Origin: Nodularia sp. LEGE 06071
GTDB taxonomy: Bacteria; Cyanobacteriota; Cyanobacteriia; Cyanobacteriales; Nostocaceae
NCBI RefSeq assembly: GCF_015207755.1
Contig: NZ_JADEWH010000001.1
Span: forward strand, 744,001 to 808,000
Length of the DNA stretch: 64,000 nucleotides
Direction of reading: 5' to 3'
Shown here: positions 1 to 64,000 of the stretch, piece after piece
Numbering within the stretch: the first letter of the stretch is position 1
How the letters are laid out: each line of letters opens with the position of its first letter
Position numbers and translations under genes: made by a program
The notes under the pieces: generated by a model
Told to the model about the DNA's origin: nothing
The model's input: the letters and a program-made list of their open reading frames with translations, nothing else
Databases searched by the model: none

Positions 1-60
1 AATGATTCTCTAAATTTAATTAATAATAGAAGTATTAAACAATTAGGGCTTCTTTAATTC

Positions 61-645
61 ATGTCCACCCAGTTTACCGCCTCCCAAACTGTCAAAATTA
101 ATGTTCCACCACAACCCATTCCTATTCAACACTATTTACGTCAGCCCCAACGTTTAGTCAATGCCTTAGCCGACAACAGCCGCATATATCAGCTTTCGGA
201 AGAAATATTTCGCTTGAAAATGCGGCCTCTATCTTTTATGTCCCTCAGCATTCAGCCCACCGTAGACCTGAGAATCTGGGCAGAATCAAATGGCACAATT
301 AACTTGCGATCGCTAAGTTGCCAAATTCTAGGCTTCGAGTATATTAACCAACGCTTCGCCTTAAACCTACAAGGACATTTGTCATTGCACGAGCTAAACG
401 GTATTACTAGCCTGCAAGGAAAAGCCGATCTAGAAGTTCAGGTAGAGATACCACCACCATTTTGCTTTACGCCCAAGGCCATCTTAGAAGCCACTGGCAA
501 TGGTTTGCTCAAGAGCGTACTGATGACTGTGAAACAACGCCTGCTACATCAACTTTTAGCTGACTATCGCGCCTGGGTGACATCACAAATCTCAGCCAAC
601 CCGCGAGAAAATTATAGTGCAGAACTACCCATCCTCAATCAGTGA
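61..645 (+). CDS. DUF1997 family protein
   Basis: A 194-residue soluble protein matching the cyanobacterial and plastid DUF1997 family, whose biochemical role I do not know. The body has the alternating beta-strand pattern of that family: the segment MRPLSFMSLSIQPTVDLRIW near residues 54-73, the LQGHLSLHELNG segment, and a C-terminal helix ending LLADYRAWV. There is no signal peptide or membrane segment. The ATG at 61 follows a long AT-rich stretch. It converges on RNase HII and RNase E, which are on the other strand. The family assignment is from recognition of the sequence pattern; function is unassigned. Confidence 0.75.
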   Translation: MSTQFTASQTVKINVPPQPIPIQHYLRQPQRLVNALADNSRIYQLSEEIFRLKMRPLSFMSLSIQPTVDLRIWAESNGTINLRSLSCQILGFEYINQRFALNLQGHLSLHELNGITSLQGKADLEVQVEIPPPFCFTPKAILEATGNGLLKSVLMTVKQRLLHQLLADYRAWVTSQISANPRENYSAELPILNQ

Positions 646-865
646 ATAACCTGGCATTTTCTCAGTATTTTGTCACATTAGTTAGACCAATTTTAGCCCA
701 GCCGTCAGGGCAAATCTTCCCCTGATAAATCTAGTAAAGCCTATGGCTACACCACACCAAGGCATAGCCCCAAGTCCATAAAAAATCAGTCCTCCTATCC
801 TTCCAGCATGGAGAAATTAATTGCACCAACGCTACTGACTACAAGGGAAAACACACACCGACTGT

Positions 866-1561
866 CTAACCTACGGACTTGGGAGTGATCACAGGGCTGA
901 CTTGACAAGGACGAAAAGACTGGCGATGCAATGGTGAAGCCCCGTATTGTTGCAGAGCTGCTAAATGTTTTTGACTGCCATAACCTTTGTTCTGCTCTAG
1001 ATGATACAGGGGGTACTTTAATGCTAGACGTATAATCAAGTCATCGCGCCACACTTTAGCGACAATACTAGCAGCCGCAATAGTTAGCGATCGCTCATCC
1101 CCCTTGACCATTGTTTCTTGCGGGAGTAACAAATCCTGAATGGGCTGATTACCATCAACTAAGCATAGCTGAGGACTGACCTTCAGTTTCAGCACAGCCC
1201 TCTTCATAGCCAACAGCGTCGCCTGCAAAATATTTATTTGATCAATTTCACTGGTGGAAGCAAAACCAATCTTCCAGTCAGTGGCCAGCCCACAAATCTG
1301 CTCTGCTAGGCGAATTCTTCGAGAACTAGACAGCTTTTTACTATCCTTAATCTCAGATGCCACTAATTTTGGCAAAGCACAAGCAGGCAAAATCACTGCT
1401 GCGGCCACGACTGGACCAAATAGCGCACCTCGCCCAACTTCATCCACACCGGCAACCAAGTCCGGAAACTCCAACCAATTTGCCGAAAACTCCAGCCAAA
1501 TCGGTTCCTTCTTGAAAGTAGAGGCAGAAATATCAGCCCCAGCTTTTTCACTCCTCACCAT
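866..1561 (-). CDS. rnhB: Ribonuclease HII
   Basis: Endonuclease that cleaves the RNA strand of RNA/DNA hybrids and starts removal of misincorporated ribonucleotides. The type 2 RNase H signature VAGVDEVGRGALFGPV (near residue 37) carries the first catalytic Asp and Glu, followed by DSKKLSSSRR, LCLVDGNQP and the segment SLTIAAASIVAKVWRD with a further catalytic Asp. Length (231 aa) is normal apart from an N-terminal extension of about 30 residues. It begins 7 bases after the RNase E stop codon on the same strand, so the two are almost certainly co-transcribed. Confidence 0.95.
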   Translation of the reverse strand: MVRSEKAGADISASTFKKEPIWLEFSANWLEFPDLVAGVDEVGRGALFGPVVAAAVILPACALPKLVASEIKDSKKLSSSRRIRLAEQICGLATDWKIGFASTSEIDQINILQATLLAMKRAVLKLKVSPQLCLVDGNQPIQDLLLPQETMVKGDERSLTIAAASIVAKVWRDDLIIRLALKYPLYHLEQNKGYGSQKHLAALQQYGASPLHRQSFRPCQVSPVITPKSVG

Positions 1562-1568
1562 GAGAAAT

Positions 1569-3767
1569 TTAATTATCCTCTCCGGTAGAAGAATCAGACT
1601 CTAGAGCTGAAGAACGACGGCGGCGGCGACGGTTACCAGGAGAAATATGGTTTTCTGGATCCCCGGGTTCGGGTTCGGGTCTGATGGATGCGGTAGGAGG
1701 GTCTTCAGGTTCGGGTTCGCGTCTGATGGATTCGGTAGTATTTTTCACCACTTCCACGAGGTTTCCTTCGACTGCGTTTCCTTCGACTATGCTCAGGGGT
1801 TTCAATTCTAGCTCTACCTGTGAAGTCTTCACTTCAGCATCGAGGGTTTTGACGGCGGTGGAACCTGAACTAGTTTCATTTGGTTTAGTTCTCACAGCAT
1901 CGGGGCCAATAATATTAATAATTACAGACTTGGAACTTTTAACCTCTTGATCTAATTTCACTAAAGGAGAAACTCCCATCAATGCGAACACGTCTTGTTC
2001 CTCTAGAGTCATTTCCACGCTTCTAATCTCCGGTGGCTCGACTACGGGTTTGACAGGCTCGACTTTGGTCACTTTAGTTCGTTCTGCCCTTTCCTGCCAA
2101 CCGGATTTACCCAGGGTGGGGGAGGGAATTTCTGGACTAGCTCTTTCCAGTTCTGGGACTGAACGCAGCCGCAGTTCCACCTCAGCATCGGAGTCCAAAA
2201 CTGGCTCGTTGTCAAAACCTAGTGGCAGAGGCGTAACCCCACTTTCATCCTTGAGGTTGGCTCCATTGATACCAGTCCGACTCCGACGGATGCGTTGACG
2301 ACGCTTGTTGTCTCCTGGTTCTTGATAGCTGGGATGATTTATTAAATCCAAGGGACTGATGTCACCATCACCATCAAAGACTTCCCCAAAACTATCGTAT
2401 GCTTCTCGTGGTTCGCTGATTCGAGCTATTGGCAGACGTGGTTCTTTCTGAGGCAATGATACCTTGGACTGAGTGTAGCCAAAGTCAGAACGGTCGGCTA
2501 AATCTGCTGTGGTTGGCGATCGCACTTCCGATTCTCCAGGCAGATGCATAATATGTCCCAATCCACCACAAGTTGGGCAAGTATGACCAAACAATTCGTA
2601 AATATTTTGTCCTTGGCGCTTACGGGTCAGTTCTACTAGACCTAATTCGGTTAATTGAGCAATCTGAGGACGAGCTTTGTCGGCTTTCAGTGCTTTATTA
2701 AAGTGTTCTAGGACTTGCAATTGGTCACGCCGCGATTCCATATCAATGAAGTCAACGACTATGACTCCGGCAATATTTCGCAGACGTAACTGACGAGCAA
2801 TTTCTGTTGCGGCTTCGCAGTTAGTCCACAGAACTGTTTCTCTGGCGGTGGCCGAGCGGGTGAAGGAACCAGAGTTGACATCGACAACTGTCAATGCTTC
2901 TGTGGGTTCAATGATAATATAACCGCCAGAAGGTAAATCTACTCTCGGCTTGAGGGCTTCTTTGATGGCGGCACTGATGCGGAAATACTCTAATATAGGT
3001 GAGCGATCGCGGTGATGATCAATCAACACACCTTGGGGAGTTTGACCTCCACTCCAGTTCTGCAAATAATGTTTGACTCGTTTCAAACCCGTACTAGAAT
3101 CGACGACAATCCGATTCACATCGGCACCGTACATATCCCGCAGGACACGCTGGATAAAATCATCATCTCGATTTAAGAGGGCGGGCGCACGAGTGGAATG
3201 AGCTTCTTGCTGAATGGCTTCCCATTGCTTTTGCAGCACTTCCAAATCTTCGATAATCGCTTCTTCTGGTTTGCCTTCGGCTTCGGTACGCACGAGCAGA
3301 CCCATACCGGCGGGTTTAATCAAAATCGCTAAGGCGCGCAACCGGTTGCGCTCACTTTCACTTTTAATCCGTCTGGATAAATTTACACCCCTACCATAAG
3401 GCATCAGCACGACATAGCGCCCTGGTGAGGTAATATTCCCGGTGAGCCTGGGACCTTTTGACCCTGTTGGCTCTTTCATTACCTGGACTAGGACTTTTTG
3501 CTGTGGTGCTAATAGTTCGGTAATGGCGGCGGCGGTCCGCTTCAGCTTCAATGGCCCCAAGTCTGTAACATGAATAAAGCCGTTGCGCTCTGGGTCGCCG
3601 ATATTCACAAAGGCTGCATCTATTCCAGGTAATACATTTTCTACTACACCCAAATAGACATCACCGATTTGGTGATGACCAGTAGCGACGACGAGTTCTT
3701 GGATTTGATCTTCCGAAAAGACGGCAGCAATTTGATACTGTTCAGCTATGATAATTTGCTTTGGCAT
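1569..3767 (-). CDS. rne: Ribonuclease E (Rne/Rng family)
   Basis: Endoribonuclease for mRNA turnover and RNA processing. The N-terminal catalytic half has the S1 domain (GDVYLGVVENVLPGIDAAFVN), the DNase I-like region with VDVNSGSF (near residue 293) and VVDFIDME (near 337), and the Zn-link CPTCGG (near 396). The long C-terminal half is acidic and low-complexity, as in cyanobacterial enzymes, and ends with RRRRRRSSA near residues 714-722. A nonapeptide of this kind is reported to bind polynucleotide phosphorylase in cyanobacteria. Just before it, a PEPE-rich segment is duplicated (PEPEDPPTASIRPEPEPGDP), and the DNA there carries two copies of a TTCGACT-type short repeat. Operon with rnhB. 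Confidence 0.95.
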   Translation of the reverse strand: MPKQIIIAEQYQIAAVFSEDQIQELVVATGHHQIGDVYLGVVENVLPGIDAAFVNIGDPERNGFIHVTDLGPLKLKRTAAAITELLAPQQKVLVQVMKEPTGSKGPRLTGNITSPGRYVVLMPYGRGVNLSRRIKSESERNRLRALAILIKPAGMGLLVRTEAEGKPEEAIIEDLEVLQKQWEAIQQEAHSTRAPALLNRDDDFIQRVLRDMYGADVNRIVVDSSTGLKRVKHYLQNWSGGQTPQGVLIDHHRDRSPILEYFRISAAIKEALKPRVDLPSGGYIIIEPTEALTVVDVNSGSFTRSATARETVLWTNCEAATEIARQLRLRNIAGVIVVDFIDMESRRDQLQVLEHFNKALKADKARPQIAQLTELGLVELTRKRQGQNIYELFGHTCPTCGGLGHIMHLPGESEVRSPTTADLADRSDFGYTQSKVSLPQKEPRLPIARISEPREAYDSFGEVFDGDGDISPLDLINHPSYQEPGDNKRRQRIRRSRTGINGANLKDESGVTPLPLGFDNEPVLDSDAEVELRLRSVPELERASPEIPSPTLGKSGWQERAERTKVTKVEPVKPVVEPPEIRSVEMTLEEQDVFALMGVSPLVKLDQEVKSSKSVIINIIGPDAVRTKPNETSSGSTAVKTLDAEVKTSQVELELKPLSIVEGNAVEGNLVEVVKNTTESIRREPEPEDPPTASIRPEPEPGDPENHISPGNRRRRRRSSALESDSSTGEDN

Positions 3768-4407
3768 TCAATTTCCTCAAAAATTGGCAGCACCAACCAG
3801 AGACATGGAGGTTTGTGATACCCTTCGCCTCTGCGGTTCCCTAAAAGGCGCTGCTGATCATAAAAATTGTGACTTTTTTGCTCAATTTTCCGGTGAGCTT
3901 TTACGACTAAAACAATTGCGCTGACACGCTCTCGACTATTCCAAAACGCCTGCATAAAGTTTTAAGCAAATAAGCCATCCAGTGTTGATATTTTAGGCAA
4001 TACCATCACATCTAAGGATTAGGCATTGCTACAGTTGTTTAAAAGGCATTGAGAAAAACTCGCCGATGGAAACTGTGTTTAAATTACTAGTTCACAAAAT
4101 AGCTGGAGAAGGAGTGGGTTCTGTGAATCTGCCTCACCGTTGGGCTGAGGGCTGATATCGTTCGCCGTTGGCGTTGCGTTCGCTTTTGGTGTTACGAAGT
4201 CAAGCAAGGCCTTTGTCTGGGATACAATCTTTAGAAATCACACTCTCATATCTTGGCTTTCGCTCCCGTGATTACCACCAGGAGTGAACTAGTCCATTTA
4301 ATGCAGCGCCAGAAAATTCTCTTGATTTGATTCTAACCCAACTGAGGGAATCAAACCTCATAATCATCCTCGGTCTGAGCAACTACTAGCAAATTGCCCT
4401 TGAGCTA
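3768..4407 (-). other. Long leader region upstream of rne
   Basis: This 640-base stretch lies upstream of RNase E and downstream of the radical SAM gene on the same strand. No convincing protein gene is visible; the open frame at 3746-3955 overlaps the rne start and looks fortuitous. Cyanobacterial rne genes are known to have long AU-rich leaders involved in feedback control by RNase E itself, so part of this region is probably rne 5' UTR. A short GC-rich dispersed repeat lies at about 4150-4205. A weak tRNA-like stretch at 4330-4410 was examined and rejected. Confidence 0.4.
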
Positions 4408-6996
4408 TTATACTCCTAAAATTAGCTGATTGCGGTGGATGTGCAGAAGTTGAAATTCTTCCTCTGCGACCATTTCCAGCATGGACAGGATGTGTTCAGG
4501 ACGCAATATCACACCATCAGGGCGACAACTACCTAGATAGCGCAGGACAACTGTAGATTCTGCAACACTGGTCTGGAGGCTCTCTAGGAAATCCAATTCA
4601 AATAAGCGCGATCGCAGATTTATTAAGGTCTGCTTGCCTGACTTGCTTGTTTTCTGCCACCAAAGCTCTTCTTTGGCTTTGATTGTATCAATCCAGTTTT
4701 GCCATTGTGCAGGGGTAACGGATGCGGATGTTGCCACTGTGATTGAATAATCTGCTGCTTCCATGACTTGGTTAGCTGCTGTAGATTTTAAATCTATTGT
4801 ACTAACATCATAGATGGGGATATCTGTGGGCAGTTCCTGAACGAGTCGTTGGCGGAAGGTTTCAACTTCCACAGACTCAGTTAATTCAAAATCTACAATT
4901 TCCCCACTGCTGGTAGCTCCTAGAGCTAAGGCAGAAGCGATCACAATTCGCGGCCCAGGATGAAAACCACCTGTGAAAGCAATTGGTAAACTGGCTCTGC
5001 GAATGACTCGATCAAACAGACGCATCAAATCCAAGTGACTCACCAGTGCCATTGTTCCTTGCTTGCCAAAGCAGACACGCAATCTTTGGGCTTTGGTGGT
5101 ATTAGGCACAAAATTCCCGGCAAACTCTGGTATGGCTGGCGGCGGAATCACCACATTATGTCCAAAGTCGGTGCCGCAGACACCGCAGTGAGAGCAACCT
5201 TCAAATGAGCAATCAGGTACTATGGCGGCTTCCAAGGCACGTTTTAAGTCTTCTTGGAGCCATTTTTTATCGATACCAGTGTCAATGTGGTCCCAAGGTA
5301 AAGGTTGATTTAACGAATCTCCCCCGCTCCCTGCTCCCTGCTCCCCTGCTTCTTCTACTAGACGGTATTTCCAATGTAAACCAGCTTCGGCGATGGCTGT
5401 CTCCCAAGCACCATAGGCGGCATCTAAATTTTCATACCAGGAATCCATGCCGGCTCCCAATTCCCAAGCGCGACGGACGACTTTTCCTAAAGTGCGATCG
5501 CCTCTACCCACAAAGTCTTCCATTGCGGAAATGCGGACATCGGTAAAATTGACTTTGACACCCCTGATGCGGCGGAATTCTTGCCTGAGTAAATTTTGTT
5601 TACGTTTGAACTCGCTGGTAGACACTGAATGCCACTGAAAAGGCGTATGGGGCTTGGGTGTAAAGTTAGAAATTGTCAAGTTAAAGTTTAAAGGTTTTCT
5701 ACCTCTACCCCGACACTCTTGTTGTAGCCAGCTAACTGTTTCTGCAATGCCGACAACATCAGGATCAGTTTCACCAGGCAAGCCAATCATGAAATATAAC
5801 TTGATTTTATCCCAACCTTGTGACCAGGCAGTTTTTACACCTCTGAGTAATTCTTCATTAGTTAAGCCCTTATTTACAATGTCCCGCATTCTTTGGGTGC
5901 CGGCTTCTGGGGCAAAAGTCAATCCCCCCTGCCGTGTGCCGCCAAGAATATTGGCAATATTTTCGTCAAATCTATCTACCCGTTGACTGGGAAGAGTTAG
6001 GGAAATATTTTCGTTTTTTAACCGATTTTTGATTTCCATCCCTACTGCTGGTAAGGACAAATAATCAGAACAACTCAGCGATAACAACGAAAACTCGTTG
6101 TAACCGGTGGCGCGCATTCCGGCTTCAATGGCTGTGACTACCTGATCTGGTTCTACATCCCTAGCTGGACGAGTCAGCATTCCTGGTTGACAAAAGCGAC
6201 AACCGCGAGTACAACCCCGGCGAATTTCCAGTGTCAGGCGGTCATGGACGGTCTCGACATAGGGAACTAGGCCGATAGAATAAGCGGGGATGGGGGTGGC
6301 GACCCGGCGCAGAATCCGTTTTGGCACATCTGGGCGGGAAGGATGAACTGAGCCATCGGTGGCCATATCGTAAAACTGAGGGACATATACGCCTGGTATC
6401 TGTGCTAAATCCAGGAGCAATTTTTCCCGATTCAGTTTTGCTTGTTTGCCTTCTGCCAAGACTAAACCAATTTCTGGGAGTAATTCTTCCCCATCTCCGA
6501 GGGCGAAAAAGTCAAAGAAATCGGCGTATGGTTCAGGGTTTGATGTTGCTGTCTGTCCTCCGGCAAAAATTAACGGGTAGTTACCCTCGGCTCTTTCAAG
6601 CCATGTGAGGGGAATTTCTGCCAGGTCTAACATTTCTAGGATATTAGTAGCTCCCAGTTCGTAACTGAGACTAAAACCCAAGATGTCAAATTCTCTGAGC
6701 GATCGCTTCGATTCTACGGCAAACAGGGGTGTATTAGTAGTCCGCAATTTAGCCGCCAGGTCAGCACCTGGTAGATAAGAGCGATCGCATAACTGCTGAG
6801 GCTGGGCATTCAAAATGTTATAAAGAATGATATGCCCAAGGTTGGAAGATCCGACTTCATATACTTCTGGGTAGGTTAGCGCCCAGCGTATTGTTGCCGT
6901 ATCCCAAGGTTTATGTACCGCTAAATGCTCGTTACCCAAGTAACGTGCGGGCTTTAAAATATCCGGTGTGATTAATTTTTCGACTGCAACAGCCAC
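4408..6996 (-). CDS. B12-binding/radical SAM protein fused to DUF2344
   Basis: An 862-residue fusion of the TIGR03960-type radical SAM family with a C-terminal DUF2344 domain. The N-terminal third resembles a cobalamin-binding Rossmann domain. RRGCTRGCRFCQPGM (near residue 260) supplies the CxxxCxxC cluster ligands, and KLYFMIGLPGETDPD is a typical barrel motif. The DUF2344 part starts near residue 655 (QRLRVCFGKQGTMALVSHLD). A second Cys-rich patch, CSFEGCSHCGVCG, sits between the domains. Substrate is unknown; the location just before an RNase E/G gene is common for this family and suggests RNA modification. At about residues 547-559 a glycine-rich insert, EEAGEQGAGSGGD, is encoded by a C/T-rich tandem repeat. 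Confidence 0.9.
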   Translation of the reverse strand: MAVAVEKLITPDILKPARYLGNEHLAVHKPWDTATIRWALTYPEVYEVGSSNLGHIILYNILNAQPQQLCDRSYLPGADLAAKLRTTNTPLFAVESKRSLREFDILGFSLSYELGATNILEMLDLAEIPLTWLERAEGNYPLIFAGGQTATSNPEPYADFFDFFALGDGEELLPEIGLVLAEGKQAKLNREKLLLDLAQIPGVYVPQFYDMATDGSVHPSRPDVPKRILRRVATPIPAYSIGLVPYVETVHDRLTLEIRRGCTRGCRFCQPGMLTRPARDVEPDQVVTAIEAGMRATGYNEFSLLSLSCSDYLSLPAVGMEIKNRLKNENISLTLPSQRVDRFDENIANILGGTRQGGLTFAPEAGTQRMRDIVNKGLTNEELLRGVKTAWSQGWDKIKLYFMIGLPGETDPDVVGIAETVSWLQQECRGRGRKPLNFNLTISNFTPKPHTPFQWHSVSTSEFKRKQNLLRQEFRRIRGVKVNFTDVRISAMEDFVGRGDRTLGKVVRRAWELGAGMDSWYENLDAAYGAWETAIAEAGLHWKYRLVEEAGEQGAGSGGDSLNQPLPWDHIDTGIDKKWLQEDLKRALEAAIVPDCSFEGCSHCGVCGTDFGHNVVIPPPAIPEFAGNFVPNTTKAQRLRVCFGKQGTMALVSHLDLMRLFDRVIRRASLPIAFTGGFHPGPRIVIASALALGATSSGEIVDFELTESVEVETFRQRLVQELPTDIPIYDVSTIDLKSTAANQVMEAADYSITVATSASVTPAQWQNWIDTIKAKEELWWQKTSKSGKQTLINLRSRLFELDFLESLQTSVAESTVVLRYLGSCRPDGVILRPEHILSMLEMVAEEEFQLLHIHRNQLILGV
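5319..5356. repeat. CTCCCTG-type tandem repeat inside a coding region
   Basis: Imperfect tandem copies of CTCCCTG lie in frame inside the radical SAM-DUF2344 gene and encode EEAGEQGAGSGG on the minus strand. The same repeat type with the same CCCCTGCTTCTTC end occurs at 9285-9361, where it encodes EEAGVQGAGCGG at the end of an unrelated protein. Confidence 0.75.
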
Positions 6997-7559
6997 TATG
7001 CTATCTTCTAGCTACCTTAATTACAGCTTATCTACTCTAACTTAGCATTGATTTAGGCTTTTCAGTAGAGTTGATCGCTGCAAATAACAACTCCTTTACA
7101 CAAATTTACTTTTCGACTATTGATGCACATAATGTGCTAAAGGATAACTTTAATTTTCCGACACTTCAGGAATATTTGCATATTGACATCCTCATCTAAT
7201 TAGAGTTCTGGAATCTTCAATTCGAGATTTCTTGGAACATAAACTGTTTTTTCGGATCTTGACCACACTTTTCCGGTGTCTTTGCGAAATCTTTATGACT
7301 TTCATCGGTCTGTTTAAAGATTGTCATAAATACAGGATAAATTGTATTCATATATACTTTTTTTCCAACCCAGTTCTCAAACAATCTACATAGACCGCCA
7401 GAGAGCAGACAAATTAGCTGTGACTTTGCTGACAAAGCTTACCTAGTCCATCACTCCAGCTAATTTCGGCAAGTCGCAGGTGTAGATTCAATCATTTTAT
7501 TTTCATGCTGGCTAGGGTTGCATACCAGACTTTACGACAAATTATTGATCCAATTCCTT

Positions 7560-7575
7560 AGTGATATTGATCACA
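7560..7575. promoter_or_regulatory. CRP-like palindrome
   Basis: AGTGATATTGATCACA matches the CRP-type consensus TGTGA-N6-TCACA with one mismatch in the first half-site. It lies about 80 bases before the start of the 66-codon gene. Cyanobacterial cAMP receptor proteins (SyCRP1, AnCrpA) use this consensus. Binding is inferred only. Confidence 0.4.
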
Positions 7576-7620
7576 GAAATAGGGGAATTTAGATCACATT
7601 TTATACCAATCACTATCTTG

Positions 7621-7633
7621 GATAATTATTATC
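7621..7633. promoter_or_regulatory. Fur-box-like palindrome
   Basis: GATAATTATTATC is a perfect palindrome of Fur-box type (GATAAT units), 22 bases before the ATG of the 66-codon gene. AT-rich palindromes occur by chance in AT-rich DNA, so this is a weak call. Confidence 0.3.
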
Positions 7634-7655
7634 ATATATAATTGGTTTATTAGTT

Positions 7656-7856
7656 ATGAGAACTAAGTACGTTATTCGTCAATTGGTAGAAAAAGCGCTA
7701 GACATTAAAAAACTAACACCTGAAATCGAAAATGAAATCAATTCGGAGTTGACCCAAATGGGTCACATTTCAGATGTTGACTATGAAGCTCTAGAGCTAT
7801 TAATGGCAGAAATGGATGCTGGTCGAATTAAGTTAGTACCGAGTTGGGGATATTAA
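7656..7856 (+). CDS. Small conserved-looking hypothetical protein
   Basis: A 66-residue protein, mostly charged helices (for example LVEKALDIKKLTPEIENEIN and DVDYEALELLMAEMDAGRIKLV). It has no membrane segment, cysteines or known domain. The composition is that of a real folded small protein, it has a clean ATG, and it is flanked by operator-like palindromes upstream and a hairpin plus T-run downstream, which supports an independent transcription unit. I recognise the style as a small conserved cyanobacterial protein but can assign no function. Confidence 0.65.
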   Translation: MRTKYVIRQLVEKALDIKKLTPEIENEINSELTQMGHISDVDYEALELLMAEMDAGRIKLVPSWGY

Positions 7857-7940
7857 TCCTGATTTTGGCACTGGAATTTAATGGTAATTAAAACCCATTT
7901 TGACCATAAATAGCAAAATAAAGCCTTAAATATAGATTAA

Positions 7941-7983
7941 CAGCAATGCTGATGGCAGCCACGAGATGATTGCTGGTTTTTTT
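7941..7983 (+). terminator. Rho-independent terminator candidate
   Basis: CAGCAAT (7941-7947) pairs with ATTGCTG (7969-7975), followed by GTTTTTTT. The loop is long and may hold inner pairing. It would end the 66-codon gene transcript. Confidence 0.5.
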
Positions 7984-8066
7984 CCGTGAACTTTAGTATT
8001 TCTCTCACCAGTGTGGCGTAAACTGTGCTAATGAGCATCCACAATTTGCATTAGTAGTAAACCGCC

Positions 8067-9239
8067 ATGCAGCCCGCTAAACGTTTAGAAAAAATTCCTC
8101 CCTATTTGTTTGCTGAAATTAACCGCAAGCGGGAACAACTTGTGGCTGAGGGAGTTGATATCATTAATCTGGCACTGGGCGATCCAGATAAACAGACTCC
8201 GGCTCATATTCTTCAAGCCATGCATGAAGCAATTGATGATGCTTCCACCCATAACTACCCACCTTATCAGGGGACGACAGAATTCCGGGAGGCGGCGGTT
8301 AATTTAATGGAACGTCGGTTTGGGGTAACAGGGTTAAATCCAGAGACAGAAGTTATCTCTTCCATTGGTTCCAAAGAAGCAATACACAACACCTTCTTAG
8401 CTTTTGTCGAAGCGGGAGACTATACCCTCATCCCAGATCCTGGTTATCCTGTGTATCAGACTGCGACAATTTTCGCTGGTGGTGAACCTTATACCATGCC
8501 TTTGAAGGCAGAAAACAATTATTTACCTGATTTAAATACGATTCCTGAAGAAATTGCCCGTAAAGCCAAATTATTGTGGATTAATTATCCGAATAATCCC
8601 ACTGGAGCCTTAGCCAGCTTAGAATTTTTTGAAGAACTGGTAGCTTTCTGCAAGCAGTATAATATTTTGCTATGTCATGACCATGCTTACTCAGAGATGG
8701 CTTATGATGGCTATAAACCGCCGAGTGTCCTGCAAGTTCCTGGTGCAAAAGATGTAGCCATTGAGTTTCACAGTTTGTCTAAGTCGTATAACATGACAGG
8801 CTGGCGCATTGGCTTTGTAGTTGGTAACGCCATTGGTATTCAAGCTTTGAGACAGGTGAAAACCAACGTCGATTCTGGAGTATTTAAGGCAATTCAAAAA
8901 GCCGCGATCGCAGCTTATTCTACCAGTGAAGCAGAACTGCAATCTCTCATGTCAGTTTACCAAAAGCGTCGCGACATTATTGTGCAAGGATTACAATCCC
9001 TGGGCTGGCCAATTGCACCGCCGAAAGCTACACTTTACGTCTGGGTTCCTGTACCTCCAGGATATTCTTCCACAGAATTTGTCTCCCTTTTACTTGACAA
9101 ATGTGGCATTATGGTTCCTCCGGGTAATGGTTATGGTGCAGCCGGCGAAGGTTTTTTCCGAATTGCCCTCACAATTCCCGATGAGCGGATGCATGAAGCC
9201 ATTCAACGCCTCAGAGATGCTGGTATTCGTTACGCTTGA
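8067..9239 (+). CDS. LL-diaminopimelate aminotransferase-like PLP enzyme
   Basis: A 390-residue class I/II aminotransferase (fold type I, PLP-dependent). INYPNNPTGA (near 172-181) is the conserved substrate/PLP loop; SLSKSYNMTGWRIGF contains the Schiff-base lysine K239; the phosphate-binding SIGSKEAI is near 99-106. The N-terminal NLALGDPDKQTPAHI is close to the DapL type used by cyanobacteria to make LL-diaminopimelate for lysine and peptidoglycan. Relatives act on aspartate or other amino acids and are often annotated generically, and some cyanobacteria carry more than one paralogue, so the exact substrate is not certain. It appears monocistronic. Confidence 0.85.
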   Translation: MQPAKRLEKIPPYLFAEINRKREQLVAEGVDIINLALGDPDKQTPAHILQAMHEAIDDASTHNYPPYQGTTEFREAAVNLMERRFGVTGLNPETEVISSIGSKEAIHNTFLAFVEAGDYTLIPDPGYPVYQTATIFAGGEPYTMPLKAENNYLPDLNTIPEEIARKAKLLWINYPNNPTGALASLEFFEELVAFCKQYNILLCHDHAYSEMAYDGYKPPSVLQVPGAKDVAIEFHSLSKSYNMTGWRIGFVVGNAIGIQALRQVKTNVDSGVFKAIQKAAIAAYSTSEAELQSLMSVYQKRRDIIVQGLQSLGWPIAPPKATLYVWVPVPPGYSSTEFVSLLLDKCGIMVPPGNGYGAAGEGFFRIALTIPDERMHEAIQRLRDAGIRYA

Positions 9240-9246
9240 TTGGTAA

Positions 9247-9267
9247 TTTGTCATTTGTCATTTGTCA
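9247..9267. repeat. Tandem heptamer repeat (TTTGTCA x3)
   Basis: Three perfect head-to-tail copies of TTTGTCA, a typical short tandemly repeated repetitive sequence of Nostocales. It overlaps the stop region of the minus-strand gene at 9258. Confidence 0.85.
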
Positions 9268-9695
9268 TTGGGAAATAAATATCTTCTCCCCCCTGCACCC
9301 TGCCCCCTGCCCCCCTGCCTCTTATCTTCCCCCCCGCACCCTGCACCCTGCACCCCTGCTTCTTCATACGCTTGCCAAATTTGGTGAATAAATTGATTAA
9401 ATTGCTGTTTAGCAGCTGAATCAGGTTCGGTTTTTCGTTCTTTTGCCAAAATTTGGCTCAATAAGGTAATTACTTCTGTATCAAACGCTGGTCGAAATAA
9501 ATTTACAGGCCAAAGTAAATCGGATGCATCTCGCATATCAGTCACGAGTGGTGATTCTTCGCTAAAGCTGACTAGCAGCAAGGGACGTACCCAGCACAAC
9601 TGACGAGAAACCACTACTTGGATGACTTCTGTAAACAGATTCCTGTCACTATGGTCTAAAGACACAATTTGTCCTGGTTGAAAGTCTAGGCTCAT
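9258..9695 (-). CDS. Hypothetical protein with repeat-derived tail
   Basis: About 145 residues from the ATG at 9695; an in-frame GTG at 9725 would add ten residues with two cysteines. The N-terminal part (MSLDFQPGQIVSLDHSDRNL) is beta-rich and looks like a small barrel, followed by a helical part (TEVITLLSQILAKERK). I recognise no domain. The last 35 or so residues (EEAGVQGAGCGG and onward) are encoded by the C-rich tandem repeat at 9285-9361, so the natural C-terminus probably ended near WQAYEEA and has been extended by repeat insertion. It lies between the aminotransferase and clpS on the opposite strand. Confidence 0.6.
   Translation of the reverse strand: MSLDFQPGQIVSLDHSDRNLFTEVIQVVVSRQLCWVRPLLLVSFSEESPLVTDMRDASDLLWPVNLFRPAFDTEVITLLSQILAKERKTEPDSAAKQQFNQFIHQIWQAYEEAGVQGAGCGGEDKRQGGRGQGAGGRRYLFPNDK
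9285..9361. repeat. C-rich CACCCTG/CCCCCTG tandem repeat
   Basis: Low-complexity array of CCCTGCA/CCCCTGC units covering the 3' end of the hypothetical gene. The same repeat family appears at 5319-5356, 30715-30760 and in variant form near 45805-45830. Confidence 0.75.
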
Positions 9696-9974
9696 GTTGA
9701 CGCAGTTGAGACAGTGGCAAGCCACTATTTTTGTAGTTTATTTAATTTTAAAATTGAAAATGCGCTATTTTTACACAAAAATAATTTAAAATTAGAATAT
9801 CAATCTTAACCCTGTCAGGTATTGGGACTTTTACGCGAAATCAACTCAACCGAAAAGCATTCCCACACCATCAGGTTTGCATAGGAATGTTATAAGATTA
9901 AGTAAATAACTGTTAAGTAACTGCTAAACAGTTATCTCGGTTGTAGTAAATCATCGAATAAAGAGCAAAGAGCC

Positions 9975-10256
9975 GTGTCAGTCGAAACTATTGAAAAGCC
10001 TTCCACGTCCCGCAAGCTCGCGCCTCGCTATCGGGTTTTGATCCATAATGACGACTATAATTCTATGGAACACGTGGTGCAGTCACTATTAACCACAGTA
10101 CCGAGTCTTACCCAGCCTCAAGCTGTGAGCATTATGATGGAAGCCCATACTAATGGTCTAGCTTTAGTCATTACTTGTGAGCAAGAACACGCTGAGTTTT
10201 ATTGCGAAACATTAAAAGGTCATGGTTTAAGCAGCACAATTGAACCTGAAGAATAA
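9975..10256 (+). CDS. clpS: ATP-dependent Clp protease adaptor ClpS
   Basis: A 93-residue adaptor that binds ClpC and delivers N-degron substrates to the ClpCP protease. The signature YRVLIHNDDYNSMEHVV (near residues 19-35) contains the Asn-Asp-Asp and Met of the N-end residue pocket, and MMEAHTNGLALV carries the conserved His. The start is GTG; AGAGC-type purines lie upstream at 9961-9972. The acidic end TIEPEE is usual. It is followed by the CPBP membrane protease gene in the same direction. Confidence 0.93.
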   Translation: MSVETIEKPSTSRKLAPRYRVLIHNDDYNSMEHVVQSLLTTVPSLTQPQAVSIMMEAHTNGLALVITCEQEHAEFYCETLKGHGLSSTIEPEE

Positions 10257-10343
10257 ATAAAAATATTGTCTAGGGAAGGAAGATCAGACAAAGATATTGC
10301 CTCTAACTTGTGACTGTGATTTTGTCCTCTTCCTCAATTCCGC

Positions 10344-11180
10344 ATGAAAATAAACCTAATTCGTTTAGCCCAACGCCCTGTACCCATCAGGCTGGGTTAT
10401 TTTATTGCAGCTTTATTACTGCTATGGTTACCCTTTGCTGTCCCGATTTACTTATTAGTTAGTGATTCTAACTTAGTAAGTATCTTGACAATGGTGGTGT
10501 TATATGTTGAATTTATTTTTCTCTTGAAGCTATGGGGGAAAAATGTCTATCAGCAACCCCGGATACTCAAGCAATATGGTTTGGAAATCACGCAGATCAA
10601 CGCTGTATATTTGCTGAGTGGTTTAGCCACTGGGATAATTAGCATTCTTGTAGTATTCGGGCTACAAGGTTTCTTTGGTTGGCTGGTGTGGCAACAACCG
10701 CAGGTTTTCTTGCTGAGAATAATTGTTGAGGGTTTACTTGTCTCTTTGGGTATCGGGTTTGCGGAAGAGTTGGTATTTCGAGGTTGGTTACTTGATGAGT
10801 TGGAACGGGATTATAGTCTTAATGTGGCACTTTGGATAAATGCTGTGGCCTTTGCGGTCTTGCATTTTATTAAGCCTTTAGAGGCAATTATTCAAACACT
10901 ACCACAATTTCCAGCTTTAGTATTGCTAGGGTTAACGCAGGTATGGGGAAAGCGTTGGCGTAGGGGACGCTTGGGTTTACCTATTGGTTTGCATGGTGGT
11001 TTAGTTTGGGGCTATTACATCATTAATGTTGGGGGATTAATTGAATATTCTGGTCAAGTTCCTGATTGGATAACTGGTGTAAATCAGAATCCTTTACAAG
11101 GAGTGATGGGAGTGGTGTTTATGGGTATATTGGCTTTGTGGATGCGGTGGCGAGCAAATACCAAATCTCAACCGATATAA
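10344..11180 (+). CDS. CPBP family intramembrane protease
   Basis: A 278-residue polytopic membrane protein with about seven hydrophobic helices. GFAEELVFRGWLLDELE (near residues 139-155) is the EExxxR motif and AFAVLHFIK (near 171-179) the FxxxH motif of the CAAX protease/bacteriocin-processing (Abi) family of glutamic intramembrane endopeptidases. Substrate is unknown. It lies 87 bases downstream of clpS, possibly co-transcribed. Confidence 0.85.
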   Translation: MKINLIRLAQRPVPIRLGYFIAALLLLWLPFAVPIYLLVSDSNLVSILTMVVLYVEFIFLLKLWGKNVYQQPRILKQYGLEITQINAVYLLSGLATGIISILVVFGLQGFFGWLVWQQPQVFLLRIIVEGLLVSLGIGFAEELVFRGWLLDELERDYSLNVALWINAVAFAVLHFIKPLEAIIQTLPQFPALVLLGLTQVWGKRWRRGRLGLPIGLHGGLVWGYYIINVGGLIEYSGQVPDWITGVNQNPLQGVMGVVFMGILALWMRWRANTKSQPI

Positions 11181-11239
11181 ATTTGACAGATTCCCGAACT
11201 CATATTATTTGACGTTTTGCGGCGCGGTTAATGCTGCTA

Positions 11240-12124
11240 TTAATACAGGGCGGAGGGTAGAAAAGCCCCTGCCGGTTCGTTATACAGGCCGAGGCTCATC
11301 AACGTTGCGGTCTGGGTGACACGCAAGCCATGATTCAAACACCAACGGAACAGGTCGGCGTTACGCATCGGAACATAGAAGCCAAACTCATCGGACGCTG
11401 GAGCCGCTCCAATTAGTGCCTTTAAGTCCTCATTGTTTTCGCCAACAGCGTGGCCGAAGAAGCCAATTTCACTGGCGTAGCCTGATACGCGCCCATCACA
11501 CTCGACCAGCATTGCCGTACCCCGCCCGACAGCACCCTTTAGTTCGCCCGCCCGGTTATGACCATGAATGCGATCGCAAAGTTGATTACACGCAGCAAGG
11601 TCGGCCTCAGTCGCCGGACGAACGGTGCGGCCGGGTATCTTCAAGCCGAGGGGTTGTCCTCGCAGGTCTGCCAGTGACTCGCGCACCTCGAAGCCGAGTT
11701 TTGTATACAGGGCAAGGGAACAGCTGTTATGCGCGGCCTGAACAAGCCGCACACCGGCGCACCGTTTTTCCTGTACCCTCTGTAAAACATTTTCCATCAG
11801 GCGGCGACCAACCGACCTGTTTTGCGCTGCGGGGTCTACTGTAGTGGGGCCGATTCCGGCGATAGTGTCACCTTCCCACAAACAGTTGCTGCCGATGATG
11901 CGCCCATCCTCAGCCTCAGCCACGACCGCATAAACCGTCGGGTCTGCCAACAATTCGCTCAACATATCCGCCCCAAACTCCGCAGAAGGAAAGTCGGGTA
12001 GGAAGCCGTGCTGTTCCGCAACAACACGTAACCCTTCATACAAAATAGTGCCACAGGGGAGTGCGTCGTCGGGCCGTCCCGCACGCAAGATCACCGAAGA
12101 TATTTGTTCAAATACTTGATCCAT
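11240..12124 (-). CDS. Tandem GNAT-family N-acetyltransferase
   Basis: About 294 residues with two GNAT-like halves. The first has the acetyl-CoA loop in AQNRSVGRRLMENVLQ and the segment NSCSLALYTKLGFEVR; the second begins near TVRPATEADLAACNQLCDR and is more divergent. The substrate is unknown. The start at 12124 (MDQVFEQ) is chosen because AAAAGG precedes it; an upstream ATG at 12217 would add a Lys/Phe-rich stretch of 31 residues that overlaps the divergent promoter. The gene is visibly GC-richer and richer in Arg/Ala/Gly codons than its neighbours, suggesting transfer from another lineage. It is divergent from an AraC-family regulator, a plausible control pair. Confidence 0.8.
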   Translation of the reverse strand: MDQVFEQISSVILRAGRPDDALPCGTILYEGLRVVAEQHGFLPDFPSAEFGADMLSELLADPTVYAVVAEAEDGRIIGSNCLWEGDTIAGIGPTTVDPAAQNRSVGRRLMENVLQRVQEKRCAGVRLVQAAHNSCSLALYTKLGFEVRESLADLRGQPLGLKIPGRTVRPATEADLAACNQLCDRIHGHNRAGELKGAVGRGTAMLVECDGRVSGYASEIGFFGHAVGENNEDLKALIGAAPASDEFGFYVPMRNADLFRWCLNHGLRVTQTATLMSLGLYNEPAGAFLPSALY

Positions 12125-12263
12125 GATGAAAAACCTTTTAAGTGTTCCGTTAGCAACTTTTTTAAAATACTGAAATTTAATGATTTTTGTCTTGTCAATT
12201 CTTGCGGAATAGAACAATCTACTTTCTTCTGAGACAATAGGGATTTAAGCGTTGCTTCTGCCC

Positions 12264-13199
12264 ATGAATCTGCGACCAGAATCTTTATTTCATCCCCCAG
12301 AGGATAAAATTCCCCTTGATCAGCCTCCACTAGAAGTGCGATCGCAATGGGGACGCTGGATAGAAACACCGGAGATGATGGTAGCAATTATTCCGCCAGG
12401 AAAGTTAGAAGTCAATATTCGCTCACCACTTAACCTTGTGGTCACGAGTTTTGGTGTCAGCAGTGGAATTGCTGCTTTTAATACTGATCGGCTACAACCC
12501 TATCAAGCGCTACCAGGAGGTTTTGATATTGTGCCTCAAGGAAGTACCTATAATTCTGTAGAGGATGCTTCTTGTTCTGTAGTGTTTGGATATTCCCCAT
12601 CTTTTCTATCGCGCATAGTCCGAGTAGAAGCTGAAGGAGAGATGATTGAGTTACAACCTGGCCAAATTCCTAAAACCCATTGGGGTTTAAATGTAGCGAT
12701 CGCTATGCAAGAATTCTTTGATAATGGACAAGTAGGGGGTGTATTTTATTTAGAATCGGTGGCAACTGCGGTGCTGGGACAAATAATTTACCGTCGTTCA
12801 AATTTATCTGGACAACTAAAACGTCCCCCAGAGTTTTTAGACCCAAATATATTAAAGTCTGCTATTGAATATATTAGAGCGCATCTTCCACAGGCACTTA
12901 GCCTAAATCACATAGCCGCCAAGGTAGGATTTAGCCCTTACCATTTTGCCAGAGCATTCAAAGTCACAACTGGATTATCGCCCTATCAATATGTCCTCAG
13001 ATGTCGGTTGGAACTTGCCCAACAACTCTTACAAAATCAAAGTAAATCGCTGGTCGAAGTAGCGGGGGAAGTAGGATTTGGCAACCAGAGTCACATGACA
13101 TCTGTGTTTAGACGAATGCTAAATACAACCCCCAAGCGTTATCGGCAAGAAATTAGTGGGATTTTAGACCTACATGATCAAGGTTATTCTCATCACTAA
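12264..13199 (+). CDS. AraC-family transcriptional regulator
   Basis: About 311 residues. The C-terminal AraC/XylS DNA-binding domain is clear: two helix-turn-helix units at SLNHIAAKVGFSPYHFARAF and SLVEVAGEVGFGNQSHMTSV, ending TTPKRYRQ. The N-terminal 180 residues resemble a cupin-like sensing region (LPGGFDIVPQGSTYNSVED). The ATG at 12264 is preferred to a TTG at 12252. It is transcribed away from the GNAT gene 139 bases away and probably controls it and/or itself. The inducer is unknown. Confidence 0.88.
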   Translation: MNLRPESLFHPPEDKIPLDQPPLEVRSQWGRWIETPEMMVAIIPPGKLEVNIRSPLNLVVTSFGVSSGIAAFNTDRLQPYQALPGGFDIVPQGSTYNSVEDASCSVVFGYSPSFLSRIVRVEAEGEMIELQPGQIPKTHWGLNVAIAMQEFFDNGQVGGVFYLESVATAVLGQIIYRRSNLSGQLKRPPEFLDPNILKSAIEYIRAHLPQALSLNHIAAKVGFSPYHFARAFKVTTGLSPYQYVLRCRLELAQQLLQNQSKSLVEVAGEVGFGNQSHMTSVFRRMLNTTPKRYRQEISGILDLHDQGYSHH

Positions 13200-13831
13200 G
13201 ACATTTTTACTACTGTACCGACCAAGCAAGCTTTATCTAAATTTACCCCATGCAAATTTGCGCCTTCTAACTCTGCACAGAGTAAATTTGCCCCGGTAAA
13301 GTTCGCCCCCGCTAAATTTGTCCTGCGTAAGTCCGCTTCTTCTAAATTGGCTTCACTTAATAAAGCCCCTTGTAAATCAGCGCCACTCAAGTCAGCACCT
13401 TTGAGGTTTGCCCCTGTGAGGTTTGCACCGCGCAAGTCAGCACTGCGTAAGTCAACGCCTTGTAAGTTGACGTTCATCAAGTTTGCACCACTCAAAAAAG
13501 CGCCAGCCAAAGAGACATCGCTGAGTTTAGCCCCCATCAAGTTAGCGCCGCGCAAATTACTACCACGTAAGTCAGCACTTGTTAAGTCTGCTTGCATTAA
13601 GTTTGCCCCCATCAGGTTCGCGCGCAAGTCAGTTTTTTGGAGGTTTGCACCCATCAAGTTCGCTCCCTCGAAATGCGCGCCTTCGAGTTTGGAACCCTTG
13701 AAATTAGTCCCAACAAGGGTAGCCCCGGCAAAATTGATCCGGCTTAAATCGAGCTGAGAGAGTTCCTCATCTTCTAAATTTGCACCTGGGAGTTGTTTGA
13801 GTTGTCCTGATTTAATGGCTTCAATATTCAT
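13196..13831 (-). CDS. Pentapeptide repeat protein
   Basis: A 211-residue protein made almost wholly of A(D/N)LxX pentapeptides from about residue 20 to 200, which form a right-handed quadrilateral beta-helix. There is no signal peptide or membrane segment. One register break occurs near KTDLRANLMGANL, where a repeat is short. Biochemical roles of such proteins vary and none can be assigned. Its ATG overlaps the stop of the DICT-domain gene (ATGA, 13828-13831), so the two are translationally coupled. Confidence 0.9.
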   Translation of the reverse strand: MNIEAIKSGQLKQLPGANLEDEELSQLDLSRINFAGATLVGTNFKGSKLEGAHFEGANLMGANLQKTDLRANLMGANLMQADLTSADLRGSNLRGANLMGAKLSDVSLAGAFLSGANLMNVNLQGVDLRSADLRGANLTGANLKGADLSGADLQGALLSEANLEEADLRRTNLAGANFTGANLLCAELEGANLHGVNLDKACLVGTVVKMS

Positions 13832-15225
13832 TTGAAGTAATTACTAATCTCCTCACTTGTCTTGCTGTAGCTATCCCATTGAGAATCAAGTAGCCATACG
13901 CCGGTGCTGACTTTAGGTGACATCAGAGGTAAGTCTAGCCCTTGCTGTAAACCCATAACTAATAAAGTCAGAGCATCTACAAGTTTAGGGTCAAAGCGGG
14001 TTGACTGTTGTTGTCTGCATTCGTCTAAAGCTTGAGCAAATATTTCGGCGCGAGTTTTTTGGGATGATTTGATGTTGTTGACTCGCCATTGGAAATCGGC
14101 AACTAAAGCCAAAATTCTCGATTCTAAGGGAATTTCATCCCCTGCTAAACTTGCTGGTTCTCCTGTACCATTCCAGCATTCGCTTTGGTGGGTGATAATT
14201 TGGGCAATTGCCCGCAGTCTGGGCATGGTGCGTAATACCTGCGCTCCTGGTACTAGGGGGCAAGTTAAGGGACAATGGGGGGCTTGTTCCTGGTAGCGGG
14301 TGGATGTACCGGGAGTCAGGACGCTTTCGGCTTTTTGCAGTGGGTCTATACGATGTAAAAAACCTGCTAGTCGCAATCGTTTAATCTGCCATGCGGGGAG
14401 TTCTAAAAGCTGCCCCATGATCTCAGAAAGTGCTACTACTTCGGAGGCGGCCATGGGATTGTTGACATCTGCCATATCCATCAATTGCGCCATTCGCAAA
14501 AATGCCTGGATTTCGTTAGAAACCAAGTTGCGATCTAAGGCTTGTTGACGTAGTGCGGTGGGGATGGATAAATTATCCTGACCTGTCTGGAGATAATCGA
14601 CGACGCGGGAAACAACTGCACTTAAATGTTCTGGTGCGGCTAGACTTGACTTTATAGCATTTTGATGTTGTGAGAGTTTTTGTGCTAAGTCTGGATTGTA
14701 TTTTTCGATGTGAGCGATCGCTAACTTTGTTGTTTCCTGCACTAACTCTGGTTCAAATGTCCATAAGCCATAGAATTTACGTTCTATATCTGAAGCTGGT
14801 ATTCCATCAGCACCATAATCAGCCTCTGACAACTCTTGACAAAGTACCATTGCTGTGTATTCTGGTGACAAGATAATTAAATGCCACTCCTGCGCCACTG
14901 GATCAGCTGAATTTAATGCCACTAAATCCACGTTAGGAAGTTGGCTGGTGGGATGTTCTGCAAAGCTAGCATCGGATGCTGCCATGATCACAATTTCGCG
15001 GCTACACTTAGCGATATCTGCGTATCTTTCGGCTTCTTGCAGATACCATTGACCTTGTTGAAAGGCTGTGATTACTAAGGGTGTACTATTTTCAGTTAAG
15101 ATATGGTCTTCTAGAGCATGGCACAAAGCAACTAAAGTATTTTTGTAGTAAACCCCAAATCTAATTGGTCTAGTGCTATTGCGGTGTGAGCTTTCCAGCT
15201 TTTGTAGTATTGAACCTTCTAACAT
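13828..15225 (-). CDS. DICT sensory domain protein with degenerate HD region
   Basis: A 465-residue soluble signalling protein. Residues 1-180 match the DICT domain (RPIRFGVYYKNTLVALCHALEDHI at the start, GLWTFEPELVQE at the end), which is associated with diguanylate cyclase or HD-GYP contexts and light-type signalling. The second half resembles an HD-GYP/HD fold (LRLAGFLHRIDPL and ITHQSECWNGTGEPASLAGDEIPLESRILALVADF), including the GTGEP...IPLESRIL segment typical of HD-GYP, but a clear HD dyad is not evident, so catalysis is doubtful. First gene of a two-gene unit with the pentapeptide protein. Confidence 0.8.
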   Translation of the reverse strand: MLEGSILQKLESSHRNSTRPIRFGVYYKNTLVALCHALEDHILTENSTPLVITAFQQGQWYLQEAERYADIAKCSREIVIMAASDASFAEHPTSQLPNVDLVALNSADPVAQEWHLIILSPEYTAMVLCQELSEADYGADGIPASDIERKFYGLWTFEPELVQETTKLAIAHIEKYNPDLAQKLSQHQNAIKSSLAAPEHLSAVVSRVVDYLQTGQDNLSIPTALRQQALDRNLVSNEIQAFLRMAQLMDMADVNNPMAASEVVALSEIMGQLLELPAWQIKRLRLAGFLHRIDPLQKAESVLTPGTSTRYQEQAPHCPLTCPLVPGAQVLRTMPRLRAIAQIITHQSECWNGTGEPASLAGDEIPLESRILALVADFQWRVNNIKSSQKTRAEIFAQALDECRQQQSTRFDPKLVDALTLLVMGLQQGLDLPLMSPKVSTGVWLLDSQWDSYSKTSEEISNYFK

Positions 15226-15240
15226 GGGCTTTCATAATTT

Positions 15241-15264
15241 GTAATTCGTAATTCGTAATTCGTA
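15241..15264. repeat. Tandem heptamer repeat (GTAATTC x3)
   Basis: Three perfect copies of GTAATTC plus GTA, between the DICT gene and the radical SAM gene. Its complement, GAATTAC, is the unit at 25571-25598. Confidence 0.85.
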
Positions 15265-15345
15265 GTTGTTAGGGACTAGGGTGAGATTCTAGTAATTGAC
15301 GGTTTTTCCTCAAGTCCCCAGTCCCCAATCCCTATTCCCTGGATA

Positions 15346-16938
15346 CTATGATATTCCCGCCAACTGTTTATCTTTCTTTTCCATAGGTGCAGAAAGAGCT
15401 TCTTCCAAATCGGCACAACCCAATTTTTCTTCTAAGATTTTCATAACTTCGCGTCCGAAGTCATTGGGGTTTTGTTGCCAAGCTTGCAAGCAGACTTCTC
15501 CAAAGAAGGAACCAAGGGGTTCAGGATTCCAGAGGAGTTTTTTAGCTGTCCACGGCATTAAGCTCATGGGGTCATACCCTGGTTTAAGGATACCTTCTTT
15601 AAAGGCATATTCTTCTAAATGGGTATGGGGTTGCAGTCCAATAAAGAAAATGGCAGGTTCAACTTTATCAGCGCCAAAAATTTGTTCTAGTTCGCGGTGG
15701 TAGGCGATGGTTTGGCGAATGGTTTCGGGACGTTCGTCAATGACGTTAAAGGAGTAGTTCACGGAAACCACATCGTTAAAACCAGCAGCTTTTAAGTCAC
15801 GGCAGTTTTGCAAGACGGTGCGTAAGTTGTAACCCATCCGCATTTTCCGCACGAGTTCCTGAGAACCACTGGTAATCCCGATTTCAAAGTAGTTCATCCC
15901 GGTTTTAGCCATCAAATCACACAACTCTGGTGTTAAGTTGTCGGCTCTGATGTATGCTGCCCAATGAATATCTGTCATCCCAGAATCGACGATTTTCTGT
16001 AAGAGTTCTACCGCATCGTCCATAAATTTACGTGCGGGGATGAATTGAGCATCCGTAAACCAGAAATTGCGAATGCCGCGATCGTATAATTGGCGGATCT
16101 CGGCAACTACTTCCTCTGCGGGATTAATGCGTACTTGTTTGCCTTCAACGACGGTGTAGACGCAATAACAACAGTTGTGGGGACAACCGCGCTTGGTTTG
16201 CACTCCTATATAAAAGTCTTGTTCTTGGAGGTAATAGTTAAATTCCGGCCAGATGGTTTCTATATAGTCGTAGTTACAGGCGGTTTTTTCTAGGGGGGTG
16301 GGTTGTTCATGAATCATGCGTTGCCGTGGTTGAGTTTCACCGACTACATAGCAACGTTCATCATCAATTTCTCTGCCACTGAGAAGTTTTTCTAGGAGAG
16401 TTTCGCCTTCACCCACAGAAATAATTGTGCCTGGGGGAAAAGTTTTACCCAATTGTTCATAAAATACGCTCACTGCACCACCACCGACAACGGCACGGGC
16501 ATGAGTATGATATTTCTGGGCGCGTCGTAAACCGCGTTTGACTAATCCCTGGTTGCGCCACAATTCCACGTAGTAAGCAATAAAAATTCGCAAACCGCCG
16601 AATGCCCCACGTAATTTAATCAGAGGATTCTTGGCGTAATAAAATTCAAAGGCGTTTTGGAGCGGATTACCACCACGTCCACCCACGGGGGCATAGATTT
16701 GAATATCACGCCAAGAAAAGACTAGGAGTGTCGGTTTAAATTCATCGATACAGGTATCTAGGGCGGAGGCGTAGTCTAAAGGTGGTACGGTTCCCAAATC
16801 AAAGATCCGCTGTTCTATGCCGGGAAATAGCTTGTGGACGTGATCCGAAAGATAGACAACCCCAATGGGAAAGATGGGGTTACACGGAAGGCGAACGTAG
16901 AGGATTCGATTTTCCATCATGGATTGTTTAATTTCCAT
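15346..16938 (-). CDS. B12-binding radical SAM protein (PSII high-light acclimation type)
   Basis: A 530-residue protein with an N-terminal cobalamin-binding-like domain (LPCNPIFPIGVVYLSDHV start; VVGGGAVSVF and ISVGEGE segments) and a radical SAM core whose cluster motif is KRGCPHNCCYCVY near residue 229. IRNFWFTDAQFIP, NYFEIGITSGS and DVVSVNYSFNVIDE are barrel strands. It resembles the cyanobacterial family annotated as photosystem II high light acclimation radical SAM protein; that specific name is from memory, the superfamily is certain. The enzyme substrate is unknown. It appears monocistronic. Confidence 0.85.
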   Translation of the reverse strand: MEIKQSMMENRILYVRLPCNPIFPIGVVYLSDHVHKLFPGIEQRIFDLGTVPPLDYASALDTCIDEFKPTLLVFSWRDIQIYAPVGGRGGNPLQNAFEFYYAKNPLIKLRGAFGGLRIFIAYYVELWRNQGLVKRGLRRAQKYHTHARAVVGGGAVSVFYEQLGKTFPPGTIISVGEGETLLEKLLSGREIDDERCYVVGETQPRQRMIHEQPTPLEKTACNYDYIETIWPEFNYYLQEQDFYIGVQTKRGCPHNCCYCVYTVVEGKQVRINPAEEVVAEIRQLYDRGIRNFWFTDAQFIPARKFMDDAVELLQKIVDSGMTDIHWAAYIRADNLTPELCDLMAKTGMNYFEIGITSGSQELVRKMRMGYNLRTVLQNCRDLKAAGFNDVVSVNYSFNVIDERPETIRQTIAYHRELEQIFGADKVEPAIFFIGLQPHTHLEEYAFKEGILKPGYDPMSLMPWTAKKLLWNPEPLGSFFGEVCLQAWQQNPNDFGREVMKILEEKLGCADLEEALSAPMEKKDKQLAGIS

Positions 16939-17502
16939 CTTGCAGTTATTTATGAGAAATATAGAGCGATATGCAGTTTAAAGCTGTTTGTTTTAGTTTG
17001 CTGTGTTTTTCACAATGATGATTGGCATTTAAGCCTATTGCTGGATTCGGTTAGCCTGCCTTAACAATTGTGGGAATAGTTGAATTTGCTCTGCATCAAA
17101 GGAAATAGATAAATTTTATGAGGAGAATTGTCATATATCTTTACCATAACATTGAGTTTGGCTATTCAGCGAGCAACTCTGCCTGTAATTCTGAGGATAG
17201 ATGCAACAAACAGACCTTCCCTGAAAGTTGAGAAGGTGTGAGGGGATAACTGCCAGACCTCACTTATCTGATGCTTTTATTCTTCAATAAATATCTCAAA
17301 TCCCCATAGTGTAGTATATTATTTTCGCTGGTATCCGCTTTTTGGTGAAATTTTCATAACTTGAACATATAGTTAACATATATTTAGATATATATAGCGT
17401 AGAAATTTTCAGTTGGTAGTCGGAGTTACAGCATCTGGGGATCAGGCAATGTTAGTTTTGCTGGTGTAATGTAAAATTGTGGCGTAAAGCTCCTCCGCAG
17501 TT
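16939..17502. other. Divergent intergenic region without a gene
   Basis: No convincing gene in 564 bases. A short inverted repeat GTGAGG...CCTCAC lies near 17237-17263, and the run towards 17503 is AT-rich with TATATATA-like promoter sequence near 17378-17397. Nothing else is recognised. Confidence 0.4.
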
Positions 17503-17895
17503 ATGGCTCAAATATTAGATCCTCTACCACCGGAGCAATCGGGGAATATCCTTTGTTGCTACGTCAATGCTACGAGCAAAATCCAGATAGCTCGCATCTG
17601 CAATATTGCTAACTGGTACTTTGAAAGAGTTGTTTTTCCTGGACAGCGCCTTGTGTTTGAAGCTCCACCACAAGCGCAAATGGAAATTCATACAGGGATG
17701 ATGGCTAGTGCAATTTTGTCTGATACTATTGCGTGCGATCGCCTGGCTATCAACGAGCCTAGCATTAGTGAGTTTCATACAGACTCCATAGGCATCGACA
17801 CTATCAGTAAAAAACCAATAGTGCAGTCGATTAATACAAAAATTCAAAATACAACAAAACCCTTAACAATTGCTGGCTTTGGACTCATTGATTAA
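17503..17895 (+). CDS. DUF1830 domain-containing protein
   Basis: A 130-residue protein. Residues 10-85 match DUF1830, a small cyanobacterial domain (NILCCYVNATSKIQIARICN, WYFERVVFPGQRLVFEAP). It lacks a signal peptide. The last 45 residues are low-complexity, Ile/Lys/Asn-rich and probably disordered. Function is unknown. A strong terminator follows directly. Confidence 0.85.
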   Translation: MAQILDPLPPEQSGNILCCYVNATSKIQIARICNIANWYFERVVFPGQRLVFEAPPQAQMEIHTGMMASAILSDTIACDRLAINEPSISEFHTDSIGIDTISKKPIVQSINTKIQNTTKPLTIAGFGLID

Positions 17896-17919
17896 AAAAA
17901 ACAATTTTAGATAATTTCA

Positions 17920-17946
17920 GGGTTGCCAAATTCAGCAACCCTTTTT
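17920..17946 (+). terminator. Rho-independent terminator
   Basis: GGGTTGC (17920-17926) pairs perfectly with GCAACCC (17935-17941) across an eight-base loop, followed by TTTTT. It lies 25 bases after the DUF1830 stop codon. Confidence 0.9.
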
Positions 17947-18023
17947 ATTTAGTCATTTGTCATTTGTCATTAGTTATTCGTGACGCTCCCCATGTTTTGC
18001 CCTTCCGGTTTACAATCAATGTT

Positions 18024-18485
18024 ATGAATTTGCCTTCTTTTATTTGGTTGTGGAAAATAGCCGCTTGGTCAATGGGGTTGTCGATACTGGCGTATTTGCT
18101 GCTAGCACTTACGGGTATTTGGATGTTTCGGGAGAGAACTTCCCAGCGTTTCTCTAGTTTCCCGTGGTTTATGGGCGGACGTGGGGAGATGCGATCGCTA
18201 CACTATATAATTGGCATCACTATGGTTAGTTTAGTGTTGCTACTGTTGGCTATTGGCATTGTTGGCACTTTCGGACACTTCGGTTCCTTGGGACACTCAT
18301 CACACTTGGTTGCTGGGTTAATAGTAGTAGTGTTGGTTTTGCTATCTGCTTTCAGCGCCACACAAATTAGCACCAGACGTTCTTGGGCTAGACCTTTACA
18401 TATTGGTGTAAATATAATTCTATTTGGGGGTTTTACTTGGGTATCCCTGACTGGTTGGATTGTAGTACAAAAGTATTTGCCTTAG
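18024..18485 (+). CDS. DUF4079 family membrane protein
   Basis: A 153-residue membrane protein with four hydrophobic helices (LWKIAAWSMGLSILAYLLLAL, LHYIIGITMVSLVLLLLAIG, HLVAGLIVVVLVLLSAF, LHIGVNIILFGGFTWVSLTG). The pattern matches the cyanobacterial DUF4079 family, cytochrome b561-like in topology, with conserved histidines in the second to fourth helices (LHYI, GHSSHLVAG, LHIG) that could bind haem. The ATG at 18024 (MNLPSF) is chosen; an upstream TTG would start inside a TTTGTCA-type repeat. Function is unknown. Confidence 0.78.
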   Translation: MNLPSFIWLWKIAAWSMGLSILAYLLLALTGIWMFRERTSQRFSSFPWFMGGRGEMRSLHYIIGITMVSLVLLLLAIGIVGTFGHFGSLGHSSHLVAGLIVVVLVLLSAFSATQISTRRSWARPLHIGVNIILFGGFTWVSLTGWIVVQKYLP

Positions 18486-18597
18486 AGAATACCAAAAAAT
18501 AAATATCTTTTCACCTCTGTGAGTATTTTAGTTTTTTCGGGAATTGCTCAAATTTTAGCTGTATATAAAGTTGTAGTTGATTTTCAAGTTAAGCATT

Positions 18598-18723
18598 ATG
18601 TCTAACCAACAACCCAATTCCAACCAACCATCTAAGAAAAAACTAAATCAAACAAATAACAATAATAGTAATAATAATAAACGACCTTTCAACACCGGAA
18701 AACCTGATAAAACAGACCACTAA
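18598..18723 (+). CDS. Possible 41-residue Asn/Lys-rich small protein
   Basis: A short frame beginning MSNQQPNSNQPSKKKLNQ and ending RPFNTGKPDKTDH, very rich in Asn, Gln, Lys and Pro and certainly disordered. It has no close ribosome-binding site beyond AAGTTAAG upstream. A hairpin with a T-rich tail follows 57 bases after the stop. It could be a real small protein or a chance frame; no family is recognised. Confidence 0.35.
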   Translation: MSNQQPNSNQPSKKKLNQTNNNNSNNNKRPFNTGKPDKTDH

Positions 18724-18779
18724 GTTGAATTAAACCATCAATAAAGATAGAATTCATTCTCATTTGAAACATCCTCCTG

Positions 18780-18812
18780 GAGACGTGCTGGTCACGTCTC
18801 TATGTTTATTTT
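18780..18812 (+). terminator. Terminator-like hairpin
   Basis: GAGACGTG (18780-18787) pairs perfectly with CACGTCTC (18793-18800) over a five-base loop, followed by TATGTTTATTTT. The T tract is interrupted, so it may be a weak terminator or a stable hairpin repeat. Confidence 0.55.
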
Positions 18813-19174
18813 GGGTATATGAGGATGACGCAGAAACTCTCGGAAACTGTAATTCCTCCGTGACGCTCCGCGAACTGCGTCCTCTGTGGTTGGTTATTTG
18901 AGGATTTAGAATAAAATTTAGTATAATTTATGCTAAGTGAATATTTGATATAGTAAAATAGAGGATAGAAAATCGTCACTGTTAAATAATGAAAAAGCTA
19001 GGTTGCTAAAAATACTATTGGCAGCTTGCAATTACAGGTATTTATAGTGTATTGTTATATATGTTACTTTGCCCAAGAAATTAACTTCGGTAGAAACATC
19101 AAGCTACTGAAACTAGATAATTAATTCCAAAATGTTAATTGATACAACCAGAAACCTAGATTTTTGTGATATCA
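18813..19174. other. Intergenic region before sphR
   Basis: No gene seen in about 360 bases. It starts with a dispersed repeat around TGACGCTCCGCG (18861 onward) and is then AT-rich. I looked for Pho-box-type direct repeats before sphR and found none convincing. Confidence 0.35.
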
Positions 19175-19927
19175 ATGTATACCAGTGAATCAATCAAGTA
19201 CTCTACCAGAGCAGAAATCGGACAAACGAGCCGTATCCTAGTGGTAGAAGATGAAGAATTAATCCAAGAGATGCTAGCTGTAGCATTGGAAGAAGAAGGT
19301 TTTGGCGTAATAACTGCCCCTGATGGGCGGTCGGCTGTAGAATATCTCAAAAGTTGTGAACCCAACTCTGGGGAACCTCCTTTTGACTTAATAATTCTTG
19401 ATTTGATGCTACCTCATATTAATGGGCTAGATATCTGCCGCTTGCTGCGTCATCAAGGAAACCCAGTCCCCATTTTGATTCTTAGTGCTAAAGGTAGTGA
19501 AACTGACCGCGTTTTAGGGTTAGAAGTAGGCGCTGATGATTACCTGACTAAACCCTTTAGCATGAGGGAGTTAGTCGCTCGCTGTCGCGCTCTACTCCGT
19601 CGCCAACGTTTAAGTAGCTTGCCACAAGTACAAGTATTAAAACATAAGAATGTCACTTTAAATGCCCAAGAGTGCCGTGTGCTGGTTCGTGATCAAGAGG
19701 TGAGTTTGTCTCCCAAAGAGTTTCGCTTGCTGGAACTGTTTATGAGTTATGCTCGTCGGGTCTGGTCTCGTGAGCAATTGCTAGATCAGGTTTGGGGACC
19801 AGAATTTGTTGGTGACAGTAAAACTGTAGATGTTCATATTCGCTGGTTACGCGAAAAATTAGAAGAAGACCCTAGTCATCCAGAATACATTGTGACTGTG
19901 AGAGGTTTCGGCTATCGCTTTGGATAA
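19175..19927 (+). CDS. sphR: Phosphate-regulon response regulator SphR (OmpR/PhoB family)
   Basis: About 250 residues: receiver domain with ILVVEDEELI, phosphoacceptor D76 in LIILDLMLP and the lysine of DYLTKPFS, then a winged-helix DNA-binding domain (VSLSPKEFRLLELF, VDVHIRWLREKLE, RGFGYRFG). A loop insert, SCEPNSGEPPF, before the phosphorylation strand is noted. The ATG at 19175 is preferred to GTG at 19166. The next two genes encode a PhoR/SphS-like kinase and a PhoU protein, so control of the phosphate-starvation response is the best assignment. Confidence 0.88.
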   Translation: MYTSESIKYSTRAEIGQTSRILVVEDEELIQEMLAVALEEEGFGVITAPDGRSAVEYLKSCEPNSGEPPFDLIILDLMLPHINGLDICRLLRHQGNPVPILILSAKGSETDRVLGLEVGADDYLTKPFSMRELVARCRALLRRQRLSSLPQVQVLKHKNVTLNAQECRVLVRDQEVSLSPKEFRLLELFMSYARRVWSREQLLDQVWGPEFVGDSKTVDVHIRWLREKLEEDPSHPEYIVTVRGFGYRFG

Positions 19928-19986
19928 TATATTGAGATAGTTGTTAGTTTTTATTAATCACAAAGCAACTAACCACTCACATTCTC

Positions 19987-21342
19987 ATGCTTTTATTGGG
20001 ATTTTTTCTGGGTTTAGCGGTAGGTATTGGGTTTTGGATTTGGCAACAAGTTCAATTAAAGCGCTACTTGGGGCGAGTACTGCAACCGTTAAGCTCTGGT
20101 TCTGACAAGGTAGTGCTACCGCTAATACCTCGTTTGCAGCGCGAAATAGCAACAGTGAAGCAGCAGCGACAAGATTTGCAGCAGTCGCTACAAACCTACC
20201 AAGACCTGCTGGATTTTGCCCCACTGGGATATTTGCAGGTAGATGAAGAAAATCAATTGCTGTGGTGCAATCAGCAAGCGCGAGAAATATTGTATCTGCA
20301 AAGTTGGCAAGCCGGACAGGTGCGCTTATTGCTGGAATTGGTGCGGTCTTATGAACTTGACCATTTAATTGAACAAACTCGTGATTGGCAGAAACCACAG
20401 ACAAATGAGTGGGTATTTCACCCGTCTTGTGATGATGCGGCACAGATGCCAACTGTCAAATCACTGAAGTTGCGAGGATCTAGTTTACCTTTACCCAACG
20501 GACAAGTCGGGGTTTTTCTGGAAAATCGTCAACCCCTGCTGGATATGAATCAACAACGCGATCGCTCTTTTTCGGATCTGGCTCACGAACTGAGAACGCC
20601 ATTGACTTCGATTCGTTTGGTTGTGGAAACTTTACAAAACCGTTTAGATCCGCCCTTAAATCGTTGGGTGAATCGGCTCATGCAGGAGGTTGATCGACTG
20701 ATTAACTTGGTACAAAGCTGGTTGGAACTGACCCAAATGGAAGCCAACCCAACTATGCAATTACATCTAGAAACTGTGTCAGTGCGATCGCTCATTGCAT
20801 CTGTATGGGAAACATTAGAACCATTAACGCAAAAGCAACGTCTGTCTCTTGACTATTCTGGAGCAGAGAATCTGTGTATTAAAGCAGACCCCGCCCGCAT
20901 TTATCAAGTTTTTCTCAACTTGCTGGATAACAGCATCAAATATAGTCCTCCTGGTACTTGCATTCAAGTCCAAGCCAAAATATTATCTGCACAAGATACT
21001 CATAGTAGCGATGGGCTACGCCCTGCCGGAGGTAATCGCGCTGTCAATATTTTGGAAATAAATCTTATTGATTCGGGAATAGGTTTTTCTGAAGCTGATT
21101 TGCCCCATATTTTTGAGCGATTTTACCGGGGAGATAAAGCGCGGACTCATTCTTCATTGCCAGAAAATAATTCTCTGGGAACGATTGTGGGTAATGGTTT
21201 AGGTTTGGCCATCGTCAGGCAAATTATTGTCGCCCACGGCGGTTCCATCAAAGCCATGAACGATCCAGAAACTGGTGGCGCTTGGATGCAACTTCAACTT
21301 CCTGAAGTTATGGCAAACTCCCGCAGCCAAGACTATAGTTAA
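19987..21342 (+). CDS. sphS: Phosphate sensor histidine kinase SphS
   Basis: A 451-residue kinase. Residues 1-20 form one hydrophobic N-terminal segment, as in SphS and unlike two-helix sensors; a PAS domain follows (FAPLGYLQVDEENQLLWCN), then HisKA with H200 in FSDLAHELRTPLTS, and an ATPase domain with NLLDNSIKYSP, DSGIGF and GNGLGLAIV. Between the N and G1 boxes an insert reading SSDGLRPAGGNRA (near residues 341-353) is encoded by a GC-rich dispersed-repeat-like sequence (21005-21040). It starts 59 bases after sphR and is followed by the PhoU gene. Confidence 0.88.
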   Translation: MLLLGFFLGLAVGIGFWIWQQVQLKRYLGRVLQPLSSGSDKVVLPLIPRLQREIATVKQQRQDLQQSLQTYQDLLDFAPLGYLQVDEENQLLWCNQQAREILYLQSWQAGQVRLLLELVRSYELDHLIEQTRDWQKPQTNEWVFHPSCDDAAQMPTVKSLKLRGSSLPLPNGQVGVFLENRQPLLDMNQQRDRSFSDLAHELRTPLTSIRLVVETLQNRLDPPLNRWVNRLMQEVDRLINLVQSWLELTQMEANPTMQLHLETVSVRSLIASVWETLEPLTQKQRLSLDYSGAENLCIKADPARIYQVFLNLLDNSIKYSPPGTCIQVQAKILSAQDTHSSDGLRPAGGNRAVNILEINLIDSGIGFSEADLPHIFERFYRGDKARTHSSLPENNSLGTIVGNGLGLAIVRQIIVAHGGSIKAMNDPETGGAWMQLQLPEVMANSRSQDYS

Positions 21343-21370
21343 GAATATCTTCACCTTTGAGACTATAAGT

Positions 21371-22045
21371 GTGGAAGCTGCCTTGTATGATCACAATCCC
21401 CACCCTAAAAATCCCCAGTTGGCACGTGCAATTCGGCGCTTAGAACGGGACGTATTACGTATGGGCGCTTTGGTAGAACAATCCTTTCGCCTCAGCCACC
21501 AAGCACTATTTGCCCGTGATTTAACGGCAGCTGAGGAACTTCCCCGATTAGATAAAAAAATTGATCGCTTTTATAGACAAATAGAATCAGATTGTACGGC
21601 AATCATGACGCTACAAGCACCTACGGCTCAGGATTTGCGTTGTTTAAGTGCGTTTATGCAGTTAGTGCGAGACTTAGAGCGTATTGGCGATTATGCTGAG
21701 GATTTAGCTAATATTGCCGTTAAAATTTTTCCTTATCCGCCTCATATGTCTTTACCAGACATTGAAAATATGTCTCACCATGCACAAGCAATGCTAGCAA
21801 CTAGCTTAAAGGCTTTAGCTGATTTGGATGAAGTTGGTGGACGAGGTTTAAAGCACCTAGATGATGCTGTAGACAATGCTTATGACCATGTTTATCAGAC
21901 TTTAGCCCAGCAACGGGATGTTCCAGGTGTAGTCGAGCCAATTTTGCTGCTAGCACTGGCAATTCGTTGTCTGGAACGGATGGCAGACCATGCCACTAAT
22001 ATCGGACAAAGAGTAGCATACATCGTCACCGGACAACGTTTTTAA
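21371..22045 (+). CDS. sphU: Phosphate signalling protein PhoU/SphU
   Basis: About 224 residues from a GTG at 21371 (VEAALYDHNPHPKNPQL); the longer frame would overlap sphS. It is a two-bundle helical PhoU protein with two repeats of the metal-binding motif: DLERIGDYAEDLANI and CLERMADHATNIGQR. PhoU/SphU restrains the SphS-SphR system when phosphate is sufficient. It is 28 bases after sphS and ends at a strong terminator, defining a sphRSU operon. Confidence 0.9.
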   Translation: MEAALYDHNPHPKNPQLARAIRRLERDVLRMGALVEQSFRLSHQALFARDLTAAEELPRLDKKIDRFYRQIESDCTAIMTLQAPTAQDLRCLSAFMQLVRDLERIGDYAEDLANIAVKIFPYPPHMSLPDIENMSHHAQAMLATSLKALADLDEVGGRGLKHLDDAVDNAYDHVYQTLAQQRDVPGVVEPILLLALAIRCLERMADHATNIGQRVAYIVTGQRF

Positions 22046-22070
22046 TCAGGTCTTAGGTATGAGAAATCGG

Positions 22071-22101
22071 GATTGGTAAATAAATTACCAATCTTTTTTT
22101 T
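22071..22101 (+). terminator. Rho-independent terminator of sphRSU
   Basis: GATTGGTAA (22071-22079) pairs perfectly with TTACCAATC (22085-22093), followed by TTTTTTTT. Confidence 0.92.
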
Positions 22102-22155
22102 GGTTTATTTTTCTGTAAATGTTTGTTTAATTTGCTCTTGTATTATCAAATAAAA

Positions 22156-22197
22156 GTAGTGTTTTATACTGAGATATGTATTTTTTTAGGCTAAAAT
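22156..22197 (+). promoter_or_regulatory. NtcA-activated (class II) promoter candidate
   Basis: GTAGTGTTTTATAC (22156-22169) is a perfect GTAN8TAC NtcA box. Exactly 22 bases later lies TAAAAT (22192-22197), fitting the TAN3T -10 element. This spacing is the canonical NtcA-activated arrangement. A transcript would start near 22204, about 530 bases before the Crp/Fnr gene. Binding is inferred, not shown. Confidence 0.6.
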
Positions 22198-22737
22198 CTT
22201 GTCTTTTCATTCTTTTGATAAAAATCAATGTTTATTAGAGATGAAAACTTATGTATTAATACGCAAGCAAAGTAAAGTTTTATTTTATACAAAATTTTTG
22301 CTTAAAAAAATACAACCATTAAAATTTTGTTAACCAACATACACTTTACCAAATGATTACCTTTTCTTAAACTCGCTCAATTACAGTACCTACAGACAAC
22401 AGAAAAACTGTTTTTTATCTCACTAATGCAGAAACTAGATGTCATTTAAGTGACACGCCTAGTTAGATTGGTTAGCGATCGCCTAAGCCAGCCTAGAAAT
22501 TTAATTTTTCTGCTAAATTAGGAGTTTTTGCGGGTATAAAAGTGAGATTTTCGGCGAGGTTTATCCGGTTTTTTAGCTGCGAAACCCCAAAATTTTGGCA
22601 AAATTTCGATGAGTTCTGATTCTAATGATCTAAATAATATATGCACGAATTAAGTAGAGATTGAATTTTTCCGTGAGATTTTCCCATTGATTAATTAACA
22701 GACCAATTTAGTTTGCACTCTTACAAGTACTTGCATA
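22198..22737 (+). other. Long leader or unannotated transcript region
   Basis: 540 AT-rich bases between the NtcA-type promoter and the Crp/Fnr start. No protein gene is seen. Only one HIP1 site (near 22476) and no strong terminator are visible, so a long 5' leader or a small RNA are both possible. Confidence 0.35.
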
Positions 22738-23334
22738 ATGTCTCCCACCAGTCTCACTCCAAACGTATCTAATGTATCGAATGAATCTAGCCCCAGTGGA
22801 GAGTTACCACAAAGGTTATTTACGCGCAGAGAAGTAATTCCGCCTGATCAGGATGTATTGTGGCGCATTGAGCGCGGAGCGGTTCGGACTTTAACCTGGA
22901 GCGAAGATGGAATATTTATTACTCTCGGTTATTGGGGTGCTGGTGATCTGATTGGCTATTCTTTATCAAAAGTTCAACCCTACCAGATTGAATGCCTAAC
23001 AAGTGTAGAGGTAACCGTTATACCGCCTCAGCTTTGGTATAGAGATATTGATGCTTTTTTGTCCCACATTCAACATTCAGAAGAGCTTTTAAGTATTGTA
23101 CATCTCAAACCGATGTCGTTACGTTTGGGGAAATTTTTGCTGTGGTTAAGTGAAAAATTTGGACGTGATGTGGAACAGGGTAAATTAATTGACCTAAATA
23201 TTACTCATCAGGAAATGTCCGAAGTGTTAAATACTACTCGTGTTACTGTAACCCGGCTTCTACAGCAATTTGAAGAACAAGGAGTATTGTTACGCTATAA
23301 GCGGCGAATTATTCTTCTTTCACGAAATAAATAA
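22738..23334 (+). CDS. Crp/Fnr-family transcriptional regulator
   Basis: A 198-residue regulator: a short beta-roll sensor region (residues 27-100: LWRIERGAVRTLTWSEDGIFITLGYWGAGDLIG in segments), a dimerisation helix and a winged helix with NITHQEMSEVLNTTRVTVTR (recognition helix near 165-180). The sensor lacks the cAMP-binding signature RxS and any Cys cluster, so it is neither a standard CRP nor FNR. Upstream is a perfect NtcA box, hinting at nitrogen control. The porin gene follows in the same direction 150 bases later. Targets are unknown. Confidence 0.85.
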   Translation: MSPTSLTPNVSNVSNESSPSGELPQRLFTRREVIPPDQDVLWRIERGAVRTLTWSEDGIFITLGYWGAGDLIGYSLSKVQPYQIECLTSVEVTVIPPQLWYRDIDAFLSHIQHSEELLSIVHLKPMSLRLGKFLLWLSEKFGRDVEQGKLIDLNITHQEMSEVLNTTRVTVTRLLQQFEEQGVLLRYKRRIILLSRNK

Positions 23335-23484
23335 CCAAAAAATATAGTATAAAAAAATGAGAATTAACTTGTGTTAATTAGCAAAAATTTGCTATATTCA
23401 TTACTGAAGTTTTAAGTGAATTGCCTGAAAAAACAGCAAGTTTTTTGATGGTTTCAATTATTTGGTGTGAGTGAAATTAAAAAC

Positions 23485-25083
23485 ATGAAAAAACTACTTT
23501 GGAATGCGCTTAAGGTTAGTCCAGCTATTGCTGCAACATTATTTGCTGCTAATAGTGCCTTCGCGGTTGAAGTCAATGAACAAGTAACAACTGTTGCTCA
23601 GTTGTCCCAAGAGGCTAATAGCATTGGTCAAGTAACATCTGTTTCTCAGTTTTCGGATGTACAACCTACAGACTGGGCGTTTCAAGCTTTACAGTCTTTG
23701 GTTGAGCGTTACGGTTGTATCGCAGGTTATCCCAATTCCACATACCGTGGTAACCGTGCCTTAACTCGTTACGAATTTGCAGCTGGTTTGAACGCTTGTT
23801 TAGACAGAGTTAATGAACTGATTGCGACAGCAACCGCCGATGTAATTACTAGACAAGACCTAGCTACATTACAGCGCTTGCAAGAAGAATTTTCTGCTGA
23901 ATTGGCTACCCTGCGTGGTCGTGTAGATTCCTTAGAAGCTCGGACGGCTGAATTAGAAGCAAATCAGTTTTCTACCACCACTAAGTTGAAGGGTGAAGCT
24001 ATCTTTGCTCTAGGTGGTGCTTTTGGTGACGAAAGAGTAGGCGGTGGCGACATACAAGATAATATCACTTTCGCTAACCGGGTTCGTTTGAACTTGGAAA
24101 GCAGCTTCACAGGAACGGATAAATTGCAGGTTCGTTTGCAAGCTCGTAACATTGCCCAATTAGACGGCGGCAGTTCCTCAAGACCAAATATCACTGGTAC
24201 CAACATGACCCGCTTGGGCTTTGATGGTGATAATGGTAACAACGTTGAAATTTCTAAAGTTAACTACGAATTCAACCTGAGTGATGCAGTTCGAGTTAAG
24301 GTTGATGCTTCTGGTGCTGAAATATGGAATAACACTAATGTGTTCAACTCAAACTTCAGTAGTAGTGGTTCAGGTTCTATCTCTCGCTACGGTCGTTTCA
24401 GCCCCATCTATCGGGCATCATCTCCTGGTGGTGCTGGTTTAACTGTGACATTAAATCCCAAAGGAGCTATTAGCTTCACGGGGGCTTATATGGCACCCAG
24501 CGCTGAGGACCCTACCGATGATAATGGTCTGTTGAATGGCGCTAACGCATTTTTTGGTCAAATAGACTTCAAACCCAGCCAAGCTTTAAACTTAGGTTTT
24601 ACCTACTCTCGTACTTATCAGAACCCTGCCAACGGTGTAAATCTGTTCGGTAGCCAAGGTAGCGCTTTTGCTAATAGACCTTTTGGTAACACTGCTACCT
24701 CAGCCAATAACTATAGTGTACAAGCAAACTTCAGACCTAGTTCGGCATTGTCAGTAGGCGGTTGGGCTGGTTACACCACAGCAGAATCTGAAGTTGCCGA
24801 TGCTGATGCAGACATTTTTTACTGGGCTGCCAACATAGGTATCAGAGACTTTGGTAGAGAAGGGAACTTACTTGGTGTGATCTTTGGTCAACCCCCGAAA
24901 GTAACCGGTGGTTCTGTAGATTCCGAATCAGATACCTCTTATCATTTAGAGGGTCTTTATCGGATGCGTCTCACTGAGAATATCGCTGTCACCCCTGGTT
25001 TGTTGGTGATTTTCAACCCTGAACACAATAGCAATAACGAAACCATTTATGTAGGTACTTTACGTACTACCTTCAGTTTCTAA
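23485..25083 (+). CDS. Outer-membrane porin with SLH domain (iron uptake porin type)
   Basis: About 532 residues. Signal peptide MKKLLWNALKVSPAIAATLF with cleavage after NSAFA; an SLH domain (SQFSDVQPTDWAFQALQSLV, GYPNSTYRGNRALTRYEFAA), a short coiled coil (LATLRGRVDSLEARTAELEA), then an OprB/Som-type beta-barrel ending in the terminal Phe of TLRTTFSF. The ATG at 23485 is preferred to a GTG at 23467. These porins are abundant in cyanobacterial outer membranes; the SLH domain binds peptidoglycan-linked polymer. A strong terminator follows. Confidence 0.92.
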   Translation: MKKLLWNALKVSPAIAATLFAANSAFAVEVNEQVTTVAQLSQEANSIGQVTSVSQFSDVQPTDWAFQALQSLVERYGCIAGYPNSTYRGNRALTRYEFAAGLNACLDRVNELIATATADVITRQDLATLQRLQEEFSAELATLRGRVDSLEARTAELEANQFSTTTKLKGEAIFALGGAFGDERVGGGDIQDNITFANRVRLNLESSFTGTDKLQVRLQARNIAQLDGGSSSRPNITGTNMTRLGFDGDNGNNVEISKVNYEFNLSDAVRVKVDASGAEIWNNTNVFNSNFSSSGSGSISRYGRFSPIYRASSPGGAGLTVTLNPKGAISFTGAYMAPSAEDPTDDNGLLNGANAFFGQIDFKPSQALNLGFTYSRTYQNPANGVNLFGSQGSAFANRPFGNTATSANNYSVQANFRPSSALSVGGWAGYTTAESEVADADADIFYWAANIGIRDFGREGNLLGVIFGQPPKVTGGSVDSESDTSYHLEGLYRMRLTENIAVTPGLLVIFNPEHNSNNETIYVGTLRTTFSF

Positions 25084-25108
25084 AATTGGTGTTAGTGAGA
25101 AGTTAAAT

Positions 25109-25136
25109 AAAAAGCCCGCCTCAGTGCGGGCTTTTT
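25109..25136 (+). terminator. Rho-independent terminator of the porin gene
   Basis: AAAAGCCCGC pairs with GCGGGCTTTT across CTCAGT, with T-runs on both strands, so it could serve both the porin (plus) and the zinc-binding protein gene (minus). Confidence 0.92.
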
Positions 25137-25151
25137 GGTGGAAAATTATCA

Positions 25152-25412
25152 CTACGTGGGATGATAATCTTGTGAATTTGGCATATCTACTGCTGGGCGA
25201 TCGCTACTCCATGCCCACCAAACGTAACCACATTGGCAATTGTAAAACTCCTGCCATTTACGACGATGTTTTTCTGTGCTTACAGGCGATCGCCTATTGA
25301 TCCAAACTTGTACAGCTTCGCGGCTACTGGCGTGACAGCTAGGACAGCAAAACTCGTAAGCGTGAACTGCCTGATCTGTCCATTTAGGCGGAATGGGAGC
25401 AAATGCATCCAT
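25152..25412 (-). CDS. Small putative zinc-binding protein
   Basis: An 86-residue protein with two cysteine pairs, CCPSCHAS (near 22-29) and YNCQCGYV (near 57-64), spaced as a zinc ribbon, and aromatic residues around the second (WWAWSS). It has a conserved cyanobacterial look but I know of no function. A HIP1 site lies inside the gene. Convergent with the porin and sharing its terminator. Confidence 0.7.
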   Translation of the reverse strand: MDAFAPIPPKWTDQAVHAYEFCCPSCHASSREAVQVWINRRSPVSTEKHRRKWQEFYNCQCGYVWWAWSSDRPAVDMPNSQDYHPT

Positions 25413-25489
25413 TTAATCTTAATTGGGAGTTCGTAGTTAAGAATTTAAGTAGTATTATCTCATGTATATGAGAATAAGTTTTTCAACGC

Positions 25490-25553
25490 AGAGGGACGCT
25501 AAGTTAGCGCATACGCCGTTAGGCGTTCCCGCAGGGTAGGTACGCTGAGTTAG
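25490..25553. repeat. Dispersed palindromic repeat cluster
   Basis: GC-rich stretch including GCTAAGTTAGC and CGCCGTTAGGCG palindromes followed by TTCCCGCAGGGTAGG, resembling the small dispersed repeats of Nostocales. Related bits occur at 39770-39790 and 42730-42765. Confidence 0.55.
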
Positions 25554-25570
25554 GATTTTGGATGATAACT

Positions 25571-25598
25571 ACGAATTACGAATTACGAATTACGAATT
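25571..25598. repeat. Tandem heptamer repeat (ACGAATT x4)
   Basis: Four perfect head-to-tail copies of ACGAATT immediately upstream of the DUF3318 gene. Confidence 0.9.
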
Positions 25599-25604
25599 AT
25601 TAGA

Positions 25605-26207
25605 ATGGAGCCAAGGGTTGAAATTCGCCGTTTGTTGGATGTGATGCCTGCTTCTAGTCGAATGACTACCAAAATTGTCAGCAAACCGGAGCAGCCAAAG
25701 GTGATTGATGCTATTTTTCCTCTACCTGGGAATCAGGATCGACCGATATATATTAATTTTGATTTGTGGTTGCGCTTGGCTAAACCACAACGGGATTTAT
25801 TGCTATTCCAGAAGGTTAGCTGGTTGATGGGGGTGAAGTGGTTTAAACCTGATATTTATCAAGGTGTGGTTTTGCTGGGGTTTTTGGCTGGATTGCTGGA
25901 ATCAGCGCAAACAGATGTGGTGGGTGTGGCTGTGGCTGGGGGTTTAAGTGCGATCGCTTTGGTGCGGATTTGGCGGACTAATAAATCTTCGCAATCAGAG
26001 TTAAACGCCGATTTAGCCGCGATCCAAATAGCCCAACGCCGGGGTTACTCGGAAACTGAAGCCGCCCAGCATTTATTATCTGCGATTGAGGCGATCGCTC
26101 AGATTGAAAAACAGTCTACTCTGAATTTTAGCGAATTAATTCGTTGCCAAAACTTACGCGCGATCGCTGGTTTATCACCAGTCGGTGTACCAAAAAGTTA
26201 TCCATAG
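25605..26207 (+). CDS. DUF3318 family membrane protein
   Basis: A 200-residue protein matching the cyanobacterial DUF3318 family: start MEPRVEIRRLLDVMPASSRM, then FDLWLRLAKPQRDLLLFQKVSW, two hydrophobic segments (YQGVVLLGFLAGLL and VVGVAVAGGLSAIALV), and a helical region GYSETEAAQHLLSAIEAIAQIE. Function is unknown. The ATG lies only seven bases after the heptamer array. Confidence 0.8.
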   Translation: MEPRVEIRRLLDVMPASSRMTTKIVSKPEQPKVIDAIFPLPGNQDRPIYINFDLWLRLAKPQRDLLLFQKVSWLMGVKWFKPDIYQGVVLLGFLAGLLESAQTDVVGVAVAGGLSAIALVRIWRTNKSSQSELNADLAAIQIAQRRGYSETEAAQHLLSAIEAIAQIEKQSTLNFSELIRCQNLRAIAGLSPVGVPKSYP

Positions 26208-26231
26208 ACATTTGACAGCTATCACTAATAA

Positions 26232-27941
26232 TTATTGACAGTGATAAAGTTCATAAACATAGCCGTTGATGGCTGGCAAATTTTTATTTTCTGCGTCACA
26301 TTTTTGGACTTCCTCGGCTATGGGAGCATGAAAATTAACTAACCATAAATCAAAGGGTCGTGGTAATTCCTTTAAGGTGTTATCTAGGGATGTAGTAGAA
26401 GTATTGGGGTCTTGGTCTTGATGGGCGAGGAGAAATTGCGTATTAGCTTGTGAACCGGAGAATTTTAACTCCCAGGCTATCCCCATCATTTCTCCAGTTT
26501 GGACTAAGCTTTTGTGGGTTGTAGCAATGAGAACTGGAAGTTGGGAATTTTGTTCAATCAGAGAAACGAGTAAATCAGGGCGGTAATATTTGCGATAACC
26601 GAGATTAGAAGTAACTGTGATCGCACTAATTAATCCCATCAACCAAATGAGGATGACAGCTTGCTTTCCTGTGATCCTCCATTTACCGATGTCTCGATTT
26701 TGATAACAAACTGCCAGACTTGCCCCCAGGAGGATAATCACAGCCGGAAAGTAGACAAAATTGTAGCGCGCGCCCCGTGTGAGGTCGATACCCAGAAAAT
26801 AAGTAAAGAAAAAGAATAAAGCGATCGCTCCTAATACTACCCCAGCTAATACCTGAGTGATTAACCGAGTTTCAGGCTGCTGTAGCTGAACTTTCAGACC
26901 ACGAACTAAAATCGGTGTTGCCCAAATAAAGAAAATTAACATCACCAATCCAGACGCAATCACAACTGTTAACTGTGGTGCTTCCACTGGTAGCAAGGAA
27001 ATCATCGTAATCCAGGCGGCTAAAGCTTGAAAAATGGGGTTGATCCAATCTAGTCCCACACGCTCACCTTGAATCCACTCTGTTAAACTACTGCGATAGC
27101 GATTCTGTAAAAAGCTCGGTAACCAAACAACAGCAGCGACAGCAGTACCAGCTGCAATAAAATAAATCCGCCACCACAGAGAAGAAAGAAACAGCAAAGT
27201 TTTTGTGTGGGTATATTGTTGCCAAGCGACAAAAATCAATACCAAGGCTTCAGCACCGAGAGTCAGAACAAAAAAGTAATGAGTCGCAATACCCAAGGCG
27301 TTCACTCCCACCCAAGCAATGATTAGCCAAAGCGGTAACAATGTTCGGTTTTGCAGGTGACGGATCGCAATTACCAAGCAAGTCAGAGAGGCCATCACCC
27401 AAATCACAGCTAAACTATAATGACGCGCTTCTTGTGCTAAAAAAATACCATAGGGTGAAACTGCCATCATCGCCGCCGATAATTGCCCCACTAATGCCGA
27501 ACGAAAAGCTAATTTGCCTAAAAGATAAGCGCCGGGAATAGAGGCTGCACCGAGTAAAGCGGGTAGAGAACGCCCAGCCCACAGTGACACTAAACCGAAT
27601 GGGTGAGGAAATAACTTCATCCATAAATGAGCCATGACAAAATACAGGGGTGGATGAGTATCTTGTGTGACCATGAGATGAATCACATCTCCAATACCAG
27701 CTGTGGGATTTATTTGCAGTGGTTGTAATAAGATATCAGGTGCGATCGCTTGATCTAGAGGTACTGGTAAAAAACTATTGCCCAGACTAAACACCAAGGT
27801 AGCAAATTCATCAATCCAAGGAGGCTTGGCGGTCAAATTAGCTAAACGTAAGCTGATACCGATGATTAACCAAATCAACAACAGCAGAGGCTGAAACCAG
27901 CGAGCTGAAACGGTAGAGCGCCAATTCTTAGACAAATACAT
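26232..27941 (-). CDS. Glycosyltransferase family 39-like membrane protein
   Basis: About 569 residues with roughly eleven transmembrane helices and the PWIDEFATL motif (near residue 40) whose Asp-Glu pair is the catalytic signature of GT39/ArnT-type lipid-linked sugar transferases. It presumably moves a sugar from a polyprenyl-phosphate donor to a lipid or protein outside the membrane. The start is ATG at 27941. The adjacent gene on the same strand is a DPM1/GtrA-like transferase that could make the donor, so the pair probably works together. Confidence 0.82.
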   Translation of the reverse strand: MYLSKNWRSTVSARWFQPLLLLIWLIIGISLRLANLTAKPPWIDEFATLVFSLGNSFLPVPLDQAIAPDILLQPLQINPTAGIGDVIHLMVTQDTHPPLYFVMAHLWMKLFPHPFGLVSLWAGRSLPALLGAASIPGAYLLGKLAFRSALVGQLSAAMMAVSPYGIFLAQEARHYSLAVIWVMASLTCLVIAIRHLQNRTLLPLWLIIAWVGVNALGIATHYFFVLTLGAEALVLIFVAWQQYTHTKTLLFLSSLWWRIYFIAAGTAVAAVVWLPSFLQNRYRSSLTEWIQGERVGLDWINPIFQALAAWITMISLLPVEAPQLTVVIASGLVMLIFFIWATPILVRGLKVQLQQPETRLITQVLAGVVLGAIALFFFFTYFLGIDLTRGARYNFVYFPAVIILLGASLAVCYQNRDIGKWRITGKQAVILIWLMGLISAITVTSNLGYRKYYRPDLLVSLIEQNSQLPVLIATTHKSLVQTGEMMGIAWELKFSGSQANTQFLLAHQDQDPNTSTTSLDNTLKELPRPFDLWLVNFHAPIAEEVQKCDAENKNLPAINGYVYELYHCQ

Positions 27942-28087
27942 CAATTTTGAGGCAGAATTTTTGTGGGCTAAAGGTAGAAATCAGTCATGTCGGCAACCCC
28001 AACAGTGACTTTGATCGCTACACCAGCAACCAGTGAATTTGTATATATTAGACTCACCTTTGAGATTTAAGTTCAATTAAATTTTGG

Positions 28088-29407
28088 CTATTTCACGTCG
28101 GTGACGCGCCAACTGAGTTTTAAGTTCACCCAGAAATTCCAAATAGTCACAATGGCGATCGCTATCAGATTAGCAATGTATGTCTTACGAATAATGAAAT
28201 AGAACTTCAGATTTAATCCCATAACTGTGAGTGTGAAATCGATGGTGAAATCCCTCAACATAAAGTTAGGCGTAAAGTTAAATACCAAATTCAATAGCAG
28301 TACATTCAACACCAATCCAGCGAGGCAAATTAAATTAAATTTCAAAAATCGCTTCAGACGTTGATGCCATTCATTTTGCTTGCTACTGACATCTGCAAAA
28401 GTCCAAGCATCATTCCACAAGAAATTATTGAAAATGGCAATTTCACCAGCAATGATTTTACTCCGCGTTAGGGGTAAAGCCAAAGTAGTCGGATCACTGA
28501 GTAAATAAAGTATAGCCATATCCACAAACACCCCACTCAGTCCCACCAATCCAAACCGCAGGAATTTATCAATGGGGAAATTGATTTTTTTCTGAACTCG
28601 TCCCAGCGCTCCCGTAGACAATCGCAAACGGACTAAGTGCTGTAAATATTCTAAATATTGCTTCCATGTCACCTTACTTTCACCTTGTTGGCGTTCACAG
28701 AAGACATAACCAACTTCAGCAATTTGATTGACATTTCCCCGGCCAATTATCTCCAAAAGAATTTTGTATCCCACTGGATGGAGTGTGACACCGGCAATAC
28801 AGGCGCGGCGCACCATAAAATAACCACTCATGGGGTCAGAAACTCTCCCCAATACTCTAGGTAGGAGAATTAATCCTAATACCTGAGCGCCACGGGACAA
28901 AAAACGCCTGATCAGATTCCAACTACTAACGCCACCTCCTTCGACATGACGGCTAGCGACGGCTAAATCTGCGCCCTGTTTAATTGCAACCAATAATTGA
29001 ATTAATATTTCTGGTGGATGTTGTAAATCTCCGTCAATTACCCCTAGTATGCTACCCTTGGCTACTTGCCATCCACGAATTACAGCTGAAGACAATCCCC
29101 GTTCTTGTTCGCGTCGCATGACCTGCAACTGCGGGTATTCCCCCATGAGGGATTGTGCTATTTCCCAAGTGCGGTCGGGACTATCATCATCAACTACTAT
29201 TATTTCGTATTCTTCTGGGATAAATTCATTGAGTAATTCACTCAATATTTTGACAACATTTTGAATATTGTCACGCTCTTGATAAGTGGGAATTACCAGG
29301 GAAAAATAGATGGTTGGACGATCAGCGTCTAAGCTGGAAGGGGGTAATTCAGAAATTTGTAATGGGGTAGTTATTTCGGACAACAAGGCATTTGTTTTTT
29401 CACTCAT
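28088..29407 (-). CDS. GT2 polyprenyl-phosphate glycosyltransferase with GtrA domain
   Basis: A 439-residue fusion. Residues 30-260 are a GT2 domain of DPM1 type (SLVIPTYQERDNI, IIVVDDDSPDRT, GVIDGDLQHPPE with the metal-binding DxD-like DGD, MSGYFMVRR). Residues 290-435 are a GtrA-like four-helix membrane domain (FLRFGLVGLSGVFVDMAILYL, IFNNFLWNDAWTF), with further hydrophobic segments at the end. It likely loads sugar onto a polyprenyl phosphate and flips it. It precedes the GT39-like gene on the same strand. Confidence 0.88.
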   Translation of the reverse strand: MSEKTNALLSEITTPLQISELPPSSLDADRPTIYFSLVIPTYQERDNIQNVVKILSELLNEFIPEEYEIIVVDDDSPDRTWEIAQSLMGEYPQLQVMRREQERGLSSAVIRGWQVAKGSILGVIDGDLQHPPEILIQLLVAIKQGADLAVASRHVEGGGVSSWNLIRRFLSRGAQVLGLILLPRVLGRVSDPMSGYFMVRRACIAGVTLHPVGYKILLEIIGRGNVNQIAEVGYVFCERQQGESKVTWKQYLEYLQHLVRLRLSTGALGRVQKKINFPIDKFLRFGLVGLSGVFVDMAILYLLSDPTTLALPLTRSKIIAGEIAIFNNFLWNDAWTFADVSSKQNEWHQRLKRFLKFNLICLAGLVLNVLLLNLVFNFTPNFMLRDFTIDFTLTVMGLNLKFYFIIRKTYIANLIAIAIVTIWNFWVNLKLSWRVTDVK

Positions 29408-29549
29408 ACGGGGCGATAAAATTATAGCAAAAACATTTTTTATGGCGATTAATTTGGTTTAAATATGGATTTTATCAATCCTGATAGTCTGAAGTTTCAT
29501 GCTAATTTCTGCGAAAATAATAAGAGTAACTTGGTTATCACTGATGCCC

Positions 29550-30686
29550 TGTAAAACTGTTGATAGTATTTTGGATCATGCCCTTTTGGGGTATGATTTA
29601 TCTCCCGCCGATGGAGTGGTATTGTTAAAACAAACTGATCCAGATGCGATCGCTGCCATTCGGACTACAGCTGACAAACTCCGCTACAGTCAAGCTGGCA
29701 ATACGGTAACTTACATTATTAACCGCAATATCAACTTTACGAATATCTGTGAGCAACACTGTAGTTTTTGCGCTTTCCGCCGGGATGACGGTGATGCTGG
29801 TGCTTACTGGTTAGATTGGGCGCAAATTGTCGAAAAATCCACAGATGCAGTCCAAAGAGGTGCAACGGAAATCTGTATGCAGGGAGGATTAAACCCACAA
29901 GCGCAGATCAACGGTAAGTCTTTACATTATTACCTCAAGCTCGTAGAAACCATCAAGCAGGAATTTCCCCAGATACATCTACACGCTTTCTCTCCCCAAG
30001 AAGTGGAATTTATCGCCAGAATTGATGGCATTGCATATGCTGATGTGATTGCGGCTTTGCGGGATGCTGGTGTAGGCTCAATGCCAGGAACAGCAGCTGA
30101 AGTCTTAGATGATCAAGTCAGGCGGGTACTGTGTCCAGAAAAGATTGACACAGCCACTTGGCTAGAAATCGTTGGTACAGCTCACAAATTAGGTTTACCC
30201 ACCACTAGCACTATATTATCGGGGCATATTGAAACTTCAGAACAACAAATTGGGCATTTAGAAAAATTGCGATCGCTGCAAAAAACTGCCATTGATCACG
30301 GATATCCGGCGCGCATTACTGAGTTTATTCCATTACCATTTGTCGGACAAGAAGCACCGAAATCATTACGCCGTCGTGTCGGACGTGATCAACCAGTGTT
30401 AAATGATGCCTTATTACTCACAGCTGTGGCGCGGATTTATTTGGGAAATTACATCCCTAATCATCAACCAAGTTGGGTAAAACTGGGGCTGGCTGGTGCG
30501 ACTGAAGCTTTATTGTGGGGTTGCAACGATATCGGCGGTACGCTCATGGAAGAACACATTACCACAATGGCTGGAGCCTTGGGTGGAACTTGTATGGAAG
30601 TGGAAACTCTGCAAAGTGCGATCGCATCTCTAGGAAGACCCCACCAACAACGAGATACTCTTTATCAAAGAGTCATTAGTCATTAG
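29550..30686 (+). CDS. cofH: FO synthase subunit 2, CofH
   Basis: Radical SAM enzyme that joins 4-hydroxybenzyl-type adducts from tyrosine to the deazaflavin precursor in synthesis of 7,8-didemethyl-8-hydroxy-5-deazariboflavin, the antenna chromophore of some cyanobacterial photolyases. The cluster motif is [10 protein letters not shown], followed by [19 protein letters not shown] and [10 protein letters not shown], all CofH hallmarks. The ATG at 29550 ([11 protein letters not shown]) is preferred; an ATG at 29499 would add 17 atypical residues. CofG is not in this window. Confidence 0.92.
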
Positions 30687-30828
30687 TCATTCATTGGGAA
30701 GTTACCCTCTTATCCCCCCTGCTCCCTGCTCCCCTGCCTCTTCTCCCCACTCCCCACTCTAAATGATCCCCAGGACACCAATCCAGGATAGGATAGACGT
30801 TGATTTACGTATTATTCACTGAACACTT

Positions 30829-31227
30829 ATGAAGCGCTATTGGTCGCGTCTACTTGCCTTGGTCTTGGTTGTAACCCTTGGCCTCATGGGCTGTTCTGGT
30901 AGTCCAGACAGTTTGACAGGCGATTATCGTCAAGATACCTTGGCTGTAGTCAATATTATGAAAGAAGCTCTGGATCTAACAGCAGATTCACCCGACAGAG
31001 GAGCAATTCAAGCCGAAGCACGTCAAAAAATCAACGATTTTTCAGCTCGCTACCAACGAGTTAAGTCTGTTTCCGGTCTGAGTTCCTTTACAACCATGCG
31101 AACAGCTCTCAACTCCCTAGCTGGACACTACAGTTCTTACCCAAATCGTCCCTTACCCGAAAAGCTCAAAAATCGCCTAGAGCAAGAGTTACAACGGGTA
31201 GAAACCGCGCTGAGGCGTGGGGCTTAA
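30829..31227 (+). CDS. psb27: Photosystem II assembly lipoprotein Psb27
   Basis: A 132-residue lipoprotein that binds CP43 on the lumenal side during photosystem II assembly and repair. The N-terminus is a lipoprotein signal with lipobox LMGC (Cys 22), followed by the four-helix Psb27 fold (TGDYRQDTLAVVNIMKEAL, INDFSARYQRVKSVSGLSSF, TTMRTALNSLAGHYSSYP, RPLPEKLKNRLEQELQRVE). Length is typical. Independent gene; the upstream gap holds a C/T-rich tandem repeat. Confidence 0.96.
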   Translation: MKRYWSRLLALVLVVTLGLMGCSGSPDSLTGDYRQDTLAVVNIMKEALDLTADSPDRGAIQAEARQKINDFSARYQRVKSVSGLSSFTTMRTALNSLAGHYSSYPNRPLPEKLKNRLEQELQRVETALRRGA

Positions 31228-31829
31228 ATATTGGCTATTCGATTGTTAAGAGTCAAAAGTCTAGAGTCTTCAGTTTTTACTCTCGACCGTTGACTCTTGA
31301 CTCCTTTCTCAACTTTAGCTAGTACATGGCGTAAATAAACAGACCATTCAAAATCCATGAAAAGCCCATTTTATAAGCTTTTTGACTTTTGACTTTTGAC
31401 TTCACGGCGGTACTAGTCTGTCTTTTGAATTTCCGCGTTTTGCAATTAATTGAACTACTATAATTCCCCACTCCCTTCTACAGGTACAACGCCAGTCGCT
31501 ACAAATTTGGGAAAGTTCGCAACTGGCTGGTTCCTTGATCACGTTTCAACCCACTCCCCATCAAATAAATAGCCATAAATAGGAAATATTCGGCAAGATA
31601 TTCTGGATTCTATGGGACTTAAATCACCAAAAAAGTAGAATATGAATTACCCCAAAAATAGCCCAAGTGTGCTTTTTGTTCAGTTGACCTGCAAAATTTC
31701 TCCAAACATATGGCAACAGAAACAGAATTTTGGCAGTCTTGAACAGGTAAGCTGCAAAACTTTTAATACCTGTAGCTAGAAATTATTTGCATTAGGATTG
31801 ATTACTGATTTGTGCTTCTACTTTTAGGT
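31228..31829. other. Intergenic region without a gene
   Basis: 600 bases with no convincing gene. It holds degenerate GAGTCAAAAGTC/GACTCTTGACTC-like elements near 31250-31300 and a perfect TTTTGAC triplet at 31380-31400. The rest is AT-rich. Confidence 0.4.
31380..31400. repeat. Tandem heptamer repeat (TTTTGAC x3)
   Basis: Three perfect copies of TTTTGAC. A related TTTTGAC-rich stretch lies at 52805-52828. Confidence 0.85.
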
Positions 31830-33335
31830 ATGTCTAACTGTCCTTTGAATCTTGTGAGAACAATTTTATTTTGGCGTTGTCTGTTCGCTACCGTTTTCAC
31901 CAGTAGTTTGTTGATTTCCCACTTTGGTATCCAACCAGCACAGGCGCAAGTAACGGAGTATTGCCAATTATCCACAGCCGCAGAAAAAGCCAAAGAAGAC
32001 TTACGTTTGTCAGCCCTCCAAGGCAATCAAGATGCCCAGAATCGCTACGAACAACTGCTGAAACAACACGCACAGGATTTGCAAAATTGCCGCAATCGGA
32101 CTTGGCCACAAACCCAAGCCATCTGGTTACGTTTATATCCCTGTGACATTCAGCGAGGATCGATTGACCTGGTTATGGATCGGATTGTCAACCGGGGCTA
32201 TAACCAAATTTATGTAGAAGTTTTTTCGGATGGGCAAGTATTATTACCAGCAGCAAGTAATCCCACAGTGTGGCCATCTGTAGTTCGCACCGCAGGAGCC
32301 GAAAACATCGATTTGCTGTCTGTGGCTATTGAAAAAGGGCGGCAACGGGGTTTAAAAGTTTACGCTTGGGTGTTTACCAACAATTTCGGCTATACTTACG
32401 CTCAACGTCCAGATCGGGCAGAGGCGATCGCACGCAATGGCAAGGGTCAAATAAGTTTAGCTCTTCCTGAGAATAGTTCTCAGCTATACATTGATCCTTA
32501 TAATTTACAAGCGAAACGCGACTACTATCAAATGATACAAGAAGTAGTCCGCCGCCGCCCCGATGGAATCCTCTTTGACTATGTACGCTATCCGCGACAA
32601 GCCGGAAGTAATTCTATTGCTACGAAGGTTTCTGATTTATGGGTATTTAGTCCAGCCACTCAACAAGCTTTATTTAACCGCGCCCAGAATAACAAAGGAA
32701 GAGAACTAATTCGGCGTTTTTTGGGTAAGGGATACGTCACAGCCGGGGATATCAACGCCATCGATCAGCTTCACCCTCAAGAAAGCGAACCCATGTGGCA
32801 AGGTCGGATTCCGCAGCCAGAGCAAAAATCAATCCTCTCTGCAACTGAGAGACAACCACTGTTGCAAGTACAATTGTGGCAACTAGCAGTTGCTCACGCT
32901 ATGCAAGGGATTTTAGATTTTGTGGCCTTAGCTGCTTACCCAGCCCAGCAACAAGGAATACCCTCCGGGGCGGTGTTTTTTCCTGATGGTAATCAAGCTA
33001 TCGGAAGGGGCTATGATTCCCGCTTGCAACCTTGGGATAGGTTCCCTAATTCTTTAGAATGGCATCCCATGTCTTATTCGACTTGTGGTAATGCCAGCTG
33101 CATTGTACAGGAAGTACAACGAGTTTTGAAAGCTGCACAACCAGGAACAAAAGTTATTCCAGCTTTAGCCGGAAGTTGGGGAAAATCGGTGAGTAATCGT
33201 CCATCACTAGAAGCGCAAATGCAAGCACTGCGCCAAGCTACCCCCCAAATCACGGGAGTCAGCCATTTTGCTTATTCTTGGCAATTCCCAGAACATGATA
33301 GCGATCGCAAATTCTGCCGAGTTCGCTTAAAGTAG
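31830..33335 (+). CDS. Secreted family 10-like glycosyl hydrolase (DUF187/GHL10)
   Basis: About 501 residues with an N-terminal signal segment (LFATVFTSSLLISHFGIQPAQA) followed by a Gln-rich helical spacer and a TIM-barrel of GHL10/DUF187 type: AIWLRLYP, RGYNQIYVEVFSDGQVLLP, GLKVYAWVFTNNFGYTYAQ, PDGILFDYVRYPRQ and GVSHFAYSWQFPEH. Substrate is unknown, probably a cell-envelope polysaccharide. The ATG at 31830 is preferred to GTG at 31812. No partner genes nearby. Confidence 0.85.
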   Translation: MSNCPLNLVRTILFWRCLFATVFTSSLLISHFGIQPAQAQVTEYCQLSTAAEKAKEDLRLSALQGNQDAQNRYEQLLKQHAQDLQNCRNRTWPQTQAIWLRLYPCDIQRGSIDLVMDRIVNRGYNQIYVEVFSDGQVLLPAASNPTVWPSVVRTAGAENIDLLSVAIEKGRQRGLKVYAWVFTNNFGYTYAQRPDRAEAIARNGKGQISLALPENSSQLYIDPYNLQAKRDYYQMIQEVVRRRPDGILFDYVRYPRQAGSNSIATKVSDLWVFSPATQQALFNRAQNNKGRELIRRFLGKGYVTAGDINAIDQLHPQESEPMWQGRIPQPEQKSILSATERQPLLQVQLWQLAVAHAMQGILDFVALAAYPAQQQGIPSGAVFFPDGNQAIGRGYDSRLQPWDRFPNSLEWHPMSYSTCGNASCIVQEVQRVLKAAQPGTKVIPALAGSWGKSVSNRPSLEAQMQALRQATPQITGVSHFAYSWQFPEHDSDRKFCRVRLK

Positions 33336-33372
33336 AGAAACAAGAGGCGTAGGGGAAGATTTTGCCTTCCTC

Positions 33373-34293
33373 TTATCCTTGATTAGAACTGGTTGCTGAA
33401 ATTTGTTCCAACCAAGCAGTTAAATCTTCTACCGAGGAAAAATCCAGCAGCGCCACAGATAAATCTTCCAACTGAGTCAGCGATAACTGCTGAACCTGTG
33501 CTTCTAACTCAGGAGTCAGCGTACCAACTCGCCTTGGAAGTTGGCGCATAACTAAAGATAGTGTTGCTTTCTCCATTCCTTCTTCCATCCAACTTGTAAC
33601 TATTTGCATAACTTCCTCCTGTTGTCTTGGTTCTATGGTAGCAATATCGTCTTCTAACAGTTTTTGCTCTTGGGGACTGAGGCGCAAATAGGTATCAATA
33701 AAACCAGAAATTAACCGCATTCTAGCTGGGTCTAATTTTAACGTCGCCAACAGACGCAAACATTCAAACTTGACTTGACGGCGTTCTGCTGGTGCAATGT
33801 TCATTTTTGCCATTAATGCAGTAGCCACGGGATTTTGTTGACGCAGAAAATCTCGCCAGTTCAGTTGATTTAGCTGAATCACATCATAGTTGAATTGTAA
33901 AATAACTTTGTGAGGAAATGCGATTTCATGTACATTTGTTTCCGGCGTTTTCGGAGAATCGTAAGATAATAAAACTACCGGATACACAGGTATATCGAAT
34001 TTTTCATACAACCGGGAGAAGTAGCGAAACATTCGCTTATCAAAACTTGGTTGCTTAGAAGATTGGTTTTCGACGTGAATCAAAAAGCAAGAATCTTGAC
34101 CCAAAAATTTAACTTTAACAATTAAATCGGCTTCGTATCTTTCTCCAGCCGTGACATCAGTGAAAACTTCCTTATCTAAGAATTCTATAGAATCTTGTTC
34201 CAGATAAGTTAGCACTTCCGGTAAGAACAATTCTAGAAACTCTACAAAAAAAGTAGTCAGAAGTTCCTTAAATAAACGATCATGATCAATCAT
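33373..34293 (-). CDS. Rpn-type PD-(D/E)xK nuclease-like protein with DUF4351
   Basis: A 306-residue protein of the transposase_31/Rpn family, common in many copies in cyanobacteria. The N-terminal half has the nuclease core: DRLFKELL start, YEADLIVKVKF with Asp and CFLIHVENQS with Glu and Gln in place of the usual E-x-K. The C-terminal 60 residues (LVMRQLPRRVGTLTPELEAQVQQLS and onward) match DUF4351. Rpn proteins in E. coli promote recombination and cleave DNA; whether this one is active is unknown. Stand-alone gene. Confidence 0.82.
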   Translation of the reverse strand: MIDHDRLFKELLTTFFVEFLELFLPEVLTYLEQDSIEFLDKEVFTDVTAGERYEADLIVKVKFLGQDSCFLIHVENQSSKQPSFDKRMFRYFSRLYEKFDIPVYPVVLLSYDSPKTPETNVHEIAFPHKVILQFNYDVIQLNQLNWRDFLRQQNPVATALMAKMNIAPAERRQVKFECLRLLATLKLDPARMRLISGFIDTYLRLSPQEQKLLEDDIATIEPRQQEEVMQIVTSWMEEGMEKATLSLVMRQLPRRVGTLTPELEAQVQQLSLTQLEDLSVALLDFSSVEDLTAWLEQISATSSNQG

Positions 34294-34460
34294 TAGATTA
34301 TCTAAATTAAGACTTACGCAAAAAACCTCTCAAATTCTGAATATGAAATGCCAAAATTACACCTCTTAAACTCTTCCTCTCTGTGCCACCCTGCGGGAAA
34401 GCTTTCAGCTAACTGCGCCTCTGCGTGATACAAATTCATATTGTCAATAAACAACGCCAA

Positions 34461-37388
34461 TTATTTAGTCTCCATCCAATTATCACCGGCGCGGACATCT
34501 ACCAGTAACGGGACACTCAAAGATACAGCATTTTCCATGACTGACTTAATTTGTGGTTGCAATTCTTCCCACTTCTGCGGAGGAACTTCAAACACCAATT
34601 CATCGTGAACTTGTAATAACAATCGTGCTTCATATTTCGGCAAAACTTCGTGCAGCCTAATCATGGCAATCTTGATAATATCAGCACTCGAACCTTGAAT
34701 TGGGGCATTAGCCGCAGAACGTAGTAAACCCGCATCGTAAGCACCCAAATTTTTCAATTTACTCAAGTCAATGTCTTCTGGGTTGCTGTCTTTTAATTTG
34801 CGTAAACTATTATTGGTAAACTCAACATAACGCCGACGACCGAGAATAGTTTCCACATAACCTTGAGATATCGCTTGTTTTTTTACCCCTTCCAAATATG
34901 CAAAAATTTGCGGGTAACGTTCATTAAACCGCTTAATAAACTCGTTAGCAATAGTTTTATCTATCCCCGTGGAACGGGAAAATCTCAGCGAACCCATCCC
35001 ATAAATCACACCAAAATTGATGGTTTTAGCTATGCGGCGTTCATCTGATGTAATATCTGATTTTTCAAACACTAAACGGGCGGTGACAGTGTGAATATCT
35101 TCATTTTGCTGATATGCTTGCAATAATATCGGCTCTTGACTTAAATGAGCCAATATTCGCAACTCTATTTGTGAGTAATCAGCCGCCGCCATTAAGTATC
35201 CTGGTTCTGGCAAAAATGCCTTGCGAATTTGGCGACTAAAGGCTGTGCGAATGGGGATATTTTGTAAGTTGGGATTAGACGAAGATAACCGACCTGTGGC
35301 TGTTACTGTTTGATTAAAATTAGTATGAACTCGTTGAGTATCTGGACGGACTAATGCTGGTAAAGCATCTACATAAGTAGACTTTAATTTAGATAAAGTG
35401 CGGTACTCAATAATCGCATCCACAAACCCAGTTTGATCAACTTCTTGGAGTTTTTCTAATGTCGCCGCATCTGTAGAATAACCAGTTTGAATTTTTCGGG
35501 AATATTTGGTACTTAATCCTAGCTTTTCAAATAATATCAGGCTCAATTGTTTAGGAGAACCCAAGTTAAATGTTTCCCCTGCTATTGCAATTGCTGTTTC
35601 CTGCAACTTGGCTAAATCTATCTCTAACTGCTGCGATAGTTCGTGCAGATAAGCTGAATTAATGCAAACACCTGTATATTCCATCTCCGCTAAAACTTTT
35701 TCTAGCGGTTGTTCTACTTCTACTAATAATTTGTGCAAAGCGGGAAACTTTTCTAGTTCCTCTCGGAATTTTGGCACAAGTTGAAATGTGGCGTAGACTT
35801 GCAAACAGCAATAATCTGCTACAGATGCAATACTAATATCAGCAATGGTTTGACCTTTGGGAACTAAATCTTGATAATTTTTGAGAATTAATCCTAAATA
35901 ACGCAGTGAGATATCATTCAGGTTGTGGGGAGTATCTGGATTGAGAACATAACTGGCTAACATGGGATCGAAAACAACTCCCGCCAGCTTAATTCCTTGA
36001 CAGCGAAAAACTAAGCGGTCAAATTTGCTATTTTGGAAAGTCTTGGGATAATCAGCACTTGTAAGAATTGAACTAAGTTCTGCAAATACCACATCTTGAC
36101 TCAAATTTTTTCCAGTTTTATGAGCCAAAGGAATATAAGCTGATTCATCTGGTTTTGTTCCCCAACAGCAGCCAATTCCCACTAAAGTAGCATCCCGTGG
36201 TTCTAAATCAGTGGTTTCTGTATCCCAAGCTACGGGGATGGCTGGGTTAGTGAATGTTTGCAGCAGTTTCACTAATTCGCTGAGTTTTTCTGGGGTGTTA
36301 ATAATCTGTGGTTGAATTGGTGAAGCGGTTTGCTGTATTACGGCTGCTGTTTCATCAGCACTAAAAAACGATATATCATCATCTTCATAATTGCTGGAGT
36401 CTACTGTGGTTGTAACTGCTGAGATTTCCGCAATTTCTCCCCCAAAACGTTGCTGAAGTTCGTCTATTTTTCCCAAGAAATGATTGAATTCTAACTTTTC
36501 TAAAATAGGTGTGAGAAGGCTGGTATCAAATCCTGTGAATTTGCAGTTTTCTAAATCAATTTCTAGGGGAACGTCTAAAACAATTTTGGCTAAGTATTGC
36601 GATTTTTGAGCGTCTTCTCTACCCGTAGCTAATTTTTTCTGAGTTGCGCCTTTAATTTCATCTAACGCTGCATAAATCTGCTCCAGAGAACCGTAGGTAC
36701 TAAGTAGCTGTACGGCGGTTTTTTCGCCAATTCCTCTGACACCAGGAATGTTATCTGATTTATCCCCGCAGAGGGCTTTATAATCAACAATTTGCGTAGG
36801 TAATACACCTAATTTGGCTTTAACTTCTTCTGTACTAAATTCAGTGATGCTGTTTGTAGAGCGTTTGAGAGCATCTGGACTAAAATTTAAAACGGTGATT
36901 TCTTGCTCAGGATTAATTAGTTGAAATAAATCTTTATCGCCTGTCAAAATCTTGACTTTATACCCTGCGGCAGTGGCTTTTTGTGATAAGGTTCCTAAGA
37001 CATCATCTGCTTCAAAACCAGGAGCGGTGAAAATGGGTAAGTTAAAGCCTGAGAGCAATTCTTGGAGATTTTTTAAATCAGGAACAAAGTCTTCTGGTGT
37101 TCCAGGACGATCAGCTTTATAAGTATCGTCAGCTTCGTGGCGAAAAGTTGGTAAACCCAAATCAAAAGCGATCGCCATTGCTTGGGGCTGTTGTGTCGCC
37201 ATGACTTCTAACAGACATTTGAGAAAGCCAAAACATATACTCGTCGGAATCCCCGCTTTAGTCCGCAATCCGCCGTCTCTTCCTTTGGCGAAAGCGAAAT
37301 AAGAACGATAGGCCAGGGAGTGTCCATCTACAAGGATGAAGGTGGGACGTGTGGCGGTGACAGGATGGGAAGTTTGAGACATAACCAT
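34461..37388 (-). CDS. polA: DNA polymerase I
   Basis: A 975-residue three-domain PolA. The 5' nuclease domain (FILVDGHSLAYRSYFAF; GDKSDNIPGVRGIGEKTA) lies at 10-330; a DnaQ-like 3'-5' exonuclease domain at about 375-575; and the polymerase domain after 600 with motif A (AADYSQIELRILAHLS), motif B (RRIAKTINFGVIYGMG) and motif C (LLQVHDELVFE). In the exonuclease domain D389, E391, D457 and Y526 are in place, but the Exo III aspartate is Gln530 in DYCCLQVYATFQLV. The start could be ATG at 37388 or 37382. Confidence 0.96.
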   Translation of the reverse strand: MVMSQTSHPVTATRPTFILVDGHSLAYRSYFAFAKGRDGGLRTKAGIPTSICFGFLKCLLEVMATQQPQAMAIAFDLGLPTFRHEADDTYKADRPGTPEDFVPDLKNLQELLSGFNLPIFTAPGFEADDVLGTLSQKATAAGYKVKILTGDKDLFQLINPEQEITVLNFSPDALKRSTNSITEFSTEEVKAKLGVLPTQIVDYKALCGDKSDNIPGVRGIGEKTAVQLLSTYGSLEQIYAALDEIKGATQKKLATGREDAQKSQYLAKIVLDVPLEIDLENCKFTGFDTSLLTPILEKLEFNHFLGKIDELQQRFGGEIAEISAVTTTVDSSNYEDDDISFFSADETAAVIQQTASPIQPQIINTPEKLSELVKLLQTFTNPAIPVAWDTETTDLEPRDATLVGIGCCWGTKPDESAYIPLAHKTGKNLSQDVVFAELSSILTSADYPKTFQNSKFDRLVFRCQGIKLAGVVFDPMLASYVLNPDTPHNLNDISLRYLGLILKNYQDLVPKGQTIADISIASVADYCCLQVYATFQLVPKFREELEKFPALHKLLVEVEQPLEKVLAEMEYTGVCINSAYLHELSQQLEIDLAKLQETAIAIAGETFNLGSPKQLSLILFEKLGLSTKYSRKIQTGYSTDAATLEKLQEVDQTGFVDAIIEYRTLSKLKSTYVDALPALVRPDTQRVHTNFNQTVTATGRLSSSNPNLQNIPIRTAFSRQIRKAFLPEPGYLMAAADYSQIELRILAHLSQEPILLQAYQQNEDIHTVTARLVFEKSDITSDERRIAKTINFGVIYGMGSLRFSRSTGIDKTIANEFIKRFNERYPQIFAYLEGVKKQAISQGYVETILGRRRYVEFTNNSLRKLKDSNPEDIDLSKLKNLGAYDAGLLRSAANAPIQGSSADIIKIAMIRLHEVLPKYEARLLLQVHDELVFEVPPQKWEELQPQIKSVMENAVSLSVPLLVDVRAGDNWMETK

Positions 37389-37464
37389 ATTTTAGCCTAA
37401 GTGTTGCCTACTACCCCCTAGAGACTGCTAACCTCATACTGGGAAGTTCAAAACTAGGGAATTT

Positions 37465-38346
37465 ATGCACAAAGCATCTGCCTCTGACTTGATATTGACT
37501 GGTAATTATGCTGCGGCTGCACAAAATATTAAATTACTGGTTTTAGATATAGATGGGACGATTTCTGGAGAGTCTAACACTGTCAGCGCACCTGTCAAGC
37601 AGGCGATCGCCGCAGTACAAGCCAAAGGAATCCAGGTGGCGATCGCAACTGGCCGGATGTATTGTTCAGCTTTACGCTTCCACCAAGAAATTAACTCTCT
37701 GCTGCCATTATCAGCTTATCAAGGAGCTTGGATTCAAGACCCAGCTAATCAGGAAATTCATCGCCATTGGGCTGTGTCCAAAGACATGGCGCACCAGCTA
37801 CTAGACTATTTTGAACAGCCGCATCTGCGATCGCTTTTATCTGTCCACTTCTATATCAATGATCAGCTTTACGTGCGAGATTTGAGCCAAGAAACTCAAA
37901 TTTATGCCCAACGTTCTGGGATTACCCCGATTCCCGTGGGCGATTTGCGCCAAGTTCTCACCAATGAACCCACCAAAATATTAGCTTTGTGCGACGATGC
38001 AGAACTGATCAACGAGCTATTGGGGAACTTGCGCCGCCAATACACACCTGCTGAACTTTATCTGACAACATCTGTTGCGACCTTTTTTGAAGCCACTAAT
38101 CCCTTAGTGAATAAGGGAACTGCTGTGCGTTACATAGCTGAAGAACTGCTGGGCTTAGAAAGCAGCAATGTGATGACTATTGGTGATAACTTTAATGACT
38201 TTGAAATGCTGGAATATGCTGGCATCGGTGTAGCTATGGGTAATGCTCCAGCAGGTGTGCAAGCGATCGCGCAATGGGTAGCACCTAGTGTAGATCAAGA
38301 TGGAGTTGCAACTGCTATTGATCAGTTTTTACTGTCGTCAGGGTAA
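37465..38346 (+). CDS. Cof-type HAD-IIB phosphatase
   Basis: A 293-residue HAD-superfamily hydrolase with motif I LLVLDIDGTIS (near residue 27-37), motif II AIATGRMY, and motif IV MTIGDNFNDFEMLEYAGIGVAMGNA with a C2B-type cap in between. It probably dephosphorylates sugar phosphates or related small metabolites. Divergent from polA, 76 bases apart. Confidence 0.9.
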   Translation: MHKASASDLILTGNYAAAAQNIKLLVLDIDGTISGESNTVSAPVKQAIAAVQAKGIQVAIATGRMYCSALRFHQEINSLLPLSAYQGAWIQDPANQEIHRHWAVSKDMAHQLLDYFEQPHLRSLLSVHFYINDQLYVRDLSQETQIYAQRSGITPIPVGDLRQVLTNEPTKILALCDDAELINELLGNLRRQYTPAELYLTTSVATFFEATNPLVNKGTAVRYIAEELLGLESSNVMTIGDNFNDFEMLEYAGIGVAMGNAPAGVQAIAQWVAPSVDQDGVATAIDQFLLSSG

Positions 38347-38675
38347 TCTTTATCTATACCTGAAAAACTAGATGAAATCAGAAAAGACACCGACGACTGG
38401 CCGTGTTTCGTCTCGGTGCCTTCGCTGGTTCGCTCCTCACACAACTGATAATATAGCCGAGGGGATGAAATCAGTCAATAGTTACGAGAAAAGTTTTGAT
38501 TTTGTGCTTCTGAAATTCTACTTGCTTATAGTACATTCATACAGCACCACATTCCGCAAACATTCTTTGCATCATCAAACCCAGCCAAACTAAAATCTTG
38601 TTGGGTAATGCTTAGTCCCATCGAAACAGCAGCTTGTGAAGTTTTTTTTAGCGGCGGCAAAATTTACACAACTCT
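38347..38675. other. Intergenic region without a convincing gene
   Basis: About 330 bases between the convergent HAD and DALR genes. CACCGA...TCGGTG inverted repeats lie near 38389-38422. A 73-codon frame at 38372-38593 has no protein-like composition and is not annotated. Confidence 0.35.
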
Positions 38676-39530
38676 TCATAACTCCAGAGGAGCAAAAGCA
38701 CCCAGTTTGTCTACCAGTAAACACCTCAACACAGACTGAGTAGCAATCACTAATCCCAGTCTGGCTTGGGCTAATTCTGGCGCAGAAATTTTTACCTTTC
38801 CCCAAATCCGGCACTGGCTCCAAAAAGCCTCAAAAGCTTGACTTAAATCCAGGGCTACTTTTTCCCAGTTCACCGCACCACTCAAATCAGGACAGTCTAA
38901 ATTGTCTATTACTTGTACTAACTCGGCAATTAGACGACCCTCGGCTGGGTGACTGAGGCGGAGTTTTTGATCATCGTTCAGCCAAGGTATTTGCTGTGCT
39001 GATGCCAAATGAGCCAAAGCAGAGTTTTCGCTGATATCTGGCATTGGTTCTCTCAATTTAATCAATCCTTCTCGGTGAGCTAGCAGCAGCAATGAGTAGC
39101 AGCGTGCATGAGCATATTGAATAACAAATAAGCGAGATGGATTTGGCACGGTAATTTTTCTGGTTCCCGTTTCCCAGTCTTCTCCTATATTCCTCACGAC
39201 GAGGCTTTGCAACCAAGTAGCTAAAAATGGATGAGTTAATTCCAAATAAATTGACCCTGGGGGAACAATTTGCACGCTAAAAAAGTCGCCACGGATTGCT
39301 GATAAGTGAGAGACAATACCACTGGCGATCTCCATTGTTGTTTGATTATGAGATTTTGCCAATTGCAGGGCTAGACCTGAGATATATAAAACTCGACTAT
39401 TGTCTCTACCTTTGTATAGGGGAAATTTTCTACTTTCTATGCTTGTAAGTTTATCAGTAGAAGTATAAATATTGACAGCAAGCACTAAATAGCTGCTTAA
39501 TAAAGCCTTAATTGCTATATACTTACACAC
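38676..39530 (-). CDS. Stand-alone DALR anticodon-binding domain protein
   Basis: A 284-residue protein resembling the C-terminal DALR domain of arginyl-tRNA synthetase without a catalytic domain. The first half (VQIVPPGSIYLELTHPFLATWLQ) looks like a reduced N-terminal Add-type domain; the second half has the all-helical DALR pattern (RLFVIQYAHARCYSLLLLAHRE, AEGRLIAELVQVIDNL, LAQARLGLVIATQSVLRCLLVDKLG). No HIGH or KMSKS motif is present. It may bind tRNA or a synthetase; function is unknown. The neighbouring regulator gene at 39863 is divergent. Confidence 0.75.
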   Translation of the reverse strand: MCKYIAIKALLSSYLVLAVNIYTSTDKLTSIESRKFPLYKGRDNSRVLYISGLALQLAKSHNQTTMEIASGIVSHLSAIRGDFFSVQIVPPGSIYLELTHPFLATWLQSLVVRNIGEDWETGTRKITVPNPSRLFVIQYAHARCYSLLLLAHREGLIKLREPMPDISENSALAHLASAQQIPWLNDDQKLRLSHPAEGRLIAELVQVIDNLDCPDLSGAVNWEKVALDLSQAFEAFWSQCRIWGKVKISAPELAQARLGLVIATQSVLRCLLVDKLGAFAPLEL

Positions 39531-39678
39531 TAGTAGCTTTTAATATAATAAACTGGTGTTCAAGAGGTTTCCCATACTTATTTGTATATTTTCGTCAGCT
39601 ATCTTAAGATATAAATTTAGTCTTTATGAAGAAAAATGAGAGTAGCATAAAATTTGATGAATATTCGATGAATAGTAA

Positions 39679-39718
39679 GTAAATTTTACTACCATCATTG
39701 TACAGTAGGAAGTATAAC
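39679..39718 (+). promoter_or_regulatory. NtcA-type promoter of devH
   Basis: GTAAATTTTACTAC (39679-39692) is a perfect GTAN8TAC box, followed 20 bases later by TATAAC (39713-39718) as -10. A transcript would start near 39725, about 138 bases before the devH ATG. Published work reports NtcA-dependent expression of devH in Anabaena, which agrees. A second weaker GTN10AC lies at 39705-39718. Confidence 0.65.
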
Positions 39719-39720
39719 AA

Positions 39721-39758
39721 AAGAGTAGAGTGCAAAATAACTGCTTTTCTACTCTTTG
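39721..39758 (+). repeat. Inverted repeat in the devH leader
   Basis: AAAGAGTAGA (39721-39730) and TCTACTCTTT (39749-39758) are perfect 10-base inverted repeats right at the predicted transcript start. A second pair, AAAGAC/GTCTTT, lies further in the leader (near 39800-39836). They could fold into leader hairpins or serve as an operator. Confidence 0.6.
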
Positions 39759-39862
39759 GATGGCTGGCGCTGTTAGGCGTTAAGCCGACTCCGCCAACAC
39801 AAAGACACTCCTTGCACCTTTTTATTACGTCTTTGTCTTCAGCCGAACGCTCTTTGTTACCT

Positions 39863-40582
39863 ATGCAATCTCCATCTTCTTTTTCTGAGGCATCACGGCC
39901 TTTTTTGACTTGGCAACGGATTCTTGACTGGGCTCAAGAACACTATCGCTGCCGCACCTTTAGCAAAGATGAACGCATTCCAGCCCGGCCTGGATTGCTG
40001 TATTTAGTCCAAAGAGGTGCCATCCGCATGGTAGGAACAGCACAAGTGAGTGCTACTGCCAGTCAGCTAACGTCTCGACGAATTAACAGAACTCCAGAAG
40101 AAGCATTCTTGGGTTTTGTCGGTGCGGGACAGCCGTTTGAAATTGTGGCTCAGTCACCATTCACGCTCCAAGCATACGCCCACGTTGACCAAACTGCTGT
40201 GCTGTGGATGTACTGGCACGACTTAGACAACTGGCCTCACTTCCGACGTGAAGTGATGGATGCCTTTAGGTATCAGCACCAACGTAAATTGCTGTGGCTG
40301 AGTGCCTTGGGACAACGGCGCACAATTGACCGACTCTTAGGATTTCTCACACTGTTGATTGAGGAATATGGAGAGCCCTCCATGAGCGAAACTGACCCAG
40401 ATGTAATTCGTGGCTACGCTCTTCCCTTCCCCTTGACTCATGCCCAAATTGGTAGCGCTATCGGTTCAACTCGTGTGACGGTGACTCGCTTGATGGGCAA
40501 GTTGCGTCAACGCGGCTTAATTCTGACTCAAGGAGACAATCTTATTTGCTTGCCGGCAGATTCGATTAATCGAGTCAACTAA
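39863..40582 (+). CDS. devH: Crp-family heterocyst regulator, DevH type
   Basis: A 239-residue CRP-fold protein. The sensor region has AFLGFVGAGQPFEIV in place of the cAMP-binding signature; the winged helix is PLTHAQIGSAIGSTRVTVTR. DevH of Anabaena is needed for heterocyst function (glycolipid layer) and is NtcA-dependent. Assignment rests on the family look, the NtcA-type promoter and the synteny with a PacR-type LysR gene and ndhF1/ndhD1. The ATG at 39863 (MQSPSSF) is chosen because the 55 codons above it cross a repeat and the leader hairpins. Confidence 0.75.
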   Translation: MQSPSSFSEASRPFLTWQRILDWAQEHYRCRTFSKDERIPARPGLLYLVQRGAIRMVGTAQVSATASQLTSRRINRTPEEAFLGFVGAGQPFEIVAQSPFTLQAYAHVDQTAVLWMYWHDLDNWPHFRREVMDAFRYQHQRKLLWLSALGQRRTIDRLLGFLTLLIEEYGEPSMSETDPDVIRGYALPFPLTHAQIGSAIGSTRVTVTRLMGKLRQRGLILTQGDNLICLPADSINRVN

Positions 40583-40774
40583 AACGCAGTTCAGAGCTGA
40601 TGACAAGAAGCCACAGTAAGTTAGAGTCAGCAACACCTACTTACTGCTGGGTTTGACCAATCTGTTTGACCACCACAAACAGATTCTGCTTAATTGCGTA
40701 ATCGGTTGACCGAGAATAACGGGATACAAGCCCCGTCATTTCGACAAGTAATACAGTGAGCCTGTCGAACTGCT

Positions 40775-40940
40775 CAGTGCAAGCCTTCTAGGACGGCTTT
40801 CTAGTCAAATCGGAATATAGTCGCCATAGGGCATTGGGAGACTTTAAACGGACGTGGAGGGATGGTAAGACTACCTTGGGAGCATCGACCCGATGAAGCG
40901 TCAAGGAATCCTCGGACTTGAGGACGAGGAGGTATGTCAA
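40775..40940 (+). mobile_element. Decayed IS200/IS605-type right end
   Basis: A relic of a TnpB-encoding transposon: the degenerate TnpB C-terminal frame (next entry) followed by a hairpin TCCTCG (40909-40914)/CGAGGA (40925-40930) and GGTATGTCAA, which resembles the right-end structures of cyanobacterial IS605-like elements, where the TnpB guide RNA scaffold lies. No intact transposase or left end is visible. The call is from pattern memory of such ends, not from a database. Confidence 0.5.
40805..40921 (+). pseudogene. TnpB C-terminal fragment
   Basis: The frame reads SNRNIVAIGHWETLNGRGG, then MVRLPWEHRPDEASRNPRT and a stop. This resembles the TnpB tail in which the last RuvC Asp (D-x-N-A-x-N-I) is followed by a Gly-rich linker and an EASRNP-type end. 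In this copy the Asp position is replaced by a TAG stop and no upstream RuvC or zinc finger is readable (CKPSRTAF may be a zinc-finger remnant), so it is a dead 38-codon fragment. Confidence 0.5.
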
Positions 40941-41026
40941 TAAAAAATCTCAATGCTTAATTTGTTACGTTTACCAAAACATTGAAAAGGGAGAATAAAT
41001 GTTTTTGGTAATTAACACAGTCTATT

Positions 41027-41198
41027 GCCCTTGCGTCCGCCCCAACGGCAAGGGCATATAGCATATTCAGGCAACATCTCTGGGGCAAAAGCGTATAAGG
41101 GTGCTATCAGGACTATCAGTAAATTGAGACCGGGCTTGGGTGGTTGTGGAAATCAACCCCACATTAGAGACCTTGCGGTTGACCACTCAAGTTGCCTG
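41027..41198 (+). ncRNA. Structured RNA candidate
   Basis: Two perfect 8-base stems: GCCCTTGC (41027-41034) with GCAAGGGC (41048-41055), and a long-range pair CAGGCAAC (41068-41075) with GTTGCCTG (41191-41198), enclosing smaller helices such as GGTTG (41142-41146)/CAACC (41154-41158) and AAGG/CCTT. Long nested pairing in a gene-free region beside a TnpB relic suggests a real RNA. It lacks signatures of RNase P RNA, tmRNA or SRP RNA. 6S RNA, or a stand-alone IscB/IsrB-associated (HEARO-like) RNA, are possible. The strand is a guess. Confidence 0.4.
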
Positions 41199-41274
41199 GA
41201 ACACAATTAATTTTTGTTGAAGAAAAAGTTTTTGCCATTCCATTCCCAAAGTTGGAATAGTGGATTTTGGGTGA

Positions 41275-42669
41275 TTATGGCACTGGTTCAAAGTCATAGT
41301 CAGTCCGCGCGCGGTTACCAGGAACTATTTGTACCAATTGAACAGGGCTAGTGCGATCGCCTGAAGGTAAAAATCGAATCGCACTAGAAGCACCCATAGT
41401 AGAAAAGTCAGAGGATGAAAGTGCTTGTTGTACGCCTGAACGCGTAGGATTTCGTTCTAATGCGGCAATCAGGGCGACAGTGGCATCATAAGCCATAGCA
41501 GTTCGCCAACTGACATCACCACCCCACAACTGCCGAGACTTTTGGGGAAAATCCGACTGGAGATCATCGCCTGAAATATGCCAGGGAACTGCTACTACCA
41601 TCCCAGAGGCTTGCTCTCCACCAACTTCTAAAGTTTTGACAGTATAAACATCATCTCCTCCCAGTAGATTTAAGCGTTTCTGGTTCATTTGAACTACTTG
41701 CAAAGCTCTATCCAGAGTTTGAATATTAGTGGCGAACATCAGAACTTCTGCACCTTGTTGAGTAGCTTGTTCTAAACTTTTCGCAGCACTAAAATTGCCC
41801 TGTGACAAATCAAATTCTCTTAATACTTGGCCGCCTTCCAGCGCCAGAGATGAAACAAATTCAGTTTTCAAAGACTGACTGTAGTTACTCTGGGAATTAA
41901 AGAAAACTGCTGCCTGTGTTTTCTGTAAGTTTTTTACCATATAATTAGCCAAGCTTCTAGCAGCCATAAAGTCACTAGGAACTGTGCGGAAAACGTAGGG
42001 GCTAAAGTTAGTAATTTTGACAGAAGTGCTAGTAGGGGAAATGGCTACCAATTTACCGTCAGTATAAATCTTGCCTGCGGCTAAAGTTGTATCACTGGCA
42101 TTAGGACCCACTACGCCTAAGACATCAGAATTTTTGACTAAGCTGGTAGCGATTTGTTTTGAGATTTCAGGATTGTCATCATCATTGCCTATTCCTACTT
42201 TTAAAGGCACTCCCTTAATTCCTCCAGAGGTATTAATGGCATTTTGGGCTTGGGCGATACCACGTAAAATTTCTAAAGAAGTGTTTGGATCAGTGCCTAA
42301 TGGTACAGATGCCACAATGCTATAGCTTTTAGCAGAGCCAATCCGGGCATTATTCAGATATATCAGTGCCTGGGGATCATTACGCTGCTGTTTTAAGGAT
42401 GTTTCTAAATTGGCGATCGCTTGGGCGTAATTTTGATCAGCGAAGGCTTGCACACCCTCTTTTTTAGCGGGAGTAACTTCACCCGGAGTTAAAGTTTTTT
42501 CTCCAAAACTAATGCGATCGGCAATGGATTGATTATCAGTTGTGGGTTTATTAGCAGACGGGTTTTGGGGAAATATTTGCTCTTTAAATAACCATAGACC
42601 ACCACCGACTAATCCTAATGTAACTAGTAGGGACAAAATAAGTACAGTAGTTTCGTTTTTATGGGACAT
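41275..42669 (-). CDS. Membrane-anchored branched-chain amino-acid-type binding protein
   Basis: A 464-residue protein with one N-terminal transmembrane anchor (TTVLILSLLVTLGLVGGGLWLF), a TPR-like helical pair (GVQAFADQNYAQAIANLETSLKQ), and a type I periplasmic-binding fold of the LivJ/receptor family (YSIVASVPLGTDPNTSLEILRG, GVVGPNASDTTLAAGKIY, TAMAYDATVALIAALE). No permease or ATPase genes are next to it, so it may act as a sensor. The Ser/Thr kinase gene 155 bases upstream on the same strand is a plausible partner. Confidence 0.85.
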   Translation of the reverse strand: MSHKNETTVLILSLLVTLGLVGGGLWLFKEQIFPQNPSANKPTTDNQSIADRISFGEKTLTPGEVTPAKKEGVQAFADQNYAQAIANLETSLKQQRNDPQALIYLNNARIGSAKSYSIVASVPLGTDPNTSLEILRGIAQAQNAINTSGGIKGVPLKVGIGNDDDNPEISKQIATSLVKNSDVLGVVGPNASDTTLAAGKIYTDGKLVAISPTSTSVKITNFSPYVFRTVPSDFMAARSLANYMVKNLQKTQAAVFFNSQSNYSQSLKTEFVSSLALEGGQVLREFDLSQGNFSAAKSLEQATQQGAEVLMFATNIQTLDRALQVVQMNQKRLNLLGGDDVYTVKTLEVGGEQASGMVVAVPWHISGDDLQSDFPQKSRQLWGGDVSWRTAMAYDATVALIAALERNPTRSGVQQALSSSDFSTMGASSAIRFLPSGDRTSPVQLVQIVPGNRARTDYDFEPVP

Positions 42670-42824
42670 AGGATATTTCTAACTTGTTAAATATAGAGAT
42701 TTTCTTATGAATGAAACAAAAAATTATCTGTGTAGCCTACGGCAAGCCGCTAACGCGTCTACATCTGTGTTTATCTGTGGTTGATTATTTCTTTCTACCT
42801 ACCCAATTGTCAAGCGCTATATAA

Positions 42825-44246
42825 TTAAAGTATCAAAGATATTAATTTATAAATTAGGCGAAATATAGCTGCAACTGAAATAGCGACTAAACCAGCAGCA
42901 ACGGCTAGCACGGCTATTCCTGGAATGTTAATCCCAGCGCGCAAAAAGGGAATAAACAAAATAATCGCCAAGGTAATTCCTGGAATTATTAATAAATCAA
43001 ACTTTTCAATCCACCGCCTAGTTTGGGCAAAAATCAGTATGCCTAAAATCACAGCAGAAGCGGTCAAAGAAATTATGGGTGATGGAGATAAACTAAAAAG
43101 TGCGATCGCTATTAATGCGCCCTCAAAGCCACTAAAGGCTGCGCCACCCAATAGTTCCCAAGTTGAAAAAGCTGGTTGAGATGGTACTCGCTGAAGTTTT
43201 GCTTTTGGTTGAGGTTGAGGTTGAGGTTGAGGTTGTGGCTGTGGCTGTGCTTGAGGCTGTGCTTGAGATGATGGTAAAACTGTTGGGGGGATTAATTGGT
43301 GAGCCAGGGCTGTAAGAACGTCATCAGCAGATTGAAAGCGTTGATTAGCCGCAGCCAGCAGCATTTTGTCTAAAACATCAGCCAGGTGAGAACTGACAGT
43401 TACTTGCGATCGCCATTTCCACAGATTAGTATAGGCATCAAACAGTTGAGTTGCTTCCTGTCCTGTCAGCAAGTTAAGACTAGTTACAGCCAAAGCGTAT
43501 AAGTCTGTAGATGGAAAGACTTGATTCCCAGACATTTGCTCAGGCGGAGCAAACCCCATCGAATAAATTCCGGTAGAAGTTCCATTTCCAGTTAATTTAG
43601 CATTTGTGACTTGTTTAACTGCACCAAAATCCAGCAGAAAGAGTTTGCCATCACGACGACGCATGATGTTAGAAGGTTTAATATCTCTGTGAATGATATT
43701 TTTATCATGGACAAACTGTAAAACCTTGAGAATTTCTTGCAGTACCTCCAAAATTTGCGCTTCAGAGAACTTACCATTTTGAATTAATTCTTCCTCTAGG
43801 TTTTTGCCATCAATGTATTCTTGTACTAAGTAAAAAAACTGGTCTTCGCGTCCTGCTTGCAAGCTACTTACTGTCACCGGAAAAAAAGCAAATAAATCAG
43901 GTATTTGCTCGTGTTCACTACCTATTTGAGCTAAAACTTCAGCTTCTCTTTCAAACAATTTTTGTGCTTGTTCCAGTTGAGTTGGGGACAAACTTCCCGC
44001 AGGTTGGAACTGCTTAACAACACATTCACGCATTCCAGGTATGCGGCGATCGCGTGCTAAAAACGCTGTACCAAAACCCCCTCTTCCTAACAACTTAATT
44101 GGCACGTATCGACCATCAAGCAACAGTGGCATACCACAGGTTGTACAGTATTTTTGCTGGGTTGTTCTTAGCTTGGTAGTATCATCTAAATCTGCAAAAT
44201 AGTTTTGTGGGCGAGGGCAACTGGGACGAGTGCAATAAACTTTCAT
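42825..44246 (-). CDS. Serine/threonine protein kinase with 4-Cys N-terminus
   Basis: A 473-residue kinase. Residues 1-37 hold a four-Cys motif (YCTRPSCPRP, YCTTCGMPL) seen in a group of cyanobacterial kinases. The kinase domain (50-315) has LGRGGFGTAFLA, VVKQF with the lysine, HRDIKPSNIM with the catalytic Asp, and LLDFGAVKQV. A PQ dipeptide-repeat linker leads to three or four C-terminal transmembrane helices. The target is unknown. It probably forms a unit with the downstream binding protein. Confidence 0.9.
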   Translation of the reverse strand: MKVYCTRPSCPRPQNYFADLDDTTKLRTTQQKYCTTCGMPLLLDGRYVPIKLLGRGGFGTAFLARDRRIPGMRECVVKQFQPAGSLSPTQLEQAQKLFEREAEVLAQIGSEHEQIPDLFAFFPVTVSSLQAGREDQFFYLVQEYIDGKNLEEELIQNGKFSEAQILEVLQEILKVLQFVHDKNIIHRDIKPSNIMRRRDGKLFLLDFGAVKQVTNAKLTGNGTSTGIYSMGFAPPEQMSGNQVFPSTDLYALAVTSLNLLTGQEATQLFDAYTNLWKWRSQVTVSSHLADVLDKMLLAAANQRFQSADDVLTALAHQLIPPTVLPSSQAQPQAQPQPQPQPQPQPQPKAKLQRVPSQPAFSTWELLGGAAFSGFEGALIAIALFSLSPSPIISLTASAVILGILIFAQTRRWIEKFDLLIIPGITLAIILFIPFLRAGINIPGIAVLAVAAGLVAISVAAIFRLIYKLISLIL

Positions 44247-44441
44247 TTTAATTATGAGTCATTAGTCAAAATCATTTGTAATTGATAATTCGTAATTCGC
44301 ACGTGTTATTTTGATCATCAATAAATTGAATGAATCTGCATCCTTAATTTATTAATTACGAATTACGAACTAGTAATTATTGAGTTATTGGTCATTTGCC
44401 AAGAAAACAAAGACAAATAACCACAGACTAATGACTAGATG

Positions 44442-45455
44442 TTAGCCTGCGTCAGCAGAGTTGGTGGTAACTGCATCCAGTGTATTTACTACTAATTTTG
44501 GTTGTGATAATTTTAACATATCTTGATTCCATTCTGGGGTAGCAAACTGAGGCAAAATTTCTCGACTAAAGGCTTCTGCTGCCTTGGAACGATAGCGATT
44601 AGGATTAAAAATCATCCACAGCGTTCGCTTGACGACGACACCTTCAATCGGGGTACATCGTAGTACACCCATTTGCAATTCTTTAACGATGGCTGAGGTG
44701 GAGACAAAAGCAGCACCTAAGCCTGACTGCACAGCATTTTTGATGGCTTCTATGGAATTGAGTTCCATTTCAAATTTAAACCGCCTGGTGTCAATATCAG
44801 AGCGTGCTAGTACCTGATCTATCACCTTGCGGATAGTTGATTGAGAATCGAGAGCAATGAATTGCAGCTTATATAGGTCTTCTTTTTGAATTTTTTCGAG
44901 TTTGGCAAAGGGATGGAATACCGGTAAAATCAGGGCTAATTCATCCTCAGCGTAGGGCATAATTTCCAAAGATTCTGCCAATTCCGAGGGAATTTCACCA
45001 CCGATAATCGCCAGATCAACTTGTCCATTGGCGACACTCCAAGCGGTTCGCCTGGTAGAGTGGACGTGTAACTGCACAGCCACATCTGGATATTTTTGCC
45101 GGAACATCCCGATCATTTGAGGTAACAGATAAGTGCCAGTGGTTTGAGAAGCGCCGACAATTAAAGTACCACCTTGGAGATTTTGTAAATCTTCCACAGC
45201 GCGGCAGGTTTCCTGACACAGACTCAGGATTTTTTCACCGTAGCTTAAGAGTAGATGCCCAGCTTCGGTTAATTGTGCGCGACGACCTCCACGGTCAAAT
45301 AAAGGCACATCCAGCTGTCGTTCTAAATTTTGGACTTGCAAACTCACCGCAGGTTGGGAGACATAAAGACTATCAGCAGCGCGCTTGAAGCTTCCTTCAG
45401 CAGCGATCGCTTTCAGGATACGTAACTGGTCTAAAGTGAAAGGAAGGTCAGACAT
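44442..45455 (-). CDS. LysR-family regulator, PacR/RbcR type
   Basis: A 337-residue LysR protein: HTH at [20 protein letters not shown] / [19 protein letters not shown], and a substrate-binding domain ([40 protein letters not shown]). The sequence is very like cyanobacterial RbcR, and the neighbourhood (devH and ndhF1/ndhD1) matches the Anabaena gene all3953, PacR, a global regulator of photosynthetic carbon assimilation. It probably controls CO2-fixation and NDH-1 genes in response to carbon metabolites. The ATG at 45455 (MSDLPF) is preferred to TTG at 45464. Confidence 0.88.
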
Positions 45456-45522
45456 AAGGCTCAACCTACAAATTTTGAAAGGAGCAGCTTTGGCAACAAA
45501 TCAATCCGCTACGCGGAGTCAT

Positions 45523-45548
45523 TTAGTCCTTAGTCCTTAGTCCTTAGT
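45523..45548. repeat. Tandem heptamer repeat (TTAGTCC x3.7)
   Basis: Three full perfect copies of TTAGTCC and a partial fourth. Confidence 0.9.
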
Positions 45549-45561
45549 TAACCACACACAC

Positions 45562-45656
45562 GATAGCTTGAGTGGCGTAGCCAGGGATATGGTTTGAACG
45601 AACGAAGTCATGAGTCATGAGTTTTTATACCTACAATAGCTCGCGTGGCGTAGCTA
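45562..45656. repeat. Two copies of a dispersed GTGGCGTAGC element
   Basis: GATAGCTTGAGTGGCGTAGC (from 45562) and AATAGCTCGCGTGGCGTAGC (45635-45654) are near copies in the same orientation. A third copy lies inverted at 59201-59221. Confidence 0.75.
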
Positions 45657-45996
45657 TGGGGGGGTATGCACAATGACTCATGACTAGAGATTCATGACTA
45701 CTTAATCAAGTTTTTCCGATTTCCACGCTCGCTTGATTTGTTGCATTTTCAACTTGGAGGCTTTACTCGAAAAAGACAGTACCACAACATCTTGACCAAA
45801 AGAGGCAGGGGAGCAGGGAGCAAGGGGGAAGGATTCAGGATTTTCCCTGCCAACAGGGAACAGAGCAACTAAATTTATTTATGGGGTTCTCCCCTGCCCC
45901 TTTTCCTCTTCTTTGACTAAAGTCTCCTGTGGAATACTTTGTGGTATTTGTTGTACTGAGATAAATTTTTGTTAAATTACTTCACCTATCTATACG

Positions 45997-46710
45997 ATGC
46001 TAAATTCTTGGCTTACTCCCAGTCATTTTGTCATGTTGGGGTTACAATTAGCTTTCGCGATCGCTCACAGTGGGGGAGCCGCCCTCCGTCCTTGGGCAGA
46101 AAAACACATAGGAGCAAGGCTTTATCGCATTTGCTTTGCATTAGTTAGTTTACCGTTAGCTGTAATCTTAATTATTTACTTTTTCAATCATCGCTATGAT
46201 GGCTTGCAACTTTGGTTCGTGCAGGCCGTGCCGGGAGTCAGGGAAGTAGTTTGGGTATTATCAGCAATTTCCTTTTTATTTTTATATCCTGCCACCTTCA
46301 ATTTACTAGAAATTGCCGCTATTCAAAAGCCCCAAGTCTACCTGTTCGAGACGGGAATAATTCGTATTACCCGCCATCCTCAGATGGTAGGACAAATAAT
46401 TTGGTGTTTTGCCCATACCCTCTGGTTAGGAACTAGTTTTACCCTGGTTACTTCCATAGGCTTGATATTGCATCACTTGTTTGGAGTTTGGCATGGCGAT
46501 CGCCGCCTTCAGTCCCGCTATGGTGAATCCTTTGAAATTGCCAAACAGAGGACATCTATTATTCCTTTTCAAGCAATTATTGATGGTCGTCAATCTATCA
46601 AATGGCAGGAATTTCTCCGGCCTGCCTATTTAGGAGTAGGAATTTTTATTGCTTTGCTTTCCTGGGCGCACCCCCTGTTACTTGTAGCGACTAGTAGGAT
46701 ACAATGGTAG
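45997..46710 (+). CDS. NnrU family membrane protein (zeta-carotene isomerase-like)
   Basis: A 237-residue protein with about six transmembrane helices matching the NnrU family: FAIAHSGGAALRP near the start, TGIIRITRHPQMVGQIIWC with the conserved His, and HHLFGVWHGDRRLQSRYGESF. The plant 15-cis-zeta-carotene isomerase Z-ISO belongs to this family and binds haem through conserved histidines; cyanobacterial members are candidates for the same or a related step in carotenoid synthesis. Function here is an inference. Confidence 0.8.
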   Translation: MLNSWLTPSHFVMLGLQLAFAIAHSGGAALRPWAEKHIGARLYRICFALVSLPLAVILIIYFFNHRYDGLQLWFVQAVPGVREVVWVLSAISFLFLYPATFNLLEIAAIQKPQVYLFETGIIRITRHPQMVGQIIWCFAHTLWLGTSFTLVTSIGLILHHLFGVWHGDRRLQSRYGESFEIAKQRTSIIPFQAIIDGRQSIKWQEFLRPAYLGVGIFIALLSWAHPLLLVATSRIQW

Positions 46711-47107
46711 TTTGAGATGATCCCCACTATCAAAAGAAAATACAAGTGATTGAAAATTTCTCCTGTTCAACTGCTACCAAATCAATGTAGGATAAATTCA
46801 AATAAGCTGTCAGTGGGGGTGCGCTCAGTCAGTTTGAGATTTTATAGTAGTGTGTTGCTAGTCAAATGCTTTTGCTAGAGAGCCGATGGCAAAGCAGTCT
46901 CATTTCCTTTGCAGCCGCAATCAGGAGTTGAAAAGCCGAAATAGCTACGGTACAGGTGGCGCTGGTTTTTGATCAGAGTGAAAATCAACACTGGAATAGT
47001 TGCATAATCATGGTTTAGCTAAAGCTGATCTGGGGAAATGGCTGGCTTGCCCATTCCTGCTACTGATAGCTAGTTTAATATCAAAACCTTATAAATCTAG
47101 AGGCGTC
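46711..47107 (+). other. Intergenic region before the thioredoxin gene
   Basis: About 400 bases. A frame open from 47000 would give the thioredoxin a hydrophobic N-terminal extension but has no good start signal. Nothing else is recognised. Confidence 0.35.
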
Positions 47108-47494
47108 ATGGTGTTGTCGGTTAGTGAGCGGACATTTACTCAAGAAGTTTTACAATCTCCAATTCCTGTTTTAGTTAATTTTGAAGCACCCTGGTGTGGC
47201 TTGTGTCGCATTATTCACCCTCTGTTGTTGCAATTTAATGCTCAATGTGGGGAGCAAATTAAGTTAGTAGGGGTTAACGCTGATGATAATTTTAAACTGG
47301 CTAACACTTACCGACTAAAGTCACTACCAACTTTAATATTGGTGGAGAATGGCATTATTCGGCATCGCCTAGAAGGTTTCCGTGGTAAAGAAGATTTACG
47401 TCTGGCTTTAGAAGAAATTAAACTTACTTACAACAACCGTTCTCAAACATACAACAATCTCACAACAGCAGACTTAGAATATCGTTCAGCTTAA
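47108..47494 (+). CDS. Thioredoxin with atypical WCGLC active site
   Basis: About 128 residues from ATG at 47108 (MVLSVSERTF). Thioredoxin fold with FEAPWCGLCRIIHPLL as active site (near residue 31) and the cis-Pro segment LKSLPTLILVENG. The CGLC motif differs from CGPC of standard thioredoxins; I recall a cyanobacteria-specific thioredoxin class (TrxC) with this motif. A short Asn/Thr-rich tail follows the fold. A longer start at 47000 would add a hydrophobic segment. Partner proteins are unknown. A terminator follows. Confidence 0.85.
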   Translation: MVLSVSERTFTQEVLQSPIPVLVNFEAPWCGLCRIIHPLLLQFNAQCGEQIKLVGVNADDNFKLANTYRLKSLPTLILVENGIIRHRLEGFRGKEDLRLALEEIKLTYNNRSQTYNNLTTADLEYRSA

Positions 47495-47600
47495 GCAAAG
47501 TACTTCCTTCCTGCCTTAGTGAGTGCTGAGTAATAATTGGACTCAAAAATCAAGATTCAATCACTAGGTTATCGTCCACAAATATAAAACCATGCTTAAT

Positions 47601-47634
47601 TACCCCACCCAATCAGCTTTGAGTGGGGTATTTT
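47601..47634 (+). terminator. Rho-independent terminator
   Basis: TACCCCAC (47601-47608) pairs with GTGGGGTA (47623-47630), followed by TTTT; downstream of the thioredoxin gene. Confidence 0.8.
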
Positions 47635-47706
47635 AACCTCAAGGGTGTGTGTCACAATTATTAACAGTTCAGCCTTAGTCAAGAATACTAAAAGTAAGCG
47701 TCAGTG

Positions 47707-49794
47707 ATGGAAGTAATCTATGAATATGCCTGGCTAATTCCAGTATTTCCGCTTGTAGGGGCAATGCTGGTTGGTCTAGGGTTAATTTCTTTAAATCAGG
47801 TGACAAACCGCCTGCGACAACTTAACGCTGTATTGATCATCTCCCTGATGGGAGCAGCAATGGGTTTCTCGTTGGCCTTGCTGTGGAGTCAAATTCAAGG
47901 ACACGCTCCTTACCTCTATACCCTCGAATGGGCAGCAGCAGGCAATTTTCACCTGAGTATGGGCTACACTATCGACCACTTAACAGCCGTGATGCTGGTG
48001 ATTGTGACCACGGTAGCGTTATTAGTCATGGTCTACACCGATGGCTATATGGCTCATGATCCTGGATATGTCAGGTTTTACGCCTATCTCAGTTTATTTG
48101 GTTCCTCGATGTTGGGTCTAGTAATTAGCCCTAACTTGGTGCAGATTTACATATTCTGGGAACTAGTTGGGATGTGTTCTTACTTGCTGGTCGGCTTTTG
48201 GTACGATCGCAAAGCCGCAGCCGATGCTTGTCAAAAGGCATTTGTCACCAACCGGGTGGGTGACTTTGGTCTGCTCTTGGGCATCCTGGGACTGTTCTGG
48301 GCCACAGGAAGCTTTGATTTTGGGGTGATGGGCGATCGCCTAGCTCAACTCGTAGAAACAGGTTCTATCAGCAATTTCCTCGCCATCTTATTGGCGATTT
48401 TGGTGTTCTTAGGGCCAGTGGCGAAATCCGCCCAATTCCCTCTCCACGTCTGGCTACCAGATGCAATGGAAGGTCCCACACCCATTTCAGCCCTGATTCA
48501 CGCCGCCACAATGGTAGCAGCCGGTGTCTTCCTGATTGCCCGGATGTACCCCGTATTTGAACACGTCCCAGTCGCCATGAACGTCATTGCCTTTACCGGG
48601 GCATTTACGGCGTTTTTGGGGGCTAGCATTGCCATCACCCAAAATGACATCAAAAAGGGTCTAGCTTATTCCACCATCTCCCAATTAGGCTACATGGTGA
48701 TGGCGATGGGGTTAGGCTCATACAGTGCGGGATTGTTCCACCTGATGACTCACGCCTACTTTAAGGCCATGTTGTTCTTAGGTTCCGGTTCCGTGATTCA
48801 CGGTATGGAAGGCGTTGTCGGTCATGATGCCGTTTTAGCGCAGGATATGCGCTTGATGGGAGGACTGCGAAAGTATATGCCCATCACCGGGATTACTTTC
48901 TTGATTGGTTGCTTGGCAATTTCTGGTGTGCCACCTTTTGCAGGTTTTTGGTCAAAAGATGAAATTCTCGGTAAGGCTTTTGAAGCCAGCCCCCTGCTGT
49001 GGTTGATTGGCTGGTTAACTGCCGGAATTACAGCTTTCTATATGTTTAGAATGTACTTCATGACATTTGAAGGCAAATTCCGGGGTACTGACGAGAAAAT
49101 CAAGGCTAAACTCAAAAAAGCCGCCGCCCCAATCATTGTGGAATTAGATTCCGCCGCACTAGCACCTAATTTTGGTCCTGGGGCGATGAAAAAAGGAGAA
49201 TTGGCAGCAAATGCTCATGACTCCCACGAACATCACAGCGATACTCCTCATGAATCGCCGTGGACGATGACTTTGCCTTTGGCGCTGTTGGCTATACCTT
49301 CAATGTTGATTGGTTTGGTGGGGACACCTTATGCCAATTACTTCGAGGAGTTTATTTTTCCCCCTAGCGAAACCCTCTCCGAAGTTTTGGAAAAAGCTGC
49401 TGAGTTTAACCCGACGGAATTTTACGTCATGGCGGGGGCTTCAGTGGGTATTTCCTTGATTGGCATTACCTTGGCTTCGCTGATGTACCTGCGGGGTAAA
49501 ATTGACCCAGCTGCGATCGCATCTCAAATCAAACCACTTTACGATCTATCCCTCAACAAGTGGTATTTCGATGACATTTACCATCGTGTCTTTGTTTTAG
49601 GCTTACGTCGCCTAGCTAGACAAGTCATGGAAGTTGACTTCCGCGTTGTAGATGGTGCTGTTAACCTTACAGGCTTTTTCACCCTCGTTAGTGGTGAAGG
49701 TCTGAAGTACCTAGAAAACGGTCGCGCTCAATTCTATGCCTTGATTATCTTTGGGGCTGTTTTGGGCTTAGTGATTGTCTTCGGTGTAACCTAG
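47707..49794 (+). CDS. ndhF: NAD(P)H-quinone oxidoreductase subunit 5 (NdhF1)
   Basis: A 695-residue proton-pumping subunit of thylakoid NDH-1, with about sixteen membrane helices. Recognisable segments: YIFWELVGMCSYLLVGFWYDRK in parts, KSAQFPLHVWLPDAMEGPTP, ALIHAATMVAAGVF and YSTISQLGYMVMAMG. A hydrophilic His-rich loop (DSHEHHSDTPHESPW) precedes the C-terminal helices. The length and pairing with ndhD indicate the NdhF1 (respiratory/cyclic electron flow) form, not the CO2-uptake NdhF3/F4. ATG at 47707 follows a GTG at 47704. Confidence 0.95.
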   Translation: MEVIYEYAWLIPVFPLVGAMLVGLGLISLNQVTNRLRQLNAVLIISLMGAAMGFSLALLWSQIQGHAPYLYTLEWAAAGNFHLSMGYTIDHLTAVMLVIVTTVALLVMVYTDGYMAHDPGYVRFYAYLSLFGSSMLGLVISPNLVQIYIFWELVGMCSYLLVGFWYDRKAAADACQKAFVTNRVGDFGLLLGILGLFWATGSFDFGVMGDRLAQLVETGSISNFLAILLAILVFLGPVAKSAQFPLHVWLPDAMEGPTPISALIHAATMVAAGVFLIARMYPVFEHVPVAMNVIAFTGAFTAFLGASIAITQNDIKKGLAYSTISQLGYMVMAMGLGSYSAGLFHLMTHAYFKAMLFLGSGSVIHGMEGVVGHDAVLAQDMRLMGGLRKYMPITGITFLIGCLAISGVPPFAGFWSKDEILGKAFEASPLLWLIGWLTAGITAFYMFRMYFMTFEGKFRGTDEKIKAKLKKAAAPIIVELDSAALAPNFGPGAMKKGELAANAHDSHEHHSDTPHESPWTMTLPLALLAIPSMLIGLVGTPYANYFEEFIFPPSETLSEVLEKAAEFNPTEFYVMAGASVGISLIGITLASLMYLRGKIDPAAIASQIKPLYDLSLNKWYFDDIYHRVFVLGLRRLARQVMEVDFRVVDGAVNLTGFFTLVSGEGLKYLENGRAQFYALIIFGAVLGLVIVFGVT

Positions 49795-49802
49795 TTTTCT
49801 CA

Positions 49803-49838
49803 GGGGTGGGCGGTTGTCCGCCCCGACATTATTTTTTA
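49803..49838 (+). terminator. Terminator-like hairpin after ndhF
   Basis: GGGCGG (49808-49813) pairs with CCGCCC (49818-49823), then a T-rich ATTATTTTTTATTT tract about eight bases on. It may separate ndhF from ndhD transcription. A CGCAGAG triple repeat follows at 49844-49866. Confidence 0.5.
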
Positions 49839-49991
49839 TTTCACGCAGAGGCGCAGAGTCGCAGAGAGTTAAGTTTGCAAAAATGACAAGATTTTTTATT
49901 ACAAGCCATATACGTTGATTTGCTCTAAAATTGCTATGTCAGGTGTGTTAGGTGTATCAGCTATTTGTGATGTTAAACAAAAGAGTTATTT

Positions 49992-50612
49992 GTGACAGAA
50001 GAAGATATCAGAATCAGGCGGCATTATATACCAGACGAAGTTTGGGAAAGAAGTCATAATACATGGAAACAACTTAAGCCAAGACGCAACTTTAACTATG
50101 GTCTTGATCCTTCCAATGAAACATCTGTAGAATATTCACAGAGGATAACATCAATATTTAAAAATATTCCTAGAGACGTACTTATTCAGTGGCAATTTGA
50201 GCATATCTATCACTTTGATATGATAAATAACTATGGGTGGATTGATTACCATAAGGTTTATTTTAGCCTTGTAAATTGGTCTGAAAAGGAGTTGTCCAAG
50301 GTACAAGTATTTTCAGGTTTTAAGGATTATGTAGATTGCAGAAGTCGTATATCAGATTTTGAGGCTCTCCCATGCACTGAGGAAGATAAAAATTATTGGC
50401 TACAGTTTGGAACTTGGCAGCTTCCGATAATTGTCTTAAATACTCAAAATATAATTAACGTACCAAATTATGCAGAATTAAATTGTCCATACCAGATTGT
50501 AGAAGGACATACGCGGTTTGGACACTACAATGCGATTAAATTCTTAAGTGAGCAAGGAAAGGCTCAAGTATCAAACAAACACAAAGTTTTTCTGATGTCT
50601 GTAGCTGAATAA
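49992..50612 (+). CDS. Unknown protein inserted between ndhF1 and ndhD1
   Basis: A 206-residue soluble protein starting at a GTG (49992). It is acidic and rich in Tyr, Trp and Asn, and is more AT-rich than the ndh genes. No domain is certain. The segment IVLNTQNIINVPNYAELNCP followed by YQIVEGHTRFGHYNAIKFL resembles the E-G-[HN]-x-R motif of ParB/sulfiredoxin-like nuclease and kinase folds, in which such a motif binds nucleotide. It is flanked by a repeat (49844) and a palindromic repeat (50676), suggesting insertion. The function is unknown. Confidence 0.65.
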   Translation: MTEEDIRIRRHYIPDEVWERSHNTWKQLKPRRNFNYGLDPSNETSVEYSQRITSIFKNIPRDVLIQWQFEHIYHFDMINNYGWIDYHKVYFSLVNWSEKELSKVQVFSGFKDYVDCRSRISDFEALPCTEEDKNYWLQFGTWQLPIIVLNTQNIINVPNYAELNCPYQIVEGHTRFGHYNAIKFLSEQGKAQVSNKHKVFLMSVAE

Positions 50613-50954
50613 TCGCTGGGCTGTAAAAGTATTAAAAACTGTCCGACACCTTATTATTTATGAGGTATATCATAGCCCCCTCCTCGCTTGCGGGGAGGGG
50701 GTTGGGGGTGGGGTTCCATAACCCATTTTAACGTAGAACAGATGGCACACTTGCTCAGTGGGAGGGAATTAGCAGGCAGTTTACCTGTTGGCGGATAATC
50801 CTGGCTGGTAGATGTGGTCTAAGTCATCTGGGAGGATGGGGGATTGCCAATTTGATTAAATCAACCTAACAATGAAGGGAAAAGTGCAAAAAAACTGTTA
50901 CTTAATAACTAGTGACTTTTTGCCAAACATAATTCTGATTGCAGACGAATTGCG
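50613..50954. other. Intergenic region before ndhD1
   Basis: About 340 bases. It contains the GC-rich hairpin repeat at 50676-50714 and otherwise AT-rich sequence that must hold the ndhD promoter if ndhF transcription stops at 49803-49838. Confidence 0.4.
50676..50714. repeat. Dispersed hairpin repeat, copy 1
   Basis: CCCCCTCC pairs with GGAGGGGG around TCGCTTGC, followed by a TTGGGGGTGGGG tail. Copy 2 with the same stem, loop and tail is at 57095-57131. Confidence 0.8.
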
Positions 50955-52529
50955 ATGAATACAGTTAATTTCCCGTGGCTGACGACCATTATTTTGTTAC
51001 CGATAGCCGCGTCGCTACTGATTCCCATCATCCCAGATAAAGACGGCAAAACAGTGCGCTGGTATTCCCTGATTGTGGGGTTAATAGATTTTGCACTAAT
51101 TGTTTACGCTTTTTCTAATGCTTACGACTTCTCCAATCCAGATTTGCAGATGGTGGAGAGTTACCCCTGGGTAAACCAACTGGATTTGAATTGGTCAGTA
51201 GGGGCTGATGGCTTGTCCATGCCTCTGATTATTTTGACTGGGTTTATTTCCACGCTAGCGATTTTAGCAGCTTGGCCTGTAACGTTCAAGCCAAAACTAT
51301 TTTATTTCTTGATTCTGGCGATGTATGGCGGTCAAATTGCCGTGTTCGCCGTTCAAGATATGCTGTTATTTTTCTTGGTGTGGGAACTGGAACTGGTACC
51401 GATTTACTTTCTGCTGTCGATTTGGGGAGGCAAAAAGCGACAATATGCAGCGACTAAATTTATTTTATACACTGCCGGTGGGTCGCTGTTTATTTTGCTG
51501 TCTGCCCTGACAATGGGATTTTACGGCGATACGGTGACGTTCGATATGCGCGCCCTCGCTTTGAAAGATTTCGCCCTCAATTTTCAGTTAGCATTATACG
51601 CTGGGTTCCTGATTGCTTATGCAGTCAAGTTGCCGATTATTCCCCTGCATACGTGGCTACCAGATGCCCACGGTGAAGCTACAGCGCCAGTGCATATGTT
51701 GCTAGCCGGGATTTTGCTGAAAATGGGCGGTTACGCGTTAATTCGCATGAATGCCCAAATGCTGCCCGATGCCCATGCTTATTTTGCCCCTGTGTTAGTG
51801 GTTTTGGGGGTAGTGAATATCATCTACGCCGCCCTGACATCTTTCGCCCAGAGGAACTTGAAGCGAAAAATTGCCTACTCCTCAATTTCTCACATGGGGT
51901 TTGTCCTGATTGGTATTGCTTCGTTCACCGATTTAGGATTGAGTGGCGCAGTTTTACAAATGGTTTCCCACGGATTAATTGGGGCGAGTTTGTTCTTCCT
52001 TGTCGGTGCGACTTATGACCGGACACACACCCTGATGTTAGATGAAATGGGTGGTGTTGGTAAGAGGATGAAAAAGATTTTCGCTCTGTTCACCACTTGT
52101 TCTATGGCTTCTTTAGCATTGCCAGGAATGAGCGGTTTTGTAGCAGAATTAATGATCTTTGTCGGCTTTGCCACCAGCGATGCTTATAGCTCCACTTTTA
52201 AAGTTATCGTGGTGTTTTTGATGGCAGTTGGAGTAATTTTAACTCCTATTTATTTGCTGTCGATGTTGCGAGAAATTTTCTATGGTGAAGAAAACGAAGA
52301 ATTAGTTTCTCACCAAGCTTTGATTGATGCTGAACCTCGCGAAGTGTTTATCGTTGCTTGTTTGTTAGTGCCTATTATTGGGATTGGATTTTATCCCAAG
52401 TTACTAACTCAGATGTATGACGCGACAACTGTACAGTTAACAGCAAGGTTGCGTGATTCTGTGCCGACTTTAGCACAGCAAAAAGAAGTGCCTCAGATTT
52501 CTTTGAAAGCGCCGGAACTTGTTCGTTAA
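50955..52529 (+). CDS. ndhD: NAD(P)H-quinone oxidoreductase subunit 4 (NdhD1)
   Basis: A 524-residue antiporter-like subunit of NDH-1 with about fourteen membrane helices. Signatures: [21 protein letters not shown] with the key Glu, [20 protein letters not shown] with a conserved Lys, and [13 protein letters not shown]. It normally follows ndhF1 directly in Nostocales; here a 206-codon gene and repeats separate them. A strong terminator follows. Confidence 0.95.
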
Positions 52530-52560
52530 GTAACGCTAGTTTAAATTAATATTTTTCTGG

Positions 52561-52589
52561 GAGTGGGTTTTTGAACCCGCTCTTTTTTG
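52561..52589 (+). terminator. Rho-independent terminator of ndhD
   Basis: GAGTGGGTT (52561-52569) pairs with AACCCGCTC (52574-52582), followed by TTTTTT. Confidence 0.92.
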
Positions 52590-52622
52590 TTGATTAGTTC
52601 AAACTAAAAAAACGTAATACCC

Positions 52623-52655
52623 AGATCCCCGACTTCTTAGAGAAGTCGGGGATCT
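52623..52655. repeat. 15-base perfect palindromic repeat
   Basis: AGATCCCCGACTTCT and AGAAGTCGGGGATCT flank the three-base loop TAG, giving a very stable hairpin. I recall CCCCGACTTCTT hairpins as widespread dispersed elements in Nostocales genomes. It has no T tail and sits behind another terminator. Confidence 0.85.
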
Positions 52656-52841
52656 ATATCCTCAAGGTTTTATGTTTAATTATGTTGACCTACTTAATTT
52701 ATTCAGAAAATATTTCTGGTTCAATTGTCAAGGATAAGCAATAGTTCTTTAATGGCACAAGCCCCTGATTTATAGCTGGGGACTGGGTAGTACGGGCGGG
52801 GTTACTTTTGACTTTTGATTTTTGACTTCCGCTTTGCGGCG

Positions 52842-55800
52842 CTAGCTATGCCAAGCTTGATAAAACGCTGGATAAGTCATAGTTTGGGCGCAGTGCCAGA
52901 TAACTTTGTAAGCCTCATTTGATAAGTGATTTTTTAAAGTGGTGACAACTGCTGCCATATTCTCAGCTTCTGTTAACAATTTTCTTAAACTCTCTGCCGC
53001 TAGCCTACGGATATCTTCAGATTGAGAATCACGAATTAACTCCACTAATGCAGTGATCGCAGTGGGATTATTGGGTGCTATATTTCTTAAACTCTCTGCC
53101 GCTAGCCTACGGATATATTCAGATTGAGAATCACGAATTAACTCCACTAATGCAGTGATAGCAGTGGGATTATTGGGTGCTATTTTTCCTAAACTCTCTG
53201 CCGCTTGCCAACGGGTATCTTCAGATTGAGAATCACGAATTAACTCCACTAATGCAGTGATAGCAGTGGGATTATTGGGTGCTATTTTTCCTAAACTCTC
53301 TGCCGCTTGCCAACGGGTATATTCAGATTGAGAATCACGAATTAACTCCTCTAATGCAGTGATAGCAGTGGGATTATTGGGTGCTATTTTTGCTAAAATC
53401 AATGCCGCTTGCCTACGGGTATCTTCAGATTGAGAATCATGAATTAACTCCACTAATGCAGTGATAGCAGTGGGATTATTGGGTGCTATTTTTCCTAAAA
53501 TCAATGCCGCTTGCATACGGATATCTTCAGATTGAGAATCACGAATTAACTCCACTAATGCAGTGATAGCAGTGGGATTATTGGGTGCTATTTTTCCTAA
53601 ACTCTCTGCCGCTTGCATACGAGTCGATTTAGATTGAGAATCACGAATTAACTCCACTAATGCAGTGATAGCAGTGGGATTATTGGGTGCTATTTTTTCC
53701 AAAATCAATGCCGCTTGCCTACGGGTATCTTCAGATTGAGAATCATGAATTAACTCCACTAATTCAGTGATCACAGTGGGATCATTGGGTGCTATTTTTC
53801 CTAAAATCAATGCCGCTTGCCTACGGGTATCTTCAGATTGAGAATCACGAATTAACTCCTCTAATGCAGTGATTACAGTGGGATTATTGGGTGCTATTTT
53901 TCCTAAAATCTCTGCCGCTTGCATACGAGTATCTTTATCTTGAGAATCACGAATTAACTCCTCTAATGCAGTGACCGCAGTGGGATTATTGGCTGCTATT
54001 TTTCCTAAAGTCGATGCCGCTTGCATACGGGTATATTCAGATTGAGAATCACGAATTAACTCCACTAATGCAGTGATCGCAGTGGGATTATTGGCTGCTA
54101 TTTTTCCTAAAGTCGATGCCGCTTGCATACGGGTATATTCATCTTGAGAATCACGAATTAACTCCACTAATGCAGTGATCACAGTGGGATTATTGGGTGC
54201 TATTTTTTCTAAGATCAATGCCACTTGCCAACGGGTATCTTCATCTTGAGAATCACGAATTAACTCCACTAATGCAGTGATCACAGTGGGATTATTGGGT
54301 GCTATTTTTTCTAAAATCTGTGCCGCTTGCCAACGGGTATCTTCATCTTGAGAATCACGAATTAACTCCACTAATGCAGTGATCACAGTGGGATTATTCG
54401 GTGCTATATTTTCTAAAATCAATGCCGCTTGCCAACGGGTATATTCATCTTGAGAATCACGAATTAACTCCACTAATGCAGTGATCGCAGTGGGATTATG
54501 CGGCGCTATTTTTCCTAACCTATCTGCCGCTTGCCTACGGATATATTCATCTTGAGAATCACGAATTAACTCTTCTAATGCAGTGATAGCTTTTTTGTGA
54601 TCTGTTTCTATGAGTACAGCCCTAGCATTCTGTGCTTTAATATTTAAATAACCAAAGCCCCATCTGACGATTTGCTGCACAATTGCATCTGCCAAACCAC
54701 AATCTTTAAACTCGGCAATTCCGGCCGCGGCTAGAAAATAGGCACGGTATTCATAAAATCCTTTCCAATCAGGAATTTGACTCTGACTTTTACACCCATC
54801 CTCAAATTCTACCAATGCCTGAATAAATTCTTTCTTCTGCTCTTCTTTTTTCTGCTCTTTTTTTATATCTTCTCGTCCCAACCACAGCAAAATTACCTCT
54901 TTCCACTGTGGTTCAAATATGCGATAGGTTCCTTGTTCTGGGTTCTCAGGAACGTGATTCAGAAAATAGTCCCAATCCTCAACAGCTAAGGCTGCAAAAT
55001 ATTCCTCAAAGGTGGCATGGTAGAAGGCATAAACTTTTTCTTGGCTGGGAGATTCAGCCGCAATTCCTACATGATTTAGCCAGCCGAGTTGTAATGCTTG
55101 GTAAAATAGTGAAGTTTCATCATCTGGATATCCCAGTTCCTCACTGATAAAACTTTCCCGCAACCGGAACCGCGAACTACCTTCATTGATATCCCGCAGG
55201 GCTAAACTTCCTAAAGCTTGGTTTAACTCTCGTTTTTCTTTTTTCTGGGTGGGGAAACGGTTTTGTTTCCAAGTGTAGAACTGCTGCACACACTGAGAAT
55301 ACAGTCCCGCCTTGGTCTCTGGTAAATTCCCCTCTTCACTTTGCCACATACTACATAACAGCGTTAACCGCAGGGGAGTTTGCACCAAATCCCGCAAGCG
55401 CACCCGTTCAGTTGAGTTTAATTCTGTCTTTAACCGTTCTCCTTTTTCAATATCTTCCACAAACCAGTTATCAATAAACTGATGCACCTGTTGGGGATAG
55501 TCAAAGTCCAGTAGGCGATAGGTTTCAAAGGTTTCTAGGGCATTACGATCTGCTTGCCAAACATTTAGCCGACAAGTTAACACTACCCGCGATGAACGCC
55601 CTACCCATCCAGTTAACTGACGAGAAATTTCTTCTAATGGCTGTTGAGACGCTGAACCTGCTGATATTTCATCCACCCCATCCAACAGCAGCCACACTCG
55701 CCCTTGCTGAATTTGGTTTGTCAAGTCATCCCGGACTTCTTGAGTTAGTTGTGTGGGCAGAATTGCTTGCTGAAGCCAATTTTGATCTATATAGGTTTGA

Positions 55801-56510
55801 ATATCTGTAAAATTGCCATTTCGCGCCAAGTCTGCTAGAGAAATCCAGATTGGTAAGCCTAAATATTTGTCTAATACCCAAAAAGCAACGGTTTGCAGTA
55901 GAGTTGTTTTCCCTGCACCCGGTTCTCCAATTACTGCTATCTGCTTACCTTTGGTTTTACCTTCGCCCTGTTCTAGAATTTGACTGAAAAAAGCTTCATG
56001 TTCAAATCGCTGCTGGGTTTCATACTCCGGTTCATAAAGACGTGTTCCCGCATCTGGCAAAAAGTCCTCTTTGTTGCGTTTCTCTGGTTTCTTTCTCTCC
56101 ACCAGTGCTAGGGGAACATAAATCTGCTTTCTTTCTTTTTTGGCGGATTCATCTTGCATCAGAAGGTTGCTGGTTATCCGGCGCTGCGGTTCCAGCATTT
56201 TGTTACATACTTCGCGCCAGTTGATGAGAGTCGTTGTAGTTTCAGGTGGCGGAGTCGTAGGTATTTCATCGATTAAGTCTGTTAGTTCTAAATTTAAGGC
56301 TTTGGCGATCGCAATGGCACTTTTCTTGCTAACAGTTGTACCACTGAAAAACCGTTCAACAGTTTTTTCACTTACACCCGCTTCCGTCGCAATATCCAAG
56401 TCAGTCCAAAGGTTGCCATCATAATCACGTTTCGCTGCTTTAGCCTCTTGTAGTTTCTCTTTTCCTTTTGCATTGACTCCAACACTATTGCGGTTCCGTG
56501 TTTCTCCCAT
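52842..56510 (-). CDS. HTH-NACHT-HEAT repeat protein (bacterial NLR-like)
   Basis: A 1222-residue STAND protein. Residues 35-80 form an XRE-like helix-turn-helix (LDIATEAGVSEKTVERFFSG). A NACHT NTPase follows: Walker A GEPGAGKT at 195-202, Walker B VWLLLDGVDE at 272-281, sensor-like VVLTCRLNVW at 309-318, and the winged-helix/FYHATFEEYFAAL segment at 496-508. Residues 637-1180 are sixteen 34-residue HEAT-like repeats; a 42-residue cap ends the protein. The layout of N-terminal module, NACHT switch and repeat sensor is that of NLR-like proteins, some of which (bNACHT) defend against phage. An HTH may instead mean gene control. No canonical effector domain is seen. Confidence 0.9.
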   Translation of the reverse strand: MGETRNRNSVGVNAKGKEKLQEAKAAKRDYDGNLWTDLDIATEAGVSEKTVERFFSGTTVSKKSAIAIAKALNLELTDLIDEIPTTPPPETTTTLINWREVCNKMLEPQRRITSNLLMQDESAKKERKQIYVPLALVERKKPEKRNKEDFLPDAGTRLYEPEYETQQRFEHEAFFSQILEQGEGKTKGKQIAVIGEPGAGKTTLLQTVAFWVLDKYLGLPIWISLADLARNGNFTDIQTYIDQNWLQQAILPTQLTQEVRDDLTNQIQQGRVWLLLDGVDEISAGSASQQPLEEISRQLTGWVGRSSRVVLTCRLNVWQADRNALETFETYRLLDFDYPQQVHQFIDNWFVEDIEKGERLKTELNSTERVRLRDLVQTPLRLTLLCSMWQSEEGNLPETKAGLYSQCVQQFYTWKQNRFPTQKKEKRELNQALGSLALRDINEGSSRFRLRESFISEELGYPDDETSLFYQALQLGWLNHVGIAAESPSQEKVYAFYHATFEEYFAALAVEDWDYFLNHVPENPEQGTYRIFEPQWKEVILLWLGREDIKKEQKKEEQKKEFIQALVEFEDGCKSQSQIPDWKGFYEYRAYFLAAAGIAEFKDCGLADAIVQQIVRWGFGYLNIKAQNARAVLIETDHKKAITALEELIRDSQDEYIRRQAADRLGKIAPHNPTAITALVELIRDSQDEYTRWQAALILENIAPNNPTVITALVELIRDSQDEDTRWQAAQILEKIAPNNPTVITALVELIRDSQDEDTRWQVALILEKIAPNNPTVITALVELIRDSQDEYTRMQAASTLGKIAANNPTAITALVELIRDSQSEYTRMQAASTLGKIAANNPTAVTALEELIRDSQDKDTRMQAAEILGKIAPNNPTVITALEELIRDSQSEDTRRQAALILGKIAPNDPTVITELVELIHDSQSEDTRRQAALILEKIAPNNPTAITALVELIRDSQSKSTRMQAAESLGKIAPNNPTAITALVELIRDSQSEDIRMQAALILGKIAPNNPTAITALVELIHDSQSEDTRRQAALILAKIAPNNPTAITALEELIRDSQSEYTRWQAAESLGKIAPNNPTAITALVELIRDSQSEDTRWQAAESLGKIAPNNPTAITALVELIRDSQSEYIRRLAAESLRNIAPNNPTAITALVELIRDSQSEDIRRLAAESLRKLLTEAENMAAVVTTLKNHLSNEAYKVIWHCAQTMTYPAFYQAWHS
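52971..54602 (-). repeat. Sixteen-copy 102-bp repeat array
   Basis: Sixteen in-frame units of exactly 102 bases (34 codons). Units are nearly identical in DNA as well as protein (NNPTAITALVELIRDSQ core). Differences concentrate in codons for residues 18-23 (SED/DEY/DKD then T/I and R then W/R/M) and 27-31 of the unit, plus Ala/Val at residue 5. The high DNA identity implies recent expansion or gene conversion. The first and last units are the most diverged. Confidence 0.92.
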
Positions 56511-56683
56511 AGTTAATGTATTGGCGCGGTTGAGGATATTTCTACTTTAGGAGATTGATTGATTTTAGCAGGGTCAGAAAAGGTCATTTAATCTCTGTCC
56601 CTGTCCTGTCCTTAAATGTCCAGCGTAGCACTGATCACTCAATGTACCTTTGTCTCATAACCACTTGAAACGGAGTGATGACA

Positions 56684-56908
56684 ATGACAATGGTGAATCA
56701 GAACCCACAACCAACCGCGCCAGCGAGAGAAGAAATTAATCTGAAGCCTCAGCAAGCTATCTCAGTACTTGGCTCTAATATCCCATACCAAGTTGATATT
56801 ACACCTGTATTGCTGCAAAATCCTGATAGTCCCTTTGCGATCGCCTTAAGTGTCGCCATTGTTCTGAGTGCGATCGCACGATTGATAAAAACTATAAAAT
56901 CTAGCTAG
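56684..56908 (+). CDS. Small membrane protein divergent from the NACHT gene
   Basis: About 74 residues, starting MTMVNQN from ATG 56684; GGAG at 56672-56675 sits eight bases before it (ATG 56690 and 56678 are alternatives). A disordered Pro/Gln-rich N-terminus and a short central segment (VLGSNIPYQVDITPVLLQNP) precede one transmembrane helix (FAIALSVAIVLSAIARLI) and a basic tail. Two HIP1 sites lie in the helix coding region. Function is unknown; its start lies 173 bases from that of the NACHT gene, so a shared control region is likely. Confidence 0.6.
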   Translation: MTMVNQNPQPTAPAREEINLKPQQAISVLGSNIPYQVDITPVLLQNPDSPFAIALSVAIVLSAIARLIKTIKSS

Positions 56909-56912
56909 AAAA

Positions 56913-57018
56913 GTAGGTTGGGTTGTTCGCGTCAGCGTTGCGGAGCAAGGAACGACACCCAACATTACTCTACATTTGGTTTGCTGCGTTGGGTTGATCT
57001 GTGCTTAACCCAACCTAC
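56913..57018. mobile_element. MITE-like element with 12-base terminal inverted repeats
   Basis: GTAGGTTGGGTT (56913-56924) and AACCCAACCTAC (57007-57018) are perfect terminal inverted repeats of a 106-base non-coding element; internal ACACCCAACATT and GTTGGGTTG parts add further pairing. GTAGGTTGGGTT elements of this type are, from memory, abundant in cyanobacterial genomes. No direct repeat of the target site is obvious. Confidence 0.75.
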
Positions 57019-57094
57019 AATTAAGTCTAATTTTGGGTTTGCAAACAGTTTTAATATAAAGATGCATAAATAGAATTTAACTAGAAATCCAGTT

Positions 57095-57131
57095 CCCCTC
57101 CTCGCTTGCGGGGAGGGGTTAGGGGTGGGTT
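57095..57131. repeat. Dispersed hairpin repeat, copy 2
   Basis: CCCCTCC pairs with GGAGGGG around TCGCTTGC, with tail TTAGGGGTGGGTT. Same element as at 50676-50714, one base pair shorter in the stem. Confidence 0.8.
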
Positions 57132-57217
57132 CGAAATAATATGCAGCCTCACAAATAATTGGTATAACAACTGACAGTTAACTATAAAATTCCTACCCGC
57201 TCCCTGTTCCTTGTTGA

Positions 57218-57457
57218 TTACATTTTGCCGTGCTGCATTACTTGTTGCAGATGATGGCGAATTTCTTGGGCTTGTTCTATTTCAGATTTCTGCAATTTTT
57301 GAAATAACTCTACACAGGGCTGAGATTTCATTTCCTGTGCATCTTTGATGTAAGAATCGTAAGCCTTTACTGCTTCAGCTTTATTGTGCAGAACGGTGAT
57401 AAAGTCATACTCTAAGTTGCTAATTGCTTGTTGAGATTGTCCGTTACCTGTAGTCAT
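57218..57457 (-). CDS. Small helical protein, ferritin-like look
   Basis: A 79-residue protein of two amphipathic helices (YDFITVLHNKAEAVKAYDSY and VELFQKLQKSEIEQAQEIRH) with Glu and His residues spaced as in ferritin-like helix pairs (E-x-x-H is not strict). AAGGAG lies just before the ATG at 57457. It resembles small conserved cyanobacterial proteins, perhaps stress-related, but no function is assigned. Confidence 0.7.
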   Translation of the reverse strand: MTTGNGQSQQAISNLEYDFITVLHNKAEAVKAYDSYIKDAQEMKSQPCVELFQKLQKSEIEQAQEIRHHLQQVMQHGKM

Positions 57458-57561
57458 AAAATTATTCTCCTTGAGGTGACTAATTAATTTCTACTCATCC
57501 TCAAAGAGTTATTCATCTCCCCAAAAGCGTAGGAAAAGATACGCCTCAGAGAATTTTAGCA

Positions 57562-58065
57562 TCAATGGTCATCTTGCCTTTCTATACTTTCTTGATGGGT
57601 AATGGGGCAGAACTTGGTGTTAGCACTCATGCAATCCATGTGTGGTGTTTTGGCACATACCAGCAGTAAACCACCCAAAACAAACAGCAAACCACAAATT
57701 GCGGCTGTCTTCACCCCAGAAATCTCTAATGCTCCGTGAACTACGACTTCCCGCAATAGAGATACAATTGTGACCTCAACTGCTACTCCCACAGAAATAC
57801 TATGTTCTTGCAAATAGACCATTAGTAGCCGAAATAACTCGACCAATATCAACACAAATAGTATTTTTGCCGTTACCTGTTGATACTCTAATGACTGCAT
57901 GATGGCGATAAATATGCCCCACAACTGGATCAGCATGACGGCGAACAAACCAAAACATAAGACAATCACAATTAAGTCTTGGAAGGCTTCCATGTTGCGA
58001 ACTATTGTGTGTCTATCCAGCCAGCGATCGCAAAATAAAAATCGACTCTTGGCGCGCTTGTACAT
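57562..58065 (-). CDS. Phosphate-starvation-inducible PsiE-like membrane protein
   Basis: A 167-residue protein with four membrane helices (FQDLIVIVLCFGLFAVMLIQ, ILFVLILVELFRLLMVYL, VAVEVTIVSLLREVVVHG, AAICGLLFVLGGLLLV), matching the PsiE family. The conserved ELFR and LREVVVHG motifs are present. The role is unknown; E. coli psiE is phosphate-starvation induced. The tail contains two Cys/His-bearing segments (DCMSANTKFCPITH), unusual for the family. MYKRAKSRFLFCDRWLDR at the start is typical, so the long form is chosen. Confidence 0.82.
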   Translation of the reverse strand: MYKRAKSRFLFCDRWLDRHTIVRNMEAFQDLIVIVLCFGLFAVMLIQLWGIFIAIMQSLEYQQVTAKILFVLILVELFRLLMVYLQEHSISVGVAVEVTIVSLLREVVVHGALEISGVKTAAICGLLFVLGGLLLVCAKTPHMDCMSANTKFCPITHQESIERQDDH

Positions 58066-58155
58066 TTATTTTTCTATTCCCATCTGGTCAAGTTCAGACC
58101 ACACCAGTTAGTCCACCCATTAATCTCATATTATGTAAAATTAAGAGATTACGCC

Positions 58156-59070
58156 TCAGCGAGGTTGGTAATTTAAATTTTGTACTTGTTGCAACAATTG
58201 TTCGGCATTCCTAGCCCATTGGGGATTACCTTGAGCATTGTATAAATCTTTGGCATATTGCAAAACTTGCGTTGCTTGTGCATATTGCTTTTGCTGCATA
58301 AAAACTAACCCAGCGCCATAATAAGCATTGGGATAATTAGCATTAGCTGCGGCTGATTTTCTAAAAGCTTCTAATGCTTCTTGATTTTTGCCTTCATTAA
58401 ACCAAATTGTACCGAGATTGTAATGAGCTTCAGGATATTTGGGATTAATTTTAATAGCTTGGCGAAAGGCATCTCTAGCTGGATTGATTTTACCTTGCTG
58501 GAGATAACACATTCCTAGATGATAGGGTGCTTCTGGGGAATTTTTACTATACTCTATCGCTTTTTTAAAAGATGCGATCGCTCTATCCCAATCTTGTTGC
58601 TGCTGTCGTAGCAATCCCAAGTTATAGTGGGCAAAACCTAGCTTGGGGTCTAGTTCTAAGGCTCGTTCTAAATAATCACCCGCTTGCTGTAAATTACTTC
58701 CTTCTAATAACGCCCCACCTAAATTAGCAAAGGCTGGGGCAAATTTGGGGTCAGCTTGTGTTGCTTGATAAAAGGCATCAGCCGCCGGTTTTAATTGTCC
58801 TGTTTGTCGCAGTGCTAACCCTAAATTATAATGCGCTGCTGCTAAATTGGGATCTAGTTGAGTTGCTTGTTGAAAAGCTGCGATCGCATCTTGGACTCTT
58901 CCCGCCTGAATTGCCTGTAAACCTTGATTTAACAAAATTGTGGATGTTGGCAAACTATATTGTGCTAATAAGGGTGTGGGGTAACTAGGTGATGGGAAAA
59001 GCATACTTTCACCAAGTATGACTAAACTCACTATCCCGACAATAGGATATTGATAAAATGATAATTCCAT
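58156..59070 (-). CDS. Tetratricopeptide repeat protein
   Basis: About 304 residues: a short N-terminal hydrophobic segment (YPIVGIVSLVILGESMLF), possibly an anchor or signal peptide, and about seven TPR units with the consensus pattern (AIAAFQQATQLDPNLAAAHYNLG; ALEAFRKSAAANANYPNAYYGAG). It is likely a protein-interaction scaffold at the membrane or periplasm. ATG at 59070 (MELSFYQY) is preferred to a GTG 18 bases earlier. Confidence 0.88.
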   Translation of the reverse strand: MELSFYQYPIVGIVSLVILGESMLFPSPSYPTPLLAQYSLPTSTILLNQGLQAIQAGRVQDAIAAFQQATQLDPNLAAAHYNLGLALRQTGQLKPAADAFYQATQADPKFAPAFANLGGALLEGSNLQQAGDYLERALELDPKLGFAHYNLGLLRQQQQDWDRAIASFKKAIEYSKNSPEAPYHLGMCYLQQGKINPARDAFRQAIKINPKYPEAHYNLGTIWFNEGKNQEALEAFRKSAAANANYPNAYYGAGLVFMQQKQYAQATQVLQYAKDLYNAQGNPQWARNAEQLLQQVQNLNYQPR

Positions 59071-59599
59071 TGGTTCTTTAACTCCCACCAGTTTTATTTA
59101 CCTTGACTTGAACTCAAAAAGGCTTTTTCCTACTTCCCATTGTCTCTTATCCCCATAGGAGTCCCCGGATTACCCACTCCCTACCTACGAAAGTAAGTAT
59201 GGCTACGCCACGCAAGCTATTAAAAATTAAAGCGGATGACTATATATTTACGAATTATTACGCAATACAATTAAAACAGTGTATGATATTCAGACTGATT
59301 TAAGATTTAGTAGTTCCTGTGCGCTTATCCTCAGCATTTATTCCTGGTTTCAGAAATAACTGCATTTTCAGGTAGTAGTGGCAAAACTGACTGAACTTTT
59401 TCTTGGTAGTCACGTCAAGCATAAGTAATTCGCAATTGATCTATTTTTCATGCCCTGTAATTAAAAGTGCAGAGCTATTTTTCATAGTCATTTGATCAGT
59501 TGTGGAGATGTTTTAGAAATGATAACTCTGCCATCTTCCTCTGGAATTATGACATTTTTTTACTTCCATACTTGGAGTTTCCATCGATAAAACAACAAT
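59071..59599. other. Divergent intergenic region without a gene
   Basis: About 530 AT-rich bases with no gene. The only features seen are the inverted GTGGCGTAGC-type repeat at 59201-59221 and heptamer-like bits. Confidence 0.4.
59201..59221. repeat. Third copy of the GTGGCGTAGC element, inverted
   Basis: GGCTACGCCACGCAAGCTAT is the reverse complement of the elements at 45562 and 45635 with one or two changes. Confidence 0.75.
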
Positions 59600-60844
59600 A
59601 TGCTTCATAAAATTCGCCGTTTTTGGAGTCAATTTTTTAATAAATCGAGAAAAGTCAATAATGAACCACTGAATAAAGTCAGTCTAGTTGTCATTATTGT
59701 GATTGACATTTTTATATTGCTGAATGTTTTTACGGGATTAGACGATATCAGCAGATGGTATATGAGTCCATCACAGGCTGCTCCATGTTATTTCGAGTGG
59801 CAAAATTATCAAAATCAAACTAGTCCAGGTAAAGACTATGAATTTCTGAGAATTTCCTTGTTGGAGCGTAACAATCAACTCAGTCAAGAGCAAATTTACC
59901 AACAAGCGGAAGCAATACATTTGGGTAAGGTTTCTCAAACTTGCTTGCAGTATGCTAAATCTCAAGACCAGATTAACATCCCCGCCAACCAGCAAATCAT
60001 CAAAACTATTGAGCAGAAGCAAAATCAGATTAGTCAGTTTGAACAAAGCAATCGCAATATTCGGACTCAATATGACTCTAGCCTTTTAGAAAAAATTGCC
60101 GGTCAGTCTCGTCAACAATCAATTAATCTCGTCGGTGCGGAAAAGGCTAAACAAGAGTTAGACCAAAATAACCAGAAAATTTCCACACTGAAACAGGAAA
60201 TTTCTAATTTCAAAAATCAACTGCTGGCTAAACCAGAAAGTATTAATTTTTTAGGTTTACTTAAAAATGAAAATAACTTTAAGCAAGTTGAAGCAAATTA
60301 TCAGCAAGCTGCATTTCGCTATCCAATTATCCAACTGGGTTTTCAGTCGTTATTTCTTGTTCCACTGATTCTTGTGGCTTTGTCAGTTAACAACTTTGCT
60401 CAACGCAGAGAATATGGACTGATTGCGCTGATTAGTTGGCATTTACTGGTAATCTTTTTTCTGCCGCTAATTATAAAAATCTTTGAATCTCTGCAAGTCG
60501 GTGTATTCTTGACATTGATATTTGATATCTTTGGCACCCTTTTCGGTGGTTTGCTGTTCCTGATCAGTTATGTTTATATCTTGCTGATTCCACTTGTGGG
60601 TTTTGGAATTATCCAGCTTTTTCAAAGAATTATTTTGAATACTAAAGCACAGGCAGTTAGGAGAGTTCAAGACTCACGCTGTATTAACTGTGCTAAAAAA
60701 ATTCGGCAGCATGATACATACTGTCCCCATTGTGGTTATTATCAATACGTTGAATGCCCACACTGCCATGATCTTACTTACAAGTATCTCTCCCACTGTC
60801 ATCATTGTGGCACTGGCCAAGATTCTAGCCACAATCACGTCTAA
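59600..60844 (+). CDS. Membrane protein with coiled coil and double zinc ribbon
   Basis: A 414-residue protein of unknown function. One transmembrane helix near residues 28-45; a large soluble region with a Gln/Asn-rich coiled coil (residues 130-215, QQIIKTIEQKQNQISQFEQS and EKAKQELDQNNQKISTLKQE); three hydrophobic segments at about 245-345; then a C-terminal double zinc ribbon with CINCAKKI, YCPHCGYY, ECPHCHDL and CHHCGTGQ. The large loop would be extracytoplasmic if the first helix is a signal anchor. Monocistronic by appearance. Confidence 0.7.
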   Translation: MLHKIRRFWSQFFNKSRKVNNEPLNKVSLVVIIVIDIFILLNVFTGLDDISRWYMSPSQAAPCYFEWQNYQNQTSPGKDYEFLRISLLERNNQLSQEQIYQQAEAIHLGKVSQTCLQYAKSQDQINIPANQQIIKTIEQKQNQISQFEQSNRNIRTQYDSSLLEKIAGQSRQQSINLVGAEKAKQELDQNNQKISTLKQEISNFKNQLLAKPESINFLGLLKNENNFKQVEANYQQAAFRYPIIQLGFQSLFLVPLILVALSVNNFAQRREYGLIALISWHLLVIFFLPLIIKIFESLQVGVFLTLIFDIFGTLFGGLLFLISYVYILLIPLVGFGIIQLFQRIILNTKAQAVRRVQDSRCINCAKKIRQHDTYCPHCGYYQYVECPHCHDLTYKYLSHCHHCGTGQDSSHNHV

Positions 60845-60910
60845 CTGGGTATGGCGATCGCAGATCCAATTTTAGGCAAGCGATCGCCATGATCAATTCG
60901 GGAGGAATAA

Positions 60911-61093
60911 ATGAAAGTATGTTACATAATGTTAGATAATGTTAAATTAATCCAATTACATCGTAGTAAAAGCTAAATTTCTGACTATGAACCTGGAATT
61001 ATTTACGTTGTCTTACTTAATCAAGGACAAAATTATCTGTTTTGGGATGGCATAAACACAAATTCGGCTTATTGTCAAGCAGTTTATTGGTAA
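60911..61093 (+). pseudogene. Small gene broken by an in-frame stop
   Basis: A GGGAGG ribosome-binding site precedes the ATG at 60911. The frame reads MKVCYIMLDNVKLIQLHRSK, one Ser, a TAA at codon 22, then ISDYEPGIIYVVLLNQGQNY and LFWDGINTNSAYCQAVYW before a second stop. The part after the TAA looks like real protein and one base change (TAA from AAA) would join the two halves. No family is recognised; a 21-residue peptide gene is the alternative. Confidence 0.35.
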
Positions 61094-61735
61094 CTAGGAA
61101 ATTGCCCCTAGTGATCATCTGGTGAAGAATTGGGCAATTAGGGTGCGGTGGAGGCTTTTTGCTTTACCAGGACAAGCGATCGGCTGGCTCAGATATGGCA
61201 ATTCCTCACCCCAATAAATGCAAGATGCCACTGCTACTTGTCTGATTTACGACTCGGATTCTAAATTGCCAAAAGTTATGTGTCTTATACTATACTTTTG
61301 CTTTTGTTGAAATATTATTTATTGTAGGATCACTGATTATATTATTCCCAGCGTAAATAAAATTTACCTGCAAGTGTTAGCGCAACAGTTGCAAAGGGAA
61401 AACTTAATATACAGCGACATCTGGTTTTTGCAGCCAGTTTTGAGCGCTATATCTATGTATGAGATAGTTTTCGCAGGAGGTACAGGAAAATTTGGCATCC
61501 CAGGATAAACTCTCTCACATGAAAATTGACTCGAAAAATGTCACTGCACTAGAACAATTGGCGATCGGCACCAGCCATTGAGGCCAATGACTGTGAGTAA
61601 ATATTTTGACCGTCAGCTCTCCTATAGCCAAATAACCTTATTGCTCAAAATGCTCTGCTCTCAACTGAGGATGAAACATTCCCACCTGATTCGATTATTC
61701 TTTATCCGACTGCCGTTGCTGCAGGAAAGCAGTGC
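61094..61735. other. Intergenic region before the hybrid kinase
   Basis: About 640 bases without a convincing gene. Short readable fragments (for example MKIDSKNVTALEQLAIGTSH at 61519 onward) end in early stops and could be gene remains. No clear promoter or repeat was recognised. Confidence 0.35.
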
Positions 61736-64000
61736 ATGAAATCTCAAGTAAACAGTAAGCCGAAAATTTTAGTTGTTGACGACGAACCGGATAACCTTGA
61801 CTTGCTTTACCGCACCTTTTGTCGCGATTATCAGGTGTTGAGAGCAATATCTGGCCCGGCGGCACTGGATTTGCTAGCGCAAGAAGGCAATATTTCCGTG
61901 ATCATCTCAGATCAGCGAATGCCGATCATGAGCGGTACGGAATTTTTAAGCCTGACAGCAACTCAATATCCAGATATTATTCGGATTATTTTAACTGGTT
62001 ATACAGATGTCGAAGACTTAGTTGAAGCCATCAATGCTGGTAAGGTGTTCAAATATGTCACTAAACCCTGGGAATCAGAGGAACTCAAAGCTTTAGTTCG
62101 TCAAGCCTTAGATACCCATAACGTCCTTAAAGCCCGCACCCGTGAACTAACGCGGACTCTGCGCCAGGAATCACTGCTGAACGGAATTACAAATACGATC
62201 CGCAGCGCTCTAGACTATCGGCAAATTTTACAAGCAATTGTCGATACAATGGGTCGGATGTTGGAGGTTGATGTTTGCCTGTTACGTCCCTTTCAAGATG
62301 GGCGATTGATCGATGAAGGATTCATTTACCAGAAAGTTGCTTCTTCATCGCCCGCCGCTGTTTTGGCGGAAACTATTTGGGAAGTTCGCGAAGTTCAGGT
62401 GATTTACGATGTCCCTGGTGATCAGCGCATTCAGGGAGAAACACCCGAATTTTCTCAACGAGCCGCAGCTTTTGCGACAGCCAACATTTCCTCTAGTTTG
62501 ATTGTACCTTTGATTTGGCAGCAGGAATTGATGGCAGTGCTGGCGCTACACCAGTGTGAACAATCCCGCAACTGGGACAAGGATGAGGTAAACCTGGTAT
62601 TAATGGTGGTAGATCAGGCAGCCTTAGCTTTGTCTCAAGCCTATGCTTACGAACAGGTACGCGCCCTGGCTAAGAGAGAAGCCTTAATTAATACAATTAC
62701 GACGGCAATTCGTTCTAGCTTAGACCCGCAAGATATTTTTGCGGCTATTACTCAACAATTGGGACAAGCCTTACAAGTCGATGGCTCGATGTTGTCTTTA
62801 TGGGCTGAGGAAGATGAGTTTGTTCATTGTGTGGGCTTGTATGACAGTAGTCACAATTCGGAAAATTCCCCACATAGCCCCAAAAGAGTTTTAGATAGTC
62901 CTGTGCTTTTGAAGACGGAATCACCAGCAGCACAGATTCCCAAGACTCCGATCCTGCAAGCAATTTTACGGACTCAGGAGCCAGTGATAATTCACGATGT
63001 CAGCGATTGTGATCTAGAAATTAAGGGTGTCGATTTGCCTTTGAAAATTCCAGCGCGATCGCTAATGGTAGTTCCCCTACTGGCTGATGGCAAATGTATC
63101 GGTAGTATTACCCTACAAGAAGGTCAGAAAGTACGCAAATGGTTAGCGTCGGATGTCGAACTAGCTAAAGCAGTAGCAGCCCAAGCGGCGATCGCCGTGC
63201 AGCAATCACGCTTATACCAAAAAACTCGTGAGCAAGCCGAGCGCTTGTTACAACTAGACAAACAGAAAACCGAATTTTTTCAAAATATTTCCCATGAATT
63301 CCGCACTCCCATCACCTTAATTCAAGGGCCTTTAGAGTCTGCGGTAGCTGTCGGAGAAGGGTTATCTCATAAACAAAGTGCGATCGCCCTGCGTAACTCC
63401 CGCCGCCTATTAAGACTCGTCAACCAACTACTAGACCTGCAACGCCTAGATGCTGGCAGAATGCAGCCCAGTTTCCGCCCCTGTAATTTAGTGGAATTTG
63501 TCAGCCAAATTGTGGAATCATTCCGTCCCTACGGTGAAAAGAAGGGACTACATCTAGAGATAGAAATGAGTGAATGTCCTCCAGTCTACTTGGACATGGA
63601 AAAATTTGACAAAGTGGTTTACAATCTCCTGTCAAATGCCATGAAATTCACTCCGGAAGGTGGCACAATTCGGGTCAAATTGCAATCGGAAAAGAACCAT
63701 TGCAAATTGCAAGTACAAGACACCGGAATTGGCATTGCTCCCGCAGAACTTCCCCAACTATTTGAGCGCTTTCGCCAAGCCGAAGGCTCAGAAAATCGCT
63801 CCTATGAAGGCAGTGGTTTGGGTTTGGCTTTAGTCAAAGAGTTAGTGGAAATGCACGGCGGCAAAGTCACTGTAGACTCAATTTATAGAAAAGGTACAAC
63901 CTTTACCCTCTGGCTAGTTACTGGTCATTCTCACTTACCCAGAGAGCAAGTAGTAGAAACTCCTCTGGAATTAAATACGACTCGCGCCAAAGTAGAATTA
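61736..64000 (+). CDS. Hybrid sensor kinase: receiver-GAF-GAF-histidine kinase (cut by window end)
   Basis: At least 755 residues, open at the window end. Residues 9-125 are a receiver (ILVVDDEPDN, D59 in VIISDQRMP, YVTKPWE) of the RpfG-like type; two GAF domains follow (about 150-305 and 325-480); then HisKA with FFQNISHEFRTPITLIQGPL (His near 519) and an ATPase domain with NLLSNAMKFTPEGG, DTGIGIAP and GSGLGLALV. More C-terminal domains, probably receivers, are expected beyond 64000. The ATG at 61736 follows AGGAAAGC. The signal sensed is unknown. Confidence 0.92.
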   Translation, partial: MKSQVNSKPKILVVDDEPDNLDLLYRTFCRDYQVLRAISGPAALDLLAQEGNISVIISDQRMPIMSGTEFLSLTATQYPDIIRIILTGYTDVEDLVEAINAGKVFKYVTKPWESEELKALVRQALDTHNVLKARTRELTRTLRQESLLNGITNTIRSALDYRQILQAIVDTMGRMLEVDVCLLRPFQDGRLIDEGFIYQKVASSSPAAVLAETIWEVREVQVIYDVPGDQRIQGETPEFSQRAAAFATANISSSLIVPLIWQQELMAVLALHQCEQSRNWDKDEVNLVLMVVDQAALALSQAYAYEQVRALAKREALINTITTAIRSSLDPQDIFAAITQQLGQALQVDGSMLSLWAEEDEFVHCVGLYDSSHNSENSPHSPKRVLDSPVLLKTESPAAQIPKTPILQAILRTQEPVIIHDVSDCDLEIKGVDLPLKIPARSLMVVPLLADGKCIGSITLQEGQKVRKWLASDVELAKAVAAQAAIAVQQSRLYQKTREQAERLLQLDKQKTEFFQNISHEFRTPITLIQGPLESAVAVGEGLSHKQSAIALRNSRRLLRLVNQLLDLQRLDAGRMQPSFRPCNLVEFVSQIVESFRPYGEKKGLHLEIEMSECPPVYLDMEKFDKVVYNLLSNAMKFTPEGGTIRVKLQSEKNHCKLQVQDTGIGIAPAELPQLFERFRQAEGSENRSYEGSGLGLALVKELVEMHGGKVTVDSIYRKGTTFTLWLVTGHSHLPREQVVETPLELNTTRAKVEL

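Follow-up and report, generated by a model that had tools for sequence, protein, structure and literature searches.

Among described systems, the bNACHT proteins, which Kibby and colleagues reportedly presented in 2023 as anti-phage proteins, come close to the locus analyzed here. According to one account, bNACHT25 and bNACHT32 carry a nuclease in their N-terminal effector slot (PMC12169576); these proteins share with ours a central NLR-type NACHT domain and such a slot, which in our case is instead taken by a helix-turn-helix (HTH) module, with the further differences of a HEAT array with an NCC-H tail, a candidate operator and a divergent membrane gene. The STAND/EAD conflict systems of multicellular bacteria combine interchangeable N-terminal modules (EADs, caspase, TIR and others) with NTPases and repeats, and the available portions of two accounts mention effector modules that contain HTH domains, proposing that some of these respond through transcription (PMC7159879, PMC8195603). 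As far as those portions go, our family has in common with these systems the swappable modules on NTPase and repeats, whereas the HTH described here is distinguished by a conserved, genome-unique candidate operator and a divergent membrane gene as a concrete target. The third comparison is with the BELL-BASS amyloid NLR pairs, described in part of a further source as an NLR with a neighboring small membrane-type effector gene (PMC7889193). The pair presented here similarly places an NLR beside a small membrane-type gene, but its genes are divergent rather than adjacent or overlapping, the proposed coupling is by an operator, and no shared amyloid motif is apparent by eye. A literature search, with most subscription papers outside its scope, retrieved nothing that we recognized as dealing with operators of HTH-NACHT genes or with bacterial NLRs that use readthrough, which is weak evidence of novelty.

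The gene lies on the minus strand of a 64,000-nucleotide stretch of Nodularia sp. LEGE 06071 (hereafter the window), with its ATG at 56510 and its stop ending at 52842, and encodes 1222 residues; the plus-strand frame across 52842..56510 is riddled with stops. The N-terminal HTH (aa 36-79, 56274..56405, recognition helix around aa 48-55) has a weak match to Pfam HTH_3, scoring 23.9 bits in a search of residues 1-190 alone, above the cut-off of 23, but 21.4 bits, below it, within the whole protein; AlphaFold2 models its helices 14-26, 37-44, 48-55 and 62-71 confidently (block pLDDT 84-89). A leader of the NACHT core (aa 95-189, 55944..56228) precedes the NTPase (aa 190-350, 55461..55943), which matches Pfam PF05729 with 61.7 bits (E 1e-16, cut-off 26.7) and retains Walker A (GEPGAGKT, aa 195-202, 55905-55928) and Walker B (LLLDGVDE, aa 274-281, 55668-55691); their key residues are invariant, and P197 nearly so, across 26 aligned members of the family. 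This profile match with both motifs intact places the protein in the NACHT clade of STAND NTPases. No significant relative of solved structure was found by sequence, and a Foldseek search with the model of aa 1-651 returned 136 PDB matches at E <= 0.001, of which the 50 listed are all animal NLRs or oocyte assemblies containing NLRP proteins. Rabbit NOD2 (E 1.6e-13) and NLRC4 head this list, with E of 1e-13 to 1e-12 and TM about 0.4 for these leading matches. As modeled, the NACHT-containing part is of NLR-type fold. The initial annotation had given the same coordinates exactly and had read from them an HTH, an intact NACHT domain, a long repeat region and a STAND/NLR-like architecture, all of which hold here; it lacked the C-terminal NCC-H domain ('NACHT C-terminal Cysteine and Histidine-containing', Pfam PF22730, aa 1196-1221, 52848..52925) and the divergent small gene.

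The protein is one of a large group of related cyanobacterial NACHT proteins in which a constant core, approximately aa 95-640, follows an exchangeable N-terminal module. Among the 131 members with a nearly complete core, classified by running Pfam on representatives and placed on a tree, this module is EAD4 in 46, HTH in 31, EAD10 in five, CHAT in three and caspase in two; two more form one module cluster, one of them with TIR, six are singletons (including cyclase, HEPN_Swt1 and EAD8), nine carry a module of unknown kind and 27 have none in the same ORF, 24 of the latter being UGA-linked. The distribution of HTH on the core tree requires 12 changes, at least 10 of which are forced by the starred branches, and hence, judged from this tree, HTH stands in the effector slot of the family. 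A hidden effector at aa 81-160, one of the outputs considered in the initial annotation, has to be abandoned, for residues 83-94 are predicted by AlphaFold2 to be disordered and from about aa 95 the core is conserved behind whichever module precedes it, the leader containing no separate effector. A homotypic partner of EAD type was also sought and rejected, as a search of the genome gave a single match at E <= 0.001 and therefore no further HTH of the same type. That the gene is a decaying or selfish module devoid of present function seems very improbable to us: frame-broken relatives exist (L044, G060:C106), but the 1222-residue frame is intact and dN/dS is 0.18-0.23 for the core (against L062 and L063) and 0.30-0.46 for the HTH (against L062, L063 and L303).

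As a separate observation on the UGA-linked relatives, a conserved UGA-plus-hairpin element occurs in 50 of 150 related genomes, where readthrough of the stop codon apparently fuses NACHT and NB-ARC NLRs to an effector of a different kind. Three of five measures of the hairpin exceed all 500 shuffles, the two that do not being pairs with double change and further pair types, and RNAalifold predicted no structure; the module upstream of the UGA has no significant fold match. Selenocysteine was rejected, since SelB exceeds its curated cut-off in none of the 150 genomes; tRNA-Sec scores just over the cut-off of 47 in six of 100 genomes (47.4-48.3 bits) and under it in the genome of the window (43.7 bits), with several lower-scoring matches in every genome. 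These relatives resemble BELL-BASS pairs much more than the window pair does.

Behind the NACHT part, 16 near-identical HEAT-like units of 34 residues (52959..54590) correspond to 15.8 DNA copies of 102 bp with 92% matches in TRF. By codon analysis these repeats are homogenized, yet unit positions 14, 16, 19, 23, 24 and 26, which form one helix face, are diversified. In all 37 other proteins pN is higher at the predefined face than elsewhere, and in 34 of the 37 it is also higher than overall pS, while pS is also raised at the diversified positions (mean 0.256 vs 0.327 for pN). In searches for known defence systems, the best PADLOC matches of the protein fall on the HEAT stretches, and its NTPase is matched by mad8 alone, weakly (E 2.5e-4). 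The NCBIfam anti-phage NACHT models EruA and DS8 match locally and far below their cut-offs (45.9 of 1000 bits and 31.7-34.3 of 790 bits, respectively), so that neither of these curated models assigns the protein to bNACHT. Carriage by viruses or phages was considered and rejected: no relatives were found among 50,697 phage records and none was confirmed in one scan of IMG/VR.

Between the NACHT gene and a divergent gene lies the palindrome CAGGGWCAGA-N15-TCTGWCCCTG (56569..56603), with its core GGACAGA-N15-TCTGACC at 56572-56600, which we consider a candidate operator; no good match to a promoter was found beside it. The pattern GGWCAGAN{13,17}TCTGWCC has exactly one match in the whole 5.58-Mb genome (control 0). 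Within 300 nt upstream, the operator accompanies eight of 31 HTH-class genes, the other 23 being without it, vs none of 100 others, and it correlates with the recognition helix, being present with EKTV in seven of nine cases vs one of 22 with other helices (Fisher 1e-4, a value made optimistic by relatedness among the sequences). It also precedes two HTH genes outside the 31-member set (L310 and L313). For a putative XRE/LacI-like HTH, which may bind the candidate operator, the analysis offers the modeled helix set and this correlation. When the arms alone are searched in 150 genomes, 29 sites are found vs 22 for the backward-read control, and 21 after subtraction of the eight that lie beside or close to HTH genes (a single site in each of G149:C39, G100:C23, G004, G000, G060 and G109:C17, and two in G061:C1, the second without an obvious effector behind it). 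The arms are not clearly above background genome-wide, and the operator claim rests on the fuller motif, its position and its conservation. A regulon of the HTH was rejected on these counts and on the single exact operator in the genome, which leaves no wider regulon in sight.

The divergent gene (56678..56908, plus strand, alternative starts at 56675 or 56684) encodes a 76-residue product with one predicted C-terminal transmembrane helix and no Pfam match. Genes of this window kind have dN/dS of 0.27-0.58 in six comparisons, indicating purifying selection, and homologues occur in six of 198 genomes, its own included, with an HTH gene alongside in four; in G002 a homologue is at the locus and an HTH gene is absent from the 13 kb compared. 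Divergent small membrane ORFs adjoin 15 of 29 HTH-class members, the remaining 14 having none under the criteria used, vs 6 of 95 genes with non-HTH heads (Fisher 2e-7, again optimistic owing to relatedness), and all eight operator carriers have one. The protein may be a regulator, an anchor or an immunity factor; we consider it the likely executor, in which case it would be harmful. A toxin-antitoxin pair, in which a single operon would hold both the toxin and a DNA-binding antitoxin, was rejected because the genes are divergent. A different account would limit the operator to autoregulation that keeps a dangerous sensor low, with output at the protein level, through the HTH on DNA or an unlinked partner after oligomerization, and with the membrane protein as an accessory (anchor, immunity or trigger). 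The HTH does take the same slot as true effectors and EAD adaptors, its operator also accompanies a TIR protein endowed with an effector of its own, and the membrane ORFs that adjoin the same operator look, on visual inspection, to be of three unrelated kinds; nevertheless, the operator sits between two divergent genes in eight of eight carriers and the genome offers no other protein with such an HTH as partner, so that we deem this account rather unlikely, albeit worth serious consideration.

The same locus in a sister species keeps the membrane gene, the operator and the HTH, but has TIR in place of NACHT-HEAT. This HTH-TIR allele, not the window gene, carries the likeness to Thoeris ThsB (PADLOC ThsB1, E 1.5e-62). 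The window gene adjoins ndhD, and that place carries different genes in four sister genomes, contrary to the possibility, raised at the outset, that homologues always sit beside a metabolic operon. The neighborhood comparison then proposed reveals TIR or Zorya-like genes at this strain-variable place, which together with effector-slot swapping and diversifying repeats agrees with a likely conflict or immune role; the initial annotation had suggested an immune or regulatory one. A developmental or stress regulator unrelated to invaders would have a precedent in MalT, a known STAND transcription factor in which HTH, STAND and repeats are likewise combined, and might be congruent with the vicinity of ndhD. 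We nonetheless judge it improbable in view of this strain-variable locus, the effector modules in the same slot of relatives, the diversifying repeats and the solitary exact operator.

Our preferred interpretation, which we hold with slight confidence over doubt, is that the two divergently transcribed genes form an NLR-type conflict module whose output is transcriptional and whose probable executor is the membrane protein. The initial annotation had offered transcriptional output and a neighboring effector as separate options, which the candidate operator and divergent gene appear to join into one. The HEAT array would be the recognition surface, recombination homogenizing its copies while one face of helix B diversifies; ligand binding would switch the NACHT ATPase and promote oligomerization, as in NOD2 and NLRC4. 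The N-terminal HTH would sit on the palindromic operator that separates the start of its gene from the membrane-protein gene, and oligomerization would alter operator occupancy and change the transcription of both the membrane protein and the sensor itself, the former acting by membrane damage or depolarization. The sequence itself supplies the domains, the module swapping, the repeat diversification, the conserved and unique operator pattern, the divergent gene with its selection, and the TIR replacing NACHT-HEAT at this locus; in this scheme we infer the trigger of the window NLR, its oligomerization, the binding of its HTH to this operator, the sign of regulation and the harmfulness of the membrane protein. 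A bolder version, which we advance tentatively and regard as somewhat doubtful, is a 'transcriptional inflammasome': an invader is sensed by the self-diversifying HEAT array and, from one operator per genome, a divergent membrane-acting death protein is induced. Each part would be an independently exchanged module: NACHT-HEAT or TIR as the sensor, operator plus HTH as the regulator head, and one of three kinds of small membrane protein as the executor.

The DNA-binding head of this cyanobacterial relative of animal NLR sensors appears to recognize a control site located between the gene that encodes it and the divergent membrane-protein gene, which suggests an immune sensor whose action is to induce a gene and not to cut or kill directly. 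Work on bacterial NLRs seeks the effector fused to, or bound by, the NTPase; here an apparently effectorless NLR has a specific candidate effector in a short gene under a shared candidate operator. The repeat analysis maps the presumed recognition surface residue by residue, and the finding of both HTH-TIR and HTH-NACHT-HEAT at a single locus, behind the same operator and membrane gene, shows how systems of this sort are reassembled. If the interpretation is true, gene induction would join the outputs of bacterial NLRs, and more such effectors might be found by looking across the divergent promoter of HTH-headed NLRs.

The window gene (56510 to 52842, minus strand) encodes a protein with an HTH domain (residues 36-79), a NACHT domain (190-350), HEAT-type repeats (a 102-bp unit in 15.8 copies, 92% matching) and a terminal NCC-H domain (1196-1221), and it adjoins ndhF- and ndhD-like genes. 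The AlphaFold2 model of residues 1-651, obtained with an alignment of 26 rows (mean pLDDT 75.9, pTM 0.68), contains a confident HTH, a disordered linker at residues 83-94 and a body of NLR type, for which rabbit NOD2 and NLRC4 are the top matches among solved structures. The same genome has 11 NACHT matches, six of them above the cut-off; a weak NACHT match lies about 6 kb past the window end in an open frame of 1298 residues (L011, G000:C1:814129-814530). Between ndhF and ndhD there is also an ORF of 206 residues (49992-50612, plus strand), which could not be found at the corresponding position of four sister genomes and has no match in Pfam, PADLOC or NCBIfam.

A query with residues 1-641 matched 128 of 150 related genomes (E <= 1e-10), the weakest matches perhaps representing other NACHT families, and many of the strong ones started near residue 95. 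Related loci with named records come from Nostoc, Calothrix, Oscillatoria and their kin, which, together with the neighbouring ndhF- and ndhD-like genes, marks the host as a cyanobacterium. Loci L042-L201 plus the window gave 163 matching ORFs, 150 after removal of duplicates, 131 of which have a nearly complete core. The modules preceding this core, or heads, form clusters that were named by Pfam on representatives only: EAD4 (46), HTH (31), EAD10 (5), CHAT (3), caspase (2) and unknown (9), together with six singletons and one cluster of two with TIR in one member (L168), while 27 cores lack a head in the same ORF. One relative (L057:10701-11459) has NCAB1 as an additional C-terminal domain after NCC-H. 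A phylogeny of the 131 cores (LG+G4, quick search, with warnings on several long branches) requires 12 changes for HTH heads (at least 10 of them forced by starred branches), 7 for EAD4, 9 for UGA-linked or absent heads and 8 for unknown ones; sister pairs that differ in head are starred, as with L068 (HTH) and L085 (UGA-linked). These repeated changes indicate that HTH occupies the slot of the death-type effectors or adaptors of its relatives. Exchangeable heads on NLR-type NTPases, HTH among them, are known in outline from PMC7159879 and PMC8195603, as is the bNACHT background from PMC12169576.

A search of 150 relatives with residues 1-94 matched 26 genomes. In a genome of the same genus (G004), the HTH is fused to TIR and a further domain (L303); the same kind of HTH is joined to TRADD-N and DUF1822 in L320 and apparently, as judged by eye, to an NB-ARC protein in L328. 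The window gene is preceded on its 5' side by a candidate operator, the palindrome CAGGGACAGA-N15-TCTGACCCTG (core 56572-56600). With up to one mismatch in the 7-bp arms, such a site is present within 300 nt upstream of 8 of 31 HTH-class genes versus none of 100 others, and it accompanies the recognition helix EKTV in 7 of 9 cases versus 1 of 22 with other helices. Across the own genome, the site upstream of the window gene is the sole exact match to the pattern (backward control, 0). The arms-only pattern is near background across 150 genomes (29 sites versus 22 in the backward control); a TTAA-like and CC-TTT interior is an extra feature common to the HTH-linked copies. Two pairs of HTH-class loci with other recognition helices (L088/L091 and L185/L188) have different upstream palindromes, of GGACAGTGCA-type and GGAAGATAT-type, which are possibly co-evolved operators.

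Across the operator lies an ORF of 76 residues (56678-56908, plus strand) that ends in a hydrophobic helix and shows dN/dS values of 0.27-0.58 against six relatives. Divergent small ORFs with a hydrophobic helix, starting 60-350 nt away, accompany 15 of 29 HTH-class genes versus 6 of 95 others (Fisher 2.4e-7; 7 of 131 loci with short flanks omitted) and all eight operator carriers, and by eye they are of at least three unrelated kinds. Pfam scanning of four of these membrane proteins gave no family match. Homologues of the window's membrane gene are rare (6 of 198 genomes). Four of these genomes (G000, G004, G060 and G152) have an HTH gene beside it, the HTH gene of G060 being frame-broken; in G002 no HTH gene is present within the stretch compared, and the G042 copy is a broken remnant.

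The interval between ndhD (98-99% identical) and orf79/psiE (87-95%) was compared in five genomes of the genus. The window has HTH-NACHT-HEAT and the membrane gene; G004 has HTH (78%)-TIR with the same membrane gene (81%) and the operator, followed by a GUN4 protein; G002 has a membrane-gene homologue (67% over 52 residues) without HTH; and G003 has neither. In G001, a Tubulin_2 protein is accompanied by ZorA- and ZorB-like proteins and one further ORF (L350 3908-11300), a possible Zorya-like conflict cluster. Given these different contents, the locus behaves as a site of conflict-gene turnover. PADLOC ThsB1 matches the G004 TIR at 1.5e-62, and the HTH-TIR and GUN4 genes (L347 6746-8972) are probably, by eye, an EAD-type pair. 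Assignment of the GUN4 protein to PD-T4-6 was rejected, as the PADLOC match is limited to the GUN4 region.

Among the 27 members headless in the same ORF, 24 show a UGA arrangement, in which a UGA stop and hairpin separate an upstream module from the NLR-type continuation; in L197 the same UGA signal follows an upstream module of an unrelated type, L044 is a broken HTH gene and L079 is cut by a contig end. The usual module is small (about 145 residues), helical in AlphaFold2 and BELL-like, and the copies tried gave no match to a Pfam family or to a known fold. Among 57 distinct copies, 47 terminate at a UGA with C as the next base, a conserved CG two codons further along and, in most cases, a hairpin. 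Past this stop the frame stays open for at least 100 residues in 46 of the 47; none of the 10 copies that lack the element does so, their continuations being no longer than 22 residues. The first in-frame ATG, GTG or TTG after the UGA comes at least 45 nt on in 44 copies and 27 nt on in the other three, often past the conserved W98 region. In 44 aligned elements (43 of the 47 plus L197), the 6-bp hairpin is paired in 84% of cells (slid controls, 19-49%) with 42 double changes, and on three of five measures none of 500 shuffles scored as high; RNAalifold alone predicted no structure for the element. With a covariance model, 85 instances were located, spread over 50 of 150 genomes. Of 70 matches in the loci retrieved for this purpose, 69 were examined (L292, without UGA columns, was left out), 20 being identical to training sequences: an upstream ORF of at least 123 residues precedes 67, and an in-frame continuation of at least 96 residues follows 66, whose other frames reach at most 48. 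Because the model itself includes the UGA, its presence in all 69 is to some extent built in, which does not apply to the reading frames. The element occurs in L050, L075, L101, L213, L219, L220, L223, L224, L227-L229, L231 and L232-L301, and among the continuations are members of the window's NACHT family and proteins identified by motif as NB-ARC, of which the own genome has one (L274, G000:C2:103206-110250, minus strand). Selenocysteine insertion is unlikely here; the natural reading of these sequences is programmed UGA readthrough, whereby one gene would yield the effector both on its own and fused to the NLR, and UGA-C with its hairpin looks like the readthrough signal linking effector to NLR.

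Among 15 of the 16 window repeat units, pS is 0.076 and pN 0.107, and replacement changes cluster at unit positions 14, 16, 19, 23, 24 and 26; judging by their spacing, positions 16, 19, 23 and 26 are expected to share a face of helix B. With positions 16, 19, 23, 24 and 26 fixed beforehand from the window protein, 37 other proteins, each with at least five clean units, all showed higher pN at these positions than elsewhere, and in 34 it exceeded overall pS (Wilcoxon 1.4e-7; mean ratio 1.82 versus 0.85 elsewhere). Positive selection at these positions is likely yet not proven, because their mean pS is raised as well (0.256 versus pN 0.327). Unit DNA is 82-93% identical within one protein and 72-81% between orthologues (window, L063, L064 and L065), which points to concerted evolution. 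Orthologues with about 80% core identity range from 858 to 1378 residues, and repeat copy number must differ greatly between them.

The operator core lies 61 nt from the HTH start and 77 nt from the membrane-gene start, which is the classical layout of a regulator and its target; a promoter search beside it gave no match. In the literature searched, as far as its accessible text goes, we found neither the operator nor the divergent membrane gene described, nor an exchange between HTH-NACHT and HTH-TIR. The simplest account joining the facts would have NACHT-HEAT perform the sensing step while the HTH sits on the candidate operator, activation then altering the expression of both the membrane protein and the sensor.
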